Assembly (NCBI GenBank): GCA_035601835.1
Contig: DATNNM010000011.1
Location: 372,001-436,000 of the forward strand
Source of the DNA: Candidatus Tumulicola sp.
Lineage (GTDB): Bacteria; Vulcanimicrobiota; Vulcanimicrobiia; Eremiobacterales; Eremiobacteraceae
Reading direction: 5' to 3'
Length of the DNA stretch: 64,000 nucleotides
In this document: positions 1 to 64,000 of the stretch, in pieces
Numbering within the stretch: the first letter of the stretch is position 1
Layout of the letters: every line of letters begins with the position of its first letter
Made by a program: the position numbers and the translations under genes
Notes under the pieces: generated by a model
Told to the model about the DNA's origin: nothing
The model's input: only the letters and a program-made list of their open reading frames with translations
Databases searched by the model: none

Positions 1-1
1 G

Positions 2-49
2 CGCACCTTGGCCTGGTTCGGCAAATACCTAGCGGCAGCCGGAATGTAG
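2..49 (+). CDS. C-terminal tail of a possible S9-family peptidase (partial)
   Basis: Only the last 15 codons are inside the window. They read RTLAWFGKYLAAAGM and end at TAG 47-49. A tail of the form R-T-L-x-W-F-x-K-Y-L is typical of prolyl-oligopeptidase (S9) proteins, where the last helix of the alpha/beta hydrolase domain ends this way, but the piece is too short to be sure. The stop codon lies inside the palindromic element at 45-69, which also carries the stop of the convergent M20 gene. Confidence 0.35.
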   Translation, partial: RTLAWFGKYLAAAGM

Positions 50-69
50 TGCCGGGGCTTTAGCCCCGG
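45..69 (+). repeat. Palindromic element copy 1 (consensus form)
   Basis: A TGTAGTG leader is followed by the 18-base palindrome CCGGGGCTTTAGCCCCGG. It lies between convergent genes. TAG 47-49 stops the plus-strand frame, and the TTA at 60-62 is the TAA stop of the minus-strand M20 gene, so one element ends both genes. The same 25-bp unit recurs at 3541, 46565 and 59310, and in variant forms elsewhere. Confidence 0.9.
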
Positions 70-1241
70 TTTTTCGGGGCGTCAAGCGCCAGCGCGGTCA
101 TCATCTGCACGCCGGTCTCCAGCGCGCGCTCGTCGATCGCGAAGCGCGCGTTGTGATGCGGCACCGCGGTGCGCTCGTCGCTTTGCGATCCGATGAAGAA
201 GAAGCAGCCCGGGCGCTTTTGCAGCATGAACGAGAAGTCTTCAGCGCCCATGGTCGGCGTGAAATCCACCGCGCGCTCGGCGCCGACCGTGCGCGCCGCG
301 AGTTCGCGCACGTAGGCCGCCTCCTTGGCGTCGTTGACCGTGACGGGATAGCGCTCGAGATACTGGTAGTCGTAGGATGCGCCCGACGCCCCGCAGCAGC
401 CCGAGAGGACCATTTCGATGCGAGGCTTCATCTGCGCGCGCTCTAGCGCCGAAAAGGCGCGCACCGTTCCGAGCAGCTTGACCTCGTCGGGGATCACGTT
501 GTGAATCGTGCCGCCGTGAATGGCGCCGATCGTGACGACCGCGGGCTCGATCGGGTCGACGCGCCGGCTCACGACCGACTGGACCTGGTTGACGAACTGC
601 GCGGCAGTCCAAATCGGGTCGATCGTCTGATGCGGCGCCGCGCCATGCCCGCCGCGGCCGCGGATCGTCACTTCGATCGAATCGCTCGATGCCATGACTG
701 GCCCCGGGCGCACGAGCACCTGACCGCAGGCATACAGCGAAGCGAGGTGCAGACCGTAGACCCGCTCCACGTGCGGGTCGTCCAACAAGCGATCCTCGAT
801 CATCGCCTTTGCGCCGCCTTTGCCCTCCTCCGCCGGCTGGAAGCACAGGACGATTGTGCCGCACAGCAGATCGCGGCGCTCCATGATCATCTGAGCCGCG
901 CCGAGCAGAATCGCCACGTGTCCGTCGTGGCCGCAGGCGTGCATCGTGCCGGAATTCGTCGACGAGAAATCGACGCCGCTCTCTTCTGTGATCGGGAGTC
1001 CGTCCATGTCCGCGCGCAGCAAGATCGTGCAACCGGGTTTTTTCGTCCGCAGGACGCCAACGACGCCGGTCACGCCGACGCCGGTCTTGACCTCGTATCC
1101 CAATGCGCGGAGGCGTTCCGCGACGATGCCGGCGGTGCGATGCTCTTCAAAACCGAGTTCCGGGTGCGCGTGCAGATCGCGGCGCACCGAAACGACGTCG
1201 CGGAAGATCGCGGGCGAGACATCGAGGAGCGCGCCGGTCAT
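60..1241 (-). CDS. M20 family metallopeptidase / amidohydrolase (N-acyl amino acid amidohydrolase type)
   Basis: A 393-residue cytosolic zinc hydrolase of the M20D group (hippurate hydrolase/IAA-amino acid hydrolase type), which removes acyl groups from N-acyl amino acids or opens small amides. Visible family motifs are HAHPELGFEEH near residue 24, LLRADMDGLPI near 74, the metal-binding HACGHDGH at 101-108, QPAEEGKGG with the general-base Glu pair near 138, and MGAEDFSF near the C-terminus. Length is normal. The open frame continues upstream, but ATG at 1241 starts the conserved protein and overlaps the stop of the beta-propeller gene (ATGA), so the two are co-transcribed. Substrate cannot be told from sequence. 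Confidence 0.9.
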   Translation of the reverse strand: MTGALLDVSPAIFRDVVSVRRDLHAHPELGFEEHRTAGIVAERLRALGYEVKTGVGVTGVVGVLRTKKPGCTILLRADMDGLPITEESGVDFSSTNSGTMHACGHDGHVAILLGAAQMIMERRDLLCGTIVLCFQPAEEGKGGAKAMIEDRLLDDPHVERVYGLHLASLYACGQVLVRPGPVMASSDSIEVTIRGRGGHGAAPHQTIDPIWTAAQFVNQVQSVVSRRVDPIEPAVVTIGAIHGGTIHNVIPDEVKLLGTVRAFSALERAQMKPRIEMVLSGCCGASGASYDYQYLERYPVTVNDAKEAAYVRELAARTVGAERAVDFTPTMGAEDFSFMLQKRPGCFFFIGSQSDERTAVPHHNARFAIDERALETGVQMMTALALDAPKNRG

Positions 1242-2344
1242 TTCGAATAGACCTGCTTCCACGAACGCCCGCCGTCGCCGGTCGCGAGGACCACGCCCTT
1301 GCTGCCGTTCACGCCTGCTACCCAGCCATGGCTTGAATCGACAAACGAGATCGCCGGCGGACTCGCGGCCGTGATCCCTAGGATCGTCGAAACCGACGTC
1401 CAGTGCGCGCCGGCGTCCGTGGTGCTGATGATCGTCACCGCGCCGGCGTCCTGGCACGGCAGACAGATGCCGAGCACGAACGCGGTGTTCGCGTCGGGCA
1501 CCGAGTAGTCGCCGGGCGCCTCAGCAGGTCCATCGGCGACGTTCACCTGCGGATAGGCATCGGGAGTTCTCTTGTTCTGCAGCACCGGATTCCAGTTGTT
1601 GCCCGTCTGGTCGCCGCGCACGAGCAGATAGGAACGCTGCTGCATTCCGCGCGCGCCGGTGGCGAAGAGCACCCACACGGAGCCGCCGTTGCAGCGCACG
1701 GTCGCGTACCACGTGATATGCGTGTCCACCGGCGCCGAGTACGCGTGCTGCCAGTCGGTGCCGAAATTTTTGCTGACGAGCACGGCCGCCTGATACGCGA
1801 CGAACGATGCATACGCGCCCGCGCTGCAGGCCGAATCGATCAGCAGCGGCTGATCCTCCAGGCGCCAGGTGTAGCCCTGATTCGATGCGACGGCAAGACG
1901 GCCGCCGAAGAACGGCGTGGAGCGTTCAGTGGCCTCGCTGGGCGCCATCGGAGAGCCGCCGGCGACCCCGAGTCCAAAACTCGGCTCGGAGAAACTGATG
2001 GTGCGCAGCGAGTTTCGCGGCTCCGGAAGTTTTTTCCAATTGCGTCCGCCGTCATTGGTGCCCATGAGAATGCCGTTGCCGCGGATCGGATCGACGCCCG
2101 CGGCCCACCCGCTGCCGCCGGGGGTGAAACTCAACGACGTGAACTGAACGCGTCCGGTGTATTGCGAGTGCCAGGTGCGCCCGCCGTCGGTCGTCGCGAC
2201 GATCGTGCCGTCGCCGGCAGCCCAGCCCGTGCTGGTATTGACGAAAGCGATCGCGCGCAGATTCGCAGCCGCGCATGGTGCGACGCTGAACGTGAAGGCG
2301 AGCGCGCCGGCGCTCGCGATCGTCAAAAGAAGATATTTGTGCAT
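1238..2344 (-). CDS. Secreted YCF48/BNR-type beta-propeller protein
   Basis: A 368-residue exported protein. A signal peptide (MHKYLLLTIASAGALAFTF..., cleavage near the AANL at about 25-28) is followed by repeated propeller blades of the type GWAAGDGTIVATTDGGRTW, GILMGTNDGGRNW, ISTTDAGAHW and VVLATGDGGRSW. Such T-x-D-G-G-x-x-W repeats are typical of YCF48/BNR (sialidase-like) propellers, usually extracytoplasmic binding or assembly proteins; no catalytic residues are evident. A strong RBS (GGAGGAG) precedes the ATG. It is the first gene of a two-gene minus-strand operon with the M20 hydrolase. Confidence 0.8.
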   Translation of the reverse strand: MHKYLLLTIASAGALAFTFSVAPCAAANLRAIAFVNTSTGWAAGDGTIVATTDGGRTWHSQYTGRVQFTSLSFTPGGSGWAAGVDPIRGNGILMGTNDGGRNWKKLPEPRNSLRTISFSEPSFGLGVAGGSPMAPSEATERSTPFFGGRLAVASNQGYTWRLEDQPLLIDSACSAGAYASFVAYQAAVLVSKNFGTDWQHAYSAPVDTHITWYATVRCNGGSVWVLFATGARGMQQRSYLLVRGDQTGNNWNPVLQNKRTPDAYPQVNVADGPAEAPGDYSVPDANTAFVLGICLPCQDAGAVTIISTTDAGAHWTSVSTILGITAASPPAISFVDSSHGWVAGVNGSKGVVLATGDGGRSWKQVYSK

Positions 2345-2439
2345 GGCACTCCTCCGTATCGGCCGAGCTTCGTCGCAGGCCGTGACACGCCTGCCAGCGA
2401 GGCGCATCCCGGTCATTAGTCGAACAGTTGCTTCGTTCC

Positions 2440-3462
2440 ATGCACGACATCAAACCGCTTCGCATCGGCAAGCTCGAAATGTTCCCGCCGCTGGCGCTCG
2501 CGCCGATGGCGGGCGTGACCAACGCCCTGTTCCGACGCTTGTTCAAACCGTTCGGTCTCGGTTTGACGGTGAGCGAATTCGTGTCGGCGCAATCGCTCGT
2601 GCGCATGCACCGGCGCACGCTCGAGATGATCGACGTTTACGCCGAGGAGCGGCCGACGGCGGTCCAGCTCCACGGCAGCGATCCTGAAGTCATGGCGCAA
2701 GCCGCCGCATTCGTCGAAGAATGCGGGGCTGATATCGTCGACATCAATTTCGGGTGTCCGGCGCCCAAGATCGTCAAGGGCGGAGACGGCGCCGCGATCT
2801 TGCGCGACCCCGACCTCGCCGTGAAGATCTGCGAGGCGGTGCGCAAGGCGGTCACGCGAGTGCCGGTCACCGTGAAGATGCGGCTGGGTTGGGAATCCGA
2901 TAACTTCACGTTCGTGGAGATCGCCAGGCGCGCAGAAGCGGTGGGCATCGAAGCCTTCACGCTGCACGGCCGCTACGGAAAACAGTTCTATAAAGGAAGC
3001 GCGGATTGGGCGCACATCGCGCGGCTCAAGGAAGTGCTGACCGTGCCGGTGATCGGCAACGGCGACGTCAGTTCGGCGGCTGACGCGGTGCGGCGGCTGC
3101 GCGAGACCGGCGTCGACGCCATCATGGTCGGCCGGGCCTCGCTGGGAAATCCGTGGCTCATCCGAGAGATCGCGGCAGCGATGCGGGGCGAGCCCGCGCC
3201 GGCCCAGCCGAGCGTCGGCGAACGCATCGATTTCGCGCGCTTGCATCTGGACGCCATGGTGGATCGCTACGGCGAGAAATCGGGCGTGCTGCAGATGCGC
3301 AAACATCTCGGTTGGTACATCAAGGGCATCCGCGATGCTTCAACGCTGCGCGAGCAGATCAATAACACACCGGGTGTGGACGCCGTTCGGGAACTACTCG
3401 ACATCGCGCGCACGCGCGAACCCGAAAGCGTGGGGACCCCCATGGAGGCCCTCGCGAGCTAA
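2440..3462 (+). CDS. dusB: tRNA-dihydrouridine synthase (DusB type)
   Basis: A 340-residue FMN enzyme that reduces uridines in the tRNA D-loop to dihydrouridine. The TIM barrel begins with LAPMAGVTNALFRRL. The catalytic-Cys loop is DINFGCPAPKI (Cys about 106), followed by GGDGAAILRDP, VTVKMRLGW, TLHGRYGKQFYKG, VIGNGDV and DAIMVGRASLGNPW, all in family order. The C-terminal helical tRNA-binding domain contains MRKHLGWYIKG. The ATG at 2440 gives the usual N-terminus; a TTG four codons earlier is possible. It diverges from the beta-propeller gene with about 95 bp between starts. Two palindromic elements follow it. Confidence 0.95.
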   Translation: MHDIKPLRIGKLEMFPPLALAPMAGVTNALFRRLFKPFGLGLTVSEFVSAQSLVRMHRRTLEMIDVYAEERPTAVQLHGSDPEVMAQAAAFVEECGADIVDINFGCPAPKIVKGGDGAAILRDPDLAVKICEAVRKAVTRVPVTVKMRLGWESDNFTFVEIARRAEAVGIEAFTLHGRYGKQFYKGSADWAHIARLKEVLTVPVIGNGDVSSAADAVRRLRETGVDAIMVGRASLGNPWLIREIAAAMRGEPAPAQPSVGERIDFARLHLDAMVDRYGEKSGVLQMRKHLGWYIKGIRDASTLREQINNTPGVDAVRELLDIARTREPESVGTPMEALAS

Positions 3463-3515
3463 GTCCAGCGGGACAAAACCAAATGGAACTTCCGCCCACG
3501 CCGGGCGATATAAAA

Positions 3516-3540
3516 TGTAGCGACCCGAGCGAAGCTCGGG
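3516..3540 (+). repeat. Palindromic element, GAA-loop variant
   Basis: A TGTAGCGA leader is followed by the stem CCCGAGC/GCTCGGG around a GAA loop. It directly abuts a consensus copy at 3541. Related GAA-loop or extended copies occur at 63020 and 60975. Confidence 0.75.
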
Positions 3541-3565
3541 TGTAGTGCCGGGGCTTTAGCCCCGG
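3541..3565 (+). repeat. Palindromic element copy 2 (consensus form)
   Basis: Identical to the copy at 45-69. It lies 14 bp upstream of the ATG at 3580, so its hairpin sits just in front of the RBS (GGAGAC) of the next gene and might affect translation. Confidence 0.9.
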
Positions 3566-3579
3566 AGTAGGAGACACCG

Positions 3580-4200
3580 ATGTCAGACCAATCGCAAACC
3601 CCGACGCCCGCCATCCGGGCCCCGGTGCCGGTACCAACCCCCGAGCCGGGTGCGCCGCAACACACGCCCGCGCCGCCGCAGCAAGCTGGCCCGACGCAAG
3701 GCATCGGCCACCTGCTCAGCAATTTGGCGAGCATCATCCCGGGATTTGCGGGATACAAAGCGATCGAGGATCGACGCAATTCCGACAAACAATTGCGAGC
3801 CACGATCGGCGAGCGATTGACCGCGATCAATGGCCGCCTGAGCGGCGTCGTCGACGCACTGACTCGGCAGGGCGATCTCGACGCGCTCGCGCTCATCGAT
3901 CAATCGGGCCGGCGCTTGGAACGGCTCATCGATCGCATGCGCTTCGCCGACTACGGCTATTCAGCCGTGTTCGATCGCGTTCAACTGGGCGAGCCTGAGC
4001 TCGATCGGCTGTATCAGTACGACTTGGGCATCATGCAGGATTTGGGCTCGTTTGACGCCGCCGCGTCCGAAATAGAATCTAGCGCTTCGGACTCCGCGAA
4101 ACTCGGCGCGGCGCTGAACAAGCTCGACGCGCTGACCGCCGAATTCGACCGCCGCTTCGAAGCGCGCAAGCACCTCTTCGACGGCCTGCCGACCGTCTAA
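3580..4200 (+). CDS. Hypothetical protein with Pro-rich N-terminus and coiled-coil C-terminus
   Basis: A 206-residue protein I do not recognise. Residues 1-45 are disordered and rich in Pro, Ala and Gln. Residues 45-60 (IGHLLSNLASIIPGFAGY) are moderately hydrophobic and may be an amphipathic helix rather than a membrane segment. The rest is highly charged and helical with heptad-like spacing. There is no signal peptide and no Cys. It stands alone on the plus strand between palindromic elements and a convergent membrane-protein gene, so context gives no function. Confidence 0.7.
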   Translation: MSDQSQTPTPAIRAPVPVPTPEPGAPQHTPAPPQQAGPTQGIGHLLSNLASIIPGFAGYKAIEDRRNSDKQLRATIGERLTAINGRLSGVVDALTRQGDLDALALIDQSGRRLERLIDRMRFADYGYSAVFDRVQLGEPELDRLYQYDLGIMQDLGSFDAAASEIESSASDSAKLGAALNKLDALTAEFDRRFEARKHLFDGLPTV

Positions 4201-4203
4201 GCA

Positions 4204-4743
4204 TCAACCGGGCTTTTCCGGCGGGAGCGGCATGCGTGGTTCGCGTGCCGGGTACGTCCCCTTGGGAAAGCGCTCCTTCCAGCGTTTGGCCCTCGATGCG
4301 ATGAACTCGAAGTTCTCGTAGGCGGCGGGGGCATTGCGGCGGCGGATCGCGATGACGCCGGCGAGATTTTTCCAACACCACAGAATCGAGTCGGCTCCCC
4401 CGCCGAACTCCATGAGCAGCGATTCGTCCATCATCCGATTCTTCACCAACGCTCCGAGTTCGTCGAAAAAACCGGCAACGATCAGTTCGGGGTGATGGTC
4501 GCGATTGATCACGAGCCCGATATCGCGACGGAACTCCTCGGAGTTCATCAGCTCCGGCAGTTCGAAATAGACGAAGCTGATCAAAGGTATGTTGTCATTG
4601 AGCCGTTGCCCGAGCGTGAGCAGCGATTCTTGCTGGTTGCTGGTACGCAAATGGCGGAGCTGGACGAACGCGGCTATGGCCGTCACGGTGATGACGACGA
4701 AGGTCCCAACGGAGGCCGCGATGCTCCAGACTTCCAGCGACAT
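4204..4743 (-). CDS. Single-pass membrane protein, DUF4760-like
   Basis: A 179-residue protein with one N-terminal membrane segment (about residues 7-28, IAASVGTFVVITVTAIAAFV), then a cytoplasmic helical part starting LRHLRTSNQQESLLTLGQRL. This layout (one TM, then a conserved Q-L-R-x-L-R-x-S-N-Q type junction and about 150 residues) resembles DUF4760 proteins of unknown role. It ends 3 bp from the convergent gene at 3580-4200 and starts 6 bp after the stop of the lipoprotein gene at 4750, so those two minus-strand genes are probably co-transcribed. Confidence 0.7.
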   Translation of the reverse strand: MSLEVWSIAASVGTFVVITVTAIAAFVQLRHLRTSNQQESLLTLGQRLNDNIPLISFVYFELPELMNSEEFRRDIGLVINRDHHPELIVAGFFDELGALVKNRMMDESLLMEFGGGADSILWCWKNLAGVIAIRRRNAPAAYENFEFIASRAKRWKERFPKGTYPAREPRMPLPPEKPG

Positions 4744-4749
4744 GCCCGC

Positions 4750-5556
4750 TTAGGTATGGGTCGCTTGCGGGGTCGGCAACGGGTTCGGCTGGCGCACCGC
4801 GTCGATCAGGATGATCGCGCGCGTGTCTTCTGTCTTGTAATTGCGCGCGGCGTAGACGATCATGCCCATCGGCGTATTCGTGTTCATGAGGTCGGAGATC
4901 GACATGCCGGTGTTCTTCTTGGCCACCTCGTCGATCCCGCCGCGCATCATGGCGGGCAACTTGTCGTACTGGTCCATCAGGTCCATGGTCGGTCCGAGGT
5001 GGTCCGCTACCGCTTTGGGATCCATGATCATGACCAGCACGACGCGTCCGCGGTCTTTGGTGAAGAAGCCTGCCGGCACCAGGCCGAACGTCTGGAATGT
5101 GTTGACGAAAGGATCAACCGGTGCCGATGAGGGCTGCGCGGTCGCACCCGCGGCCGGAGAGGCGATCGCACTCGCGCCATTCACCTCGTTGTCGCGGAAC
5201 GTGGTAGCGTCAGTCGGAATCAGATCCGGCGGCGGCGACGCTACGACTTGATGCAGCCACTTGCGAAGGTCCTCAAGCGATGCGCTGGTCTTGATCAACT
5301 CCTGCGAGCCGATGTAGGGCTTATACTGGTCTTGGCCCTCGCCGAACATATTCGAACCCAGTTTCTCGATCTCGGGGCTGTCGTCGTACTTGCCGACCGT
5401 CACGACCGTGTTCGGTGAGATCATCGGAAACGTGCTCTGCGGCGCGCTGTTGCCGCCGAAAAGGCCGCCGCCTTGCGATCCACCCTGCTTGGCGCACGCC
5501 ACCAGAACGACGCCCGCGGCGATGAAGTACACAGCGAAGCGAAAGAAAGCTCTCAT
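4750..5556 (-). CDS. Lipoprotein of unknown function
   Basis: A 268-residue lipoprotein: the N-terminal MRAFFRFAVYFIAAGVVLVAC ends in a lipobox (LVAC, Cys about 21), followed by a Gly/Ser/Gln-rich tether. The mature domain (about residues 45-250) is soluble with no known motif; a Pro/Ala/Ser-rich insert lies near residues 130-150. RBS AGGAGG precedes the ATG at 5556. It is the first gene of a minus-strand pair with the DUF4760-like gene. A surface or periplasmic role is likely, nothing more. Confidence 0.75.
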   Translation of the reverse strand: MRAFFRFAVYFIAAGVVLVACAKQGGSQGGGLFGGNSAPQSTFPMISPNTVVTVGKYDDSPEIEKLGSNMFGEGQDQYKPYIGSQELIKTSASLEDLRKWLHQVVASPPPDLIPTDATTFRDNEVNGASAIASPAAGATAQPSSAPVDPFVNTFQTFGLVPAGFFTKDRGRVVLVMIMDPKAVADHLGPTMDLMDQYDKLPAMMRGGIDEVAKKNTGMSISDLMNTNTPMGMIVYAARNYKTEDTRAIILIDAVRQPNPLPTPQATHT

Positions 5557-5743
5557 GACGGTCCTCCTATGCGACCAATAGTAGCATGGGTCCGTACCGG
5601 GAGCGTCCGCCCAACCCCTGCGGAGCGCGAGGTGTTGCGGGACACGACGTCAAGAGCCTTGAAACCTCTGCCGAACCTATAGGTATGTAGGCGCGGACCA
5701 CTTCGCTCTTTAGGCGCCCTTCGAGGTTAAGAAAGCAGAAGCA

Positions 5744-6796
5744 ATGGCACTCGGACTTTCCGTCATCGAGTTTTTCGACAACACCGGGCAGCAGATCGTC
5801 CACCGCTGGCCGGAGGAGGGCTCCACCGACATCAAGTGGGGCAGCCAGCTCATCGTCCAGGAGAGCCAGTCAGCGGTGTTCTTCCGCGACGGCAAGGCGC
5901 TCGACACCTTTGGGCCCGGCCGTTACGCGCTCTCGACCCAGAACCTGCCGCTCATCACCGGGCTGCTTTCGATCCCGTTCGGCGGCACCTCGCCGTTCCA
6001 ATCCGAGGTGTACTTCGTCGCGCTTAAAGTCTTCACGAACTTGCATTGGGGCACGGCTGAGCCCATTTTGTTCCGCGATACCGAATTCGCGATGGTGCGC
6101 TTGCGCGCGTATGGCATTTTCAGCGTGCGCGTCACCGATGCGCAGCTCTTCGTGAACAAGATCGTCGGCACGCAGAACGTCTACACGTCGGATTCGCTGC
6201 AGGATTTCTTCCGCAACATCATCGTGTCGCGGCTGAACAACCTGCTCGGCGAGACCGTGAAGAGCGTGCTCGACCTGCCCAAGTACTACGACGCGCTCGA
6301 CGCCGCCGCCAAAGCGCGCGTGAAAGACGACTTCGCGCAATACGGCGTGGAGCTGGTCGACTTCTTGATCAACGCGATCACGCCGCCCGATGAAGTGCAA
6401 AAAGTCATCGACGAGCGCACCGGCATGGGCGTGGTCGGCAACATGGGCCAGTACATGCAATACAAGGCGGCGCGCTCGCTGGAAGACGCGGCGCAAAACC
6501 CGAGCGGCGGCGCGGGCACGGCTGCCGGCATCGGCATGGGCGCGGGGCTCGGCTTCATGGTGCCCGGCATGATCAATCAAGCCATGCAGCAAGGAGCGGC
6601 ATCCAACGCTGCGGCCGCGGCCGGAGCTGCTGCGGCCACGATGGCGTGCCCCAATTGTCATGCGCAAATCGCCGCGGGCGCGAAATTCTGCCCCGAGTGC
6701 GGCAAGTCGACGGCCGCGGCGCAGTGTCCGCAATGTCACCAGCCGACCGCGCCCGGCGCGAAGTTCTGCGGCAACTGCGGCGCAAAGCTGGCATAG
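5744..6796 (+). CDS. SPFH-domain protein with C-terminal double zinc ribbon (YdjL/virion-core-like)
   Basis: A 350-residue protein. Residues 1-230 form an SPFH-like domain of the 'virion core protein' group: IEFFDNTGQQIVHRWP, WGSQLIVQESQSAVFFRDG, FGPGRYAL, LFRDTEFAMVRLRAYGIFSVRV. Residues about 245-300 are a Gly/Ala-rich low-complexity linker. The C-terminus has two zinc ribbons with CxxC pairs (CPNCH, CPECG, CPQCH, CGNCG). There is no signal peptide, so it is probably cytosolic or peripheral at the inner membrane. Relatives sit near membrane-stress genes; no partner is visible here. The 187 bp upstream hold nothing I recognise. Confidence 0.85.
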   Translation: MALGLSVIEFFDNTGQQIVHRWPEEGSTDIKWGSQLIVQESQSAVFFRDGKALDTFGPGRYALSTQNLPLITGLLSIPFGGTSPFQSEVYFVALKVFTNLHWGTAEPILFRDTEFAMVRLRAYGIFSVRVTDAQLFVNKIVGTQNVYTSDSLQDFFRNIIVSRLNNLLGETVKSVLDLPKYYDALDAAAKARVKDDFAQYGVELVDFLINAITPPDEVQKVIDERTGMGVVGNMGQYMQYKAARSLEDAAQNPSGGAGTAAGIGMGAGLGFMVPGMINQAMQQGAASNAAAAAGAAAATMACPNCHAQIAAGAKFCPECGKSTAAAQCPQCHQPTAPGAKFCGNCGAKLA

Positions 6797-6846
6797 GCGT
6801 TAGCGCCTCGAGCAGCATTCGCACCATTCCAGCGTGTCTAGCCATA

Positions 6847-7351
6847 GTGGCTAGTCTTCTCGTGTGCTGCGGCTGCAGCCGATCCTCGCGTAGCGTTTCG
6901 TCAGCGACGCCGAGTCTTGCACCGGGCTTTGTGGTTAGCACATTACCGCCGGTGGCGGACGTTGGTTGGCCGATCCCCGCAAGGTCGATTGCAGACGATC
7001 GAATCGACGCGCACATCCCTGCGGGCGTGACCTGGGTCGACCACGTCGTGATTCGGAAAGGTGATGACCATGTTGCCCGCCGCCAAGCGCGCGAACATCC
7101 TCTGGTTTCGCGTGCATCCGGGACGCGAAGGTTATGAGCGGCTTCCAAATCACGGGCTCGTCGTCGAGTATGTCGCAGGCGCGGCCGGCGCTGGGCCTCT
7201 GCCCCTCGAGGGGCATCTCGTTTTGTACTTCGATGGCCGCGTTCAACCTGACTCAAATTTGATTTTTAGTCGATACTTGGACAGGTACTTGACTGTCGTC
7301 CCTCACGGCTTCCAATACGATCAGCGCGAAAACGGGCGCGGTGTTCCCTAG
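6847..7351 (+). pseudogene. Possible frameshifted small exported protein
   Basis: The 607 bp between the SPFH gene and the aminotransferase hold two overlapping frames. One, from GTG 6847 to TGA 7137, begins hydrophobic and Cys-rich (ASLLVCCGCS) and continues TWVDHVVIRKGDD. The other, from GTG 7061 to TAG 7351, reads like an ordinary protein tail (ILWFRVHPGREGYERL, GHLVLYFDGRVQPDSN). Joining them by a one-base shift between 7061 and 7137 would give one exported protein of about 165 residues. This could be a real frameshift, a sequencing error, or two small genes, since 7061 has a weak RBS (GGAAAG). I do not recognise the family. Confidence 0.3.
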
Positions 7352-7403
7352 TGCGCCAACGGAAAGGTGGGCGCGCGCGGAGCCGCCGAAGGCTAACTTT
7401 CGT

Positions 7404-8678
7404 ATGAGTGCCGACGGCGATCCCGGAGCATTGTTCGACACGGTTTATACCGCGTACAAGGAGTTCATCAACCCGCCGCTCGCGCGCTTCATGAAGATGG
7501 CGGGCGCGCCGGTCGAAGTGCGCGCGCGCGGTTGCCGGGTTTGGGACCACACCGGCAAATCGTACCTGGATTTCTGCGGCGGCTACGGCGTGTTCACGCT
7601 CGGCTACATGCATCCGAGAGTCGTCGCGGCGGTGAAAGCGCAATTGGAGGACATGGCGCTCTCCTCGCGCGTGTTCTTCAACGCCAAGCAGGCCGCGCTC
7701 GCGAAAGCGCTCGCGGATCTCGCGCCGGGCGACCTCAAGATCAGTTTTTTCTCGAATAGCGGCACCGAGGCGGTCGAAGCGGCGCTCAAACTCGCGCGCC
7801 TGTCCACCAAGCGCACGAAACTCGTCGCGACGCACAACGCCTATCACGGCAAGACGATGGGCAGCCTCACCGCCACGGGCCGCGATCTGTTCAAGGATTC
7901 GTTCAAGCCGCTCGTGCCCCAGTTCGAGCACGTGGATTTCGGCGACCTCGACGCGCTCGATGCGGCGTTGCCCGGCGCCGCCGCGTTCATCGTCGAGCCG
8001 ATCCAATGCGAGGGCGGCGTGATCGTGCCGCCTGACGGCTACCTGCGCGGCGTGCGCGATCTGTGCGACAAGCACGGCGCGCTGTTCATCGCGGATGAAG
8101 TGCAGACCGGGCTCGGGCGAACGGGCTACCTATGGGGCGTGGATTACGAAAAGGTGGTTCCTGATGTCATCGCCGCGGCAAAGGGCCTGTCGGGGGGTGT
8201 CATCCCCATCGGCGCCACGATCTCCAAGCCGGACGTGTGGATGAACGCGTTCGGCAAATCCCCGCTCATCCATACCTCCACGTTCGGCGGCAATCCGCTC
8301 GCGTGCACCGCCGGTCTGGCGGCGCTGGAAGTGCTGCTCGAGGAACGGCTGGCGGAGCGCTCGCGGGTTCTCGGCGAGCGGCTGCTCGTCGCGAGCACCA
8401 AGCTCATGACGCGCCATCCGGACGTGATCGCGCAGACGCGCGGCCGCGGACTGGTCGTCGGACTCGAACTCACCGATGAAGGCTACGGCGGCGCCATCAT
8501 CCCCGAATGTCTCAAGCTCGGCTTGATGGTCGCCTACACGTTGAACCAGCAGCGCGTCATCCGGCTCGAGCCGCCGCTCGTCGTGACGGAAACGGAGATC
8601 GACGAAGCGATGGCGCTGCTCGAACAAGGAGTGGCCAAAGCCAAAGCACAACTCGGGGATTTGAGCCACCGAAGCTAG
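7404..8678 (+). CDS. Class III PLP-dependent aminotransferase (ornithine/putrescine aminotransferase type)
   Basis: A 424-residue fold-type I enzyme. Motifs: YLDFCGGYGVFTLGY, SNSGTEAVEAALKLAR (cofactor phosphate), AYHGKTMGSL, FIVEPIQCEGGVIVPP, FIADEVQTGLGRTG (the Asp that contacts the pyridine N), and AAKGLSGGVIPIGA with the Schiff-base Lys. GNPLACTAGLAALEV is typical of the acetylornithine/ornithine/putrescine group. I chose ATG 7404, where the conserved protein begins, over the longer open frame. It lies 40 bp before an SRPBCC gene and three more same-strand genes, probably one operon. The amino donor is unknown; an omega-amino substrate is the usual choice in the family. Confidence 0.88.
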   Translation: MSADGDPGALFDTVYTAYKEFINPPLARFMKMAGAPVEVRARGCRVWDHTGKSYLDFCGGYGVFTLGYMHPRVVAAVKAQLEDMALSSRVFFNAKQAALAKALADLAPGDLKISFFSNSGTEAVEAALKLARLSTKRTKLVATHNAYHGKTMGSLTATGRDLFKDSFKPLVPQFEHVDFGDLDALDAALPGAAAFIVEPIQCEGGVIVPPDGYLRGVRDLCDKHGALFIADEVQTGLGRTGYLWGVDYEKVVPDVIAAAKGLSGGVIPIGATISKPDVWMNAFGKSPLIHTSTFGGNPLACTAGLAALEVLLEERLAERSRVLGERLLVASTKLMTRHPDVIAQTRGRGLVVGLELTDEGYGGAIIPECLKLGLMVAYTLNQQRVIRLEPPLVVTETEIDEAMALLEQGVAKAKAQLGDLSHRS

Positions 8679-8718
8679 GCGCTGCGAGATTCTCTCAGGC
8701 GCCTTTTGTGATGAGCGA

Positions 8719-9156
8719 ATGCCCTACGTAGAAACTTCAATCGATATCGCGGCCCGCGCCGAAGCCATCTATGCATTGGCCAAGGAGATGGAGCGCTATC
8801 CTGATTTCATGCCCGATGTCGAATCCGTGAAGGTGCTCAAACGTGAGGGCAACGTCACCATCACGCGTTGGAAGACGCTGGTCGAAGAAGCGCCGATCGA
8901 ATGGACCGAAGAGGACATCTTCGACGACGCCCGCACGCGCATCGACTACCGGCTCATCGAGGGCGACCTGGACAAATTCGAGGGCAGCTGGACGTTCGAA
9001 GAGCGCGACGGAAAGACGCACGTCGTTCTCGGCGTGGACTACGACTTCGGCGTGCCGACGCTCGCCGAACTCATCGGCCCGCTCCTGCACAAAAAGGTCG
9101 AAGAGAACTCGGTCATGATGCTCAAGGCGCTCAAGGCGAAAAGCGAGGGAACGTAG
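8719..9156 (+). CDS. SRPBCC (START-like) protein, aromatase/cyclase or CoQ10-like
   Basis: A 145-residue single-domain helix-grip protein. It starts VETSIDIAARAEAIYALAKEMERYPDFMPDVESVKVL, the usual beta1-alpha1-alpha2 pattern of polyketide cyclase/COQ10-like SRPBCC proteins, and ends with the long C-terminal helix (VEENSVMMLKALKAK). Such proteins hold a hydrophobic ligand in a deep pocket (acyl chain, polyketide or quinone). It lies 7 bp before the acyl-ACP-reductase-like gene, so it may bind or pass on that enzyme's substrate; that is inference. Confidence 0.8.
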   Translation: MPYVETSIDIAARAEAIYALAKEMERYPDFMPDVESVKVLKREGNVTITRWKTLVEEAPIEWTEEDIFDDARTRIDYRLIEGDLDKFEGSWTFEERDGKTHVVLGVDYDFGVPTLAELIGPLLHKKVEENSVMMLKALKAKSEGT

Positions 9157-9162
9157 AAACTC

Positions 9163-10299
9163 TTGAACTTGCGTAAGTTCGGATTCCTGGTCCACCCCCT
9201 TTCGTACGAGGACGTCATCCGGTACGAGCCCGGCGCGGTGGGCAAGGGCAAGCCGCTGATAAGGAAGATCCTCGAATGGATGCCTGCCTACAGGGTATCC
9301 GACATCGTGGGCGTGCGCAGCATTACCGGCAAGGAGGTCAGCGGACATTTCATCGCCGTGCCGCTGCTGCCCGACCAGTGGCTGGAACTCCCGCGCGCGG
9401 AAGCCGTGCAGCGCGTGATCAACGGCGCCAAGGTCGCGATCGAACTAGGTTGCGACATCGTGGGCCTGGGCGGGTTCACCGCGGTGGTGGGCGATGGCGG
9501 CGTGACCGTGGCGGAGGAATGCCCCTCGATCGCGGTCACCACCGGCAACTCGTATACGATCGCGGCTGCGATGCAGAGCCTTTTCCGCGGCGCAAAAGAG
9601 TTGAAGATCCGCGTTTCTTCCGCGCATGCCGTGGTGATCGGCGCGACCGGCAGCATCGGTTCGGCATGCTCGCAGATCCTCGGCAACCGGGTCGCGAAGG
9701 TGACGCTGGTGGCGCGCAACGCGACGCGGCTGAAAAATTTGACGCATGCAATGCAGCCCCACGTGAGCGCGCAGCTCGACTGGACCGTCGACATCCGCGC
9801 CGCGGTGCGCAGCGCGGACCTCATACTCACCGCCACCGCTTCTACGTCCAGCGTGGTCGAGCCCGAAGATCTGCGCCCGGGCGCGGTGGTGTGCGAGGTG
9901 TCGCTGCCGCACGACGTCTCGCGACGCGTCGCCTCCGAGCGCGACGATGTGCTCGTCACCGAGGGCGGTAACATACTCGTGCCGGGCAAGAAGCTCAACT
10001 TCAACTTCGATTTCGGACTGCCCCCGCGCACTGCGCTGGCGTGCATGGCCGAGACCATGATCCTCACGCTCGAAGAGCGCTTCGTGAACTACTCGCTCGG
10101 CCGAGGCATCAACCTCGACAAGGTGCTCGAGATCGAGCGGCTCGCGGAAAAGCACGGCTTCAAGCTCGCCGGCATGCGCGCGTTCGACAAGGCCGTCACT
10201 GAAGAACAGATCGCCCGCATACGCAAGCGAGCCCGCGCCGCGCGCGCGCTCGCCGCTCGGCGCAGATCCCCGGGCGGCATCGTGGTCCAAGGCACGTGA
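9163..10299 (+). CDS. Acyl-ACP reductase-like / shikimate-dehydrogenase-fold NAD(P) oxidoreductase
   Basis: A 378-residue protein resembling cyanobacterial long-chain acyl-ACP reductase (AAR) in motif order: ITGKEVSGHFIAVPLLPD, DIVGLGGFTAVVGDGG, VTTGNSYTIAAAM, the Rossmann loop VVIGATGSIGSA (about 164-175), LVARNATRL, VTEGGNILVPG, DFGLPPRTALACMAETMI and NYSLGRGINLDKV. AAR reduces acyl-ACP to fatty aldehyde; whether this relative does so is unknown. It starts with TTG 9163 behind a GAGGGA RBS. The end overlaps the next gene (GTGA). The basic, Arg/Ala-rich C-terminal tail (about 345-370) is longer than in cyanobacterial AAR. Confidence 0.75.
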   Translation: MNLRKFGFLVHPLSYEDVIRYEPGAVGKGKPLIRKILEWMPAYRVSDIVGVRSITGKEVSGHFIAVPLLPDQWLELPRAEAVQRVINGAKVAIELGCDIVGLGGFTAVVGDGGVTVAEECPSIAVTTGNSYTIAAAMQSLFRGAKELKIRVSSAHAVVIGATGSIGSACSQILGNRVAKVTLVARNATRLKNLTHAMQPHVSAQLDWTVDIRAAVRSADLILTATASTSSVVEPEDLRPGAVVCEVSLPHDVSRRVASERDDVLVTEGGNILVPGKKLNFNFDFGLPPRTALACMAETMILTLEERFVNYSLGRGINLDKVLEIERLAEKHGFKLAGMRAFDKAVTEEQIARIRKRARAARALAARRRSPGGIVVQGT

Positions 10300-11219
10300 A
10301 GCGCGTCGTTTCGGTGAGCCTGGGATCATCGACGCGCGATCACCGGGCAACGGTGCGGTGGCTCGGCGAGGACTTCGACATCTCGCGCGTGGGCTTCGAC
10401 GGTTCGCTCGACCGGGCGATCGAAGAATTACGCCGCCTCGACGGGCGCGTGGATGCCATCGGACTGGGCGGCATCGACGTGTATCTTTACGCCGGCAGCA
10501 AGCGCTACGCGCTGCGCGACGGGCTTCGGATGCTTGACTCGGTGAAGAAGACGCCGGTCGTGGACGGCAGCGGACTCAAGAACACCTTGGAACGCGAAAC
10601 GGTCAAGTATCTGCAGGAGCACGGCGTCATCGACTTCCGCGATCTCCCGGTGCTCATGGTCAGCGCGCTCGATCGTTTCGGCATGGCGCAAGCGCTGGTG
10701 GCCGCCGGCGCCAAAGTGACGTTCGGAGACTTCATCTTCGCGCTCGGCGTCGACAAGCCGGTCACATCGCTCGTCGAATTCGAAGCGCTCGCCGAGCGAT
10801 ATCTGCCCGACGCCTGCAAGCTGCCGTTTCAATTCTTCTATCCGACCGGCAAGAAACAGGAGAAGCCGCCCGAACCGAAGTTCCCGCATTACTACGCCGC
10901 GGCGAGCGTCATCGCGGGCGACTTCCACTTCATCCGCCAGCACATGCCCGCCGACTTGGGCGGCAAGACCGTGCTCACCAACACCGTGACGCCGGCGGAC
11001 ATCGAGGAGTTGCGCGCTCGCGGAGTCGCGCGGCTGATCACAAGCACGCCGAATATCGGCGGCCGCTCGTTCGGCACCAACGTGATGGAAGCCGCGCTCT
11101 TGGCGCTGCTCGGCAAACGCTGGGACGAGGTGACCGAAGCTGATTACCTCGGCTTGCTCCAACAGCTCGATTTCAAACCGCGCATCGAAGAACTCGCCAT
11201 TCCATCGACCGTCAAATAA
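10296..11219 (+). CDS. Conserved protein annotated in relatives as quinate 5-dehydrogenase-like
   Basis: A 307-residue protein with a compact conserved pattern: VVSVSLGSSTRDH at the N-terminus, GLGGIDVYLYAGSKRYALRD near 50-70, TPVVDGSGLKNTLER near 85-100, VLMVSALDRFGMA, TFGDFIFALG, FFYPTGKKQE, IAGDFHFIRQHMP, TNTVT and GRSFGTNVMEAALLALLGK. I recall homologues from Firmicutes and Chloroflexi labelled 'quinate 5-dehydrogenase'; I know of no biochemical support, and there is no clear GxGxxG loop. It begins with GTG overlapping the AAR-like stop, so the two are translationally coupled and probably act in one pathway. Confidence 0.7.
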   Translation: MKRVVSVSLGSSTRDHRATVRWLGEDFDISRVGFDGSLDRAIEELRRLDGRVDAIGLGGIDVYLYAGSKRYALRDGLRMLDSVKKTPVVDGSGLKNTLERETVKYLQEHGVIDFRDLPVLMVSALDRFGMAQALVAAGAKVTFGDFIFALGVDKPVTSLVEFEALAERYLPDACKLPFQFFYPTGKKQEKPPEPKFPHYYAAASVIAGDFHFIRQHMPADLGGKTVLTNTVTPADIEELRARGVARLITSTPNIGGRSFGTNVMEAALLALLGKRWDEVTEADYLGLLQQLDFKPRIEELAIPSTVK

Positions 11220-11227
11220 GGAATACC

Positions 11228-11734
11228 ATGCAAGAAAAAGAGACCGTCGTCACCGCCGAAGGGCTGAAGAAACTGGAGGCCGAGCTCGACGAGCTCAAGA
11301 CCGTCCACCGCAAAGAGGTGAACGACCGCATCCGCCAAGCCAAAGAGTTCGGCGACATCTCCGAAAATGCGGAATACGAGGACGCCAAGCAGGAGCAGGC
11401 GTTCATCGAGGGCCGCATCATGAAGCTCGAAGCGATGATCCGCGGCGCGAAGATCATCACCGAGGGCGAGGGCGGCGCCGACGAAGTCCACCTTGCGAGC
11501 ACGGTCAAGGTGAAGAATCTGACCGCCGGCACGGAGCACGAATACACCATCGTCGGCAGCGCCGAAAGCGACCCGATGCGTTCGAAGATCTCCAATGATT
11601 CGCCGATCGGCCAAGCGCTCGTGGGCGCCAAGCCCGGCCAAACCGTCAGCGCCACCACGCCGAGCGGCGATGTGCAGCTGCGCGTCGTGTCGATCAAGGC
11701 CAACCGGAAATCCGGCCGCGCCAAGGTGAAGTGA
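11228..11734 (+). CDS. greA: Transcription elongation factor GreA
   Basis: A 168-residue factor that enters the RNA polymerase secondary channel and triggers cleavage of backtracked transcripts. The N-terminal coiled coil carries VTAEGLKKLEAELDEL and the acidic tip ENAEYEDAKQEQAFIEGRI, with the catalytic D/E pair in GDISENAEYEDAK. The C-terminal FKBP-like domain includes VGSAESDP, SNDSPIGQALVGAKPGQTV and a final beta strand. RBS AAGGA precedes the ATG at 11228. Its stop overlaps the lysS start (GTGA), a greA-lysS coupling common in bacteria. Confidence 0.96.
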   Translation: MQEKETVVTAEGLKKLEAELDELKTVHRKEVNDRIRQAKEFGDISENAEYEDAKQEQAFIEGRIMKLEAMIRGAKIITEGEGGADEVHLASTVKVKNLTAGTEHEYTIVGSAESDPMRSKISNDSPIGQALVGAKPGQTVSATTPSGDVQLRVVSIKANRKSGRAKVK

Positions 11735-13224
11735 GCGACGAGCTGGAGGTCGGCGCAGCCGAAGCGGAGCTCATCAAGGCGCGTCGAGCCAAGCTCGACG
11801 CGCTGCGTTCATCCGGGCACGATCCGTTCTTGCATACGAAGTTCGAGCGCACGCACACGGCGGCCGCGCTTCGCGCGGCGCACGGCGAACTCGAGGCGGG
11901 CAAGCACAGCGGTGCGAGCGCGGCGCTCGCCGGACGGCTCGGACCGTTGCGCCGCATGGGCAAAAAATCGGTGTTCTCGGATCTCGCGGACGAAAGCGGG
12001 CGCGTCCAGATCTACCTGAACGCCGAATCGCTCGGCGCGCAGTTCGAGCTCACCGACCAGCTCGATCGGGGCGACATCGTCGGCGTGAAGGGAGAGCCGT
12101 TCGCGACCAAGACCGGCGAGCTCACCATCGCGGTCAAGCAGCTTACCGTGCTGGCCAAGTCTTTGCGACCGTTGCCCGAGAAGTGGCATGGTCTGACCGA
12201 TCAAGAAGCGCGTTATCGCCGGCGCTATGTGGATCTCATCGTCAACCGGCTATCGCTCGACACGATGCTCGCGCGCAGCCGCATCGTCGCAGCCGCGCGG
12301 CGTTTCTTGGACGAGCGCGGCTACGTCGAGGTCGAAACGCCGGCTTTGCTCAGCCTGGCGGGCGGGGCCAATGCGCGCCCGTTCGTCACGCACTCGCACG
12401 CCCTGGATATTCCGCTGCAATTGCGCATCGCCACGGAATTGAACCTCAAGCGCTGCATCGTCGGCGGCATCGAAAAGGTCTACGAGCTCGGCCGCATCTT
12501 CCGCAACGAAGGCATCGACCGGACGCACAACCCCGAGTTCACCATGTTGGAGCTGTACGAGGCCTACACCGACATGGAGGGGATGGCGCATCTGTCCGAA
12601 GACCTGATCCGCCACCTCGCGGACGTGGCCGGCATCAAAGGCCAGACGACGTTTCGCGGCGAGACGATCAATTTCGCGAAACCGTTCGCCCGGGTGGCAT
12701 ATCTGGACGCGGCGGCGCAGCACGGTCTGCCGCGCGAGGAGTTGTTGGACGAAGCGCGGGCGCGTGCCGCAGCGACGCGCCTTAAGGTCGAGGTCGCGCG
12801 GACGGATAGTCACGCGCACGTCATCGACAAGCTCTTCGAGCGCGTGGTCGAGCCCCACTTGATCGATCCGACCTTCGTCACCGACACGCCCGTCATTCTC
12901 TCGCCCCTGGCGAAACGCAGTCCGCGCGACCCGGAGCTGGTCGAGCGCTTCGAGCTGTTCATCGCACACTCGGAGATGGTCAACGCATTTTCCGAGTTGA
13001 ACGATCCGGACGATCAGCGCAAACGCTTCCTCGCCCAAGCGGCGGATCGTGCGAAAGGCGACCCCGAAGCGCCGGAGCCTGACTGGGACTACGTGCAGGC
13101 GCTGGAATACGGCATGCCGCCCACCGGCGGCTTGGGGCTCGGCATGGATCGTCTTATCATGGTCCTCACCGGTCAGGAATCGATCCGCGACGTGCTTTTA
13201 TTCCCGCTGCAAAGACCGGAGTAG
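11731..13224 (+). CDS. lysS: Class II lysyl-tRNA synthetase
   Basis: A 497-residue cytosolic enzyme charging tRNA-Lys. The N-terminal OB-fold anticodon domain spans about residues 65-165 (FSDLADESGRVQIYLN, DIVGVKGE). The class II core shows motif 1 (VEVETPALLSLAGGANARPF region), motif 2 (IFRNEGIDRTHNPEFTMLE) and motif 3 (GGLGLGMDRLIMVLTGQ), and ends with SIRDVLLFPLQRPE. Length is typical. It starts with GTG inside the greA stop. TAG at its end is followed at once by the ATG of the next small gene. Confidence 0.96.
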   Translation: MSDELEVGAAEAELIKARRAKLDALRSSGHDPFLHTKFERTHTAAALRAAHGELEAGKHSGASAALAGRLGPLRRMGKKSVFSDLADESGRVQIYLNAESLGAQFELTDQLDRGDIVGVKGEPFATKTGELTIAVKQLTVLAKSLRPLPEKWHGLTDQEARYRRRYVDLIVNRLSLDTMLARSRIVAAARRFLDERGYVEVETPALLSLAGGANARPFVTHSHALDIPLQLRIATELNLKRCIVGGIEKVYELGRIFRNEGIDRTHNPEFTMLELYEAYTDMEGMAHLSEDLIRHLADVAGIKGQTTFRGETINFAKPFARVAYLDAAAQHGLPREELLDEARARAAATRLKVEVARTDSHAHVIDKLFERVVEPHLIDPTFVTDTPVILSPLAKRSPRDPELVERFELFIAHSEMVNAFSELNDPDDQRKRFLAQAADRAKGDPEAPEPDWDYVQALEYGMPPTGGLGLGMDRLIMVLTGQESIRDVLLFPLQRPE

Positions 13225-13671
13225 ATGCCTCCACCGAATCCGTACGAGAAGTTGCGGAACAACGCGCTCACCGCCGGCGTCGAGGGCGCCCTGATGGATC
13301 TGGCATATCCGAACGGCAGCGCGACGCTCGCAGCCATGGCGGACGGCACCGTCAGCATGTACGTCAGCAGCGGCGGCGGCTTTCTCGGTATGGGAGGACG
13401 GCCGGCGGTCCGAGCGGCGGCACAGGCGTTCTTGTCGGCGGCAAAGCATTGTGCGGCCGGCTTCTCTGAAGCCACAAGCTACCCGCTTCCAAATCCGGGT
13501 CAGGTCCGCTTCTTCGTCATCGCGCGAAACAGCGTGCGCGCATCGGAAGCGATCGATGAGCGGGCGATACAAGCGGCCGCGCACGCATTGTCGCCACTGT
13601 ATGCCGCGGCCCAGGCAGTGGTCACGCAGATCCGATTGGTCAGCGATGCGGACAGTCGCGCTCGTCCTTGA
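13225..13671 (+). CDS. Hypothetical protein between lysS and truA
   Basis: A 148-residue protein that starts on the base after the lysS stop and overlaps the truA start by 26 bp, so it is part of that operon. It has no signal peptide or Cys motif that I recognise. The segment LMDLAYPNGSATLAAMADGTVSMYVSSGGGFLGMGG looks like a beta-rich fold with a glycine turn, and FVIARNSVRASEAID precedes an Ala-rich helical C-terminus. I know no characterised relative. Confidence 0.7.
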   Translation: MPPPNPYEKLRNNALTAGVEGALMDLAYPNGSATLAAMADGTVSMYVSSGGGFLGMGGRPAVRAAAQAFLSAAKHCAAGFSEATSYPLPNPGQVRFFVIARNSVRASEAIDERAIQAAAHALSPLYAAAQAVVTQIRLVSDADSRARP

Positions 13672-14392
13672 ATACGATGGCACCGACTTGCACGGCTTCC
13701 AGCGCCAGGAGGCATTGCCGACCGTCGCGGGCGAGGTGGAGCGCGCGCTAGAGATCTTCTGCGGTCATCGCGTCGACGTCGTCGGCGCCGGCAGAACGGA
13801 CGCGGGCGTCCACGCCACCGGGCAGGTGGTGAGCTTCGAGACCAGTGCGGCTATCGCAAGGATGCCGATAGCGCTTTCCGGCATGTTGCGTTCTTCGAAC
13901 ATCGCCGTGCTGCGCGCGGTCGAACGCGAGCACGGATTCTCGGCGCGCCGCAACGCGCTCTCGCGGACGTATCGCTACCGCATTTTGAATCGGCTGGCGC
14001 CTTCGCCGCTGCATCAGCGCCGCGCGTTCTACGTGCGCTCGAGACTCGACGCCGACGTCATGCGGCACGCCGCGCAGGCGTTGTTGGGCGAGCATGACTT
14101 CGCCGCTTTCTGCGGCGCCGAGAAGCCGGCGAGCGGCATAACCAAGCGCGACGTCAAGCGTGCCGAAGCGCAGCGATCCGGTGATTTCATCGACGTGCTG
14201 ATCGAGTCGGATTCGTTCCTTCATCAGATGATGCGCATCATCGTCGGAACGCTCGTCGAAATCGGCCGCGGCAAGCGCTCGCCCGACGACATGTCGCGCA
14301 TCCTCGCATCGCGCGACCGGACGCAAGCCGGGCACACGGCGCCGGCGCACGGGCTTTACCTCGAATACGTGTTGTACGATCCGCCGGTTTAG
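13646..14392 (+). CDS. truA: tRNA pseudouridine(38-40) synthase TruA
   Basis: A 248-residue enzyme converting U38-U40 of the tRNA anticodon arm to pseudouridine. Motifs: ALVLEYDGTDLHGFQRQ at the N-terminus, the catalytic loop GAGRTDAGVHATGQV (Asp about 52), SRTYRYRI, HDFAAFCGA and SDSFLHQMMRIIVGTLVEIGRG. Length is normal. The open frame extends far upstream in the same frame, but ATG 13646 gives the family N-terminus; it lies inside the end of the preceding gene. It is followed by a cluster of palindromic elements rather than a T-rich terminator. Confidence 0.95.
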   Translation: MRTVALVLEYDGTDLHGFQRQEALPTVAGEVERALEIFCGHRVDVVGAGRTDAGVHATGQVVSFETSAAIARMPIALSGMLRSSNIAVLRAVEREHGFSARRNALSRTYRYRILNRLAPSPLHQRRAFYVRSRLDADVMRHAAQALLGEHDFAAFCGAEKPASGITKRDVKRAEAQRSGDFIDVLIESDSFLHQMMRIIVGTLVEIGRGKRSPDDMSRILASRDRTQAGHTAPAHGLYLEYVLYDPPV

Positions 14393-14411
14393 CAGCCGGA
14401 AACATTGCTTG

Positions 14412-14436
14412 TGTGGAGCAGGACCTTGAGGTCCTG
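14412..14436 (+). repeat. Palindromic element, GGACC-stem variant
   Basis: A TGTGGAG leader is followed by CAGGACCTTGAGGTCCTG. Both arms differ from the consensus stem yet still pair perfectly. The same variant, inverted and with a CTTTAG centre, lies in the lutA coding region at 51864-51888. Confidence 0.8.
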
Positions 14437-14446
14437 CTGATCCCGG

Positions 14447-14471
14447 TGTAGTGCCGGAGCTTTAGCTCCGG
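14447..14471 (+). repeat. Palindromic element, covarying stem (CCGGAG...CTCCGG)
   Basis: A TGTAGTG leader is followed by CCGGAGCTTTAGCTCCGG. Compared with the consensus copies, one G in the left arm is A and its partner C in the right arm is T. A matched change in both arms is what is expected if the fold is kept by selection. Confidence 0.85.
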
Positions 14472-14526
14472 CGCGACCTAAAGGTCGCGCGTCACGTGAG
14501 GAGTTAGCCGGATCTAAAGGTCCGGC
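14471..14526 (+). repeat. Two further hairpins of the same family
   Basis: 14471-14490 pairs GCGCGACC with GGTCGCGC around TAAA. 14507-14526 pairs GCCGGATC with GGTCCGGC (one G-U pair) around TAAA. Both share the CTAAAG centre of inverted family members but lack the TGTAG leader. With 14412 and 14447 they make four stem-loops in 115 bp between truA and the M50 protease gene, and fill most of that spacer. Confidence 0.65.
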
Positions 14527-14553
14527 CCCACGCGCGCACGGAATAGCAAGAAC

Positions 14554-15306
14554 GTGAACGACTCCGACCCTCAGGCCCCGCAACCGCAGCCCGACTACTC
14601 GCACCTGCTGCCCCCCGGCTACCAAACCCAGTCATTTCAACTGCAGCCGCGCACGCGCTCGCAGACGGGGGCCGGTTTGGTCGGCATCGGCGCGGTGCTG
14701 ATCGCGATCGCCGTCAAATTCAAGACCGTGCTGCTCGTGCTGTTGAACTTCAAGTGGATCGCGATTCTGGGCAAGCTGCTGCTGTCGTCCGGCTCGCTGC
14801 TCGCCACCATCCTGCTGTGGATCCCGTTTTTCGGATTGCCGTTCGCGGTCGGCTTCGTGCTGCTCATCCTGCTGCACGAGATGGGCCACTATGTCGCCGC
14901 CCGCGCCTACGGATTGCACCCGAGCGCCCCGGTGTTCATCCCGTTCATGGGCGCATTCGTCGCGCTGCAAGGCCTCGAGCGCAATACCAAGATGTCATCG
15001 CTGATCTCGCTGGCGGGTCCAGCCGCGGGCGCGTTGGGAGCCTTCGGCTGCTACGTCGCCGGGATCCAAACAGGGCAGCCGTTCTGGTTCGCTCTCGCCT
15101 CAATCACGTTTTTCTTGAATCTGTTCAACATGCTGCCGATTCCGCCGCTTGACGGCGGCTGGGTGGTGGCTCCGCTGTTCTCCCGGTCATCGCCGGTCAC
15201 CACGCTCGATCGCTGGCTGATCGGGGCGCAATATGTCGGACTGGGGCTGGCGCTTTTCGTCATGTGGCACGTCGCGGCAGGCGCGGTGCACATCACGCGC
15301 GGCTAG
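14554..15306 (+). CDS. Site-2 protease family (M50) membrane metalloprotease
   Basis: A 250-residue multi-pass membrane protein. After a Pro/Gln-rich N-terminus there are hydrophobic segments at about 35-70, 75-105, 140-165 and 175-195, plus a last one at the C-terminus. The zinc site is LLHEMGHYVAARAYG (HExxH, about 109-113) with the second motif NLFNMLPIPPLDGG (about 188-201), the Asp being the third ligand. No PDZ or CBS domain is present. It starts with GTG 14554. The substrate, typically a membrane-anchored regulator or signal peptide remnant, is not evident from its neighbours. Confidence 0.88.
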   Translation: MNDSDPQAPQPQPDYSHLLPPGYQTQSFQLQPRTRSQTGAGLVGIGAVLIAIAVKFKTVLLVLLNFKWIAILGKLLLSSGSLLATILLWIPFFGLPFAVGFVLLILLHEMGHYVAARAYGLHPSAPVFIPFMGAFVALQGLERNTKMSSLISLAGPAAGALGAFGCYVAGIQTGQPFWFALASITFFLNLFNMLPIPPLDGGWVVAPLFSRSSPVTTLDRWLIGAQYVGLGLALFVMWHVAAGAVHITRG

Positions 15307-15313
15307 CATGCCG

Positions 15314-15643
15314 TCATTCCCGCGCGAGGAGAATGCCGGCGATCACGATGACGAAGGCGACCAGCGTCCACAGCCAAAATGCGGCGCCGCCTACGTTGAA
15401 GAGAAGCACGGCGGCGACGACGCCGAGCCCAGCACCGACGACGATGACGCCATGGCGCCGAAAATACGCGCCGCCCGCGATGAGCCCGATCGCGAGCGTG
15501 CCGAAGATGACCCACAGCCAGTGCGGGTTTTCGTGCCGGTTCATAGCGTGTTCGACGATGAGGAAAACGATGACGATGATGACCGGCACCAGGATCTGCC
15601 AGTTCGAGCGGAACACGCGGATGGTGCGGGTCAAGTCTTCCAT
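15314..15643 (-). CDS. Small integral membrane protein (hypothetical)
   Basis: A 109-residue protein. After a basic start (MEDLTRTIRVFRSNWQ) it has four hydrophobic segments, roughly 17-30, 40-58, 63-82 and 86-106, separated by short polar turns; the third and fourth are Gly/Ala/Val-rich. It is convergent with the M50 gene, 7 bp apart. I do not recognise a family. Confidence 0.65.
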   Translation of the reverse strand: MEDLTRTIRVFRSNWQILVPVIIVIVFLIVEHAMNRHENPHWLWVIFGTLAIGLIAGGAYFRRHGVIVVGAGLGVVAAVLLFNVGGAAFWLWTLVAFVIVIAGILLARE

Positions 15644-15711
15644 GCACCGGCATTTTTTGGTGCGGGATACAAAACGCCTGGGAACCGCTATGAGGGACAG
15701 CGCTGCACTGC

Positions 15712-15741
15712 TTGACGGCTACCGCGCGGCTCGCTTATCAT
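15712..15741 (+). promoter_or_regulatory. Probable sigma-70-type promoter for rplM-rpsI
   Basis: TTGACG at 15712-15717 and TATCAT at 15736-15741 are separated by 18 bp, a good match to -35/-10 boxes. The predicted transcript start, near 15748, lies just before a GC-rich hairpin and about 36 bp before the rplM ATG. Confidence 0.6.
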
Positions 15742-15749
15742 GAGGTGTC

Positions 15750-15765
15750 CCTCCCAGCCGGGAGG
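15750..15765 (+). promoter_or_regulatory. Leader hairpin in front of rplM
   Basis: CCTCCC pairs with GGGAGG around an AGCC loop. It would form at the very 5' end of the rplM mRNA, with the RBS (TGAGG) 10 bp further on. It may be a ribosomal-protein autoregulatory or mRNA-stabilising structure; I do not recognise it as a known L13 leader family. Confidence 0.45.
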
Positions 15766-15783
15766 TTATTTTCTGAGGTTCAC

Positions 15784-16215
15784 ATGCGCACCCGTTTGAT
15801 GTCCAAGAACTCCGCCCAGCGGACCTGGTTCCTCGTCGACGCAAGGGATAAAACCCTCGGCCGCCTAGCCACGCGCGTGGCGAGCGTACTGATCGGCAAG
15901 CACAAGCCCGATTTCACGCCTCACGCCGACACCGGTGACTGCGTGGTCGTCGTCAACGCCGGGAAGGTCCACCTGACCGGCAAGAAACTGACGACGAAGC
16001 TCTACCGGCAGCATTCGCAATTCCCGGGCGGCTTGTACACGCGCACGGCAGGTGAGATCAAGAACGACAGGCCGGAACGCCTCATCGAGTGGGCGGTGCG
16101 CGGCATGCTCCCGCTCAACAAACTGCGCGCGCCTCGCATGAAACGACTGCGCGTTTTCGCCGGTGCGGAGCATGACCACATGTCGCAGCAGCCGCAACAG
16201 CTAAAAGGAATATAA
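15784..16215 (+). CDS. rplM: 50S ribosomal protein L13
   Basis: A 143-residue ribosomal protein. Motifs: [80 protein letters not shown] and [16 protein letters not shown], the normal L13 order. RBS TGAGG lies 5 bp before ATG 15784. The open frame runs upstream but conserved protein begins here. Its TAA shares a base with the rpsI ATG (TAATG), the usual L13-S9 operon. Confidence 0.97.
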
Positions 16216-16619
16216 TGGCAGTCAACGCCCCATCCTCTGTGCCGCGCGGCACCGGCCGCCGCAAACGCGCCGTGGTGCGCGTGAGGCTCCTGCCCGGCAC
16301 CGGCGAGATCACCGTCAACTCGAAACCCGCGGATCAATATCTCGGGCGTGCCACGCTCATGCAGATCGTGCGTCAGCCGTTTGAGGCGACCAACAGCGTC
16401 GGGCGTTTCAACGTCATCGTCAACGCGTTCGGCGGCGGGTTGAGCGGTCAGGCCGGCGCGATCCGCCACGGCATCGCGCGAGCGCTGGTGCAAGCCGACG
16501 AGAGCCTCCGCCCGATCCTGCGCAAGGCGGGCCTGCTGACGCGCGATCCGCGCGAAAAAGAGTCGAAAAAATACGGGCGCAAACGCGCTCGCAAACGCTT
16601 CCAGTTCAGCAAGAGATAG
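16215..16619 (+). CDS. rpsI: 30S ribosomal protein S9
   Basis: A 134-residue protein: [20 protein letters not shown] at the N-terminus, [31 protein letters not shown] in the middle, and the basic tail [20 protein letters not shown] ending in KR, which reaches the P-site tRNA. Normal length. It is translationally coupled to rplM. A palindromic element follows the stop. Confidence 0.97.
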
Positions 16620-16622
16620 ATT

Positions 16623-16646
16623 TGTAGTGCCGGGGCTTTAGCCCGG
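16623..16646 (+). repeat. Palindromic element copy 3 (one base shorter)
   Basis: A TGTAGTG leader is followed by CCGGGGCTTTAGCCCGG, one C short of consensus. It sits 3 bp after the rpsI stop and directly before the stop of the convergent GAF gene (16647), so it occupies the whole convergent spacer, as at 45-69 and 59310. Confidence 0.85.
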
Positions 16647-18479
16647 TTAGACGGGCTGGCGGGCGGCCGCTCTGAGGCGCGCCGTTTCCACCGCGATGCC
16701 GGCGAGCTGCGCGAACACCTCGATCGTGCGCACCGTTTCTTCACCGGGCACGCGCCCATCTTTCGGGTCGTCCGGCGAGAGCAAGCCGATCGTGCGCCCC
16801 GATGAATTGAAGATCGGGAAGATGAGCATGTCATCTTCGTGCCAAGCGCCGGCCGCGGTTCGGGGCAATGACGCGCGATCGGGATGGCGGGTCACGCCGC
16901 CCGTGATGCCGAGCTCCTTCGGCGCATAGTAGAAGGTGTCACGCACGCGCGTGCGCTCGTTCATGCTGTCCTCGACCTCGCGGGGCTGGATCTCCTCGCC
17001 GACGACGTTGGTCGAGTAGCCGACCGCTGCGCGGCGCACGAACTTGTGGCTCATCGGGTCGCGCAGCAAAATGGTTCCGCCGGAAAACCCGAACATGTCG
17101 AGCGTCAGTCTGAGGATGCGTTTGAGCAGCGTGTCGAGGTCGTGCTCGCTGAAAATGGCAGTAGAGACGTCGAGGATGCGCTCGAGGCGGTGGGCGTAAG
17201 CGCGCCGTTGCTCCGCGATCGCCTGGGCGTCGGCGTGCATGCGCCGGATCGCCACGTTCTGTTCGCTCAGATCTTCTGCGCGCCGCTGCTCGGCCGATAC
17301 CAAGTGCACGGTCTCGATCGCAGCTGCGGCGAGCCGCACGAACACTGCGCTGGCGTCAAGCGTCTGCTGCGACGGCACGCGCCCGTCGGCCGGCGAGTCC
17401 GCCGCCAGCACGCCGATGATCTCGCCGCTGGAAGACTGCAGCGTGAAGAGCAGCAAGTCGGCCTCGTGCCAGCGGCCGGTCTCGCGGCGCGCTTCGTAGA
17501 GCGCTTCGGGATTGCGGCAGAACTCCGGGTCGGTGTGCCACGTCTGCCGCTCGACCGGCGCATAGTAGACGTCCGGGCGGATCGCAAAGCGCCGGTCGAT
17601 GCGCAGACCCATCTGCGCAAAAGAGACTTGGCGTCCGTGCAGCCGCTCGGCGATCTGCGGCGGATAGCCGATCGTCGCCGTGCAGACGTATGTTTCGGTG
17701 TCGCGTTGCGCCACGTACACCGCGCCGCACTCGAAGCGGAAGACTTGTAGCGTCGATTCCAAGATGCGCGCGAGCAGCGAGGGCAGGTTGCGCTCGCGCA
17801 GCAGCACGACCGCCAGATCCATGACCTGTTGCAACATGCGCGCTTGCGCCTGAGCCGCCTCGCTCATCGCCGCGTACTCCTCCAGATTGAGGTCGTGCGC
17901 CGCGCGTTGTTCCGCGATCGCGTCGCGCTGGAGCCGCGCGGCTTGCAGAATGACGCCGAGCGTCAAGACCACGATCCACGCCACGCTGAGCTGGACCAGC
18001 AGCGACGCCCAGTGCCCGGTTTCAGGCAGGTTGGGCACCACGCGCATGACGGTCAACAGCACCGTGGTAAGGGACGCCATGAAAATGGCGCCGCTGACGC
18101 GTGCGCGGGCCGCGGCGATCACGATGAAGACCAAGAAACCTCCCCACACATCGGGCAGCGTCGCCATGTACAGCACGATGATGCCCGATGCGATGAGGAA
18201 GTCCAGCGCGAGGAGTGACCTACCGGTCCAAATTACGACGGCGTCGCTCGTCGCCCGCCGCACGATGGCTGCGGCGACGAGGCCTGCGGCGAACCACGCC
18301 ACAACGCCGACAAGCTGCAGCCAGCGGCCTTGAGGCAGCGGCAAGAGCAAGAACACGGTGGCGCCGATGAGGATGCCGACGAAGCGCGCTTTGAGCAAAC
18401 TGCTTTCGAACCAGCGCATTTCGTCGAGCGCCGAATTAAAGCTGGAGATGGAAGGTTTCGGGGCGAGCGCTTCGTTCAT
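16647..18479 (-). CDS. Membrane sensor with two GAF domains and no output domain
   Basis: A 610-residue protein. Residues about 25-190 hold five or six membrane segments (FVGILIGATVFLLLPL; LVGVVAWFAAGLVAAAIV; LLALDFLIASGIIVLYMA and others). A coiled-coil stretch (about 190-225) leads to GAF 1 (about 225-395), a second helical linker, and GAF 2 (about 435-600). The GAFs share a distinctive motif: YYAP, W-H-x-x-D-x-L-x-F, IIGVLAADSPADGRVP or TIGLLSPDDPKDGRVP, then A-x-A-x-E-T. No HisKA, GGDEF, EAL or cyclase domain follows. The start overlaps the stop of the cyclase gene (TGATG), so the two are made together and may form one sensory unit. Confidence 0.85.
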   Translation of the reverse strand: MNEALAPKPSISSFNSALDEMRWFESSLLKARFVGILIGATVFLLLPLPQGRWLQLVGVVAWFAAGLVAAAIVRRATSDAVVIWTGRSLLALDFLIASGIIVLYMATLPDVWGGFLVFIVIAAARARVSGAIFMASLTTVLLTVMRVVPNLPETGHWASLLVQLSVAWIVVLTLGVILQAARLQRDAIAEQRAAHDLNLEEYAAMSEAAQAQARMLQQVMDLAVVLLRERNLPSLLARILESTLQVFRFECGAVYVAQRDTETYVCTATIGYPPQIAERLHGRQVSFAQMGLRIDRRFAIRPDVYYAPVERQTWHTDPEFCRNPEALYEARRETGRWHEADLLLFTLQSSSGEIIGVLAADSPADGRVPSQQTLDASAVFVRLAAAAIETVHLVSAEQRRAEDLSEQNVAIRRMHADAQAIAEQRRAYAHRLERILDVSTAIFSEHDLDTLLKRILRLTLDMFGFSGGTILLRDPMSHKFVRRAAVGYSTNVVGEEIQPREVEDSMNERTRVRDTFYYAPKELGITGGVTRHPDRASLPRTAAGAWHEDDMLIFPIFNSSGRTIGLLSPDDPKDGRVPGEETVRTIEVFAQLAGIAVETARLRAAARQPV

Positions 18480-20281
18480 CAGCCGTGCAGGACGTATACC
18501 GGAGTTGGCCCGACCTTGCCTTTGATGCGGGCTTGACGACGCGTTGCCGTCACCTGCCCTTGCACCTTTTCGTAGGTCGCGGCATCGGCGAGGATCTGGC
18601 TAGGTTCCGCGATGGCTTGCAGCCGAAACGCCAGGTTGACCGCGTTGCCGACGACGGTGTACTCGAGGCGCTGTTCGGAGCCGATGTTGCCGGCCACGAC
18701 GTCGCCGGTGGCCAGACCGATGCTGACGGCGAGCGGCCAGTTGGCGCCGCGCGCGGCGTTGAGGCGCTCGATTTGCTGCATGATCTGGCGAGCCGCCGTG
18801 ACCGCGCGTTGGGCGTCGTCGGCCGCAGGCCTCGGCGCCCCGAAGACCGCCATCAGGCCGTCACCGTAATACTTGTCGAGCAGGCCCAGGTTCGCAAAGA
18901 CGACGTTCGCGGTCGCCGCGAGGTAGCGGTTGAGGATTTCGACCACCTCCTCAGGCATCAGCCGTTCGGAAAGTTCGGTGAAACCGCGGATGTCGGCGAA
19001 AAGCATCGTACAGATCAGGCGCGTGCCGCCGAGCGGCACGGCATCGGGGTCCATCATCAGACTGTTGACGACGTGCGGCGCCAAGTAGCGCTCGAAGGAG
19101 CGCGCGATGCGCTCGCTCTTCTCGAGTTGGGCGCGATTGGCGGATTCAAGCGCGCGACTCGCGGTGAGGTCGTTGAACACGATCGCAGTGCCGCTCGTGC
19201 CGGCCTGCGAGCGGATGCTGAAGAAGGTCAACTGGAGCACGATCGGGCCGCGCTCGGCATGCGACCCGGTGAGCTCGACTCTGGTCCGCGCGTCAGTGGT
19301 CGACCGGAATTGTTCCAGCAACGTGGTGAATCCGGGCAGCCACGTGTTGAGCGCCCGCGCATGCCGGCCCTCAACGCTTGATGCCGACAGGCCGAACGTC
19401 ATCTCTGCGCCACGGTTGAATCGACGCACCACGTCCTGCTTGTCAAGCACCACGACGCCCGACGCGATCGACTCGAGGATCTCGTCGTTCTGCGACTTGA
19501 GCGCGAAGAGCTCGTCCAAACCATGCGACAGGTCTTCAAACGAGCGCGCGTTCTCGATGGTGATCGCGGCTTGTTCGGCGATGGCCCCAAGCAGTTCGGG
19601 ATCGTGATTGAGCGGATTGTCGGCGCCGATGCGCGAGTCGACGTAGATCGCCCCGAGCACGATGTTCCCGTTATTGATGGGCACGCACACGATCGAGCGG
19701 ATATGCAGGGAGCGGACACTGGGCGCGTCGCGCACGACCGGATCGTTCTGCGCATCGGTCGTCACGATCGGGATGCCGTCGTGGCACACGTGCTCGATGA
19801 TCCAGCGGCTCACCGCGAATTCCGGCCTCGTCATGATGTGCGGATCGAGGTTCGTGCCTGCGCTGAGCTCTGGTCGCTCAGGCCGTCCTTCGGGGCGCTG
19901 GTCCGGACGTGAGGGGAGCAGGACGATAGCGCGTTCCGCGCCCGTCGCTTCAACCGCGAGATCGCTGATCAACTGCACCAGTACCGGCAGGTCGCGCACG
20001 GCATTGAGGGTCTTGCCGATGCGCGCCAACACGTCTGCGCGCCGCTGCTGGTGCTCGAGTTCGTCCTGCAGCCGTTGCGCGCGGGTCGAGGCTACACTGG
20101 CTTCCAATTCGCGGGCGTGCACCTCGCGGCGGGCGCGCGCGAGCAGGTCGAGCAGCTTCGTGGCGGTCGACGAGGTGCGCGTCGAAGGAGCCGGTTCGGT
20201 GAGGCTGCGCGTCTCGTCCAACGCCTCATCGAGCCGGGCCGCGATCTTCTCCCAGGGATTCTCGCGCCGGTCGTGTTCCAT
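18479..20281 (-). CDS. Class III adenylate/guanylate cyclase with GAF and PAS domains
   Basis: A 600-residue soluble protein. A helical N-terminus (about 1-80) precedes a GAF domain (about 80-245), a PAS domain (about 258-370) and the catalytic domain (about 390-585). Catalytic features: metal Asp in MLFADIRGFTELSERL and in YYGDGLMAVFG, Lys in LDKYYGDG (a purine-specificity position, suggesting ATP), and the transition-state segment VVGNAVNLAFRLQ with its Asn and Arg. The core residues are present, so activity is likely; it would act as a homodimer. There is no membrane segment, and the downstream GAF membrane protein may supply one. The start has no clear RBS. Confidence 0.88.
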   Translation of the reverse strand: MEHDRRENPWEKIAARLDEALDETRSLTEPAPSTRTSSTATKLLDLLARARREVHARELEASVASTRAQRLQDELEHQQRRADVLARIGKTLNAVRDLPVLVQLISDLAVEATGAERAIVLLPSRPDQRPEGRPERPELSAGTNLDPHIMTRPEFAVSRWIIEHVCHDGIPIVTTDAQNDPVVRDAPSVRSLHIRSIVCVPINNGNIVLGAIYVDSRIGADNPLNHDPELLGAIAEQAAITIENARSFEDLSHGLDELFALKSQNDEILESIASGVVVLDKQDVVRRFNRGAEMTFGLSASSVEGRHARALNTWLPGFTTLLEQFRSTTDARTRVELTGSHAERGPIVLQLTFFSIRSQAGTSGTAIVFNDLTASRALESANRAQLEKSERIARSFERYLAPHVVNSLMMDPDAVPLGGTRLICTMLFADIRGFTELSERLMPEEVVEILNRYLAATANVVFANLGLLDKYYGDGLMAVFGAPRPAADDAQRAVTAARQIMQQIERLNAARGANWPLAVSIGLATGDVVAGNIGSEQRLEYTVVGNAVNLAFRLQAIAEPSQILADAATYEKVQGQVTATRRQARIKGKVGPTPVYVLHG

Positions 20282-20318
20282 CTATATGGGATAATCGGCA
20301 TTTCCGGGTGTGGGGACC

Positions 20319-20801
20319 CTAGTAAAGGGTCGGGTAACTGACCCCGAATTGCTCGGCATCGAACATGAGGGCGGCACGCAAGACCCCCGCCGGCACCTCA
20401 AAAGCAAGCGAGCCGACTTCGCCTTGACCCGGCCCCAGGGACCCCTCGGAGAGCGAGAACGGCAGCGACTTGGTCCGCGCGCTGACGTCGAAGCGGTCGC
20501 CCTGGTCGGTGACGAGCGAGAACCTGCGGTAGAGAACGTCCAGCGGGACCGTTCGGCTGGCGTTGCGCACGCGCAGCATATTGATGATGACGAATTTCGT
20601 CTTGCCCCCTGGAACGGGTTCGACGCTCGTGGTGGTCGAGCTGAATCCGCTGGGGAGCGCGACCTGGACCGGGGTGGAGGCGTCAACGCCGTCGGCGCTC
20701 GACGCCGGCACGGCGCCGACGGCGATGGCCAGCGCGATCAGCGCAGGCGTCGCGAAGCGGAAGAAGTTCGATCGATGCACGGTTCTGAAGAAGTTGGTCA
20801 T
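20319..20801 (-). CDS. Secreted hypothetical protein, beta-rich (DUF4352-like)
   Basis: A 160-residue protein with an N-terminal signal or anchor (about residues 15-35, FATPALIALAIAVGAVPASSA). The mature part is beta-rich: VIINMLRVRNASRTVPLDVLYRRFSLVTDQGDRFDVS, then GPGQGEVGSLAFEVPAGV. This resembles the immunoglobulin-like DUF4352 fold (conserved N-x-S/T-x-x-P strand and G-E/G-x-x-x-F-x-V-P motif). It is divergent from flgB, with 45 bp between starts, and upstream of the cyclase gene on the same strand, but no function follows from this. Confidence 0.65.
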   Translation of the reverse strand: MTNFFRTVHRSNFFRFATPALIALAIAVGAVPASSADGVDASTPVQVALPSGFSSTTTSVEPVPGGKTKFVIINMLRVRNASRTVPLDVLYRRFSLVTDQGDRFDVSARTKSLPFSLSEGSLGPGQGEVGSLAFEVPAGVLRAALMFDAEQFGVSYPTLY

Positions 20802-20846
20802 CCAGCGTTCAAAATCCGCTCATGCGCGGCGCGTACCTTAAGCCGC

Positions 20847-21173
20847 ATGAGCACGTCGGCGATCTCGCTGGTCGAACAAGGTATGCGTTTCGCGCAAGCG
20901 CGCGCCGGCTTGCTCGCGGCGGACGTCGCAAACTCGGCCACGCCGGGGTTCGTGCCGCGCGATCTGACGCCGGCAATCGAACCGGGTCTTGAGTCCGGGG
21001 GCTTGCGTTTTGCCGCCGTGACGCAAGAACTGGCTTCGGGCGGACCGGCTGCCGGCCTCGAATACGCGATGGCCGCGACCGCGAAAAATTCCGTGACCTA
21101 TCGCGCGCTTGCGGATCAAGAACGCGCGATGCTGCGAGAATTGCGCACCGTCGCCGAAGAGTCGCGCCGATGA
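20847..21173 (+). CDS. flgB: Flagellar basal-body rod protein FlgB (short)
   Basis: A 108-residue proximal-rod protein. The N-terminal helix SLVEQGMRFAQARAGLLAADVANSATPGFVPRDL carries the rod-family A-x-N-x-A-N-x-x-T-P-G motif, and the C-terminal helix (NSVTYRALADQERAMLRELRTVA) is the matching coiled-coil partner. Typical FlgB is about 130 residues, so the middle is trimmed. ATG 20847 is chosen by homology; the frame stays open upstream. The stop overlaps the flgC start (ATGA). It is the first gene of the export/basal-body operon. Confidence 0.88.
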   Translation: MSTSAISLVEQGMRFAQARAGLLAADVANSATPGFVPRDLTPAIEPGLESGGLRFAAVTQELASGGPAAGLEYAMAATAKNSVTYRALADQERAMLRELRTVAEESRR

Positions 21174-21565
21174 TCGGACCGGAGTCCGCATTCGACATCG
21201 CGGCAAGCGGCATGGCCGCGCAGCGCATGCAAATGGATTTGATCGCCGACAATCTTGCCAACGCGAACACCGCGCGCATCGGAGCGCCGTTCCACGCGCG
21301 CGCGGCCGTGTTCGAGACCGCCTCGCCGTTCGCACAAGCCCTCGACTCCGCATCGCTTGACGCATTTGCGGTTTCGCTCGACGACGAGCCGCAAGTCGCG
21401 GGCGTGCGACTCGCCGGCCTCGTCGATGCCAGCGAGCAGGCGGTCGATCCGGTATCGCAGATGGTTGGGCTCGTCGCATCGGGGCGCGCATACGACGCGG
21501 ACATCGCCGTGCTGCAAGCCGCCAAACAAATGGAGATCGAGGCGGTCGACATCGAGAGGGCGTGA
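21170..21565 (+). CDS. flgC: Flagellar basal-body rod protein FlgC
   Basis: A 131-residue rod protein. The N-terminal motif is FDIAASGMAAQRMQMDLIADNLANANTARI (family: S-G-M-x-A-x-R-x-x-x-x-x-x-A-x-N-L-A-N), and the C-terminus has the usual DPVSQMVGLVASGRAYDADIAVLQAAKQM. Length is near normal (about 135-150). Coupled to flgB by ATGA, and 6 bp from fliE. Confidence 0.9.
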   Translation: MIGPESAFDIAASGMAAQRMQMDLIADNLANANTARIGAPFHARAAVFETASPFAQALDSASLDAFAVSLDDEPQVAGVRLAGLVDASEQAVDPVSQMVGLVASGRAYDADIAVLQAAKQMEIEAVDIERA

Positions 21566-21571
21566 GGCTGG

Positions 21572-21853
21572 ATGCTGACTTCGGGTATCGCACCGGATGC
21601 GATGTTCCAAGCGAGCGCTGGGGGGTTCCCGGAAGGGCGTAGCGGCGCGCAAAGTTTCGCCGCTGCGCTGGACGCGGTTGCCGGAGCGCTCGACGCGGCC
21701 GATGCGCAGGCCGGCGCGGTGGCGCTCGGTCGCGGCAGCGTCGCCGATGCCTCCGTCGCGCGTGCGAAGGCTGACGTGTTGCTCGAAATAGCGGCCGTGA
21801 CTGCATCGCGCGTGAGCGCGGCCGTCACAACGCTGCTGCAAACCCAGGTGTAG
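21572..21853 (+). CDS. fliE: Flagellar hook-basal body protein FliE
   Basis: A 93-residue adapter between the MS ring and the rod. The central and C-terminal part (SFAAALDAVAGALDAADAQAGAVALG, then ARAKADVLLEIAAVTASRVSAAVTTLLQTQV) follows the FliE pattern of an amphipathic helix and a final A-x-x-x-R-x-x-x-A-Y-x-x-x-x-x-M-x-V-type helix, though the terminal consensus is diverged. Size and place between flgC and fliF support the call. Confidence 0.85.
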   Translation: MLTSGIAPDAMFQASAGGFPEGRSGAQSFAAALDAVAGALDAADAQAGAVALGRGSVADASVARAKADVLLEIAAVTASRVSAAVTTLLQTQV

Positions 21854-21857
21854 AGCG

Positions 21858-23285
21858 ATGCTGGCGCGCCTGCCGCCGTCGTTGCCGCGCGTGCTGGAAC
21901 GATGCGTGGTATGGGTCCGACGGCGCAAGACTCCGGTCGGTGCTGGAGTCGTGGCCGCCGCGGCGTGTGCCGCCGCCATCATCGCGATAGCGCGCGGCAC
22001 GGCATTCGTGCCGCTCTTCGACGCGCCGCTGCACGCAACGCAGGCAGGTGAGGTCGCCCAGGCGCTGACGCTGTGGAACGAACCGTTTCAAACGGGTTCG
22101 CAGGGGACGCAAGTGTACGTGGCCGCGGGTCGGCGCAAGGATGTTCTCTTGAAGCTCGTCATGGCCGGTTTGCCCCACCGCTACGTGCCCACTACGGCCG
22201 ACGTTCTCCAGACCCCGGACGGGCCGCTCACTCCGCAAACGGTTGTAGACGATCGCCGCCGCTCGGGCATCGAGGGCGACTTGGTTGAAAGCTTGCGTCG
22301 CGTTGACGGAGTCGCGGACGCATCCGTCGTCATCGCGCCGGCGGCGGGCGATTTGTTCGCGGATCAAGCGCAGCGGACGCCGCCGAGCGCGAGCGTTCAG
22401 TTGATCGTTCAGCCGGGCGCGAACTTGTCCGCGAGTACCGTAGCCGGCGTCCGGCGCTTTGTCGCCGCGGCGTACCCCGGTCTCACGGAGGAGCGCGTCA
22501 CCGTGGTGGATGGCGCCGGCGCGGTGCTGAACGTCGTGGCAGATCGCTCCGCGTCAAAAGAGTTGCGCGTGCAAGGCGCGGTTCAAAGCGCGCTCGATGC
22601 CGTGCTCGGTTCCGGCGTCGCAGTCGTGCGCGTCAGCGTACGCGCGGCGCCCGGAGAGCACAGCGTGCAGACCACGCGGGTGACACCGCATGGGCTTCTT
22701 GACGCCGATACGGGGCGCGAGCGCGGCACCGAGAACGGTCGCAAGTTGGATAAGGAGCGCACCACTCGGCACTACGCTTACGATACGGTCGTCGAGCGTC
22801 GCACGTCGCCTCCCGATGCCATCGGGACGCTGTCGGTCGCCGTGTTCCTTGACGCCGCTCGTGTCGACTCGGGCAAGACGCAGACGATCGCCGCGCTCGT
22901 GCGAGCGGCCGCTGGAGCAGACCTCCAGGCCGGCGACGACGTGGTCGTGGAATCGGTCCCTTTCGCGCCACATGCTGCGGTGACGCTGACACCGGCGGCG
23001 CCGCGGCCCGTGCTCGTCCGCGCTATCCTGCCCGCGACCGCCGCCGTGGCGTTGACGTTGCTTGGTCTTTTTGCTTGGCCCCACGTCGCCGCTGCACGCC
23101 GCACGCCGCCCGTGGACGGGGAAACGGCGCGTTTGCGGGCCATGCTGGATCGGGAGTCACCGCATGCCGCGGCATACGTCCTGTCAAACGTGCCGCGCAC
23201 GACGCGCGAACGCGTGCTGCAATCGGCGAGCCCTGCGCGGCGCGCGACGATCGAAACGTGGCTGAGACGCGATCGACGTGCGTGA
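21858..23285 (+). CDS. fliF: Flagellar MS-ring protein FliF with FliG-like C-terminal tail
   Basis: A 475-residue inner-membrane ring protein (typical FliF 530-570). TM1 is at about 28-46. Ring-building motifs follow: FVPLFDAPLHATQAGEVAQAL, YVAAGRRKDVLLKLVMAGLPH, RRVDGVADASVVIAPAAGD and ASVQLIVQPGANLS. TM2 is at about 380-400 (ILPATAAVALTLLGLFAWP). Instead of the usual acidic FliG-binding tail, residues about 415-470 read LRAMLDRESPHAAAYVLSNV, then PRTTRERVLQSASPARRATI. This pattern (hP-x-x-x-A-x-x-L-x-x-x-P, then R-x-x-I-x-x-W) resembles the 'EHPQ' armadillo helices of FliG. No separate fliG follows. Its end overlaps fliH by 8 bp. Confidence 0.85.
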   Translation: MLARLPPSLPRVLERCVVWVRRRKTPVGAGVVAAAACAAAIIAIARGTAFVPLFDAPLHATQAGEVAQALTLWNEPFQTGSQGTQVYVAAGRRKDVLLKLVMAGLPHRYVPTTADVLQTPDGPLTPQTVVDDRRRSGIEGDLVESLRRVDGVADASVVIAPAAGDLFADQAQRTPPSASVQLIVQPGANLSASTVAGVRRFVAAAYPGLTEERVTVVDGAGAVLNVVADRSASKELRVQGAVQSALDAVLGSGVAVVRVSVRAAPGEHSVQTTRVTPHGLLDADTGRERGTENGRKLDKERTTRHYAYDTVVERRTSPPDAIGTLSVAVFLDAARVDSGKTQTIAALVRAAAGADLQAGDDVVVESVPFAPHAAVTLTPAAPRPVLVRAILPATAAVALTLLGLFAWPHVAAARRTPPVDGETARLRAMLDRESPHAAAYVLSNVPRTTRERVLQSASPARRATIETWLRRDRRA

Positions 23286-23790
23286 TGCGCGTTTCGAACC
23301 GCTTTGCCCGCGCAAACTCGTCGCCGCACGCATCGAGATCGAGCACGCGCGGGCCGAAACACCGGCTCAGGACGATCCCGGTCCGAACGCTCCAGCGCAG
23401 GCTACGCCAGATCCGCCGCCTGCGGATCCAGACCCGCCGCCGGTTGAGCTCGCCGAACTCGAAGACATCGCAACGCTCCGGCTTGAAGCCGCGCGCTTTG
23501 CGGGTATCGCTTGCGCCCGCGCAATGCGTCGTTCGCTCGCGCACTATCCGCGCCTCATCGATCAATTCGTGGACGATGCTCTGCGAGCGTGCGGCCGCCC
23601 GCGCAGCGCCGTAGTGCGACTCCATCCCAAGGACGCGAAGCACGCATCTGCTCGCCCCGGCGTGGACATCGTCGCGGACGACGCGCTGCAGCCCGGGGCA
23701 TGCGAGGTCGACGTCGCTGAAGGCAAGGTCGGCGCCTCGATCGAGCAACGCGCCGCTTGTCTGGCAATGGCCGCGAGCGAACATGCGTGA
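23278..23790 (+). CDS. fliH: FliH/YscL-family export ATPase regulator
   Basis: A 170-residue protein. Residues 25-65 form a Pro/Asp-rich stretch, followed by a helical segment (LEDIATLRLEAARFAGIACARAMRRSL) and a C-terminal domain with VVRLHPKDAKH and ADDALQPGACEVDVAEGKVGASIEQR. The last motif is typical of FliH/SctL: 'D-x-x-L-x-x-G-x-C-x-V-x-x-x-x-G-x-V-D-x-x-l-x-x-Q'. FliH binds FliI and tethers it to the export gate. It starts with GTG 23278 inside the end of fliF and overlaps fliI. Confidence 0.8.
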   Translation: MRDARFEPLCPRKLVAARIEIEHARAETPAQDDPGPNAPAQATPDPPPADPDPPPVELAELEDIATLRLEAARFAGIACARAMRRSLAHYPRLIDQFVDDALRACGRPRSAVVRLHPKDAKHASARPGVDIVADDALQPGACEVDVAEGKVGASIEQRAACLAMAASEHA

Positions 23791-25105
23791 CGTACCGCTG
23801 CGCTTCGACGCGGCGGACGGTTGGGTACGCACCGGCGTCGTCGAGTCGGTGGCGGCAGATCATCTCGTTGTGCGCGTGCCGGCGCTCCAGCCGGGCACGA
23901 TAGTTCTCGTCGCCCGCGACGCCGGCCGGCCGCTGCTCGCGCGCGTGCATTCTATCGACATGCGCGGCGCCCACTGCACGCCGCTCGAACGCGCCGACAG
24001 AGTCAGCGCGGGCGCCCGCGCGACCTCGCAGCTTGCAAGACTCGGCGCGTACGTCGGACCGTCGCTTCTCGGCCGCGCCGCCGACGCGTGGGGTCGCAGC
24101 AACGCGCCGGGGACCAAACTCGTCGCCTCGATCGAGCCGCCGCCGCTGCCGCTGCATGAGCGCGCTCCCATCAAGGCCATGCTGCGAACCGGGATAGCGG
24201 CTATGGACGCGTTCGCGCCGCTGGGCTACGGCCAGCGCATCGCGCTCACCGCGGGCGCAGGCGTCGGCAAGACGAGCTTGCTGCGCCGGATCGTGGAGCG
24301 CGCGGAGGTGGACGCTCGCGTCGTGGCGCTCGTAGGGGAACGCGCTCGCGAAGCCGCGGAGACGATCGGACGCCTCGAGCGCTCCAGCCGGTGGTCCACG
24401 ACCAGCATCTACAGCGCGACCTCCGACTCGGGCCCGATGGAGCGTTATGGCGCAGCGCAAAGCGCAGCTGCGCAAGCCGAGTGGCTGTGCGCGCGGGGTC
24501 GTCGCGTGCTGCTCGTGTTGGATTCGCTGACGCGCGTCGCATCCGCGTGGCGCGAGATGGCGCTGGCCGCCGGCGAGCCGCCCGCGCAACGCGGCCACCC
24601 TCCGTCGCTCGTCGGCGCGCTGGCGCGGCTCGTCGAAAGAGCGGGTGCGCGCGCTTCGGGCGGTTCCATCACCGCGGTCTTCTCCGTGCTCGTCGAAGCG
24701 GACGACCCATTCGAACCCGTCACGGACACGCTGCGCGCGTTGCTGGACGGACACGTCGCGCTCTCCCGAAAATTGGCGGATGCCGGACTCTTTCCGGCGA
24801 TCGATGTGCTGCGCAGCATCAGTCGCTCGATGCCCGACATCGCGACGCCGGCGCATCAACAGGCCGCGACGGTCGTGCGCCACGCGCTGGCCGCTCTGGA
24901 ACAAGCGGAAGATCTCTTCGCGATCGGGGCGTTTCGTCCAGGTGCGGATCCTTGGCTGGACGCGTGCGTTGCGGCGCGCCCCGACATCGAAAGGCTGATC
25001 TTCGACGGCGCAGGCACCGAGAGCTCACCCGACCCGGTCGCCGAGCTTGCGGATATCGCCGGCCGCCTCCAGGCCGCCACTGGACCATCGCGCACTGCTG
25101 CGTGA
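23783..25105 (+). CDS. fliI: Flagellar/type III export ATPase FliI
   Basis: A 440-residue F1-beta-like ATPase of the export apparatus. The N-terminal beta domain (about 1-85) is followed by the core: P-loop TAGAGVGKTSLLRR (about 157-170), VALVGERAREAAE, SDSGPMERYGAAQSAAAQAEW, Walker B VLLVLDSLTRVASAWREM and the export-ATPase motif GEPPAQRGHPPSLVGALARLVER. The C-terminal part has FDGHVALSRKLADAG-type sequence (DGHVALSRKLADAGLFPAID). All catalytic parts are present and length is normal. It overlaps fliH by 8 bp; no fliJ follows. Confidence 0.93.
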   Translation: MRDVPLRFDAADGWVRTGVVESVAADHLVVRVPALQPGTIVLVARDAGRPLLARVHSIDMRGAHCTPLERADRVSAGARATSQLARLGAYVGPSLLGRAADAWGRSNAPGTKLVASIEPPPLPLHERAPIKAMLRTGIAAMDAFAPLGYGQRIALTAGAGVGKTSLLRRIVERAEVDARVVALVGERAREAAETIGRLERSSRWSTTSIYSATSDSGPMERYGAAQSAAAQAEWLCARGRRVLLVLDSLTRVASAWREMALAAGEPPAQRGHPPSLVGALARLVERAGARASGGSITAVFSVLVEADDPFEPVTDTLRALLDGHVALSRKLADAGLFPAIDVLRSISRSMPDIATPAHQQAATVVRHALAALEQAEDLFAIGAFRPGADPWLDACVAARPDIERLIFDGAGTESSPDPVAELADIAGRLQAATGPSRTAA

Positions 25106-25141
25106 TATAAAGGCGAACAACGCCGCTTCTAGGAGACGCAT

Positions 25142-25843
25142 ATGGGCATCGCGCCGACCGATCTCGCGAGCACGCTGCGAAGCTCGCAACCAGGCTGGAG
25201 GGCGCCGGTCGCGGCGCAACTCGACCTATCCCACTCAAGCGAAATAGCGGATACGCTGGAAGAAGCAGGACTTCAAGGTACACCACGCAGCGTCAGCGGC
25301 GGGTTCGCGACGCTCATCGCCGACCTGGAGAAGCGCTTTGAAAGCCTCTCGCAACAGCTGGCTAAAACGTTGCAGCGTTTGAGCGCCAGGTTTGCGGCGC
25401 CGCCGCCGCGCGCGCTCGAAAGCACGGCGGCGCGTCAGGCGCAATCGACCGTCAGTCCGTACGACGGGCTTATCCGAGCCGCCGCCGAGCGCCACGCGCT
25501 CGATCCGGCGCTGCTCGCCGCCGTCGCGCGGCGCGAATCCGCTTTCGACCCGACGGCCGTTTCCAAGGCCGGCGCACAAGGGCTGATGCAATTGATGCCC
25601 GACACGGCAAAATCGCTGGGCGTCTCGGACGCGTTTGATCCAGCGCAGAACGTCGAGGGCGGCGCCAAGCTGCTGCGCGGGCTCATCGATCAGTTCGGCG
25701 GCCGGCTCGATCTCGCGCTGGCCGCCTACAACGCCGGCCCTGGCGCAGTCCAGCGCTATGGGGGTGTCCCGCCATATCAGGAAACGCGGGCGTACGTGCG
25801 CGACGTCCTCGCCGACTACCGGGCAAAGGCTCTCGTCGGCTAA
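25142..25843 (+). CDS. Lytic transglycosylase (SLT domain) without signal peptide
   Basis: A 233-residue protein. Residues 1-100 are polar with a short coiled coil (TLIADLEKRFESLSQQLAKTLQRL) and no Sec signal. Residues about 105-228 are an SLT domain: YDGLIRAAAERHALDPALLA, catalytic Glu about 132 in ARRESAFDP, GAQGLMQLMPDTAKSLGV, DPAQNVEGGAKLL, LALAAYNAGPGAV. It cleaves the glycan strand of peptidoglycan. RBS AGGAG precedes the ATG. Placed 36 bp after fliI, it is probably exported by the flagellar/type III apparatus to open the wall for the rod, like FlgJ; that export route is inference. Confidence 0.85.
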   Translation: MGIAPTDLASTLRSSQPGWRAPVAAQLDLSHSSEIADTLEEAGLQGTPRSVSGGFATLIADLEKRFESLSQQLAKTLQRLSARFAAPPPRALESTAARQAQSTVSPYDGLIRAAAERHALDPALLAAVARRESAFDPTAVSKAGAQGLMQLMPDTAKSLGVSDAFDPAQNVEGGAKLLRGLIDQFGGRLDLALAAYNAGPGAVQRYGGVPPYQETRAYVRDVLADYRAKALVG

Positions 25844-25853
25844 GGAGCAAACC

Positions 25854-25874
25854 TATCGAGAATGATTCTCGATA
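25854..25874. promoter_or_regulatory. Fur-family (Zur/Fur) operator over the first start codon of the metal-uptake operon
   Basis: A perfect 21-bp inverted repeat: left arm TATCGAGAAT, central G, right arm ATTCTCGATA. The core GAGAATGATTCTC is close to the classic Fur-box 7-1-7 form (TGATAAT-N-ATTATCA). It overlaps the ATG of the solute-binding protein gene at 25862, so a bound repressor would block transcription over the initiation region. The likely ligand is the Fur-family protein encoded at 28554-28994, the last gene of the same operon. Confidence 0.75.
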
Positions 25875-26785
25875 AGGCCCGGCATTGCGCTGTGCCGGCG
25901 CTCCTCGGCGCGCTCATCTTCGCGGCGGGGTGCGCGCCGGCGCAGCGAGCAACCGGACCAAAGGATTCGCACGCGCTCACGGTCATCGCGAGCATCTCCA
26001 CGCTCGCGTCGCTAGTAGAAGCGGTGGGGGGCGATCGCGTCCTGGTGTACAGCCTCGTTCCGGTCGGAGCGTCGCCGGAGACCTACGAGCCCTCACCCCA
26101 AGACATGGTCAAGCTCTCTGCTGCGCAGGTGCTGTTCCTGAACGGCGCCGGCCTCGAGATCTGGCTCGCCAAGATCCTCAAAGGCGCGGCGGGCGAGCAT
26201 GTGACCCGGGTCGAGTTGTCTGCCGGACTTCCGGTGGCCGGGCGAACTCCGGACGGCTTGGGCGGCAACCCGCATCTCTGGATGGACCCGGTCTACGCGC
26301 AGGCGTACGTCCGAAAGATCAATGCCGCATTGACTGCCGCGGACCCTAAAGGCGCGCCGTACTACGCGCGCAACGCCCGGGCCGAAATGGCGCGGCTGCG
26401 CCAACTCGATGCCTGGGTGCGCAAGCAGATCAGCACCATCCCGCCGCAAAAACGCAGCATGATCACCTTCCACGACGCCTGGCTGTATTTCGATCGCCGT
26501 TACGGCTTGCGCGACGTCGGGGTCATCGAGCTATCGCCCGGACAAGAACCCTCCGCGAGCTACCTAGCGAAACTCATCGCGACGGCGAAGGAGAATCACG
26601 TGAACGCGGTGTTCGCCGAGCCGCAATTCTCGCCGAAACTTGCGAACGAGTTGGCGACGAGCGCGGGCATCCGCACGGTGACGGACCTCTACGATGACAC
26701 CCTGGGCACGACGCCGGAGCTGTCGTCCTATGACGGCATGCTGCGTTATGACGTCGCCCAAATCGTCAAGGCATTGAGCACATGA
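25862..26785 (+). CDS. Metal (Zn/Mn) ABC transporter solute-binding lipoprotein, ZnuA/TroA family
   Basis: A 307-residue lipoprotein with lipobox FAAGC (Cys about 24). It shows the cluster A-I fold: IASISTLASLVEAVGGDRVLV, then the first ligand region GASPETYEPSP, NPHLWMDP (His138), TFHDAWLYF (His204), AVFAEPQFS and DLYDDTLG (Asp278/279). The first ligand position, often His in ZnuA, is Glu73 here. There is no His-rich loop; the His-rich segment is instead on the ATPase. The stop overlaps the next gene (ATGA). The RBS AAGGAG lies 14 bp from the ATG, with the Fur-type operator between, so expression is probably metal-repressed. Confidence 0.9.
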   Translation: MILDKARHCAVPALLGALIFAAGCAPAQRATGPKDSHALTVIASISTLASLVEAVGGDRVLVYSLVPVGASPETYEPSPQDMVKLSAAQVLFLNGAGLEIWLAKILKGAAGEHVTRVELSAGLPVAGRTPDGLGGNPHLWMDPVYAQAYVRKINAALTAADPKGAPYYARNARAEMARLRQLDAWVRKQISTIPPQKRSMITFHDAWLYFDRRYGLRDVGVIELSPGQEPSASYLAKLIATAKENHVNAVFAEPQFSPKLANELATSAGIRTVTDLYDDTLGTTPELSSYDGMLRYDVAQIVKALST

Positions 26786-27690
26786 GCAAAACACCCGAGC
26801 ATCCGCACGACCACACGCACGTCGCGCCTGCCGACATCAAGGCGCCGGCGGATCACAGCCACGCGATCGCGCCGGTCGCTCCCCACTTGCACCGCCATGG
26901 CGATCACCAGGCATTCCATTCGAGTGTCGCCGCGCCCGGCGTCGTCGTCGCGCTCGAAGACGTGTGCGCCGGCTACTTTGGGCGCGACGTGCTCGACGCG
27001 GTGACGTTCTCCGTCAGCGCTGGAGAATTCATCGGGATCATCGGTCCGAACGGCTCGGGCAAGACCACGCTGCTCAACGTGATCGCCGGCTTGCACCCGG
27101 CGCAATGCGGCAGCGTGACGGTTTTCGGGGCGCCTCCGCCGCCGGATCATCGCCGCATCGGCTACGTGCCGCAGATCGAGTCGGTGAACTGGGCGTTTCC
27201 CGTGACGGTTTTCGACGTCGTGCTCATGGGTCGGTATGGACGGCTCGGGCTCTTCAGACGCCCAAACGAAGCGGATCGGCAGCGCACATTGGCCGCGCTC
27301 GAAGAAGTCGGCATGGCGGATCGCGCGGATTCGCAGATCGGCCAACTGTCGGGCGGTCAGCAGCAGAGGGTGTTCGTGGCGCGCGCGCTCGTGCAGGACC
27401 CGGACTTGATGCTGCTGGACGAGCCGATCGCGGGCGTGGACGCGACCAGCCAGCACGCGATCTTCACACTGCTCGAGGAGCGTCAACGCCGCGGCATGAC
27501 GATCATCGCCACCACGCACGATCTTTCGTGCGTGACCACATGGTTCGACAAAGTGCTGTGCTTGAACCACCACATCATCGCCTTCGGTCCGCCCGCCGAG
27601 GTGCTCAACGACGCCACGCTTTCCGCGACGTTCGGCAGCCACGTGCTCCTGATCCCCGAAGCCGGCGCGATCACCGGCCGCAGAGACTAA
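26782..27690 (+). CDS. Metal ABC transporter ATPase (ZnuC family) with His-rich N-terminal extension
   Basis: A 302-residue ATPase. The core (about 52-290) has Walker A GPNGSGKTTLLNVIAG, Q-loop YVPQIESVNW, signature LSGGQQQRVFVARAL, Walker B LMLLDEPIAGVD and the switch His in ATTHD. The first 50 residues precede the ABC domain and contain 11 His (for example HPHDHTH, DHSH, HLHRHGDH). Standard ZnuC proteins begin directly with the ABC domain. The extension may bind cytosolic zinc or manganese for storage or feedback; that is inference. It is coupled by ATGA to the binding protein and abuts the permease start. Confidence 0.92.
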   Translation: MSKTPEHPHDHTHVAPADIKAPADHSHAIAPVAPHLHRHGDHQAFHSSVAAPGVVVALEDVCAGYFGRDVLDAVTFSVSAGEFIGIIGPNGSGKTTLLNVIAGLHPAQCGSVTVFGAPPPPDHRRIGYVPQIESVNWAFPVTVFDVVLMGRYGRLGLFRRPNEADRQRTLAALEEVGMADRADSQIGQLSGGQQQRVFVARALVQDPDLMLLDEPIAGVDATSQHAIFTLLEERQRRGMTIIATTHDLSCVTTWFDKVLCLNHHIIAFGPPAEVLNDATLSATFGSHVLLIPEAGAITGRRD

Positions 27691-28557
27691 ATGGATTGGC
27701 TGCTCGCGCCGCTGCAGCAGGACTTCATGGTGCGGGCGCTCATCGCGTCCACGCTTATCGGTCTGACCTGTTCGGTGGTCGGGGTCTACGTCGTGCTGCG
27801 CAACCTTTCGTTCATCGGTGACGGCCTCGCTCACGCATCGTTCGCGGGGATCGTCATCGCGTATCTGCTCAAGATCAACCTCTATCTGGGCGGCTTGGTG
27901 TTCGCCGTGCTGACCGCGCTCGGCATCGGCGTCGTCAGCCGGCGCGCAGGCGTGTCGGTCGACACGGCCATCGGCGTGCTCTTCACCGCCGCCTTTGCGC
28001 TGGGCGTGCTGCTCATGTCGCGCGTGCGCAACTACGTGGTCGATCTGCAGGATTTTCTATTCGGGAACGTGTTGGGAGTCGATCGTCTCGACATCATCTT
28101 GGTGGCGACGCTGACTGGCGCCGTGCTGCTGATCGTGGCGCTGCTGTACAAGGAGCTGCTGTTCGCGTCCTTCGATCCGGCCATGGCGCGCGCGAGCGGT
28201 CTGCCGACGGGATTTCTTTACTACCTGCTGCTCGGGATGCTCGCCGTGACCATCATCGTATCGCTGCAGGCAGCGGGCATCGTGCTCGTCGCGGCGCTGC
28301 TCGTCACGCCTGCCGCGACCGCCTACCAGCTGACCGACCGCTTCGGCCCGATGATGGCGGCTTCCGCAATCGTCGGCGTGGTGTCCGCGGTCGTCGGTCT
28401 GTACGCATCGTACTACCTCAACGCGGCGTCCGGCTCTACCATCGTGCTCACCGCGACCGCCTGCTTTTTCCTCGCGCTCGTCTTCTCGCCCAAGCGGCGC
28501 TCGCTGTTGACCGCGGTGCTCGAAGCGCGACGCACGTCGCAAAGGAATCGCTCGTGA
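27691..28557 (+). CDS. Metal ABC transporter permease (ZnuB/ABC-3 family)
   Basis: A 288-residue permease with eight or nine membrane segments. Family motifs: CSVVGVYVVLRNLSFIGDGLAHASFAG near residues 28-55, GVSVDTAIGVLFTAAFALGVLL near 90-110, and VAALLVTPAATAYQLTDRF near 200-220, which contacts the ATPase. Length is typical. It starts one base after the ATPase stop and overlaps the fur-family gene (GTGA), so the four genes form one transcript. Confidence 0.92.
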   Translation: MDWLLAPLQQDFMVRALIASTLIGLTCSVVGVYVVLRNLSFIGDGLAHASFAGIVIAYLLKINLYLGGLVFAVLTALGIGVVSRRAGVSVDTAIGVLFTAAFALGVLLMSRVRNYVVDLQDFLFGNVLGVDRLDIILVATLTGAVLLIVALLYKELLFASFDPAMARASGLPTGFLYYLLLGMLAVTIIVSLQAAGIVLVAALLVTPAATAYQLTDRFGPMMAASAIVGVVSAVVGLYASYYLNAASGSTIVLTATACFFLALVFSPKRRSLLTAVLEARRTSQRNRS

Positions 28558-28994
28558 CCCTCCGAGCGCGCGGCAGACCTGAGTTCGACGACGTCTACCG
28601 CGAACTGACGCGCGCCTCGTGCCGCGTCACCGGGCCGCGCAAGGCCATCGTCACCGCCTTCGCGCATTTGCGGCGCTACGTCACACCCAAAGAACTGCAC
28701 GACCATCTGCGATCTGCAAAGGTGCGCATCGGGCTCGCCACGGTGTACCGGACGCTTGAGGTCCTGCGGCGGATCGGGGCCGCCAGCGCCGCGCCGCAAG
28801 CGCACGGCGAGACCGCATACCTCTTCTGCGCGATCTCACATCACCATCACGCGGTCTGCGTCCGCTGCGGACGGGTCGACGACGTTCCCTGCCGCTCGGT
28901 GGCGGGCTTCGCGCGCTCGCTGGCCGGCAATCTGCGCTTTCGTCTCACGCAGCACAAGCTGGAATTTTTCGGCCTGTGCGCGCGCTGTTCTTAA
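28554..28994 (+). CDS. Fur-family metalloregulator (probable Zur)
   Basis: A 146-residue repressor. The winged-helix part (about 10-85) has RASCRVTGPRKAIVTAF, TPKELHDHLRS and IGLATVYRTLEVL. The dimer/metal part has HHHHAVCVRCGRVDDVPC and ends LCARCS, giving the two CxxC pairs of the structural zinc site, plus His and Asp for the sensing site. Being last in a metal-importer operon, it most likely senses zinc (Zur) or manganese and acts on the palindrome at 25854. It starts with GTG inside the permease stop. Confidence 0.9.
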   Translation: MTLRARGRPEFDDVYRELTRASCRVTGPRKAIVTAFAHLRRYVTPKELHDHLRSAKVRIGLATVYRTLEVLRRIGAASAAPQAHGETAYLFCAISHHHHAVCVRCGRVDDVPCRSVAGFARSLAGNLRFRLTQHKLEFFGLCARCS

Positions 28995-28997
28995 GCT

Positions 28998-29231
28998 TCA
29001 CTTCGGGCCCTCGATGTCGGCCCGCGTTTGCGCGGCGATAGGCACGGTGCAGTCACTGGTATCCTGCTGCTGCGGGTGTTCGTTGCACCATTTGAGCCGC
29101 TCGGCGCGCTCGGCCGGATGACCGTACCACCAATCGACGTCGTGGGAATCGCTGGTGCCGAGATGCGCGAATGTCCACACCGCCCAAATCGAGATGATTA
29201 ACAGCGTGAGAAGAATGCCGGCATAACGCAT
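28998..29231 (-). CDS. Small membrane-anchored protein, EexN-like
   Basis: A 77-residue protein: an N-terminal anchor (ILLTLLIISIWAVWTFAHL), then an outer part with WWYGHPAERAERLKWCNEHP and DTSDCTVPIAAQ. The arrangement H-x-x-E-R-x-x-x-x-x-W-C-x-x-x-P ... DC resembles EexN-family lipoproteins (entry exclusion or cell-surface), in which the two Cys probably bond. The anchor has no lipobox Cys. It is convergent with the Fur gene, 3 bp apart. Its role is unknown; no conjugation genes are near. Confidence 0.65.
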   Translation of the reverse strand: MRYAGILLTLLIISIWAVWTFAHLGTSDSHDVDWWYGHPAERAERLKWCNEHPQQQDTSDCTVPIAAQTRADIEGPK

Positions 29232-29294
29232 GCCACCGCTACCTCCAATACGTTAACAGTATTATCGGCAAGAGAGGCAGAATGGTGCGCAGCC

Positions 29295-29981
29295 ATGTCA
29301 AAGAATCGGCCCAAAAAGCCCGGATCGGGGACGCCCGCTGCCGGGCGCCTCATCGGCTTGCTGCTCGCCGCCGCGGTCGTGATCACGCTGGGCGTCCTCA
29401 TCTACCTCACGGTCGCAGCCCAAAACCGAAGCGCGACCCCGGCGCCGGCGACACCGTCGCCCATGCAGTCCATGGCGATGCCTGTTCCGCACTCGAGCGT
29501 CGTGATCGGCGTTCTCGTCAAATCCCAAGGCAATCCGGGTCACGACAAAAAGGACCCGAGCGAAGTCGCCGGCTTCCAATATAACTCCGATCCTCCGACC
29601 TCCGGCATGCACCTGGAGCGCTTCTCCGATCAGCTCTTCGCGGACAGCCCGCTGCCCAAGTACATCCAAGTCCATTTGCTCGAACACGGCAACGTGCTGC
29701 TGCAATATAACTGCGCGTGCCCGGAGGTCGCGGCCGCGCTCAAGGATATCGCCGGAGCGTACGACTACCGGCTGCTGCCCTCAAAAGCCAACCTGCCGAC
29801 GCCCGACGACGTCCACGTCATCGAAGAGCAAGGCACGGGCGTGATCCTGGCGCCCTACCCAGCGATGAAATCGAAGATCGCGGTCACCGCGTGGACGCAT
29901 CTGCTGACGCTGGACAAGGTGGATCGCGCGCAGATCATGCGCTTCATCAACGCGTACTTGCACAATCCCGTCACCGGGTGA
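29295..29981 (+). CDS. DUF3105 membrane-anchored protein (copy 1)
   Basis: A 228-residue protein: basic N-terminus, one membrane segment (about 18-42, IGLLLAAAVVITLGVLIYLTV), a Pro/Thr-rich linker, then an extracytoplasmic DUF3105 domain (about 85-225). Shared motifs with the next gene are YNSDPPTSG near 95, PLPKYIQVHLLEHGNVLLQY near 120, a Cys pair in NCACP, VILAPYP and AVTAWTHLLTLDKVD. DUF3105 function is not known to me; the conserved His and Cys could bind a metal. Fourteen bases separate it from the second copy. Confidence 0.8.
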   Translation: MSKNRPKKPGSGTPAAGRLIGLLLAAAVVITLGVLIYLTVAAQNRSATPAPATPSPMQSMAMPVPHSSVVIGVLVKSQGNPGHDKKDPSEVAGFQYNSDPPTSGMHLERFSDQLFADSPLPKYIQVHLLEHGNVLLQYNCACPEVAAALKDIAGAYDYRLLPSKANLPTPDDVHVIEEQGTGVILAPYPAMKSKIAVTAWTHLLTLDKVDRAQIMRFINAYLHNPVTG

Positions 29982-29995
29982 CGAAAGGCGTGCCC

Positions 29996-30619
29996 ATGCG
30001 CTTCCAGTTCCTCTCATGCGCGATCGTCGCATCGGCGGCGTTACTGACGGGTTGTTCGAAAGGCGGCGCCGATTCGTCAACTGCAACACCGGCCGCCACG
30101 GCGAGCGCGACCGGTTCGGCGGCGCAAGCCGCCCCCGCTGTGGTACCGGGGACGCACTACCCGGCGCAAGGACACAAGCATTTCGCCGAAGGGGAGTCCA
30201 CCGCGTTCCATTATAACTCCGACCCTCCGACTTCGGGATCGCATAAAGAATTGTTCAACGACACGTTCGTGAGCCCGACGCCGCTGCCGAAGTTCCTGCA
30301 GGTTCATCTGCTCGAGCACGGCAACGTGCTGCTGCAATACAATTGCGAATGTCCGGACGTCGCGGCCGCGTTGGCGCAGATCGCGTACGAATACGATGCG
30401 CAGCAGGTCCCGTCAAACCATCTGCAGCCCCTGCCCGCGGACGTTCAAGCCGCCGAAGAAGGAGGTCTCGCAGTGATCGTGGCGCCGTATTCCGGGATGA
30501 AACATAAGATCGCGCTCACCGCGTGGACGCGCTTGGCGACGCTTGACCGCGTCGACAAATCGAAAATCGAAGGGTTCATCAACGCCTACCTGCACAACGC
30601 CGCTAATCTCAATCAATGA
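29996..30619 (+). CDS. DUF3105 lipoprotein (copy 2)
   Basis: A 207-residue lipoprotein: MRFQFLSCAIVASAALLTGC with a lipobox (LTGC, Cys about 20), an Ala/Thr-rich tether and a DUF3105 domain closely matching copy 1 (YNSDPPTSGSH, LPKFLQVHLLEHGNVLLQY, NCECP, IVAPYSGM, ALTAWTRLATLDRVD, FINAYLHN). The pair looks like a tandem duplication in which one copy took a membrane anchor and the other a lipid anchor. The frame is open upstream, but ATG 29996 starts the signal peptide. The stop overlaps the phosphoesterase start (ATGA), tying the DUF3105 pair to that enzyme. Confidence 0.82.
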   Translation: MRFQFLSCAIVASAALLTGCSKGGADSSTATPAATASATGSAAQAAPAVVPGTHYPAQGHKHFAEGESTAFHYNSDPPTSGSHKELFNDTFVSPTPLPKFLQVHLLEHGNVLLQYNCECPDVAAALAQIAYEYDAQQVPSNHLQPLPADVQAAEEGGLAVIVAPYSGMKHKIALTAWTRLATLDRVDKSKIEGFINAYLHNAANLNQ

Positions 30620-32340
30620 GCGGCGCGCGCAGGATGCTGGCCGCTGCGCTCGTGATGGGCGGGCTGGCGTTCGCGCTGACGGGCGCTTCTTCGAAGACCG
30701 GGGCTAAAGCCCCGGCACTACACACCGGAGCGATGCCAAACGCGACCATACAAGCGCTGCTTCACTCGAAGATCAAGTACGTCTTCGTCATCTACCAAGA
30801 GAACCACTCGTTCGACTCCGAGTTCGGCACGTATCCGGGCGCTGACGGCGTCTACTCAGACGCTGCGCGCGCGCACGGCTTCACGCAGAAGAATCCGGTC
30901 GACGGCACGGACGTCACGCCGTTTCGGATAACCGATCCCGACGTCGCGGACGTCGACCATACCCGCCAGACGCTGGTCAAGAAGATGAGCGGCGGGCGCA
31001 TGGACCGGTTCGTTGAGACCGAGGCCGCCATCTACCAGGGCAGGGGTGCGTCACCGGCGATGGCGGCTGGGATGGGCGACTCCACCATGCTCCATATCGA
31101 CTGCGACGCCATACCGTACTTGTGGACCTACGCGCATCGCTTCACGCTGTTCGATCGCTTCTTCCAAGGGATGACCGGCCCATCGACGCCGGGCAATATC
31201 GAGATCATCGCGGGCCAAACCGGCCTCACGCAAGCGGCCCGCCATCCCGAGCAAGTGGCCGACCCGGATGACCGCGGCCCCGGCGTGCCGGTCGTCAACG
31301 ATCTATTCCCGAACTATGGGCCGTTCAACGTGAGCAGGCCATACGCGCATCGCCAGGTGGACCTGACGTTCGTCAACGTGCTGCTCGAGCTCGAGCAGCG
31401 CGACGCGCTCGCCGTCGTCAACGACAACTACGACGTGCGCCAAGACGAGAGCGCGATCGCGAAAGCGCAAGCTGACCCGGTGGGGTGGGCCTGGTACCAG
31501 GAGGGTTATGCCGACCCGAACGATCCTAAGCATCTCACCTACATCACGCACCACAACGCGCCGCAATATTTCGGCTACGTCATGACCAACCGGACGATGC
31601 TGCGCCATTTGGCCGACCTCAGGCAGTTCGAGACCGACCTTCAAGAGGGCAGGCTGCCGGATCGCGGGTTGTTCTTCGTCAAGGGCGGCTTCAAGAATAT
31701 CTTGGGACTGGAACCCGCGAATCCGCAGCTGCGCGCGCTCGGCGCCTTCCGCGGCGATGACGATCACCCCGCATACTCCGACCAGCAGATCTCCGAGGCG
31801 CTCGTCGCCCACATGGTCAACGCGATCGCGCGCAGCCGTTACTGGAAGGATTCCGCCATCATCATCACCTGGGATGATTCCGAAGGCTACTGGGATCACG
31901 TGCCGCCACCCGTCTTCGAGCAGTGCCCGGATGCGGCGCCATGCGGCGACGGCCCGCGCGTTCCGGCGATCGTGATCTCGCCGTTCGCGAAATCGGGTGC
32001 GATCGTGCACGAGATGGACGACACGGCGTCCGTGCCGAAATTCGTCGAGACCGTTTTCGGTCTGCCCGCGATGGCCTCGCTACCTGATGAGAAGCCGTAT
32101 CTGCCGCGAGGACCGCGCGATGGCGACCCTCGCATCGGCGACCTGTCGGGGGCGTTCGATCTCGGACGGCTGCAAGGCAAACGGCAGCCGCTGCCGGCTT
32201 CGGCTGCGCTCATACCCGAAAGCGTGGTGATGTCGATACCGTCGCCGTGGAATTGCGCGAAGATCGGCATCGCGCCGGTGCCTCCACCGGCCGGCACGAG
32301 CGACGCGCCCCCGGCGGGCTACAGTCCTCGGCCAAAATGA
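30616..32340 (+). CDS. Secreted phospholipase C/acid phosphatase-family phosphoesterase (PF04185) with an embedded palindromic element
   Basis: A 574-residue exported enzyme of the alkaline-phosphatase superfamily. Signal peptide about 1-25. Motifs: VFVIYQENHSFDSEFGTYPG (metal-site Asn/Glu; family motif ENxSFDxxFG), GPSTPGNIEIIAGQTG, IIITWDDSEGYWDHVPPP (metal Asp/His), GPRVPAIVISPFAKSG and SVPKFVETVFGLP. Members hydrolyse phospholipids or phosphate monoesters in the periplasm. Residues about 27-37 (KTGAKAPALHT), between the signal peptide and mature domain, are encoded by a complete copy of the palindromic element at 30698-30722. The stop is followed by two strong hairpins. Confidence 0.88.
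   Translation: MSGARRMLAAALVMGGLAFALTGASSKTGAKAPALHTGAMPNATIQALLHSKIKYVFVIYQENHSFDSEFGTYPGADGVYSDAARAHGFTQKNPVDGTDVTPFRITDPDVADVDHTRQTLVKKMSGGRMDRFVETEAAIYQGRGASPAMAAGMGDSTMLHIDCDAIPYLWTYAHRFTLFDRFFQGMTGPSTPGNIEIIAGQTGLTQAARHPEQVADPDDRGPGVPVVNDLFPNYGPFNVSRPYAHRQVDLTFVNVLLELEQRDALAVVNDNYDVRQDESAIAKAQADPVGWAWYQEGYADPNDPKHLTYITHHNAPQYFGYVMTNRTMLRHLADLRQFETDLQEGRLPDRGLFFVKGGFKNILGLEPANPQLRALGAFRGDDDHPAYSDQQISEALVAHMVNAIARSRYWKDSAIIITWDDSEGYWDHVPPPVFEQCPDAAPCGDGPRVPAIVISPFAKSGAIVHEMDDTASVPKFVETVFGLPAMASLPDEKPYLPRGPRDGDPRIGDLSGAFDLGRLQGKRQPLPASAALIPESVVMSIPSPWNCAKIGIAPVPPPAGTSDAPPAGYSPRPK
30698..30722 (-). repeat. Palindromic element inside a coding sequence (inverted, consensus form)
   Basis: On the minus strand it reads TGTAGTG followed by CCGGGGCTTTAGCCCCGG, identical to intergenic copies. 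In the plus-strand phosphoesterase frame it is read without a stop and adds a GAKAPALH-type peptide just after the signal peptide. Confidence 0.9.
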
Positions 32341-32341
32341 G

Positions 32342-32390
32342 CCGCGCGTCGCGCTCGTGCAGCCCATTTCTGCACGAACGAGACGCGCGG
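32342..32390. terminator. Long hairpin after the phosphoesterase gene
   Basis: CCGCGCGTC pairs with GACGCGCGG, and TCGTGCAG with CTGCACGA, around a short CCCATTT loop, with small internal loops. It starts 2 bp after the stop at 32340. There is no T-tract, so it may act as a Rho-type or mRNA-stabilising structure rather than a classic terminator. Confidence 0.55.
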
Positions 32391-32397
32391 TCTGTCG

Positions 32398-32439
32398 CGG
32401 CGCTCCGGCGCGGGCGGGCAGTCAGTGACCGGAGCGCCG
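32398..32439. terminator. Second hairpin in the convergent spacer
   Basis: An 11-bp perfect stem, CGGCGCTCCGG with CCGGAGCGCCG, around a 20-base loop. It lies between the convergent phosphoesterase and membrane-protein genes and could serve both. The rest of the 222-bp spacer (about 32440-32562) shows nothing I can name. Confidence 0.5.
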
Positions 32440-32562
32440 CCGACACTTGTCAAGCAGTCTCCGGCCTCGAGTCGAGGCGCGTCGGACGAAATGATATAAA
32501 ACGGCCTTCACGCTCTCATCGAGGCGCGTCAGCGCGGCACGCAATGCGCCGCTACAACGCGC

Positions 32563-33216
32563 TTATGCCGGAGAGGCTGAGAAGGCCGGAGGCGGCCGGT
32601 TCGCGATGCCGCGCGCCAAGACGGGCGGCGGCGGAACGGAAGATCCCAGCGTGATTTCGCAGAGTTGATGCGCAACGCTCGGCCGCGCCGGGCGAGCCAT
32701 CCAGTCGATGAATGCGAGCGCCGCCTGCGCGACGGCGCGGACGTGGCTGCACGCCGCCTTTGCGAAGGACCACAACGCCAGCGCGACTGCGGCGCCGACG
32801 ATAACCTGCACGGTCAACGCCACGGGATCGGACGGGCCGAAGATGTGGCTCACGCGTCCGTGGAGCGAGACAGCCTGCGCGAAGAGCAGGCCGAAAAATC
32901 CAGAAGCGAGCTGCAGGCCGACGAGCACGCCGATCAAGCGCGCGAGGCCGAGCCGGACCACGCCCCACAAGGCCGGCAGCAACAGCTCGGCGCTGCCGCC
33001 CGCGCGCAAGCCGGCGATGAGCTGGCGGACGACGAACGCCGCCGCTAGTGCGAGGGCGAGGAGCGCCGCGTTGGCGATCGAGTTGTGCGCATCGTAGGCG
33101 AGCACGACGACGACGCCGTGCGAGCGTTCGAGCGCGAGAAACGCGGCATGCGCGATGAAGGAGGCGAGCAGCGCGCAGCCCGCCACCAAAACCCACATCG
33201 CCAGTCGCCGATTCAT
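32563..33216 (-). CDS. Small multi-pass membrane protein, NRPPPA-tail family, paralogue 1
   Basis: A 217-residue protein with about four membrane segments (near 7-28, 48-68, 80-115 and 128-152), then a helical cytoplasmic part and a Pro-rich tail ending ARGIANRPPPAFSASPA. The same start (MNRRxAxW), layout and tail motif (RRxxNRPPPA) recur in genes at 35625 and 38760, so these are paralogues. All three are adjacent to TonB-dependent receptor genes on the same strand. I do not recognise the family. A 14-bp palindrome (33251-33264) lies 35 bp before its ATG. Confidence 0.75.
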   Translation of the reverse strand: MNRRLAMWVLVAGCALLASFIAHAAFLALERSHGVVVVLAYDAHNSIANAALLALALAAAFVVRQLIAGLRAGGSAELLLPALWGVVRLGLARLIGVLVGLQLASGFFGLLFAQAVSLHGRVSHIFGPSDPVALTVQVIVGAAVALALWSFAKAACSHVRAVAQAALAFIDWMARPARPSVAHQLCEITLGSSVPPPPVLARGIANRPPPAFSASPA

Positions 33217-33250
33217 GTCGTCCGTATTAGTCCCTGTGGAGTTCGTTCCT

Positions 33251-33264
33251 TTATAACGTTATAA
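33251..33264. promoter_or_regulatory. AT-rich palindrome upstream of a membrane-protein gene
   Basis: TTATAACGTTATAA is a perfect 14-bp palindrome, also readable as the direct repeat TTATAACG-TTATAACG. It is a rare AT-rich island in GC-rich DNA and lies in the spacer before the minus-strand gene at 32563-33216. It could be an operator or a -10 region; the half TTATAAC/GTTATAA recalls Zur boxes but the match is loose. Confidence 0.4.
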
Positions 33265-33288
33265 CGATGTAGCGTGCTCGTTGGTTCA

Positions 33289-35541
33289 TCAGGGGATGGG
33301 CGTCGTGACCTTCAACGTGATCTGGCGCCCCGCTGCGTACTGCGTGGTGTTGAAACCATTGTTGAGTTTGATCAGGTACTGATGGTTCAGCAAGTTCGTA
33401 CCCTGGAGTTCCCAGCCGAGATGTCCCGGCGCGGCCTTGCGGCCGAACGATGCGTCGACCTCCCAGTGCACCGGCAGCCGGCCCGGACCGTTTTCGAACT
33501 GCACCGGGAAGCCGCTGCCGTAGCGCGTGCCCAGAGTCAGATAGCGATTCGGGTCCCCGGCAAGCGCCCACGTGTACGCCGCATTCAAGGTGTGGGTCTG
33601 GTCGTGATCCTCCAGCGCGAAGCTAGACGCGCCCTGCAGCGCGGCCGGCGAGAAGAGGAACGTGCCGCCGGAGATGCCCTTGGCCAGGCTTTCGCTCACG
33701 CCATAGGATAGGAAGTAGCTGTCGCCTCTTTCTCTTCGCCCGCTCACGCTCAGCTCTACGCCTCTGGCTCTGCCCACGTCGGAGTTGAAGATGGTGAAGA
33801 TCGGCGTGCTCCCGAGTTGGGTCGTATCGAGCACATTGCTGACGCTCCGCGCCCACAGGGTGATGTAGCCGCGCACGAGGGGCGAGAACGCGTGCGCGAG
33901 CCCGCCCTCGTAGATGGAATCCCGTTCGGGTTTGAGGTCGTATACCGGCACACCACCGCTTCCGCCCACGACCGCAGCATCGCGGCGCACGTCTTCCAAG
34001 GCCGGCGCGGCGTAGAGGCGTCCGTAGTAGAAGTGCAGCGTGTTCTTGTCGTCGGCCTGGATATTGGCTTCGATGCGCGGACTCCATTGGAAGCCGCTCG
34101 TGAAGCCGGTGGAGTGGTCGTAGCGCAGCCCGGCGTTGAGCGTCAGCACCGGCGACACGTTGATCTTATCTTGGACGTAAGCGCCGAAATTGGAACCCGG
34201 TTGCGTGACGTTGTCGTTGAACGTCTGCAATCCCAAGATCGGATCGATGAACCGGATTTGGAACTGGCTCGCGAAATCTTCCCGAGTCGCCGTGAAACCG
34301 ACCTTGACGTTATGGCGCTGGCCGCCGCGAAACCACGCGGTCGTCAAGCCGTAGTATTGCGCGCGGCGATCTTGGAAGGTCGATGAGGCGCTGCCGCCGG
34401 CCAGATCCTTGGCCGGATCGGGCAAGTAGGTGACTCGTCCCGTGCGATACCATGGCGCGATCTCGAAATAACCCTTGCCGTCAGCCGTCAAGCGGTTGAA
34501 TGCGAGGTTCGCAAAGCGGTCGTACTCGTGTTGGTTATCGTCGGTTCCCGGGACCGAAAAATTCGGGTGTGCCGGATCGGTATCGATGGGGATCTGGAAC
34601 GCCGCATATTGATTGGAGAAATCGAACGCGAACGTGTCGCGAGCGTTGGGCGCGTACACGGCGCGCAGGAACTCGTCAGCCTGATCGGAGTTGTCGTGCT
34701 CGGGCACCAGCGTCGGTGAGTCGATGCCGCGCGCGTTCCGCACGAGATTGAACGACGTGAAAACCTTGAAGCGGTCATTGCCGAACGCGTCGTTGAGGTT
34801 AGCCGCGTTGTAGGCGTAGTTGCCGCCCGAGAGGCTCAGCGATCCGCCGTGCGCAGCTCCCACGTGCCGGGTGATGATATCGACGACCGCGCCTTCGCGC
34901 TGGCCGCCGAACTCAGCCGGAAACGCGCCCGTGAAGACTTCGAGGCGATCGATGTCGCGCGGGTCGATGATCTCGGCGAACTCGGACGAGCTCGTTTGCG
35001 GGATGGGCACCCCGTCGACCTCGTACATGAGGCCGTGGAAACCGTGCGATACGGGCTCGCCGTACGAAAACGGCACGATGCCGGGAACCGTCTCCGTCAC
35101 TTTGCCCAGCGAGTTGTTGCCGGGTAGCGTGAGGATCGTTTGGGTCGAGATGACGTCGACGCTTACCGGGTGCGCCGACGCGCTGGCCCGGGAGACGATC
35201 CTGCCGAGGGAACGCGGTGACATGGTGAAGTTGACCGTGGCGACGCCGCCGCTCGACACGGTGACGACTGCCGTTTGATCGCCATATCCGGACGCGGAAA
35301 CGCTGACCGTGTACGTATCGAAGGTGACGCGAGGAAAAGAGAATTGGCCCGCAGTGTCGCTCTTGGTGACTTGAGCCGCGCTATCCGGTGAGCTCAAGCT
35401 CACCGATGCGTTGACCACAGGTTTGCCGGCTTCGTTGGAGATGGTTCCCGAAACCGCGCCGTAGGTGCTGGCCAAGGCGAACTGTCCGCTCGCAAGAGAA
35501 AGTATGAGCGCGGCCGCTGCCGCAAAAATGTGATGACGCAC
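33289..35541 (-). CDS. TonB-dependent receptor with carboxypeptidase-regulatory-like N-domain (1)
   Basis: A 750-residue outer-membrane receptor. I chose GTG 35541 (MRHHIFAAAAALILSL): it gives a clean signal peptide and has GGAGG 7 bp upstream; the frame stays open further but without sense. Mature protein: a CarboxypepD_reg-like beta domain (about 27-108, GAVSGTISNEAGKPVVNASV), the plug (about 115-235, VDGVPIPQTSSSEFAEIIDPRDIDRLEVFTGAFPAEFGG), then a 22-strand-type barrel ending near TLKVTTPIP without the usual terminal Phe. It imports a scarce ligand with TonB energy; the ligand is unknown. It lies between paralogues 1 and 2 of the NRPPPA family. Confidence 0.9.
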   Translation of the reverse strand: MRHHIFAAAAALILSLASGQFALASTYGAVSGTISNEAGKPVVNASVSLSSPDSAAQVTKSDTAGQFSFPRVTFDTYTVSVSASGYGDQTAVVTVSSGGVATVNFTMSPRSLGRIVSRASASAHPVSVDVISTQTILTLPGNNSLGKVTETVPGIVPFSYGEPVSHGFHGLMYEVDGVPIPQTSSSEFAEIIDPRDIDRLEVFTGAFPAEFGGQREGAVVDIITRHVGAAHGGSLSLSGGNYAYNAANLNDAFGNDRFKVFTSFNLVRNARGIDSPTLVPEHDNSDQADEFLRAVYAPNARDTFAFDFSNQYAAFQIPIDTDPAHPNFSVPGTDDNQHEYDRFANLAFNRLTADGKGYFEIAPWYRTGRVTYLPDPAKDLAGGSASSTFQDRRAQYYGLTTAWFRGGQRHNVKVGFTATREDFASQFQIRFIDPILGLQTFNDNVTQPGSNFGAYVQDKINVSPVLTLNAGLRYDHSTGFTSGFQWSPRIEANIQADDKNTLHFYYGRLYAAPALEDVRRDAAVVGGSGGVPVYDLKPERDSIYEGGLAHAFSPLVRGYITLWARSVSNVLDTTQLGSTPIFTIFNSDVGRARGVELSVSGRRERGDSYFLSYGVSESLAKGISGGTFLFSPAALQGASSFALEDHDQTHTLNAAYTWALAGDPNRYLTLGTRYGSGFPVQFENGPGRLPVHWEVDASFGRKAAPGHLGWELQGTNLLNHQYLIKLNNGFNTTQYAAGRQITLKVTTPIP

Positions 35542-35586
35542 GAAAAAACCTCCACGAAACTCGAGTGACAGACGGACCTCTGAGGA

Positions 35587-35611
35587 TGTGGTATGCCGGA
35601 CGTATGTCCGG
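35587..35611 (+). repeat. Palindromic element, CCGGAC-stem variant
   Basis: A TGTGGTATG leader is followed by CCGGACGTATGTCCGG. It lies between the receptor gene and the second membrane-protein gene. The same leader and stem occur at 46591 and, inverted, at 46711. Confidence 0.75.
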
Positions 35612-35624
35612 CGACGAGGTCCGG

Positions 35625-36296
35625 CTAGGCGAACGAGAGCGTGGAGGCTGGGGGTGGTCTGTTCGCGATACGACGCGAGAGAAGAGGAGGCTGGGGCGTG
35701 GCTGCGCCCAGCGAGATGGAGCGCAGCGCGGGTGCGACGCGCACGCGTGCCGGACGTGCAAGCCACGACGCCACGATGCCGGCGAATTCGGCAAGCGCAC
35801 GCGCGTGCCGGCAGATTTCGCGAGCGAAGAACCAAAGCACGACGGCGGCCACGAGACCGATCGCGAATTGCACGAGCGCAGCACTGGCGTGGCCGGAGCC
35901 GGCGAATGCCGCGAATCCGAACTGCCGGTACGAGAAGGTCGCTTGCTCCACCAATTCACCGGCGGCAAAAGCCGACAGTTGTACGCCTACGATGATAGCG
36001 AAGCAGCGCGCGAGTCCGAGCGCGCGCACGTCGGCCAAGGCCGGGAGCAGCCAATCGGCGTCGGCACGGCGCCCGCCGCGGGCGGCCAACACGCGGCGCA
36101 CGACAAGACTCGCTGCAAAAACCGCGAGTACGAGCGCCGCCAGCGCCATGGGACCCTGCGCGGGATGCGAATAGGCCGACCTGATCCCGCCGAATAGGTG
36201 GCCGTTCTCGAGCGCTAACTGCAACGCGTGCGCCGCCAACGACGCCGCGAGCGCGACGGCGGCGAAGAGGGACCACAATGCGAAGCGCCGGTTCAT
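35625..36296 (-). CDS. Small multi-pass membrane protein, NRPPPA-tail family, paralogue 2
   Basis: A 223-residue protein starting MNRRFALWSLFAAVALAASL, with four to five hydrophobic segments (near 6-30, 48-70, 88-112 and 130-160) and a tail PPLLSRRIANRPPPASTLSFA that matches paralogue 1 almost word for word. The R-P-A-R-V/S stretch before the tail (SWLARPARVRVAPALRSISLG) also aligns with paralogue 1 (DWMARPARPSVAHQLCEITLG). It sits between two TonB receptor genes on the same strand. ATG 36296 is chosen by match to paralogue 1. Confidence 0.75.
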   Translation of the reverse strand: MNRRFALWSLFAAVALAASLAAHALQLALENGHLFGGIRSAYSHPAQGPMALAALVLAVFAASLVVRRVLAARGGRRADADWLLPALADVRALGLARCFAIIVGVQLSAFAAGELVEQATFSYRQFGFAAFAGSGHASAALVQFAIGLVAAVVLWFFAREICRHARALAEFAGIVASWLARPARVRVAPALRSISLGAATPQPPLLSRRIANRPPPASTLSFA

Positions 36297-36372
36297 AGTT
36301 GTTCTGCTGATTCCGGCGAGCGCCACGCCGTCCCTGTGCACCAATTCATCGGCCTTTCATCCGCTCGCGCGA

Positions 36373-38727
36373 CTAGCGGCCAAAGCGCAACCCGACCTCG
36401 AACGTGCGCGGCGGCGCGTAGTGGTTGCCCTGCGCGTTGGCGAGGGTGACGAAGTAGCGGTCGTTGAGCAGATTGTGGATGCTCGCCGTCACGAACGCTG
36501 CGGGTCCCACGCGAAAGCCCTTCTCGACGTCGAACGTAGTGTGCGGTGTGCGCTTGCAAAAGCCGGGCGTGCCCGGCGGGCAGCTCGCCGACGACAAGCC
36601 GCTTCCATACTCGCCATCCACGGCGAACCAGCCGCCGTGCGCGTCGTTGATCAGCGCGCCCGCGGTCGATTGCCAGCGCTGTTCGTGATCCGCGGGCGTC
36701 CAGTTCGTCGACGATCCGAAGCACGGAGCGAGCAGCTGTGTCTCGCAGCCCTTGTTGAGCGAGATCTCGTGCGCAAAGGTCACGTAGAAGCGGCCGTCGC
36801 GCGCGAGCGGCTGCTGATAGTTGAGGATCTGCATCGCCAGCCGGCCGAGGTTGAAGTTGATGTCCTGGTGGAGCAGCGTGACCCCGACCTGAGTGTCGTC
36901 GATGAGGTCGGTAGCGTTTTTCTGCCACACGCGGATGCCCAGATCGCCTCGCCCGAGCGGCAGATGCCCGCCGATCTCGTACATCGAGTCGCGCTCCGGC
37001 CTGAGATCGAACTGCGCTACCGTCGGCTGCAGCGGCAGGTTGATCAACTGCGCCGCCTGCGGCGACACGTTTTCGAAGGAGAACGGCGTGAAGAAACGCC
37101 CATAGTAGATGTACGCGCTGGCGCGTGATCCCAAGAAACGCGTGAGCTTCACCCGCGGGCTGAACATGTCGGCGAAGGATCGGAACTGCGTCGAGACGAC
37201 TTGGAACGCATCGTAGCGGAGGCCGTAATCCAGTTCGTACCGTTCGCTGGCGCGCCAGCTGTCCTGAAGATAGACCGCCTCGGTCTGGCCGACGTTCGGC
37301 GCGTTGTCCACCACCTCAAACGGCGCGTTGGGGTTGGCCGGATCGTAGATCGGTGCGAGGAAATTCATCGGCTGCAGCGCTATCCGATAGTCTTTCGCGA
37401 CCTTCGTGGCGTCGTAGAAGCCGCCGGCCCGTATGTCGTGAGCCGCGCTGCGCAGCGCGTAGTCGGCGTTGAACTTGTAATCGGTCGCCGTGCGATCGCT
37501 GGTCAAGGAAAAAGCACACGTGGTCGGACCAAACGTCCCCGACGACACCGCATTCGCGCAGTCCGTCGCCGATCCGCCGTTACCCGCGTTGAGCGCTTCG
37601 CCATAAGTCCAGTCGTTGTTCGGATCGCCGAAGTCGCGGATCCGCGAACGTTTCATGCTGGGGCCGAACGACAACGACCCGTGATCGCCGATCGCGTGCC
37701 GGAACTGGACGGTGGCGAACAGGTCGTCTTGCCACTCGTTGTCGTCGGTCGCGGCCGGCTCGCCGTTGGCGACGTCATTGGGCAACTGGAACGTGCGAAA
37801 CGCGTGACTGATCGTCGCGTTCCAATAGTCATTGCCGTGACCGGCCGGCAACGTCAGGCGCAGGAATTGGTTGGCGTTGCTGAACTGATTGTGGGGCGAG
37901 TCGAAGTTGGGCGGATCCAAGCCGTGGTCGCCGCGTTCGTTGCGCGTGGTGAACGACAGCGAACCAGCGCCCACGTGCGTATGCATGCCAAGCGTCGTAT
38001 CGGTGTGGGCGTACGAGCCGAACGCGGCGCCGGCGTCCACGCCGGCAGGCCCCGCAGCCGCGCGCGTGCTGATGTTGAGTACGCCGCCGAAGCGCTCGCC
38101 ATACTGCGCGGGATACGCGCCCTCGATGACCTCCATGTACGCGATGTCGCTCAAGTCGAACTCGGAGCCAAGCGAGCGGTTCAATTCTTGGGGGATCGAA
38201 ACGCCGTCTACGATGTAGTTGATGTCGCCGTGATCGCCGTTGAGGTGGACGACGCCGTTGGCGCCGCGCGCAGCTCCCGGAAATTGGATCAACACTTGCG
38301 GCAGGCTGGTCCCTGCCGATGCCTTGGCCAGCAGGTCTTGGTTGAGCACGAGGTCTCCGCCGCTGGCGCGCGTCATCCTCGCCGCGGTGATGGTCACTGA
38401 CCCCAGGCTTTTCGCATGGATGTCCAGCGCCACCGTAGCGCCCGCGCTCGACAGATCGATGTGCAGGTCGGCGGATCCGTTGGGGGCGACGGCCGTGATG
38501 GTGTACGTCCCGACCGACAGGGCCCCAAAGGAGAAGCGGCCTGCGTCATCCGTCGCGGTGCGCTGGACGATGTTGTTGCCGGCTATCGAGACCGCAACGC
38601 CGGCAGCTGGGTTGCCGTTGTCGGTGACGGTACCAGTGACGAAGGTGGTGGACGCGGCGGTCGCGGCAGCCGCGCAGGCGGCAAACGCGGCGCTCACCGC
38701 GCAAACGAAAAGAACAATAGTACGCAT
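36373..38727 (-). CDS. TonB-dependent receptor with carboxypeptidase-regulatory-like N-domain (2)
   Basis: A 784-residue receptor. Signal peptide about 1-25, a regulatory-like beta domain about 28-98 (VTGTVTDNGNPAAGVAVSI, FGALSVGTYTITAVAPNG), plug about 100-225 (VDGVSIPQELNRSLGSEFDLSDIAYMEVIEGAYPAQYGERFGGVLNI, in pieces), and a barrel ending RTFEVGLRFGR. It is the same general type as receptor 1, but the sequences are well diverged outside the plug. A paralogue of the NRPPPA family lies on each side. The ligand is unknown; the Zur-type operon 8 kb away makes a metal complex one possibility. Confidence 0.9.
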   Translation of the reverse strand: MRTIVLFVCAVSAAFAACAAAATAASTTFVTGTVTDNGNPAAGVAVSIAGNNIVQRTATDDAGRFSFGALSVGTYTITAVAPNGSADLHIDLSSAGATVALDIHAKSLGSVTITAARMTRASGGDLVLNQDLLAKASAGTSLPQVLIQFPGAARGANGVVHLNGDHGDINYIVDGVSIPQELNRSLGSEFDLSDIAYMEVIEGAYPAQYGERFGGVLNISTRAAAGPAGVDAGAAFGSYAHTDTTLGMHTHVGAGSLSFTTRNERGDHGLDPPNFDSPHNQFSNANQFLRLTLPAGHGNDYWNATISHAFRTFQLPNDVANGEPAATDDNEWQDDLFATVQFRHAIGDHGSLSFGPSMKRSRIRDFGDPNNDWTYGEALNAGNGGSATDCANAVSSGTFGPTTCAFSLTSDRTATDYKFNADYALRSAAHDIRAGGFYDATKVAKDYRIALQPMNFLAPIYDPANPNAPFEVVDNAPNVGQTEAVYLQDSWRASERYELDYGLRYDAFQVVSTQFRSFADMFSPRVKLTRFLGSRASAYIYYGRFFTPFSFENVSPQAAQLINLPLQPTVAQFDLRPERDSMYEIGGHLPLGRGDLGIRVWQKNATDLIDDTQVGVTLLHQDINFNLGRLAMQILNYQQPLARDGRFYVTFAHEISLNKGCETQLLAPCFGSSTNWTPADHEQRWQSTAGALINDAHGGWFAVDGEYGSGLSSASCPPGTPGFCKRTPHTTFDVEKGFRVGPAAFVTASIHNLLNDRYFVTLANAQGNHYAPPRTFEVGLRFGR

Positions 38728-38759
38728 TGAAAACTCTCCAAGTCAGAAAGTGGGGAAGA

Positions 38760-39377
38760 TCAGACTTGGAGAGCGGGCGGTGGTCGGTTGAAGCGACGAG
38801 AGAACCACGCGAACGACGACTCGCGGCGCGAGGCCACGTGGCGCGGCAGCCAACGCGCGGCTGACGGGACCGGGTCGAGCCGCAAAAGGCGCGTGAAGGC
38901 AAAGGCGAAGGCCGGCAGCCGGCGCGCGACGGCTCTGAGCGCGAAGGCGAGCAGCAAAGCGCACACGAGCGCTCCGATCACGCCTGCTGCCACATCGTGC
39001 GCGCAGAACGGGCAGCCTTCGCCGATTTCGGTGATCAGACCGATCGCGAACTGCAGGCCGACCGTCAACGCATAGAATCTCCAACCGCGTCCGCGCAACG
39101 GTAACGTGTCCATGCCGACGTGCAGCGCTCGTTTGAGATCGCGTCCGCCCGCGGATTGACGCCACAGCGCGAAGAGCCGGACGACGACGACGCAGAGGCA
39201 AACCGCCGCGACAATGGCGAGATACAGATGGCGCGGGCTGAAGGCTAGTCCCTGGGCGTCGCTTCCCATCGCGGCGAACTCGGCCGCGAAATGCGCGACA
39301 ATGCTGCCCAGCACCACGAGGGTGAGGTACAGCGGCGTGAGGTTGACGGGCGCCGCGCCGCGGCTGACAGATCCCAC
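38760..39377 (-). CDS. Small multi-pass membrane protein, NRPPPA-tail family, paralogue 3
   Basis: About 205 residues from GTG 39377; the start is uncertain, since the frame is open to 39449. Hydrophobic segments lie near LTPLYLTLVVLGSIVAHFAA, HLYLAIVAAVCLCVVVVRLFALW, FYALTVGLQFAIGLI and GVIGALVCALLLAFALRAV. The C-terminus ESSFAWFSRRFNRPPPALQV matches the tail of paralogues 1 and 2. Unlike them, it has a CxxC motif (GCPFCAHD) in the third loop. It is 32 bp from the start side of receptor 2, the same pairing seen for the other two. Confidence 0.7.
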   Translation of the reverse strand: MGSVSRGAAPVNLTPLYLTLVVLGSIVAHFAAEFAAMGSDAQGLAFSPRHLYLAIVAAVCLCVVVVRLFALWRQSAGGRDLKRALHVGMDTLPLRGRGWRFYALTVGLQFAIGLITEIGEGCPFCAHDVAAGVIGALVCALLLAFALRAVARRLPAFAFAFTRLLRLDPVPSAARWLPRHVASRRESSFAWFSRRFNRPPPALQV

Positions 39378-39510
39378 GTCTACATTATCGGCGGACCGGA
39401 GCCAGTCGCCAAGCAGGAAGATATGATATGAAGGACTGGTCCGGCGCATCCGTTCGGCTCATCCGTTGGGCGGCTAGGCGGGTCCGAATCGCCGTGCTAT
39501 GATTGCGCTG

Positions 39511-40677
39511 ATGCGTTACTCCACTGCGCTCCTCGCCGCGCTCGCGTGCCTCACGCTCTGCACGCCCGCGATCGCTTATGCCTCCTCGCCGGCGCCGGCT
39601 GCGACGCCAACGCCCGCGGCAACGCCGACAGCCACGCCAACGCCGTCCTCGTCGCTCGGCTACATCGTTCTTTTGGGGAGCTTCCACACCACCGGCGTCA
39701 ACGCCACGGGCGCGCTCGATCAACCGAGCGGCGTCGATCTTGCCACGCGCACCGACTTCAACGATTTCTTTCTCAACGCCAGCGCCGGAACCGGTAAGCT
39801 ACGAGCCTCGGCGCTGATCGGCGAGTATTCGTTTCCGACGCTAGGCTTCGCGCTCAATCCGGCGCTCCAACCCGGCGCGAACACAAGGCTGTTCGGCGTC
39901 GTGCCGATAGGCTCGCTGCAATACTCGTTCAACGACCGGTGGAGCGTCGCAGCCGGAAAGTTCGGCGCCCTTTTGGGTCAAGAATCGCCCTTCACGTTTC
40001 AAAACGTGAACGTGCAACGCGGCTTGGCGTGGTCACTCGAGCCGACGATCAGCCGGGGCGTGCACGTGTCGTACGCTCAAGGCGCATGGAGCGGCACGCT
40101 CGAGTTTAACGACGCCTACTATTCGGGTCACGATAGGGCATGGGAAGCGTTATTCGGCTATGCGCCTACGTCGAACACCAATATCCAGTTCGCGGCAATC
40201 GTTCCCAAAGCCAACGCTAGTTCCAATCCTACTGTGACCGTCGGCAACAAGGTCGAATACGATTTGTTCCCAACGCAGACGATCGGCAAGCTGCAGCTAC
40301 AGCCTTACTTGTTGTGGGTGCGTTCGCCCGCTTCTACCGCCCTTGGATACACGCACGACGAGACCGCGTTCGCGTCCGTCTTCATGGGCACGTATTCGTT
40401 CAACTCGGGTTACTCCGTTGCTGCCCGCTGGGAGCAGGTCAACAATCACAGCGCCACCACCGATACGAGTCCAAACGCCGATCTCGTGGGCTTCGGTCCG
40501 GGAAGCGGCGGGACGACGTTCACCCTCACACCGACCTATCGCCACGGCATCTCGTTCGTCCGCCTCGAGTACTCGCATATGACCGTTCAACGCGCCACGC
40601 CGGGGCTGGCCTTCGGCCCGAGCGGCACCGGCACCACGCAGAACCGGATCGGTCTTGAGCTCGGAGTGCAGCGCTGA
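39511..40677 (+). CDS. Outer-membrane porin, OmpL/beta-barrel porin-2 type
   Basis: A 388-residue protein. A signal peptide (MRYSTALLAALACLTLCTPAIA) is followed by a Pro/Ala/Thr linker and about 330 residues of alternating beta strands with aromatic girdles (GYIVLLGSFHTTGV, RASALIGEYSFPTLGF, WSVAAGKFGALLGQESPF, GVHVSYAQGAWSGTLEFNDAYYSG, YSVAARWEQVNNHS). This matches the bbp2/OmpL-like porin family. The stop overlaps the tiny gene before kdpF (TGATG), so the porin is the first gene of the kdp transcript. It may be a potassium entry pore in the outer membrane; inference from position. Confidence 0.82.
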   Translation: MRYSTALLAALACLTLCTPAIAYASSPAPAATPTPAATPTATPTPSSSLGYIVLLGSFHTTGVNATGALDQPSGVDLATRTDFNDFFLNASAGTGKLRASALIGEYSFPTLGFALNPALQPGANTRLFGVVPIGSLQYSFNDRWSVAAGKFGALLGQESPFTFQNVNVQRGLAWSLEPTISRGVHVSYAQGAWSGTLEFNDAYYSGHDRAWEALFGYAPTSNTNIQFAAIVPKANASSNPTVTVGNKVEYDLFPTQTIGKLQLQPYLLWVRSPASTALGYTHDETAFASVFMGTYSFNSGYSVAARWEQVNNHSATTDTSPNADLVGFGPGSGGTTFTLTPTYRHGISFVRLEYSHMTVQRATPGLAFGPSGTGTTQNRIGLELGVQR

Positions 40678-40766
40678 TGTTGATCCTGGAATTGTCGGTC
40701 CTGGCGTTGACGCTGGCGTCGTTTTGGCTTTTCGACACCTATGCCAAAGGCTGCGAGAGGCTGTAA
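40677..40766 (+). CDS. 29-residue single-pass membrane peptide upstream of kdpF
   Basis: A tiny ORF that begins in the porin stop and ends 1 bp before the kdpF ATG. It has one hydrophobic helix (ILELSVLALTLASFWLFD) and a cytosolic tail AKGCERL. Short peptides with one helix and a G-C-x-R-L tail are, as I recall, found before kdpF in several phyla, so it is likely a real Kdp accessory subunit. No function is known to me. Confidence 0.6.
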   Translation: MLILELSVLALTLASFWLFDTYAKGCERL

Positions 40767-40767
40767 C

Positions 40768-40854
40768 ATGGCTGAACAGATCACCGGCTTGGTGCTTTCC
40801 ATACTCGCGCTCGTGTACCTCGCGTACGCGATGCTGCGCCCCGAAAAGTTCTAG
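40768..40854 (+). CDS. kdpF: K+-transporting ATPase subunit F
   Basis: A 28-residue single-helix peptide, MAEQITGLVLSILALVYLAY followed by AMLRPEKF. The L-x-Y-L-x-Y-A-x-L-x-P-E-x-F ending is the KdpF hallmark. It stabilises the KdpABC complex. It is 10 bp before kdpA. Confidence 0.92.
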   Translation: MAEQITGLVLSILALVYLAYAMLRPEKF

Positions 40855-40864
40855 GAGAGCGCAC

Positions 40865-42583
40865 GTGACCGCAATCGGCTGGCTGCAGACCCTTGTGTTC
40901 GTGGCGATCGTCGTCGCCATCACCAAGCCGCTCGGCGCCTACATGGCGCGCGTCTTCCAAGGCGGCCGCACCTTCCTCAGTCCGGTGCTTGCGCCGATCG
41001 AGGGACTTATCTACCGGCTTTGCCGCATCGATCCCAAAAAGGAGATGTCCGCAGTCTCGTACCTGGTGGCGACGTTCGCGTTCAGCGCCGTCGGACTGAT
41101 CTATCTCTACGTCCTGCTCCGGACGCAGAAATGGCTCACGGGCTTCTCGTGGCTGCCGCTCAACCCGCAAGGCTTTGACAACCTCACGCCCGATAATGCC
41201 TGGAACGTGGCGGTCAGCTTCACGACGAACACCAACTGGCAGTTCTACTCGGGCGAGAGCACGATGAGTTACTTCTCGCAGATGGCCGGCCTGGCATGGC
41301 ACAATTTCGTCTCTGCCGGCGTGGGCATCGCCATCGCGATCGCGGTGATTCGCGGCGTGACGCGCACCGATCTGAAGACCGTCGGCAACTTCTGGGTGGA
41401 CCTGACCCGCTCTATCCTCTACGTGCTGCTCCCGATCAGCGTCGCGGGCGCGCTGCTGCTCGTCTGGCAAGGGGTGCCGCAGAACTTCCATCCGTATCAG
41501 GACATCGTCTCGATCGAAGGCTTCAAACAGTCGATCACGGGCGGGCCGATGGCGTCGCAGGAGGTCATCAAGGAACTTGGCACCAACGGCGGCGGCTTCG
41601 TCAACGCCAACTCCGCGTCTCCGAACGAGAATCCGACGCCGTTCAGCAATCTCTTCGAGATGCTGCTCATCTTCTCGATCGGCGCCGGGCTCACTTACAC
41701 GTATGGCCGCTACGCCCGCGACCAGCGGCAGGGCTGGGCGCTTTTCGCCGCCATGGCGATCCTTTTCAGCGTCGGCTTCACGGCGGCGTACGCCGCCGAG
41801 GCCGCGGGCAACCCGATCGTGCACGCGCTAGGGCTGTCCGGCGGCAACATGGAGGGCAAGGAGTGCCGCTTCGGCGTGCCGGCATCCGCGCTCTTCGCGA
41901 CGGTGACCACCGACACGTCGTGCGGTGCCGTGAATTCCATGCACGATTCGTTCACCGCGCTCGGCGGCCTCGTGCCGTTGGCGGACATGCAGCTCGGCGA
42001 GGTCGTGTTAGGCGGCGTCGGCACGGGTTTGTACGGCATGATCCTCTTCGTCGTGCTGACGGTCTTCATCGCCGGACTCATGGTCGGGCGTACCCCGGAA
42101 TACCTCGGCAAGAAGATCGAGAAAAAAGAGGTGCAGCTCGCCATGCTCGGGGCGCTCGTGCTTCCGTTCTTCGCACTGGTGCCGACGGCGATTTCCGTAC
42201 TGCTGCCGATCGGTACCGCGACGCTCAACAACGGCAGCGCGCACGGGTTCTCCGAACTGCTCTACGGTTTCACATCCACAACGGAGAACAACGGCAGCGC
42301 GTTTGCCGGGCTCGGCGGCAACCTTTATTTCAACATCGTGATGGGCATCGTGATGATCTGCGGGCGCTTCCTGTTCCTGATACCCGCGGTGATGCTGGCC
42401 GGCTCGCTAGCGGGTAAACCCAGCGTGCCCACAACGGCAGGCACGTTCAGCACGCGCTCGCCGATCTTCGTGTTCCTTCTGATCGGCGTCATCGTCATCG
42501 TCGGCGCACTCACGTTCTTCCCCGCCGATGCGCTTGGGCCGATCGTCGAGCACTTGCTGATGCTACAGGGGAAGACGTTCTAG
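40865..42583 (+). CDS. kdpA: K+-transporting ATPase subunit A
   Basis: A 572-residue channel-like subunit that selects and moves K+. It shows the four pore-loop regions: [58 protein letters not shown] and [19 protein letters not shown]. About ten membrane segments. It begins with GTG 40865; the same frame is open upstream across kdpF but that part is not KdpA. kdpB starts 2 bp after its stop. Confidence 0.96.
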
Positions 42584-42585
42584 CC

Positions 42586-44646
42586 ATGATCACGCAGCGT
42601 CGCATCGAACGCCGCCCGAAAGCCCGCTCGCTCTTCGACCGGGAGATCATCCTGCGGGCCATCCGCGATTCGTTCGTGAAACTGGATCCGCGCTGGCAGG
42701 CGCGCAATCCGGTGATGTTCATCGTGGAGGTCGGCGCGCTCGCGGTGCTGATATTCTGGTTGCGCGACCTGTTCTTCGCCGGCGGCAAGAACTCAGGTTT
42801 CGATTTCGCGATTTCCGCGTGGCTGTGGTTCACCGTGCTCTTCGCCAATTTCGCCGAGGCGGTGGCGGAGGGCCGCGGCAAGGCACAGGCCGACTTTCTA
42901 CGGCGCACCAAGACCGAAACCCAGGCGCGGCGCGTCGTCGGCGGCCGCGAGGAGCCGGTCAACGCGACCGAATTGCGCAAGGGCGACGTGGTCCGCGTGG
43001 GTGCGGGCGGACTCATCCCCGGCGACGGCGACGTGATCGAGGGCGCAGCTTCGGTCGACGAATCCGCCATCACCGGTGAATCCGCGCCCGTCATCCGCGA
43101 AGCCGGCGGCGACCGCAGCGCCGTCACCGGCGGCACGCGCGTGCTCTCCGACCACATCCTCGTGCGCATCTCCTCGAATCCGGGCGACACGTTCCTCGAC
43201 CGCATGATCGCGCTGGTGGAAGGCGCCAGCCGCCAGAAGACGCCCAACGAGATCGCGCTTTCGATCCTGCTCGCCGGATTGACTATCGTGTTCCTGTTCG
43301 CAGTCGTCACGCTTGGCCCGTTCTCGATCTACGCCGGCACGGTGCAATCCGTGACCGTACTGATCGCGTTGCTCGTGTGCCTCATCCCGACGACGATCGG
43401 CGGGCTGCTCTCGGCCATCGGCATCGCGGGCATGGACCGCGTGCTGCAGCGAAACGTGCTCGCGATGAGCGGGCGCGCCGTCGAAGCGGCGGGCGACGTC
43501 GATACCCTGCTGCTCGACAAGACTGGCACCATCACGCTCGGCAACCGGCGCGCGACTGAGATCGTGCTCGCGCCGGGCGTGGATCCCAAAGTCGCGTATC
43601 GAGCGGCATATCTGTCTTCGCTGGCGGACGAAACGCCCGAAGGCAAGTCGATCGTGACGCTGGCGGAAGTCAACGGCGTGACCCTGGGCGGACCGGCGCC
43701 GGGTGGCTCGACGTTCGTGCCGTTCTCCGCGTACACGCGCATGAGCGGGGTGGACGCTTCCGATGGCACCGCGATCCGCAAAGGCGCCCCCGATGCCGTG
43801 AGGACCTGGGTGCGCGCACGCGGTGGCGAGGGAGCGGACGTGCTCGCAGCCGACGTCGAGCGCATCGCGCGCTCCGGCGGCACACCGCTGCTGCTGGCTC
43901 AGGATCGCGCCGTTTTGGGCGCCATCCATCTCAAAGACATCCTCAAGCCCGCCATGCGCGAGCGCTTCGACCGCCTGCGCGCCATGGGCATCAGCACGGT
44001 CATGATCACCGGCGACAACCCGCTCACCGCGAACACCATCGCACGCGAGGCGGGCGTGGATGATTTCCTCGCCGAGGCGACGCCGGAGAACAAGATGCAG
44101 CTTATCAAGCGCGAGCAGGCGTCGGGGCGGCTTGTCGCCATGACCGGCGACGGCACCAACGATGCGCCCGCGCTCGCGCAAGCGGACGTCGGGGTCGCGA
44201 TGAACACCGGCACGCAAGCCGCAAAAGAAGCCGCCAACATGGTGGACCTCGATTCCGACCCGACCAAACTGATCGAGATCGTCGAGATCGGCAAGCAGCT
44301 GCTCATGACCCGCGGCGCGCTGACGACGTTCTCCATCGCCAACGACGTCGCCAAGTATTTCGCGATCCTGCCGGCGATGTTCGCGACCGCGTACCCGGCG
44401 ATGGAGGCGCTCAACGTCATGCGCCTCACCACGTCGTCGAGCGCGATCCTCTCGGCCGTGATCTTCAACGCGCTCATCATCGTCGCGTTGATCCCGCTCG
44501 CGCTGCGCGGCATAGCGTACCGCCCGCGCGGCGCCGATCTGGTGCTGCGCGACAACGTCTTCATCTACGGCCTGGGCGGCATCATCATCCCGTTCGCCGG
44601 CATCAAGCTCATCGACATGCTGCTTGCCGCGTTCCACCTGACGTAG
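42586..44646 (+). CDS. kdpB: K+-transporting P-type ATPase subunit B
   Basis: A 686-residue P-type ATPase that powers the Kdp pump. Actuator TGES in [11 protein letters not shown], phosphorylation motif [11 protein letters not shown] (Asp about 311), hinge motif [27 protein letters not shown] and [21 protein letters not shown]. The membrane segment [14 protein letters not shown] is KdpB-specific. The regulatory Ser in the TGES loop (TGESAPV) is present, so inhibition by phosphorylation, known in E. coli, is possible. Length normal. Confidence 0.97.
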
Positions 44647-44659
44647 AGGAAACGACTCC

Positions 44660-45268
44660 ATGCAACAGCCGGTCGATACGCCCACCAACGACAGCACGCT
44701 GCGTCACATCCCGACGGCGCTGCTCTACACGATTGTGTCCGTGATCGCGCTCGGCATCATCTACCCGCTGCTGATGACGCTCGTCGCATCTGCGCTGTTC
44801 CCGCGTCAGGCGAACGGCTCGTTGGTCACGGCCCACGCCAGCGTCGTCGGTTCGGACATCATCGGTCAGTTGTGGACCAAGCCGCAATACTTCCACGGCC
44901 GGCCGTCGGCGGCGGGGAAAGGCTACGATCCGACCTCGACCGGCGGCACCAACTTCGGTCCGACGTCGAAGAAGCTGATCGATCAGACGCGCGCGACGAT
45001 CGCCGCCCTCAAAAAAGAGAACCCCTATTCCCATGGGCCGGTGCCCATGGACCTTGTCACTTCAAGCGCGAGCGGCATCGACCCCGACATCTCGCCCGAG
45101 GGCGCCTACTACCAGGCGCCCCGCATAGCCAAGGCTCGCGCGATGCCGATCGGCTCAGTCAACGCGCTCATCGCCGAGCACATACGGCCGCGCGAGCTCG
45201 GCTTTCTCGGCGAAGCGCGCGTGAACGTGTTGGAACTGAATCTCGCCCTCGATAGCAAAGGCCGATAG
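44660..45268 (+). CDS. kdpC: K+-transporting ATPase subunit C
   Basis: A 202-residue subunit: an N-terminal membrane helix (ALLYTIVSVIALGIIYPLLMTLVA), then a periplasmic/cytosolic-edge domain with FPRQANGSLV, FHGRPSAAGKGYDPTSTGGTNFGPTS, PMDLVTSSASGIDPDISPEGAYYQAPRIAKAR and LGFLGEARVNVLELNLAL. All family motifs are present. It ends the kdp pump genes; the ammonium transporter follows 36 bp later. Confidence 0.96.
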   Translation: MQQPVDTPTNDSTLRHIPTALLYTIVSVIALGIIYPLLMTLVASALFPRQANGSLVTAHASVVGSDIIGQLWTKPQYFHGRPSAAGKGYDPTSTGGTNFGPTSKKLIDQTRATIAALKKENPYSHGPVPMDLVTSSASGIDPDISPEGAYYQAPRIAKARAMPIGSVNALIAEHIRPRELGFLGEARVNVLELNLALDSKGR

Positions 45269-45304
45269 TGTAGGAATCCGACCGGAAACGCCTAAGGGCC
45301 GCCC

Positions 45305-46549
45305 ATGATCGCCACGGTGATTCCGTTCAACGTCGGCAATACAGCGTTCATGCTCATCTGCGCGAGCCTCGTCATGCTCATGACGCCGGGGCTCGCGTTT
45401 TTCTACGGCGGCCTCGTGCAGCGCAAGAACGTGCTGGCCATCATGATCCAGAGCTTCGTGTCGCTCGGGTGGACGACCGTGCTGTGGTTCATCTGCGGCT
45501 ATTCGATGAGTTTCGGACCGGATTGGCACGGCATCATCGGCAACCCGACCACGTATGCATTCCTGCGAGGGGTCACGCTGCAGACGATGTTCACGGGCAA
45601 CGACGCGGGCATCCCGCTCGTCGTGCACATCGCGTATCAGATGATGTTCGCCATCATCACGCCGGCGCTGATCACGGGCGCATTCGCCAACCGAGTCACG
45701 TTCAAGGCGTATTTCCTCTTCCTCACGGCCTGGCTCATCCTCGTGTACTTCCCGTTCGTGCACATGTTGTGGAGCCCGGATGGCTTATTCGCCAAATGGG
45801 GCGCGCTCGATTTCGCCGGGGGCATCGTGGTGCACGCATCGGCAGGCTTCGCCGCACTCGCATCGGTGTTGTACGTCGGACGCCGAGCCGTCATCGACAA
45901 CAGGCCGCACAACGTGCCGCTGATCGCGCTCGGCACGGGCCTGCTTTGGTTCGGCTGGTACGGGTTCAACGCCGGATCCGAGCTGCGCGTGGACCCCGTG
46001 ACGGCTGCGGCTTTCCTCAACACCGACCTCGCCGCTTCGTTCGCGGCAGTGACGTGGCTGCTCGTCGAATGGGCGCGCGGCAGGCAGCCGAAGTTCGTCG
46101 GGCTGCTCACCGGCGCCGTCGCAGGTCTCGCGACGATCACGCCCGCTGCCGGCTACGTTTCGCCGACCACCGCCGTGATCATCGGCGTTCTTGCGGGATC
46201 GGTCTGCTACTACGCCGTGGCGCTGAAGAACCAACTGCGTTGGGACGACGCGCTCGACGTGTGGGGCGTGCACGGCGTCGGCGGTTTCCTCGGCATCACG
46301 CTGCTCGGCGTTTTCGCCTCCAAGGCGTGGAACCCGGCCGGAGCAGATGGCCTGCTGCTCGGCGGGACCTCGTTCTTCATCAAGCAGATCACGGCGGCAA
46401 CGGTGTGCAGTGCGTGGGCGTTCACCTTCACCTACGCCATGCTGTGGCTGATCAACCTGGTCACGCGCACGAAGGTCGATCCGGCGGCCGAAGAGCGCGG
46501 GCTCGATGTCGAGCTCCACGGCGAGGAGGCCTATCCGCTGGGGGTTTGA
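45305..46549 (+). CDS. amtB: Ammonium transporter AmtB
   Basis: A 414-residue channel for NH3/NH4+ with 11 membrane segments. Family markers: LMTPGLAFFYGGLVQRKN, GADF-type segment ALDFAGGIVVHASAGFAAL (pore His), and WDDALDVWGVHGVGGFLGI (second pore His), with the Phe gate in the TM3 region. No glnK/glnB gene is adjacent, which is unusual for amtB. It is placed between the kdp pump and the kdp sensor genes, so it may be expressed with them. Confidence 0.93.
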   Translation: MIATVIPFNVGNTAFMLICASLVMLMTPGLAFFYGGLVQRKNVLAIMIQSFVSLGWTTVLWFICGYSMSFGPDWHGIIGNPTTYAFLRGVTLQTMFTGNDAGIPLVVHIAYQMMFAIITPALITGAFANRVTFKAYFLFLTAWLILVYFPFVHMLWSPDGLFAKWGALDFAGGIVVHASAGFAALASVLYVGRRAVIDNRPHNVPLIALGTGLLWFGWYGFNAGSELRVDPVTAAAFLNTDLAASFAAVTWLLVEWARGRQPKFVGLLTGAVAGLATITPAAGYVSPTTAVIIGVLAGSVCYYAVALKNQLRWDDALDVWGVHGVGGFLGITLLGVFASKAWNPAGADGLLLGGTSFFIKQITAATVCSAWAFTFTYAMLWLINLVTRTKVDPAAEERGLDVELHGEEAYPLGV

Positions 46550-46564
46550 TTTCGCGGCCGGGCT

Positions 46565-46615
46565 TGTAGTGCCGGGGCTTTAGCCCCGGATGTGGTATGC
46601 CGGATTTTAGTCCGG
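46565..46615 (+). repeat. Two adjacent palindromic elements
   Basis: 46565-46589 is a consensus copy (TGTAGTG plus CCGGGGCTTTAGCCCCGG). One base later, 46591-46615 is the TGTGGTATG form with stem CCGGATTTTAGTCCGG. They follow amtB and fill part of the 223-bp convergent spacer. Confidence 0.85.
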
Positions 46616-46710
46616 CCCCTACGCTGGTGGATGCTAGGTGATGTCGTGGCGAGCGTGTTCTTAAAGGACTTTCAACTGCATCGCCGCGAGCGCCGGTTCT
46701 CGAACGAGAC

Positions 46711-46735
46711 CCGGACTGAAGTCCGGCATACCACA
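46711..46735 (-). repeat. Palindromic element (inverted TGTGGTATG form)
   Basis: On the minus strand: TGTGGTATG then CCGGACTTCAGTCCGG. A further decayed copy seems to follow at about 46740-46760. Between 46616 and 46710 I see nothing recognisable. Confidence 0.75.
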
Positions 46736-46772
46736 TTAAAGTCTCGCATTCCACATACAACAAACTCTACGG

Positions 46773-48899
46773 CTATCGTCGCGTTAAAACCAGCAACTCG
46801 CGCGCGCCCGCATCGAGCACTCGCAGCGCGAATGCATCGCGCTGCGGCCAGCGAGGCTTTCGCAACGTGGCTGCCAAGGCGACGGTGGTCTCGGGCACCA
46901 TGCGCGCCAGCTCGATGATCCGGCGTGCCGGGTTGGGCGTGATCTCCTCGATCCATTCCGCGCAATGCTTGTATGCTTCCGCTCGCAGCGCTTCGGTCAG
47001 CTCCTTCGAGCACGCATCGCGCGGCTCCAGGATCATGGCCACCGCGAAATCGGCGCCGAGCCGCGCTGCGAATTGCGAGCAGCGCAAGATCAAAGCGACA
47101 TCCTGCTCGCGCGGCCCGGCGCATAACAGCAAGCGCTCGAAGGGCGCTCTCGGGCGCTCGCGCTTGCGCGCCCGCATCGCCTCGCGCAGCGCGAGTTCGC
47201 GCAGGCTCGCCAGATTGTCGAGCGTGAAAAAGCTGGAGAGCGCGCGCTCGATGCGATCGGGCGGATAGATCTTGCCCTCGCGCAAGCGTGTCCGCAACGT
47301 TTGCGGCGAGACGTCGATCAGGATCACCTCGTCGGCGAGCGCGACGATGCCGTCCGGCAGCGTCTCGCGGACCTGCGTCTGCGTCATCCGGAGCACCGTG
47401 TCGTTCAAGGCCTCGAGATGCTGGATGTTCAGCGTGGTGATGACGTCGATGCCTACACGCAAGATCGCCAGCACGTCCTCGTAGCGCTTCCTTGCGAAGG
47501 CTCCGGGCGCATTCGTGTGCGCCAGCTCATCGATGAGGACGACCTCAGGCCGCCGCGCCAACACCGCGTCGCGATCGAGCTCTTCGTAGCGGACTCCGTT
47601 CTTTTCGATGACGCGGCGAGGCAAGACCTCGAGGTCGCCGATCATGGCGGCCGTCTCGGCCCGCCCGTGCGTCTCGATGAAGCCCGCGACGACGTCCACG
47701 CCTTCGGCGCGCAATTGGTTGCCGCGATCGAGCATAGCGTACGTCTTGCCTGCGCCGGCGACTGCGCCGAGATACACGACGAGCTTGCCGTAACCGATCC
47801 GAAAGCGGTCGCCGGCCGTGGTGTCGAGCGGGTACGTGCGAAACGGACGATCGCTCAGATACGTCTGTGCTGGATCGATGATGAAGACGTCGCGATCCAG
47901 ACGATGGTTGACGAGCCGGCGCGCTCCTTTTCCATTGGGCACGATGACGAGGCTCGCGCGCAGATCGCTTAAGTCCAGCTTGCCGATGTCGAAGGGGTCG
48001 CTGAGCAGTTCCGCTCCGGTTCGCTCTGCCGCGTCCTGCAGCGCGGTCATGTCGACGGCGCCGGCCGCCCGAACTTCCAGCAGTAGATCGAGTGCGCGCG
48101 CGACGGTCGCGGAGCGCTCCACATACGACTCGACCGGAATGCCCGGGGGCACGAACGCGACCGCGGTCGACACGCGCTCCGCCGATACGTGCGGAATCGT
48201 CACGATATCCACGGTATGCAAGAGCAACTCGCGCAGACCGTAGAGCGTGCGTTCGGAGAACACGTTGCTCAACGCGGCATCGACGTCGGTCGGGCGGACC
48301 ACTTTCCCCGAGCGCAAGCGGCTACGCAGAAGCTGAGGCGAGACGTCCAGCGCGACGACCTCGTCTGCGGCGCGCAAGAACCGATCCGGCACGAGCGAGC
48401 GCAACGGGTGACCGATCAATCGCTCGGCCGCGGGTGCGACACTTTCGAGATGCGCGATGTTGAAAGCGCACAGAACGGAGACGCCTGCGTCGCGCAGCGC
48501 GAGCGCCTCCTCCCAACGCGTGCGATAGCGCGTGCCGGGCAGGTTTTCGTGGGCCACTTCGTCGATGGCAAGAGCCTGTGGTTTGCGCGCGAGCGCCGCA
48601 TCGAAGTCGAAATCGGTGAACGTCTGTCCATTTCGTTCGACGACCAGCGGGGGGATCTGCGGGATGTCGCGAGCGAGCGCCTCGAGATCCGGACGGCCCT
48701 TGGTCTCGATCCAGCCGATGACCGCATCGCGTCCGGCGGCGCGCATCCGCTGAAGCTCTTCGAGCAGACGCCGCGTCTTGCCGGCGCCAGGAGCCGCCGC
48801 CAAGAAAACCACCAGCCGAGCCCGTTCGCCGTATTCAGCGAGCAGCGCCTCAGCGTCCGGTCTGTCCAGTTCGCGTTTCACGTCACCGGCTTCTAGCAT
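46773..48899 (-). CDS. Tandem KdpD sensor protein (two KdpD N-domains, no kinase)
   Basis: A 708-residue soluble protein with a duplicated KdpD_N plus USP-like unit. Unit 1 (about 28-345): P-loop AAAPGAGKTRRLL, IETKGRPDLEAL, then a diverged AIDEVAHENLPGTRYRTRWEE. Unit 2 (about 372-705): LGAVAGAGKTYAML, GFIETHGRAETAAM, LIDELAHTNAPGAFARKRYEDV, VITTLNIQHLEALND, the standard KdpD motifs. Each unit ends in an alpha/beta region like the USP domain that binds c-di-AMP in some KdpDs. No membrane helices, HisKA or HATPase follow. It is transcribed away from the histidine kinase gene at 48951. Start 48899 or an ATG at 48941. Confidence 0.88.
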   Translation of the reverse strand: MLEAGDVKRELDRPDAEALLAEYGERARLVVFLAAAPGAGKTRRLLEELQRMRAAGRDAVIGWIETKGRPDLEALARDIPQIPPLVVERNGQTFTDFDFDAALARKPQALAIDEVAHENLPGTRYRTRWEEALALRDAGVSVLCAFNIAHLESVAPAAERLIGHPLRSLVPDRFLRAADEVVALDVSPQLLRSRLRSGKVVRPTDVDAALSNVFSERTLYGLRELLLHTVDIVTIPHVSAERVSTAVAFVPPGIPVESYVERSATVARALDLLLEVRAAGAVDMTALQDAAERTGAELLSDPFDIGKLDLSDLRASLVIVPNGKGARRLVNHRLDRDVFIIDPAQTYLSDRPFRTYPLDTTAGDRFRIGYGKLVVYLGAVAGAGKTYAMLDRGNQLRAEGVDVVAGFIETHGRAETAAMIGDLEVLPRRVIEKNGVRYEELDRDAVLARRPEVVLIDELAHTNAPGAFARKRYEDVLAILRVGIDVITTLNIQHLEALNDTVLRMTQTQVRETLPDGIVALADEVILIDVSPQTLRTRLREGKIYPPDRIERALSSFFTLDNLASLRELALREAMRARKRERPRAPFERLLLCAGPREQDVALILRCSQFAARLGADFAVAMILEPRDACSKELTEALRAEAYKHCAEWIEEITPNPARRIIELARMVPETTVALAATLRKPRWPQRDAFALRVLDAGARELLVLTRR

Positions 48900-48950
48900 T
48901 CTCGCGGCGCGGCCGCAGGGAGCGCAACGCATGGCCACCAAGGGCCTGCC

Positions 48951-50504
48951 GTGCTGCCGGCCCTGTGCTATGCGATTTTATTCGCAGTCTTCGTTCTCGA
49001 CCTTTTCACGCCACAGCTCTTCGTCGCGGCGATCTTGAGCAACGTGCCGATCGCGCTGAGCAGCTTGGCGCTGCGCGGCCGCCTGACCATCGGCTTGATC
49101 GTCGCCGCCGAGGCGGCAAACGCCGTCGCCGGGTATGTCAACGGCATCCAAGCCGGCGGCCGGTTCGATGCCATCGCCGTCGGCGATCGCGTTTTGCTGG
49201 CTGCTTCGTTCCTGCTCGTGGGCTACATGACCCTCAAGACGCAGGAACTCGCGCGCACCGCAGGCCTCGCGGACGCGCGCGCCGAGCAGGCGCAACGCGA
49301 ACGCAGTCTGCGCCTGGCGCTCGACCGCGTGCGCGCAAGCCTCAGCGTTGAACTCGTGCTGCGCGCCGTGGCGCGCGAAGGTCTCGTGCTCTTCGACGCC
49401 GAGCGCTCGATGCTCGTGGTGGATTCGCCCGCGCCCGATGCAACGCGCTATGTGGCCCGCGCGGGCGAGCAGGAGGTGTCGGTACAGCAACAGCCGTTGC
49501 CCGCCGAGGTCCGGTCGCTCTTGGCGCGCGCATGGGACGGCGCCGGAGCTCTGGGAGAAGAAAGCATAGACACGGTCGCGCGGTATGCGCTGGAAGCGCT
49601 CGAGTCGAGGTTCGCGCTCGTAGCGCCGCTGCGCCTGGACGACCGCGACGTCCGCCTGCTGCTCCTCCGCAGCAGTAAAGCATGGGCTCGTGACGAGGTG
49701 CGTCTGTTGCAGTCGTTCGCGGACCAATCAGCCATCGCCGTCGCTCAGGCCAAACTCTTCGAGCACGCCGCTGAACAGTCTCAACAGATAGGCGCGCAGC
49801 ACCGATCACTGCTCGAGAGGAGCGATGTGATCCGCGATCTCGTGTACGCGCTGGCGCACGATCTGCGGACGCCGCTGGCCGCCGCCGACGTCACCATGCA
49901 GCAGGCGAAAGCCGGGGCATACGGAGCGCTGCCCGATGCATACCGCGAGGTGCTCGATACGACGCTGCGCTCGAACCAGGACCTTCAGCGCATGGTCGAG
50001 ACGCTGCTGATGGTGGCGAAGTACGAATCCGGCGAGGCGTCAGCGGTGCGCGCGCCGGTCGACCTCGCGGAGATCGCGCGGCAGGTGCGCGCCGAGCTCG
50101 AGGCGGGCGCTCGCGCGCGCGGCGTCGCGCTCGCCGTCGAGGGCGATCCGGCGATGGTCTTGGGCGATGCGGTCGAGCTGCGACGCGCGTCTATCAACTT
50201 GGTCGGCAACGCGATAGCGGCGACCGCCTCGGGAGGACACGTGCGCATCAGGACCATCACCAACGGCAAGACGGCGCGCTTTGAAGTAGAGGATGACGGC
50301 TTCGGCGTGTCGCCGGAACAGCGGCCGTTGCTGTTCCAGCGCTTCGGCGGGGGAAGACCCCCGCGCGGGGGCGGCACGGGGCTCGGGCTTTACATCGTAC
50401 GCCGGATCGCCGAAAAACATGACGGCGCCGTCGGCTTTGAGCCGCGCGAACCAGGCAGCCGTTTCAGCTTCTCGCTGCCGCGCGCTCCGGACCGCGGCGC
50501 ATGA
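48951..50504 (+). CDS. Sensor histidine kinase (membrane, GAF), likely the kinase half of a split KdpD system
   Basis: A 517-residue kinase. Residues 1-95 have three or four membrane segments (ALCYAILFAVFVLDLF, LFVAAILSNVPIALSSLAL, LLAASFLLVGYM), as in the KdpD DUF4118 region. A helical linker and GAF domain (about 115-265) follow, then HisKA with VYALAHDLRTPLAAADV (phospho-His), and HATPase motifs NLVGNAIAATA, EVEDDGFGVS, GGGTGLGLYIVRRIAEKHDG. It starts with GTG 48951 behind AAGGG. Its gene diverges from the tandem KdpD gene by 51 bp and overlaps the regulator gene (ATGA). Membership of the Kdp pathway is inferred from position. Confidence 0.85.
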   Translation: MLPALCYAILFAVFVLDLFTPQLFVAAILSNVPIALSSLALRGRLTIGLIVAAEAANAVAGYVNGIQAGGRFDAIAVGDRVLLAASFLLVGYMTLKTQELARTAGLADARAEQAQRERSLRLALDRVRASLSVELVLRAVAREGLVLFDAERSMLVVDSPAPDATRYVARAGEQEVSVQQQPLPAEVRSLLARAWDGAGALGEESIDTVARYALEALESRFALVAPLRLDDRDVRLLLLRSSKAWARDEVRLLQSFADQSAIAVAQAKLFEHAAEQSQQIGAQHRSLLERSDVIRDLVYALAHDLRTPLAAADVTMQQAKAGAYGALPDAYREVLDTTLRSNQDLQRMVETLLMVAKYESGEASAVRAPVDLAEIARQVRAELEAGARARGVALAVEGDPAMVLGDAVELRRASINLVGNAIAATASGGHVRIRTITNGKTARFEVEDDGFGVSPEQRPLLFQRFGGGRPPRGGGTGLGLYIVRRIAEKHDGAVGFEPREPGSRFSFSLPRAPDRGA

Positions 50505-51127
50505 TCCGAGCGGTCATCGTCGAGGATCACGCGCTCGTACGCACCGGCCTGCGCACAAGCCTGACATCGGCCGGCATCGATGTCGTAGCCGAAGCGGCAG
50601 ACGGTCCCTCGGGTCTTGAAGCCGTCACCCGCGAGCGTCCGGATGTCGCCGTGATCGACATCGGCTTGCCCGGTTTTGACGGCATCGAATTGACCCAACG
50701 CATCCGCGCGCAGTCGCCCGCGACCCACGTGGTCATCGTGACGATGCTCGACATGGACCACGAGGTCATCGCAGCGCTCGCCGCCGGAGCCGATGCGTAT
50801 TGCTTGAAGAGCGCAGAACCCGAACGCCTCGTGGAGGCGGTCCGCATCGCCGCCGAAGGCGGCGCATATTTCGATCCGCGCATCGCCCACGTCGCCCTTG
50901 CGCGGTTCTCACCGCGCGAAGCCGACCCTGCGGCTTCGCCGCTGACCCCGCGCGAAACCGGCATTTTGAAATTGATCGCGGACGGCGTCGGCAATCAAGA
51001 GATCGCGCGGCAGCTCAATATCGGTTTGGGCACGGTCAAGGGCCACGTGCGCGACATCTTGGCGAAGCTCTCCGCCGCCGACCGCACGCACGCTGCCGTG
51101 ACGGCTCTTCGCCGCGGCTATATCTGA
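50501..51127 (+). CDS. NarL/LuxR-type response regulator
   Basis: A 208-residue regulator. Receiver domain (about 1-120): acidic pair in VIVEDHALVRTGL, phospho-acceptor Asp in VAVIDIGLPGFDG, Thr in VIVTMLD, Lys in YCLKSAEP. The C-terminal LuxR helix-turn-helix (about 142-205): LTPRETGILKLIADGVGNQEIARQLNIGLGTVKGHVRDIL. It is coupled to the histidine kinase. In standard Kdp systems the regulator KdpE is an OmpR-type winged-helix protein, so this would be a replacement if it controls kdp. Confidence 0.9.
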   Translation: MIRAVIVEDHALVRTGLRTSLTSAGIDVVAEAADGPSGLEAVTRERPDVAVIDIGLPGFDGIELTQRIRAQSPATHVVIVTMLDMDHEVIAALAAGADAYCLKSAEPERLVEAVRIAAEGGAYFDPRIAHVALARFSPREADPAASPLTPRETGILKLIADGVGNQEIARQLNIGLGTVKGHVRDILAKLSAADRTHAAVTALRRGYI

Positions 51128-51166
51128 TGAGGGTGAAGCTCGCATAGCGCAGAACACCGGAGCCTC

Positions 51167-51934
51167 ATGGGCGAAGCCGGCACCTCGCGGCGGTACTCGC
51201 AAGGAGAGCGCGTCGCGTTCTTTATGCCCTGCTATGCCGACATGCTTTTCCCGCAGGTCGGCAAGGCCGTCGTCACGCTCTTCGAGCGCTTGGCGTTGCC
51301 CTTTGAGTATCCGATGGAGCAGACGTGCTGCGGACAGCCCGCCTTCAACTCGGGCTATTGGGACGAGGCACGCGCCGTCGCGCAGCATTTCGCCGACGTC
51401 TTCCGCCCGTACGAGTGGATCGTCGTGCCGTCCGGGTCGTGCGCCGCGATGTGCCGAGTCTTTTACGACTACCTCGCGCCTGAGTCCGACGCCGCGGCGG
51501 TGGGCGCGCGCGTCTGCGATCTCGCCACGTTTCTTGTGGAGAACGTCGGCATCACCGACGTCGGCGCACGTTTTCCGCACCGCGTCACGTATCACGACGG
51601 CTGTCATGGAAGGCGCGAGTTGCACGCAGGCGACGCCGCCACCACATTGCTGCGCGCGGTCAAAGATCTCGAGTACGTCGAATTGCCCGCCATCGAGGAG
51701 TGTTGCGGCTTCGGCGGCATGTTCAGCGTGAAGTTCGAAGAGCTCTCCACTGACATGGGCGCGCAGAAATGCGCGAATGCGCGCGCGACCGGAGCGGACG
51801 TGCTCGTATCGGGTGACTCGAGCTGTCTGATGCACATCGGCGGGATGCTGGCGCGGGAAGACGCAGGACCTAAAGGTCCTGCTCCACATATGAGGACGAT
51901 GCACCTCGCCGAGGTGTTGGCGAGCACGTCGTGA
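51167..51934 (+). CDS. lutA: Lactate utilisation protein A (Fe-S oxidoreductase)
   Basis: A 255-residue protein with two CCG (heterodisulfide-reductase-type) domains: FMPCYADMLFPQVG, EQTCCGQPAFNSG, then YHDGCHGRREL and EECCGFGGMFSVKFEELS. LutABC oxidises L-lactate to pyruvate. Near the C-terminus, residues about 233-241 (DAGPKGPAPH) are encoded by a palindromic element at 51864-51888, in a spot where relatives need only a short linker before the last helix (MRTMHLAEVL). The stop overlaps lutB. Confidence 0.93.
   Translation: MGEAGTSRRYSQGERVAFFMPCYADMLFPQVGKAVVTLFERLALPFEYPMEQTCCGQPAFNSGYWDEARAVAQHFADVFRPYEWIVVPSGSCAAMCRVFYDYLAPESDAAAVGARVCDLATFLVENVGITDVGARFPHRVTYHDGCHGRRELHAGDAATTLLRAVKDLEYVELPAIEECCGFGGMFSVKFEELSTDMGAQKCANARATGADVLVSGDSSCLMHIGGMLAREDAGPKGPAPHMRTMHLAEVLASTS
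51864..51888 (-). repeat. Palindromic element inside lutA (inverted GGACC-stem form)
   Basis: On the minus strand: TGTGGAG followed by CAGGACCTTTAGGTCCTG, the same variant as 14412-14436. It is read in frame within lutA as GPKGPAP-type residues and contains no stop in that frame. Confidence 0.85.
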
Positions 51935-53307
51935 TCCACTTCGATCGACAAGCGGTGAACGCCGACCTCCACCACCCGCACGGCCCAGCGGGTCTGCCCG
52001 CAACGATGGAGCGCATCGTAGCCGACAAACACGTGGCACAACAACAGGTGCCGTGGCAAGAACTGCGCGCTCGCGTGCATGACATCAAAGCCTACTCGAT
52101 CGCGAATCTCGACAAACTGCTCGTCGAATTCGAGAAGCAGTTCACCGCACGTGGCGGCACCGTGCTGTGGGCGCGCGACGGCGACGAAGGCGGACGGCAC
52201 TTCATCGACATCTGCGTGAAGCACGGCGTGTTCTCGGTCGTCAAGGGCAAGTCGATGGTCTCCGAAGAGCTCGAGCTCAATGAACGGCTGGCGGCGGGCG
52301 GCATCGAGCCGTTCGAAACCGACCTCGGCGAATACATCGTGCAGCTCGCAGGCCAAAAACCGTCGCACATCATCGCGCCCGCATTGCACCTCTCGCGCAG
52401 CGACGTGGGCAAGCTCTTCGCGGAAAAACTTGGGATCGAGTACACGGACGATCCGGAGGAGTTGCTCGCCGCGGCGCGCGAGCGCCTGCGCCAGCGCTAC
52501 CTCGAAGCCGGTCTCGGCATGACCGGCGCGAATTTCGGCATCGCTGAGACCGGCACGGTCGTGGTGGTCGAGAATGAGGGCAACGGGGGACTGTCGGCTT
52601 CCGTGCCGCCGGTCCACGTCGTCATCATGGGCATTGAAAAAGTCATCCCGCGCCTGGTGGACCTGCCGCCGTTTCTGCACGTCCTGGCTCGTGCGGCGAC
52701 CGGGCAAAAACTCTCCGTGTACACGCACCATTTCACCGGACCCGAGCCCGGCAAGGCGGCGTACTGCATCATCGTCGACAACGGGCGCACGAAACTGCTC
52801 GAAGATCCGAAGACGCGCGAAGCGCTGTACTGCATCCGCTGCGGCGCATGCATCAATGTGTGTCCGATCTATCGCCGGGTCGGCGGCTGGTCGTATGGCT
52901 GGGTGTATCCCGGGCCGATCGGCTCCGTGGTCACCCCGGCTATGGTCGGCATCGAAAAGGCCGCTGAGCTTCCCTTCGCGTCGAGCCTCTGCGGCGCGTG
53001 TCAAGAAGAGTGTCCGGTGAACATCGACTTGCCGCACCAGCTGGTGCACCTGCGGCACAAGGCGGTCGAAGCCAAAGCCATCGGCGACGCGGGCGAGCGC
53101 CGGGCGATCGACGCATGGGCCAAAGCGATGCGCAGCCTGCCGGCCTATCGCCGTGCCACGGGACTCGCCCGTTTCGGTGCAAGCGTGCTCGGCGCGTTCG
53201 GCCTGAAGCCGGGGCCGCTGGCGGCGTGGTCGCGCCGGCGCGATATTCCACGTTTTGCCAAACAGACGTTCAAAGAGTGGTGGCTGAGACAAAAGCGAAA
53301 TGGCTGA
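51931..53307 (+). CDS. lutB: Lactate utilisation protein B (Fe-S)
   Basis: A 458-residue protein. The N-terminal LUD domain (about 60-300) includes DEGGRHFIDICVKHGV, VKGKSMVSEELELNERLAA, AETGTVVVVENEGNGGLSA and PRLVDLPPFLHVLARAATG. Two 4Fe-4S clusters follow: CIRCGACINVCPIYRRVGG and CGACQEECPVNIDLPHQ. Start is GTG 51931 in the lutA stop; the end overlaps lutC by 8 bp. Normal length. Confidence 0.95.
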   Translation: MIHFDRQAVNADLHHPHGPAGLPATMERIVADKHVAQQQVPWQELRARVHDIKAYSIANLDKLLVEFEKQFTARGGTVLWARDGDEGGRHFIDICVKHGVFSVVKGKSMVSEELELNERLAAGGIEPFETDLGEYIVQLAGQKPSHIIAPALHLSRSDVGKLFAEKLGIEYTDDPEELLAAARERLRQRYLEAGLGMTGANFGIAETGTVVVVENEGNGGLSASVPPVHVVIMGIEKVIPRLVDLPPFLHVLARAATGQKLSVYTHHFTGPEPGKAAYCIIVDNGRTKLLEDPKTREALYCIRCGACINVCPIYRRVGGWSYGWVYPGPIGSVVTPAMVGIEKAAELPFASSLCGACQEECPVNIDLPHQLVHLRHKAVEAKAIGDAGERRAIDAWAKAMRSLPAYRRATGLARFGASVLGAFGLKPGPLAAWSRRRDIPRFAKQTFKEWWLRQKRNG

Positions 53308-53968
53308 TCTCTATCCTCGCGCCGCGATCTTGGCGCGAATCGCTACGGCGCTTCGCGACGAACCAGCGCGCGCATTGCCCGAGCCGCAGCCGATCTTCGG
53401 CGCGGAGCCGGCGGCCGACCGCGCCACCCTCGCCGCGCGTTTTCGCGACGAACTCAAGGCGCTCTCCGGCGAGGCGCGCTTCGTAGCGACTGCTCAGGAA
53501 CTCCCCGGAGCGCTCGCGCAGTTCCTGAAGGATCGCGAGATAGCGAGCGCCGCATGTCAGAACTCCATCGCCGTCCGCTGGGCGCTCACGCGGCTGCCCG
53601 AGGGGGCGGCGTTTTCGGCGGCAGACGCCGACAAGCTGCGGGTCGCCGGCGCCAGGTGCGCGGTGATCGCGGCGGAGGCGCTTCTGGCGGACACGGGATC
53701 CGTCGTGGCAGCTTTCTCGACGAGCGGCGAGCGTCTGCTCCCGTATCTGCCTCGCACCTGCATCGTCATCGCCGACGAATCGCGGCTCCACTCGCACATG
53801 ACGCTGGAGGCGCTCGCGCCGCTCTACGCGCGCGCACGCGCGGGCGAACGCGGCGAGTTCGTCATCATCACGGGTCCAAGCCGCTCGGCGGACATCGAGA
53901 AGACATTGGTGCTGGGCGCGCACGGTCCGCAATTCTTGGTCGTGTTCATCGTCGGTGTCACGCCGTGA
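53300..53968 (+). CDS. lutC: Lactate utilisation protein C (LUD domain)
   Basis: A 222-residue LUD-domain protein, third subunit of the lactate-oxidising complex. Features: AAEALLADTGSVVAAFSTSGERLLPYLPRTCIVIADESRL and FVIITGPSRSADIEKTLVLGAHGPQFLVVFIV, which are the conserved LutC C-terminal motifs. It overlaps lutB at the start and the HlyD gene at the end (GTGA), so the exporter genes below are on the same transcript. Confidence 0.92.
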   Translation: MADLYPRAAILARIATALRDEPARALPEPQPIFGAEPAADRATLAARFRDELKALSGEARFVATAQELPGALAQFLKDREIASAACQNSIAVRWALTRLPEGAAFSAADADKLRVAGARCAVIAAEALLADTGSVVAAFSTSGERLLPYLPRTCIVIADESRLHSHMTLEALAPLYARARAGERGEFVIITGPSRSADIEKTLVLGAHGPQFLVVFIVGVTP

Positions 53969-55059
53969 GATATGCCGCATTGGTGCTCGCCGTCTTGATC
54001 GCGGGCTGCAGCGCTAACGCAAAAGGAACGTATAGCGGCACGCTGCAAGCGGAGTCGGCGCAAGTCGGCAGCACCGTCGGCGGGCGCATCACGGCTGTGC
54101 TGGTCAACGACGGCCAGCGCGTCAAGGCCGGTCAAGTCTTGGTGCGTTTCGATGACAAGGATCAGCAGGCCGCACTCGCTTCCGCGCTTGGCCAGCTTGC
54201 ACAGGCGAACGCGACGCTCGCCGATCTGCAGGCGGGTCCCCGGCCGCAAGACGTCGACAAGGCTGCAGCGCAGGCGGCACAGGCGCAGGCCGCATACGAA
54301 AAGGCGCGCAGCACCGCACCAGATACCTTGGCGGTCGCGCGCCAAGCCGTGCACGAAGCACAGGCGGCGACCGCGCTCGCCAAGAGCGACTTCGATCGCG
54401 CGCAGCAACTCTACAACAACGGGGCGATCCCGGCGCAGTCGCTGGACGAAGCCCGCGCCGCGTATCGGCAAGCACAGGCTCGTTTCCGGTCGGCCCAGGC
54501 GCAATTATCTGCCGCGCAATCCGGCGCTGCGTCGACCGATGTCGAGGCGGCTCGCCAGCAATACGAAGCCGCTGCGGCGAATCTCGCGCTGGTGCAAGCC
54601 GGGACGCGCCCCGGGCAGGTCGCGCAAGCGCAAGCAGCTGTGAGCACTGCCCAAGCGCAGGTCAGCGCAGCGCGTGCTCGTCTTGCCGAGATGGTCGTCC
54701 GATCGCCGGCCGACGGCATCGTCAGCGGTATGGATCTTCGGCCCGGCGACTTGGTGCAACCCGGCGCTTCGGTGACCAGCATCGACGAGCAAAGGGATCC
54801 GTACGTGCGGATCTTCGTGGCTCAGCCTGATCTCGGCCGCTTCGCGGTCGGCCAAAGCGTGCGCGTGAAATCGGACGCGTTCAAAGATCGCACCTTCACG
54901 GGCTCCGTCGAATTCATCGACCAGAGCGCGCAGTTCACGCCGCGCGACGTCCAGACCGCCCAGGACCGCGCCAACCTCGTCTTCGGGGTGAAGGTGCGCG
55001 TGCACGACCCCGACCGCGTGCTGCGCGGCGGCACGACCGTCGAAATCTCCGGACCGTGA
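53965..55059 (+). CDS. HlyD-family membrane fusion lipoprotein (YbhG type)
   Basis: A 364-residue periplasmic adaptor. Lipobox LIAGC (Cys about 14). The first lipoyl half-motif (VGSTVGGRITAVLVNDGQRVKAGQVLVRFDDKD, in part), a long Ala/Gln-rich helical hairpin with heptads (about 75-235), the second lipoyl half (VRSPADGIVSGMDLRPGDLV) and a beta-barrel domain (YVRIFVAQPDLGRFAVGQSV) are in order. It joins the inner-membrane ABC-2 transporter to an outer-membrane channel. ATG/GTG choice: GTG 53965; a longer open frame upstream is in another frame of lutC. It overlaps the ATPase gene. Confidence 0.9.
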   Translation: MRYAALVLAVLIAGCSANAKGTYSGTLQAESAQVGSTVGGRITAVLVNDGQRVKAGQVLVRFDDKDQQAALASALGQLAQANATLADLQAGPRPQDVDKAAAQAAQAQAAYEKARSTAPDTLAVARQAVHEAQAATALAKSDFDRAQQLYNNGAIPAQSLDEARAAYRQAQARFRSAQAQLSAAQSGAASTDVEAARQQYEAAAANLALVQAGTRPGQVAQAQAAVSTAQAQVSAARARLAEMVVRSPADGIVSGMDLRPGDLVQPGASVTSIDEQRDPYVRIFVAQPDLGRFAVGQSVRVKSDAFKDRTFTGSVEFIDQSAQFTPRDVQTAQDRANLVFGVKVRVHDPDRVLRGGTTVEISGP

Positions 55060-56003
55060 CCTCCGGCGCGGCGATCGTCGCCCAAGGCTTGAGCAAGCGC
55101 TACGGCGATCGCCTCGTGGTGAAAGACCTTTCCTTTTCCATCGAGCGCGGCTCGATCTTCGGTTTCCTCGGTCCCAACGGCAGCGGCAAATCGACCACCA
55201 TCAAGATGCTGTGCGGTTTGGTCCGACCCACAGCGGGGCGCGGCAGCATCGACGGTTACGACGTCGAGCGACAGGGCGAGCAAGCGCGAAGCGCCATCGG
55301 CTACATGTCGCAGTCGTTCTCGCTTTACGGTGATCTCACGGTCGACCAGAATCTAGAGTTCTACGGTCGCGCGTACGGCTTGACCCCGGAGCGCCGACAG
55401 CAGCGCAAGCGCGAGGTCGTCGAATTGACCGGGCTTGGCCGGTACTACAGTTATCAAGCTCGCTCGCTCTCCGGAGGCTGGAAACAGCGCTTAGCGCTGG
55501 CGACGGCTCTGCTGCACGAGCCACCCGTCCTGTTCCTGGACGAGCCGACGGCAGGCATCGATCCGGTGGCGCGCCGCGACCTGTGGGACCTGTTGTTCAA
55601 GTTGGCCGAGGGCGGCGCCACCTTGTTCGTGACCACGCATTATATGGATGAAGCGGAGCGCTGCACGCGAGTCGGCTACATCTACGACGGCGATCTCATC
55701 GCGCTCGGCACGCTCGACGAATTGCGCCGGCTCCCCGGCGTGCAGAAGCCAGGCACGGTGCGCTACTTGGTGAGCACCGAGAACGTCATGCGCGCCTTCT
55801 CAACGGCGCGCGCCCTGCCGTACGTCAAGGACGTCACGATTTTCGGGCGCGATCTGCACGTCGTGGTCGATCAAGCCGTCGGGCCCGACACGCTGCGCGC
55901 GGATCTCGAGCCGAAATGCGGCCCCATCGATGACATCCAGCGCATCCAGCCGTCGCTGGAAGACGTTTTCGTGGCGCTCACCCGGGAGCGAGACGTGGCG
56001 TGA
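55056..56003 (+). CDS. ABC-2 transporter ATPase (YbhF/drug exporter type)
   Basis: A 315-residue ATPase: Walker A FLGPNGSGKSTTIKML, Q-loop GYMSQSFSLYGDLTV, signature SLSGGWKQRLALATALLHEP, Walker B VLFLDEPTAGIDPVARRDLW, switch VTTHYMDEAERC. The C-terminal 90 residues are the extra domain typical of drug or multicopper-type ABC-2 ATPases. The signature has LSGGW in place of LSGGQ, a known variant in this subgroup. GTG start in the HlyD stop; overlaps the permease. Confidence 0.94.
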   Translation: MTSGAAIVAQGLSKRYGDRLVVKDLSFSIERGSIFGFLGPNGSGKSTTIKMLCGLVRPTAGRGSIDGYDVERQGEQARSAIGYMSQSFSLYGDLTVDQNLEFYGRAYGLTPERRQQRKREVVELTGLGRYYSYQARSLSGGWKQRLALATALLHEPPVLFLDEPTAGIDPVARRDLWDLLFKLAEGGATLFVTTHYMDEAERCTRVGYIYDGDLIALGTLDELRRLPGVQKPGTVRYLVSTENVMRAFSTARALPYVKDVTIFGRDLHVVVDQAVGPDTLRADLEPKCGPIDDIQRIQPSLEDVFVALTRERDVA

Positions 56004-57124
56004 GGCGCGCGCTCGACTTTCGCGGATTCGGCGCGGTGCTGTACAAGGAATTCATCCACGTGCGGCACGATCCGGCGACGCTGATCCTCGCGCTTTTGCT
56101 CCCGGTCGTCCAGTTGATCATCTTCGGCTACGCCGTCAACATGCGCGTGGAACACATCGGAACCGCCTACTTCGACGAGGACCGCGGGCCCATCGCCGTC
56201 CGCGCGCTCGATGCGTTGCGAGGTTCGAGTGAATTCGACCTCGTGTATCAGGCCCGCTCGCGCGCCGAACTCGAGCGGCTCATCGTCGGCAACAAGGTGC
56301 GCGTGGCTCTGGACATTCCTCCGAACTTCTCGGCCGACGTTCGGGCCGGCCGCACGGCCCAGATCCAAGTGCTCATCGACGGCTCGGATTCGAACATCGC
56401 ACAACAGGCGTTCGGAGCGGCGGTAGCCATTGGGCAGGCGCTATCCGCGCAGTTGTCGTCGAGGACCACCGTGACGCCGATGCTGGTCGAGATCCGGCCG
56501 CGTATGCTCTTCAACCCGAGCTTGCGCAGCGCCAATTTTCTCGTGCCCGGACTCATCGGCATCATCATGCAGCTCATCACCGTCTTTCTGATGGCGCTGT
56601 CGATCACCGGCGAGCGAGAACGCGGCACGCTCGATCAGCTCTTGGTCACGCCGATAGGCTCGACCGGGCTGATGCTGGGCAAGATCGCGCCGTACGCGGT
56701 GATCGGCTTTGTGGATTTCCTCGGCGCGCTCCTCGCCATGCGCTATATCTTCGATGTGCCCATCGCCGGCAGCCTTACGCTGCTGCTGCTGCTGGGCGTG
56801 GGGTTCCTCATCGCGGCGCTCGGGCTCGGCTTGCTCATCTCCAGCGTTGCGCAAAACCAGATGCAGGCGATCCTGTTCACGTTCGCGAGCACGCTGCCGT
56901 CGGTATTGCTGTCCGGCTTCTTTTTTGAAAGAGACTTGATGCCGCCGATCATGCAATGGCTCGGCTACGCTATTCCGCTGACTTACTTCCTCGAGATTCT
57001 GCGCGGCATCGTGCTGCGCGGCGCCGGCATCGACACGTTGTGGCCCGCGGTGACCGCGATGTTGGCACTCGGGGCGGTCCTCATCGTAGCGGCAAGCGTT
57101 CGCTTCGCCCGCATCACGTCGTGA
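56000..57124 (+). CDS. ABC-2 type transporter permease
   Basis: A 374-residue permease of the YbhS/YbhR type: TM1 (about 28-48, LILALLLPVVQLIIFGYAV), a large periplasmic domain (about 50-175) and five C-terminal membrane segments with the motif SITGERERGTLDQLLVTPIGSTGLMLGKI before them. Only one permease gene is present where E. coli has two, so a homodimer is likely. It starts with GTG inside the ATPase stop, and its own stop overlaps the oxidoreductase start. Substrate not evident. Confidence 0.92.
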   Translation: MRRALDFRGFGAVLYKEFIHVRHDPATLILALLLPVVQLIIFGYAVNMRVEHIGTAYFDEDRGPIAVRALDALRGSSEFDLVYQARSRAELERLIVGNKVRVALDIPPNFSADVRAGRTAQIQVLIDGSDSNIAQQAFGAAVAIGQALSAQLSSRTTVTPMLVEIRPRMLFNPSLRSANFLVPGLIGIIMQLITVFLMALSITGERERGTLDQLLVTPIGSTGLMLGKIAPYAVIGFVDFLGALLAMRYIFDVPIAGSLTLLLLLGVGFLIAALGLGLLISSVAQNQMQAILFTFASTLPSVLLSGFFFERDLMPPIMQWLGYAIPLTYFLEILRGIVLRGAGIDTLWPAVTAMLALGAVLIVAASVRFARITS

Positions 57125-58107
57125 CTTCTTCAACGGTTAGCATGCACGCCGTGATCATGCACGAGCGCGGCGGCGCCGACGTGTTGCGCTACGAAGAGAT
57201 GCCGCTTCCCGTGCCTGCGCCCGGCGAGGCGCTGATCCGGGTGCGCGCTGCGACCGTCAACCACCCCGACCTCTTCCACCGTTCGGGAAGATTCCTCATC
57301 CACAAAGAGCTGCCGCATGTGCTCGGCATGGACGTGGCGGGCGAGATCGCCGGGCTGGGCGAGGGCGTCGCGGGCTGGCGAGAGGGAGATCGCGTGGTAG
57401 CCGCGTTCGAGGCGCTCGGGCGCGAGCGCGACGGAGCGTATGCGGAATTCACCACCGTGCCGGCGCGGGAACTACACCGCATTCCCGATGGCCTCTCGTA
57501 CGCGGCCGCGGCGAGCATCGGCCTCGCCTTCACCACCGCGTGGATCGCGCTCTGTTACAACACCGCGCTGAGCGGCCGCGACCGCGTGGTTGTGCACGCC
57601 GCCTCCAGCGGCGTTGGAACCTCGGCGCTGCAGATCGCGCGCTGGAAGCGCGCGCACGCGTTAGCGATCAGCGCCCCGGGCAAGGAGGTGCAGCTGCGCG
57701 CGCTGGGAGCGGAAACAGTCATCGATCACAACGCGCCTGACCTCGTCGACCAAGTGAAGGACGCCTTCGGCAAACAGGGAGCGACGTGCGTCCTCGAATT
57801 AGTCGGTCGCGCCACGCTGCAGCAATCCATCGAGATGCTCAGTCCGCGCGGCCGCATCATCGTCGTCGGCACGCTTTCGGGCGACGTCGCGCAAATCAAC
57901 GCTATGGACCTCATCACGAAGAACGCTTCGATCATCGGCTCGATGGGGATCATCCGGCCGGCAGATTTCGACCGCATTCTCGCGCTGTTCGCCGACGGCA
58001 CGTTCCGGCCGGTCATCGATTCGGTCATGCCGCTGCGGGAAGCGGGGGCCGCGCACGAGCGGATCGAGTCGGGCGCGGCGTTCGGAAAGATCGTGCTGGA
58101 GCCGTAG
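57121..58107 (+). CDS. Zinc-free MDR oxidoreductase (quinone reductase/crotonyl-CoA-type)
   Basis: A 328-residue medium-chain dehydrogenase. N-terminal GroES-like fold: MHAVIMHERGGADVLRYEE, VNHPDLFHRSGRF, VLGMDVAGEIAGLGEGV. NADPH-binding: VVVHAASSGVGTSALQIARW. The typical catalytic-zinc Cys/His are absent, placing it with quinone oxidoreductase-like members. It begins with GTG 57121 overlapping the ABC permease stop, though the first internal ATG (57142) starts the conserved sequence. Substrate unknown. Confidence 0.88.
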   Translation: MTSSTVSMHAVIMHERGGADVLRYEEMPLPVPAPGEALIRVRAATVNHPDLFHRSGRFLIHKELPHVLGMDVAGEIAGLGEGVAGWREGDRVVAAFEALGRERDGAYAEFTTVPARELHRIPDGLSYAAAASIGLAFTTAWIALCYNTALSGRDRVVVHAASSGVGTSALQIARWKRAHALAISAPGKEVQLRALGAETVIDHNAPDLVDQVKDAFGKQGATCVLELVGRATLQQSIEMLSPRGRIIVVGTLSGDVAQINAMDLITKNASIIGSMGIIRPADFDRILALFADGTFRPVIDSVMPLREAGAAHERIESGAAFGKIVLEP

Positions 58108-58141
58108 GCGCGCTCCAAAACGCGTCGAAGTCTTCTTTCCC

Positions 58142-59299
58142 ATGCAGGCATCCGTCATCGAACTCGACCGCGACGAACTGCGCCGCTACAAGCGCCACCT
58201 GATCCTGCCCGAGATCGGGCTGGAAGGTCAGCAAAAGCTCAAGGCGGCTCGCGTGTTGTTGGTCGGCGCCGGGGGACTGGGCTCGCCGCTCGGACTCTAT
58301 CTTGCCGCGGCCGGCGTGGGCACGCTCGGCATCGTCGATTTTGATGTCGTCGAGTATAATAATCTCCATCGCCAGGTGCTGCATTCGACCGACATGGTCG
58401 GCAAGCCGAAGGTCGAATCGGCGACGCGGACGATCGCCGGCATCAATCCCGGCGTGCGCGTCGTCGGCTACGAGGCCAAACTCTCCTCGGCAAACGCGCT
58501 GGACATCCTCCGCGAGTACGACATCGTCGCCGACGGCACGGATAACTTCGCAACGCGCTATCTCGTCAATGACGCGTGCGTGCTGCTCGGCAAACCGAAC
58601 GTGTACGGCTCGGTCTATCGCTTTGAAGGTCAAGCGTCGGTGTTCGACGCGCGCATCGGACCATGCTACCGCTGCATGTTCCCGCAGCCGCCGCCTCCCG
58701 GTGCCGTGCCTTCGTGCGCGCAAGCCGGCGTGCTCGGCGTGCTGCCGGGCATCATCGGACTGATCCAAGCCACCGAGACGATCAAACTAATCGTAGGCAC
58801 GGGCGAAACGCTCGTCGGCCGGCTGGTGCTGTTCGACGCGCTGGAGATGCGGTTTCGCGAACTCAAGGTGCGCAAAGATCCCAAATGCCCGGTGTGCGGC
58901 ACGCATCCGACGATCACCGCGTTGGTGGACTACGATCGCCTTTGCGGCGACGCTCCCACCGAGAGGAACGGAGCATTGAAAGATTTCGACATCGCGCCTG
59001 AAGAGCTCAAGGCGAAACTCGACCGCGGCGAGCGCTTCGTGCTGCTCGACGTGCGCCGTCAAGATGAGATCGATACCGCGAAGCTGCCCAACACGAAAGA
59101 GATCGAGGTCACGCAATTGTCCGGACGCATCGGCGAGCTCGACAAGAATGCGGAGACGATCGTGTACTGCCACTCCGGCAAGCGCAGCGCATTCGCGACG
59201 CAGTTGCTGCGCGAAGCAGGCTTCAGCAATGTGAAGAACCTCGCGGGCGGCATCGAGGCCTACAGCGACGAGGCCGACCCCTCGATCCCGAAATACTAA
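58142..59299 (+). CDS. moeB: MoeB/ThiF adenylyltransferase with C-terminal rhodanese domain
   Basis: A 385-residue E1-like enzyme that adenylates the C-terminal Gly of MoaD/ThiS-type sulfur carriers and, through its rhodanese domain, passes on sulfur. Domain 1 (about 5-250): LILPEIGLEGQQKLKAARVL, ATP loop GAGGLGSPLGLYLAAAGVG, DFDVVEYNNLHRQVLH, DGTDNFATRYLVND, CYRCMFPQPPPPG and the zinc pair CPVCG. Domain 2 (about 275-385): LLDVRRQDEI, active Cys in VYCHSGKRSAF and GFSNVKNLAGGIEAY. The fused type is common (MoeZ). Just downstream on the other strand is a second sulfurtransferase. Confidence 0.93.
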   Translation: MQASVIELDRDELRRYKRHLILPEIGLEGQQKLKAARVLLVGAGGLGSPLGLYLAAAGVGTLGIVDFDVVEYNNLHRQVLHSTDMVGKPKVESATRTIAGINPGVRVVGYEAKLSSANALDILREYDIVADGTDNFATRYLVNDACVLLGKPNVYGSVYRFEGQASVFDARIGPCYRCMFPQPPPPGAVPSCAQAGVLGVLPGIIGLIQATETIKLIVGTGETLVGRLVLFDALEMRFRELKVRKDPKCPVCGTHPTITALVDYDRLCGDAPTERNGALKDFDIAPEELKAKLDRGERFVLLDVRRQDEIDTAKLPNTKEIEVTQLSGRIGELDKNAETIVYCHSGKRSAFATQLLREAGFSNVKNLAGGIEAYSDEADPSIPKY

Positions 59300-59309
59300 G
59301 ACGCCGTCA

Positions 59310-59334
59310 TGTAGTGCCGGGGCTTTAGCCCCGG
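59310..59334 (+). repeat. Palindromic element copy (consensus form)
   Basis: TGTAGTG followed by CCGGGGCTTTAGCCCCGG. It fills the spacer between the convergent moeB and aquaporin genes and ends 1 bp before the aquaporin stop codon. Confidence 0.9.
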
Positions 59335-59335
59335 T

Positions 59336-60013
59336 TTACTTCTTGCCGCCTATCGGAAGATATACCAGCGCGGCGATGACGCCGCCGATGATCGGCGCGA
59401 CGATGAAAAGCCACAGTTGGGAAAGCGCCCAGTCGTGCGCGTAGAAGGCGGGCGGGATGCTTCTGGCCGGATTGATCGACGCGTTGGTGATCGGAATCGC
59501 GACGAAGTTGGTGACTGCCAGCGCAAGCCCGATCGGGATGCCTGCGAAGCCGGCGGGCGCGTTGTTCGCCGTCGCTCCGAGCACGGTCAGCACCAGTACG
59601 AACGTCAGCACCGATTCGGCGACGAAAGCTCCGCCCACCGTAGCACCGATCGCTGAGTGGTCGCCGTAGCCGTTCGCGACTGAGGCCGCGACGCTCGGGT
59701 CGTAGTGGCCCGCCATGAACAGTATCAGCACGACCGTGCCGAAACCGGAAAAGCCGCCCAGGATCTGGGCGATGACGTAGCCCGGTACGTCGGACCAGGG
59801 GCAGCGTCCGGCCACCGCGAGTCCGATGGTGACCGCCGGGTTGATGTGGCAGCCGGAGATCGGTCCGATGGCGTAGGCCATCGCCAACAGCGCCAGTCCG
59901 AACGCGAGGGAAATGCCGAGATGCCCGACATCTTTGCCGTCGAAGATCGCGGTGCCCAGGCCGGCGAACAGCAAAACGAACGTGCCGACAAATTCAGCGA
60001 TGTATTTGTTCAT
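59336..60013 (-). CDS. aqpZ: Aquaporin / MIP family channel
   Basis: A 225-residue channel with six membrane segments and two NPA boxes: CHINPAVTIGLAVAG (about 56) and SINPARSIPPAF (about 180). The N-terminus AEFVGTFVLLFAGLG is typical. The selectivity-filter Arg after the second NPA (NPARS) is present, and a His lies before the first box (CHINPA); residue sizes suggest a water channel, but glycerol cannot be ruled out. It has an RBS-like GGAGGG upstream. The 83 bp to the sulfurtransferase stop hold nothing clear. Confidence 0.9.
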   Translation of the reverse strand: MNKYIAEFVGTFVLLFAGLGTAIFDGKDVGHLGISLAFGLALLAMAYAIGPISGCHINPAVTIGLAVAGRCPWSDVPGYVIAQILGGFSGFGTVVLILFMAGHYDPSVAASVANGYGDHSAIGATVGGAFVAESVLTFVLVLTVLGATANNAPAGFAGIPIGLALAVTNFVAIPITNASINPARSIPPAFYAHDWALSQLWLFIVAPIIGGVIAALVYLPIGGKK

Positions 60014-60096
60014 GACGCCCTCCGGCGCAAACGGTTAGGCGGACCCCCTGGGTCCGCCTCTCCGAACTCGAACACCGCATCCGGGTGGGGCCCAGA

Positions 60097-60945
60097 TCAG
60101 ACGTTCTTCTCGATCGGCACGTCGATGAGGTTGCCGTACTCGGTCCACGAGCCGTCGTAGTTGATGACCTTCTCGTATCCAAGCAGATACTTGAGCACGA
60201 ACCACGTGTGCGACGAGCGTTCGCCGATGCGGCAGTACGTGATGGTCTCTTTCGACGGATCGAGGCCCTTTGATTCGTAGAGCTTGGCCAGGTCATCCGG
60301 CGACTTGAAGGTGCCATCCTCGTTGACCGCCTGGCTCCACGGGATGTTGATCGCACCGGGGATGTGGCCCGCGCGCTGCGCGGTTTCCGGCATGCCGGGC
60401 GGCGCGATGATCTCGCCCGTGAACTCAGGCACGGAACGGACGTCCACGAGGTTGCGCGATTTCGCGCGCACCGTGTCGAGCACGAACTCGCGTTTGGCGC
60501 GCAGCGCCGGATCGACGTGGCGCACCTTGTACTGAGAGCGCGGGTAGGACGGCACATCTTTGGTCAACGGCCAGTTCTCCGCGAGCCACTTCTTGCGCCC
60601 ACCGTCGACGAGCAGCACCTTGTCGTGGCCATAGTACTTGAGCAGCCACAGCGCGAAGGCCGCAAACCAGTTGTTGTTGTCGCCGTACAGCACGATGGTG
60701 GTGTCGTTGTCGATGCCCGCGTCCGAGAGCAGTTTTTCGAACTCTTCCTTTGAGGGGATGTCGCGTCGCACCGGGTCGTTCAGTTGGGTCTGCCAGTTGA
60801 AGCCGACTGCGCCGGGGATGTGGCCCTGTTCGTACTGCGTCGTATCGACGTCGACTTCGACGAAACGCAACCCCTTTTCGGTGAGGTGCTCTTTCGCCCA
60901 GTCGGTCGTGACCAGCGTTTCGGGAAAGGCAATAGTGCGTGCCAT
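60097..60945 (-). CDS. sseA: Sulfurtransferase (thiosulfate/3-mercaptopyruvate, two rhodanese domains)
   Basis: A 282-residue protein of two rhodanese domains. The inactive first (about 5-135) has VTTDWAKEHL and IPGAVGFNWQTQLNDPVRR. The second (about 150-282) has LVDVRSVPEFTGE, HIPGAINIPW and the active loop ITYCRIGERSSHTWF with Cys238. The loop CRIGER(S) is the thiosulfate sulfurtransferase type (CRxGx[R/T]) rather than CG(S/T)GVT of mercaptopyruvate enzymes, so thiosulfate may be preferred. RBS AAGGAG precedes ATG 60945. It may supply sulfur for the nearby MoeB-rhodanese. Confidence 0.9.
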   Translation of the reverse strand: MARTIAFPETLVTTDWAKEHLTEKGLRFVEVDVDTTQYEQGHIPGAVGFNWQTQLNDPVRRDIPSKEEFEKLLSDAGIDNDTTIVLYGDNNNWFAAFALWLLKYYGHDKVLLVDGGRKKWLAENWPLTKDVPSYPRSQYKVRHVDPALRAKREFVLDTVRAKSRNLVDVRSVPEFTGEIIAPPGMPETAQRAGHIPGAINIPWSQAVNEDGTFKSPDDLAKLYESKGLDPSKETITYCRIGERSSHTWFVLKYLLGYEKVINYDGSWTEYGNLIDVPIEKNV

Positions 60946-60974
60946 TGGGTTTTTCTCCTTAGGATTAGGTGACG

Positions 60975-61009
60975 TGTAGTGTTCCGAGCGAGCGCGAGCG
61001 AGCTCGGAA
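60975..61009 (+). repeat. Palindromic element, extended GAGC variant
   Basis: A TGTAGTG leader, then TTCCGAGC ... GCTCGGAA arms around a GAGCGCGAGC-type loop. Upstream of the sulfurtransferase start, so probably in its 5' leader or promoter region. Confidence 0.6.
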
Positions 61010-61024
61010 AAGAATTGAGACAGG

Positions 61025-61048
61025 GCGCGCTTAAGCGCGCACCGTACA
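61025..61048 (-). repeat. Palindromic element, GCGCGC-stem variant (inverted)
   Basis: GCGCGCTTAAGCGCGC is a perfect 16-bp palindrome (61025-61040); the minus-strand leader reads TGTACGGT. The CTTAAG centre and TGTA leader fit the family. Confidence 0.55.
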
Positions 61049-61054
61049 CCTGCA

Positions 61055-61261
61055 GTGATGACTGATGAGAAAGCCTTGTTCGAGCCGCGGCTCGACCTGC
61101 GCCATATCGGGCGCGTCTACGACAAAGAAATGCCCATCGACCAGCCGGGGATGGAGATGGCCAAGCCGGGCCTTGCCGACATGCGTCGCCGCAAGTTCAC
61201 CGTGCCGCTGCCGGATCGAGAACCGCCCGTTCCGATCGACCCGCCTCAAACGCCGCGTTAG
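61055..61261 (+). CDS. Small hypothetical protein (68 residues)
   Basis: From GTG 61055 (or ATG 61058). A soluble, Pro- and charge-rich peptide: EKALFEPRLDLRHIGRVYDKE, PGMEMAKPGLADMRRRKFTV, then PLPDREPPVPIDPPQTPR. Composition looks coded rather than random, but there is no clear RBS and no family I recognise. It sits alone between the sulfurtransferase and MocR genes. Confidence 0.4.
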   Translation: MMTDEKALFEPRLDLRHIGRVYDKEMPIDQPGMEMAKPGLADMRRRKFTVPLPDREPPVPIDPPQTPR

Positions 61262-61307
61262 CGCGGCTTCGCTTCTCATGGGATTGCCCTCGCATAGTAT
61301 CAGGTGG

Positions 61308-61321
61308 GGGCAATAGGGACG
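61308..61321 (+). promoter_or_regulatory. Direct repeat copy 1 upstream of the MocR-type gene
   Basis: GGGCAATAGGGACG. An identical 14-mer lies at 61410-61423, 102 bp away. ATTGCCC at 61283-61289 is an inverted half. MocR/PdxR regulators bind direct repeats in their own promoters, so these are candidate binding sites. Confidence 0.4.
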
Positions 61322-61383
61322 CGTTGAAGTCATCGCGCGAAGCCTAAGAGGTGTTTTGAGCGACATGCTTGTATCCCGCACAC

Positions 61384-62988
61384 ATGCAGGATAAGCATGA
61401 CAATACCCAGGGCAATAGGGACGGCGGTTCGGATGGGTTCGTGCCGGTCGCCTTCCATGCGCGCGATCGCCGGCCGCTCTACCAGCAGCTCGCGGAAGGC
61501 ATCGCGCAGCAGATCCGTGATGGCTCGCTGGCGCATGGCGCCAAACTGCCTCCGCAAAGAGAAGTGGCAAAGCAGCACGGCATTGCGCTCGTGACCGCAA
61601 GCCAGGCGTATGAAGTTCTTGCTTCGGAAGGTCTGGTGGAATCGCGCACCGGACGCGGCACGTTCGTATCGCATGAAAGCGACGATGCGCCCGCATCGAG
61701 ACCTCGCACAACCGGTCGCGCGCCGGTGCCCGACTACACCGTCGGCTATTGGGATCCGGGCATTCACCGCTACGCGACGGAGACGCGCAGGGTCGCGGCC
61801 ATGCATTTGCTGCGTTCCGCCGTGCGCCCCGGCGCGATCGCGCTTTCGGCCGGCCACACGGCGCCCGAGACGTATCCCGTCGCCGACTTCGCGCAGTGCT
61901 ACGTGCGCACGTTCCTCGACGATCCGCCTGAGATCCATCAATACCGCGCCGATCGGGGCGACGAAAACCTGCGCGCGTTCTTCGCCGACCGCCTGCGCAG
62001 CAGGGGCGCCGACGTCAGCGCGGACGACATCCTCATCGTCAGCGGGGCGCAGCAGGCCTTGAGCCTGGCGGCCGAGACGCTGCTCGAATATGGCGACACC
62101 GCAGCCGCGGAGGCGCCGACCTACTTCTCTGCCCTCGAATTGTTCGATCAGCGGCGCGTGGCTTGGAGCAATTTGACCTCGGACGCCGACGGTCTCTTGC
62201 CGGAGTCATTCGCCGACGTCGCATGGCGGCACGCGCCCAAAGCGGCCTATCTCAACACCGCGGCGCAGAACCCGACCGGCGCCTATCTCTCGCGGGCACG
62301 TCATCGGAAGATCATCGACGTTGCGCGCCGCGCGAAGATCACGATCGTCGAAGACCAGACGTGCTGGCCGCTGACGTACGACGGCGAGGCGCCCCCGCCG
62401 CTGCTCGCTTCGGACCCGGACGGCCGCGTCATCCTCATCGAGAGCATGTCGAAGCTGCTGCTGCCGAGCCTGCGCATCGGATACATCGCGGCGAAAGGAC
62501 CCGCGTTGCAGGCCCTCTACGCAGCGAAGCTGCGCGCGGATTCGTTCACCACGACCGTGAGCCAGCGCGCATTGCTGCGATTCTTGGAGTCGAAGGCCGC
62601 GAGCCGGCATATGCGCGCGACGCGCTTCCTCTATCACAAGCGCCGCGACGCTTTGATGAGCGCGCTGCGCAAAGTGTTGCCCGACGGGGCGCGCGCTGCC
62701 GTGCCGCGCGGCGGCGTCAACGTCTGGGTCGAGTTGCCGACTGAATGGTCGGCCATGGAACTGTTCGGCTACGCCGCCCAGGAAGGCGTGCTGTTCCTGC
62801 CCGGCGCGCCCTTCTATCCGACTGCGCCGGCCACGAACACGTTGCGCATGTCGTATGGCAAGCTGTCCGAAGAAATGGCACCGGAAGCGATGGCTCGCTT
62901 CGGGCGCGCGATCCGCGCGTACGCGCAAGCACGCAAGCGCCACCGCGCCGCGCCGCACGCCGAAGCTCCCGTCACCGCGGCAGTTTAG
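61384..62988 (+). CDS. MocR/PdxR-type regulator (GntR HTH fused to aminotransferase fold)
   Basis: A 534-residue protein from ATG 61384; GTG 61441 would start exactly at the conserved sequence (VPVAFHARDRRPLYQQL) and place both 14-bp repeats upstream. The GntR winged helix (about 20-95) has QQIRDGSLAHGAKLPPQREVAKQHGI and EGLVESRTGRGTFVS. The aminotransferase-like domain (about 120-515) has YPVADFAQCYVRTF, GAQQALSLAAETL, NTAAQNPTGAYLS, IVEDQTCWPLTYD and ESMSKLLLPSLRIGYIA with the PLP Lys. Members sense PLP or an amino compound. It lies before pruA and may regulate it. Confidence 0.9.
   Translation: MQDKHDNTQGNRDGGSDGFVPVAFHARDRRPLYQQLAEGIAQQIRDGSLAHGAKLPPQREVAKQHGIALVTASQAYEVLASEGLVESRTGRGTFVSHESDDAPASRPRTTGRAPVPDYTVGYWDPGIHRYATETRRVAAMHLLRSAVRPGAIALSAGHTAPETYPVADFAQCYVRTFLDDPPEIHQYRADRGDENLRAFFADRLRSRGADVSADDILIVSGAQQALSLAAETLLEYGDTAAAEAPTYFSALELFDQRRVAWSNLTSDADGLLPESFADVAWRHAPKAAYLNTAAQNPTGAYLSRARHRKIIDVARRAKITIVEDQTCWPLTYDGEAPPPLLASDPDGRVILIESMSKLLLPSLRIGYIAAKGPALQALYAAKLRADSFTTTVSQRALLRFLESKAASRHMRATRFLYHKRRDALMSALRKVLPDGARAAVPRGGVNVWVELPTEWSAMELFGYAAQEGVLFLPGAPFYPTAPATNTLRMSYGKLSEEMAPEAMARFGRAIRAYAQARKRHRAAPHAEAPVTAAV
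61410..61423 (+). promoter_or_regulatory. Direct repeat copy 2
   Basis: GGGCAATAGGGACG again. It lies in the first codons if translation begins at 61384, or in the leader if it begins at 61441. Confidence 0.4.
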
Positions 62989-63019
62989 GGCCGCAGGGGC
63001 CGCATCTACGCCGTTCTAA

Positions 63020-63043
63020 TGTAGCGTTCCGAGCGAAGCTCGG
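63020..63043 (+). repeat. Palindromic element, GAA-loop variant
   Basis: TGTAGCGTT leader, stem CCGAGC/GCTCGG, GAA loop; close to the copy at 3516. It is 30 bp before the pruA ATG, with the RBS (AAGGAG) between. Confidence 0.7.
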
Positions 63044-63072
63044 ATCGATCAAGCATCAAGGAGCCCCCGACC

Positions 63073-64000
63073 ATGGCGACAGTTCTCGAGCGCGTCCCCG
63101 AATTCAAGAACGAGACCTACATCAATCCGGCCGAGCCGGATGTGCGGTCGAAAATGGAAGCCGCCCTCGCCGCAGTGCGAGGGAAATTCGGCACGGAATA
63201 CGACCTCATCATCGGCGGCGCGCGCCAGAAATCGCCGACGCAATTCGAGTCGCGCAATCCGGCAAAGCCCAGCGAGGTGATCGGGAAGGTTCAATCTGCC
63301 ACGCTCGAGCAGGCGCGCGAGGCGGTCAACGCGGCGGGTCGCGCGTTTGCGACCTGGTCGCGCGTGCCGGCCGAAGAGCGAGCGGAGCTGTTGTTCAAAG
63401 CAGCGGCGGAAGTGCGTCGCCGTCGCTATGAATTCGACGCGTGGCTGATCACCGAAGTCGGCAAGTCGTGGATCGAGGCGGACGCCGACGTCGCCGAAGG
63501 CATCGACTTCCTCGAATACTACGCGCGCGAAATGCTGCGCTATGCCGGCGTCCATCCCGTGACGCCGATGGCGGGCGAGCGCAACGGCATGCATTACATC
63601 CCGCTCGGCGTGGGAGTCGTCATTCCGCCATGGAATTTCGCCTTCGCGATCTTGGTCGGCATGACCGCGGCCGCGATCGTGACCGGCAACACCGTCGTGT
63701 TGAAACCCTCGAGCGACTCGCCCGTGATCGCTGCGAAGTTCGTCGAACTGCTTGACGATACCGGTCTGCCCAAAGGCGTGCTCAACTTCATCACGGGTTC
63801 GGGCGGCAAGATCGGCGATGAGCTCGTCAAGCATCCGCACGTCCGCTTCATCGCCTTCACCGGCAGCAAGGAAGTCGGTCTCCACATCAACCAGCTCGCG
63901 GCCACGCCGCAGCCTGATCAGATCTGGATCAAGCGCGTCGTCGCGGAGATGGGCGGCAAAGATTCGATCGTCGTCTCCGCCGACGCCGACGTCGCCGCTG
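63073..64000 (+). CDS. pruA: L-glutamate gamma-semialdehyde dehydrogenase (partial, 5' part)
   Basis: The first 309 residues of a 1-pyrroline-5-carboxylate dehydrogenase; the gene runs off the right edge. It oxidises glutamate semialdehyde to glutamate in proline and ornithine breakdown. Motifs: ETYINPAEPDVRSKMEAAL, YDLIIGGARQKS, VIPPWNFAFAILVGMTAAAI, GNTVVLKPSSDSPVIAAKF, PKGVLNFITGSG and RFIAFTGSKEVGL, all in order for the aldehyde-dehydrogenase NAD domain. The catalytic Cys lies beyond the window. RBS AAGGAG precedes ATG 63073. Confidence 0.93.
   Translation, partial: MATVLERVPEFKNETYINPAEPDVRSKMEAALAAVRGKFGTEYDLIIGGARQKSPTQFESRNPAKPSEVIGKVQSATLEQAREAVNAAGRAFATWSRVPAEERAELLFKAAAEVRRRRYEFDAWLITEVGKSWIEADADVAEGIDFLEYYAREMLRYAGVHPVTPMAGERNGMHYIPLGVGVVIPPWNFAFAILVGMTAAAIVTGNTVVLKPSSDSPVIAAKFVELLDDTGLPKGVLNFITGSGGKIGDELVKHPHVRFIAFTGSKEVGLHINQLAATPQPDQIWIKRVVAEMGGKDSIVVSADADVAA

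What the first reader, a model, noticed from the sequence alone, without database searches (positions are those of the whole stretch)
46773..50504. KdpD split into a tandem sensor protein and a separate kinase
The KdpD N-domain plus USP-like unit is duplicated in one 708-residue soluble protein with no kinase. A membrane histidine kinase with GAF lies divergently beside it. Unit 2 keeps the standard motifs; unit 1 has lost the TN-x-PG-x-x-K-R motif but keeps the P-loop. A heterodimer-like sensor within a single chain, talking to a separate kinase, would be a new arrangement.
Basis: partly seen in the sequence, partly recalled or inferred. Interest (0 to 1): 0.7.

Follow-up and report, generated by a model that had tools for sequence, protein, structure and literature searches.

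The report
Doubled soluble KdpD-type potassium-pump kinase
A class of uncultured soil bacteria carries a doubled version of the small protein that other bacteria use to switch off their emergency potassium pump; the separate sensor kinase beside it is an already known arrangement, so the doubling is the new part.

Summary
Window 46773-48899(-) encodes a 708-aa soluble protein with two KdpD N-domains, each followed by a USP-like domain, and no histidine kinase. A TM-GAF histidine kinase and a NarL-type response regulator lie divergently beside it. The genome has no conventional KdpD. The tandem is old and fixed: 61 distinct tandem proteins across one Vulcanimicrobiota (Eremiobacterota) class, unit 1 and unit 2 each one clade, next to kdpABC and the HK/RR pair. 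The split itself is not new: Deinococcus has a single-unit KdpD-N plus a separate HK/RR, and these HK/RR are its relatives (RR 52% to the experimentally tested D. radiodurans kdp regulator). KdpD N-domains are also not just sensors: in E. coli and D. geothermalis they are serine kinases that shut KdpB off. Best reading: unit 2 is that kinase (all catalytic residues kept); unit 1 keeps the ATP-site residues in 61/61 with class-specific changes, probably a built-in regulatory partner. The HK/RR controls transcription, supported by a conserved kdp operator that changes together with the RR recognition helix. c-di-AMP control is unlikely here (no diadenylate cyclase found). New variant of a known kind.

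The parts
46773..48899 (-). tandem KdpD-N/USP protein, 708 aa from ATG 48899 (ORF open up to TTG 48941)
48201..48818 (-). unit 1 KdpD-N domain; Walker A PGAGKT and Walker B DE kept, adenine-site W39 replaced by R
   Evidence: Pfam; residue table; AF2
47865..48173 (-). unit 1 USP-like domain, divergent; fold from the model, not from sequence
   Evidence: AF2; Pfam Usp matches in only 6 of 53 members; mean pairwise identity 38%
47172..47792 (-). unit 2 KdpD-N domain with all serine-kinase residues (GKT-Y, DE, R190)
46776..47147 (-). unit 2 USP-like domain; lacks the Staphylococcus c-di-AMP motif
48951..50504 (+). histidine kinase: 4 TM helices, GAF, HisKA, HATPase; relative of the Deinococcus radiodurans kdp sensor kinase
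50501..51127 (+). NarL/LuxR-type response regulator, 4-bp overlap with the HK; 52% identical to the D. radiodurans kdp response regulator
39450..39470 (+). 21-bp inverted repeat CCGTTCGGCTCATCCGTTGGG, proposed operator of the response regulator
39498..39503 (+). putative -10 box TATGAT, 27 nt after the operator
39511..40677 (+). outer-membrane/porin-like gene at the head of the kdp operon (ORF listed from 39499)
40768..40854 (+). kdpF-like small ORF, 28 aa (another 29-aa membrane ORF precedes it at 40677-40766)
   Evidence: sequence
40865..42583 (+). kdpA
42586..44646 (+). kdpB, 63% identical to E. coli KdpB; TGES at residues 163-166, Ser166 corresponding to E. coli Ser162
44660..45268 (+). 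kdpC
45305..46549 (+). ammonium transporter (Amt) between kdpC and the tandem gene; not part of the conserved cassette

Best explanation
This is a Deinococcus-type split Kdp control system in which the soluble KdpD-N serine kinase has been duplicated inside one chain. Low K+: the TM/GAF histidine kinase phosphorylates the NarL-type regulator, which binds the 21-bp operator just upstream of the kdp promoter and turns on porin-kdpFABC(-amt) (inferred from relatives, operator conservation and co-variation). K+ restored: unit 2 of the tandem protein binds ATP and phosphorylates KdpB on the TGES serine (Ser166), stopping pumps already in the membrane (inferred from conserved catalytic residues and the demonstrated activity of E. 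coli and D. geothermalis KdpD-N). Unit 1 keeps the ATP-binding and Walker B residues but has a changed adenine pocket and class-specific substitutions, so it most likely serves as a fixed regulatory or docking partner of unit 2, an intrachain pseudo-dimer (inferred, weakest step). The USP-like domains carry the input; in this genome the ligand is probably not c-di-AMP.
For: Two KdpD domains, no kinase domain, confident fold. Unit 2 keeps G36 K37 T38, D109 E110, R190 in 60/60 and an aromatic at 39, as in single-unit KdpDs; unit 1 keeps G36 K37 T38 D109 E110 R190 in 61/61. Those residues were shown by mutation to be needed for KdpB phosphorylation in E. coli (PMC11018627). KdpB keeps TGES. Tandem and KdpA co-occur in the class: 80 both, 9 KdpD only, 6 KdpA only, 22 neither, Fisher p about 1e-11 (not corrected for relatedness). 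Unit 1 is one clade (100/100), unit 2 one clade (99/95, with two contig-edge fragments inside it). HK/RR adjacent in 35/38 loci. RR 52% and HK 44% (catalytic part) identical to D. radiodurans DR_B0081/DR_B0082, whose RR binds the kdp promoter and is required for kdp induction (PMC5716572). Operator unique in the genome, conserved and at fixed distance from the -10 in 20 aligned promoters, and changing together with the RR recognition helix in two clades.
Against: No biochemistry. The tandem gene is convergent to kdpC, not co-transcribed with the pump as the single-unit KdpD-N is in Deinococcus. The role of unit 1 is not shown: its catalytic residues argue it could be active itself. The arrangement of the two units in the model is uncertain (pTM 0.65). 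The RR-operator link rests on only two clade-level co-changes, and no matching operator was found in D. radiodurans.
Confidence: 0.6

Rival explanations
1. One reading: the tandem protein is a heterodimer-like sensor that signals to the separate histidine kinase and so sets kdp transcription.
For: Divergent adjacency conserved in 35/38 loci. In E. coli KdpD the N-domain lies in the same chain as the HK and its ATP binding has been linked to phosphatase control (reported in PMC11018627).
Against: The N-domain has a demonstrated separate job, KdpB phosphorylation. The HK has its own TM and GAF domains. Deinococcus keeps HK and KdpD-N in separate operons.
Confidence: 0.15
2. Both units are active serine kinases, unit 1 with a different target or a different nucleotide preference.
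For: All mapped catalytic residues of unit 1 are invariant (GKT, D109, E110, R190 in 61/61), with unit-1-specific invariant changes such as A40R and H63K. In the two independent tandems elsewhere unit 1 has instead lost E110.
Against: The adenine-stacking aromatic at 39 is R or H in 57/61; W39A/R190A nearly abolished activity in E. coli (PMC11018627). Unit 1 evolves faster than unit 2 (61% against 69% mean identity, 24 against 46 invariant columns).
Confidence: 0.2
3. The tandem is a c-di-AMP-gated KdpB kinase like D. geothermalis KdpD, with two USP receptors for dose response.
For: D. geothermalis KdpD is stimulated by c-di-AMP (PMC11018627). 131 of 149 genomes of the phylum encode a diadenylate cyclase.
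Against: No DAC domain in this genome (97.9% complete) nor in other near-complete tandem carriers G001, G006, G008, G049. Tandem and DAC are not associated (p=0.48). USP domains are the least conserved parts and none of 170 tandem units has the Staphylococcus motif; that motif test is weak, since D. radiodurans KdpD-N lacks it too.
Confidence: 0.1

Closest known systems
Deinococcus split Kdp system (D. radiodurans kdpBAC-kdpD-N with divergent SK DR_B0082 / RR DR_B0081; D. geothermalis KdpD)
   Same: Soluble KdpD-N/USP chain without HK; separate 4-TM HK and NarL-type RR, divergent from the Kdp gene cluster; RR 52% and HK catalytic part 44% identical
   Different: KdpD-N there is one 365-aa unit in the kdp operon; here it is two units in one chain, convergent to kdpC and divergent from HK/RR. 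DAC-dependent control shown in D. geothermalis; no DAC found here
NCBIfam NF038185, KdpD-like non-kinase potassium sensor
   Same: KdpD-N plus USP without kinase; both units match
   Different: Model covers one unit; the tandem scores 474 bits, below the 550 cut-off
E. coli KdpD (tandem serine-histidine kinase)
   Same: KdpD-N with the same Walker A/B and R190 residues
   Different: One chain with TM, GAF and HK; one N-domain; partner is OmpR-type KdpE, here a NarL-type RR
S. aureus KdpD USP domain (7ji4)
   Same: USP-like fold (TM-score 0.73 by target)
   Different: c-di-AMP motif (A/G/C)XSXSX2N absent in all tandem units

Membership tests
KdpD N-domain atypical serine kinase (PF02702 / KdpD-Usp type) | PF02702 domain above gathering score | tested here: met
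   two stretches, 487 bits against 26.1
KdpD N-domain atypical serine kinase (PF02702 / KdpD-Usp type) | Walker A G-X5-GKT, Walker B D109/E110, adenine pair W39/R190 | tested here: met
   unit 2: all kept, with Y for W39 as in the single-unit KdpDs sampled; unit 1: GKT, DE, R190 kept but position 39 is R/H/Y and the first glycine is mostly A
KdpD N-domain atypical serine kinase (PF02702 / KdpD-Usp type) | Phosphorylates KdpB on the TGES serine | not testable with these tools
   substrate motif present, KdpB Ser166
KdpD N-domain atypical serine kinase (PF02702 / KdpD-Usp type) | USP domain after the KdpD domain | tested here: met
   by model and fold search; by Pfam sequence only in 6 of 53 members
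Conventional KdpD histidine kinase | TM, GAF, HisKA, HATPase in the same chain | tested here: not met
   no other PF02702 in the genome
NF038185 KdpD_non_kinase | Score above 550 bits | tested here: not met
   474.4 bits, two stretches
Deinococcus-type split Kdp two-component pair | HK and NarL-type RR genes overlapping, beside kdp and KdpD-N, related to DR_B0082/DR_B0081 | tested here: met
Deinococcus-type split Kdp two-component pair | RR binds the kdp promoter and is needed for induction | tested here: inconclusive
   conserved operator co-varying with the RR helix; no binding assay possible
c-di-AMP-gated short KdpD | Diadenylate cyclase in the genome | tested here: not met
   no PF02457 match in G000

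The most novel reading that the evidence does not exclude
An intrachain heterodimeric serine kinase: unit 1 is a specialised nucleotide-binding regulator (or second kinase with its own target) that gates unit 2, giving a class of bacteria a c-di-AMP-independent two-input switch for shutting down the K+ pump. KdpD-N tandems with a degenerate unit 1 also appear to have arisen independently elsewhere.
Probability: 0.3. Interest if true: 0.65.

Novelty: new variant of a known kind. Interest (0 to 1): 0.47.

Why it matters
KdpD-N was only recently shown to be a serine kinase that stops the Kdp pump, and how its activity is gated is open. A natural single-chain pair, with one conventional and one altered but conserved ATP site, soluble and free of membrane sensors, in some genomes without c-di-AMP synthesis, is a direct handle on that question. 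The conserved operator with matching RR changes also gives a testable DNA target for the Deinococcus-type kdp regulators.

Tried and rejected
Rfam scan of 39-53 kb for a c-di-AMP (ydaO) or other riboswitch: none. KdpD-type TM domain (DUF4118) in the HK: no Pfam match in 36 members; the profile-profile match to KdpD covers mainly linker-GAF-kinase. Conventional KdpD elsewhere in the genome: none. A clear KdpE: five OmpR-type regulators at 36-43% identity to E. coli KdpE, none singled out. c-di-AMP motif scan: negative in all, but not decisive because the D. radiodurans KdpD-N also lacks it. Sequence profile search of the unit 2 USP against the PDB found only weak matches. The Eremiobacterota-type operator is not present at the D. 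radiodurans kdp promoter.

Full report
What is there. The ORF at 46773-48941(-) has two PF02702 domains and no histidine kinase domain. From the ATG at 48899 it is 708 aa. The NCBI model KdpD_non_kinase also matches twice, below its cut-off because the model describes a single unit. AlphaFold2 on a 53-member alignment gives mean pLDDT 86.6 with the order KdpD-N, USP-like, KdpD-N, USP-like. Foldseek returns the Pseudomonas KdpD N-domain (2r8r, TM-score 0.94) and USP structures including the S. aureus KdpD USP 7ji4. Divergently beside it lie a histidine kinase (four TM helices, GAF, HisKA, HATPase) and, overlapping it by 4 bp, a NarL/LuxR-type response regulator. Upstream run a porin-like gene, a small ORF, kdpF, kdpA, kdpB, kdpC and amt.

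How widespread. In its own genome there is no other PF02702. In its family 9 of 14 genomes carry exactly two domains in one open frame. In the phylum 105 of 149 genomes have a match above the cut-off; most of the class carries two copies about 1 kb apart. From fetched loci I collected 61 distinct tandem proteins. The relatives are titled Candidatus Eremiobacterota (Vulcanimicrobiota in the current taxonomy). Tandem and KdpA co-occur (80 both, 9 and 6 singly, 22 neither), the A-only genomes being incomplete. The tandem is convergent with kdpC or kdpB in 31 of 38 loci, and divergent from HK/RR in 35 of 38 (33 by script plus L087 and L088, whose long open frames failed the script's boundary rule).

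Origin. In a tree of KdpD-N domains unit 1 is one clade (100/100) on a long stem and unit 2 one clade (99/95), apart from two contig-edge fragments that fall in it. One duplication before the class radiated is the simplest reading. Tandems in Neobacillus pocheonensis (L098, between kdpC and a full KdpD/KdpE) and in G131 of another class (L027) do not group with these units, although their long branches make placement unsure; in both, unit 1 has lost the Walker B glutamate (G or N at E110). So unit 1 is the altered one each time, but only in this class are its catalytic residues all preserved.

Residues. Mapped on E. coli KdpD (L131), unit 2 keeps GKT, D109, E110, R190 and an aromatic at 39 in every member. 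Unit 1 keeps GKT, D109, E110, H113, R124, R190 in 61 of 61, but W39 is R/H/Y (48/9/4), A40 is always R, H63 always K, L179 always A. Mean pairwise identity is 61% in unit 1, 69% in unit 2, and 38% and 44% in the USP-like domains.

What it does. Silberberg et al. 2024 (PMC11018627) showed that the KdpD N-domain is an atypical serine kinase that phosphorylates KdpB Ser162 and stops the pump, that D. geothermalis has a soluble KdpD/Usp version stimulated by c-di-AMP, and that separate ASK and HK chains occur in several phyla. They do not mention a tandem in the main text. The KdpB here keeps TGES, with Ser166 in place of Ser162. I therefore read unit 2 as the KdpB kinase. Unit 1 is the open question.

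The kinase next door. The best plasmid-collection match of the response regulator is the Deinococcus group, including the D. radiodurans kdp regulator at 52% identity; the HK's best matches are likewise the Deinococcus/Allomeiothermus kinases. In D. radiodurans pMP1 the HK/RR pair is divergent from kdpBAC-kdpD-N, and its RR binds the kdp promoter and is required for induction by K+ limitation (PMC5716572). So the 'separate kinase' is a known arrangement, and the partner is not KdpE-like.

Operator. Upstream of the kdp operon head, 24 of 32 tandem-class promoters have a 21-bp site with at least 16 matches to CCGAACGGATCATCCGTTCGG. The best shuffled score reached 16 in 4 of those 32 with 20 shuffles each. 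In the comparison group of 26 the four sites at 16 or more are three class members listed under duplicate loci (L006, L008, L010) plus L022 from another class of the phylum; none of the kdp promoters from other phyla reaches 16. The window copy is unique in the genome with up to 3 mismatches. In 20 aligned promoters a TAnnnT box follows at the same 27-nt distance (my reading of the printed rows, chosen for having the site). RRs with the helix KGH[IV]R go with an inner TC[AG]TCC-type half; KSHIRD (L051, L053, L054, L056) with TAGGCC or TAGGTC; KGH[IV]AD (L084, L088, L095) with TCGGCC. Each change is one clade, so these are two co-changes, not seven.

c-di-AMP. No diadenylate cyclase domain was found in this genome or in several near-complete tandem carriers, although 131 of 149 genomes of the phylum have one. 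The USP motif known from Staphylococcus (PMC8214093) is missing in all tandem units, but also in D. radiodurans KdpD-N, so the genome evidence counts more than the motif.

Verdict. Observation right; the claimed novelty of the split is not, the tandem unit is. I found no paper describing a tandem KdpD-N, within an open-access library only. Functional steps are inferred by homology and conservation.

Noticed in passing
window 39450-39503: 21-bp inverted repeat at the kdp operon head, followed at a fixed 27 nt by a -10-like TATGAT; conserved through the class and co-varying with the NarL-type RR recognition helix.
   Followed up: yes
window 39498-39513: The ATG used in many relatives falls 7-9 nt after the -10 box, so the kdp operon mRNA looks leaderless; the listed porin start 39499 lies inside the -10, the likelier start is 39511.
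   Followed up: partly
window 39511-40677: A porin-like outer-membrane gene heads the kdp operon in this and about a dozen related loci, suggesting K+ entry through the outer membrane is co-regulated with the pump.
   Followed up: partly
window 45305-46549: An ammonium transporter gene sits between kdpC and the tandem gene; Amt was also near kdp in L081 but in few other loci.
   Followed up: no
L098 9845-12286: Neobacillus pocheonensis has a KdpD-N tandem of apparently separate origin between kdpC and a full-length kdpD plus kdpE; its unit 1 has N in place of the Walker B glutamate.
   Followed up: partly
L027, L142: Genome G131 of another class of the phylum has two KdpD-N tandem proteins, in L027 with G in place of the Walker B glutamate in unit 1.
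   Followed up: partly
L141 8290-8445: The D. radiodurans kdpB/sensor kinase intergenic region holds a perfect inverted repeat ATTGGCCA-cc-TGGCCAAT, outside the 38-bp fragment tested in PMC5716572.
   Followed up: no
L080, L097: Two assemblies titled Rhodospirillales carry tandem KdpD-N genes that fall inside the Vulcanimicrobiota clade; probably misassigned metagenome bins.
   Followed up: no
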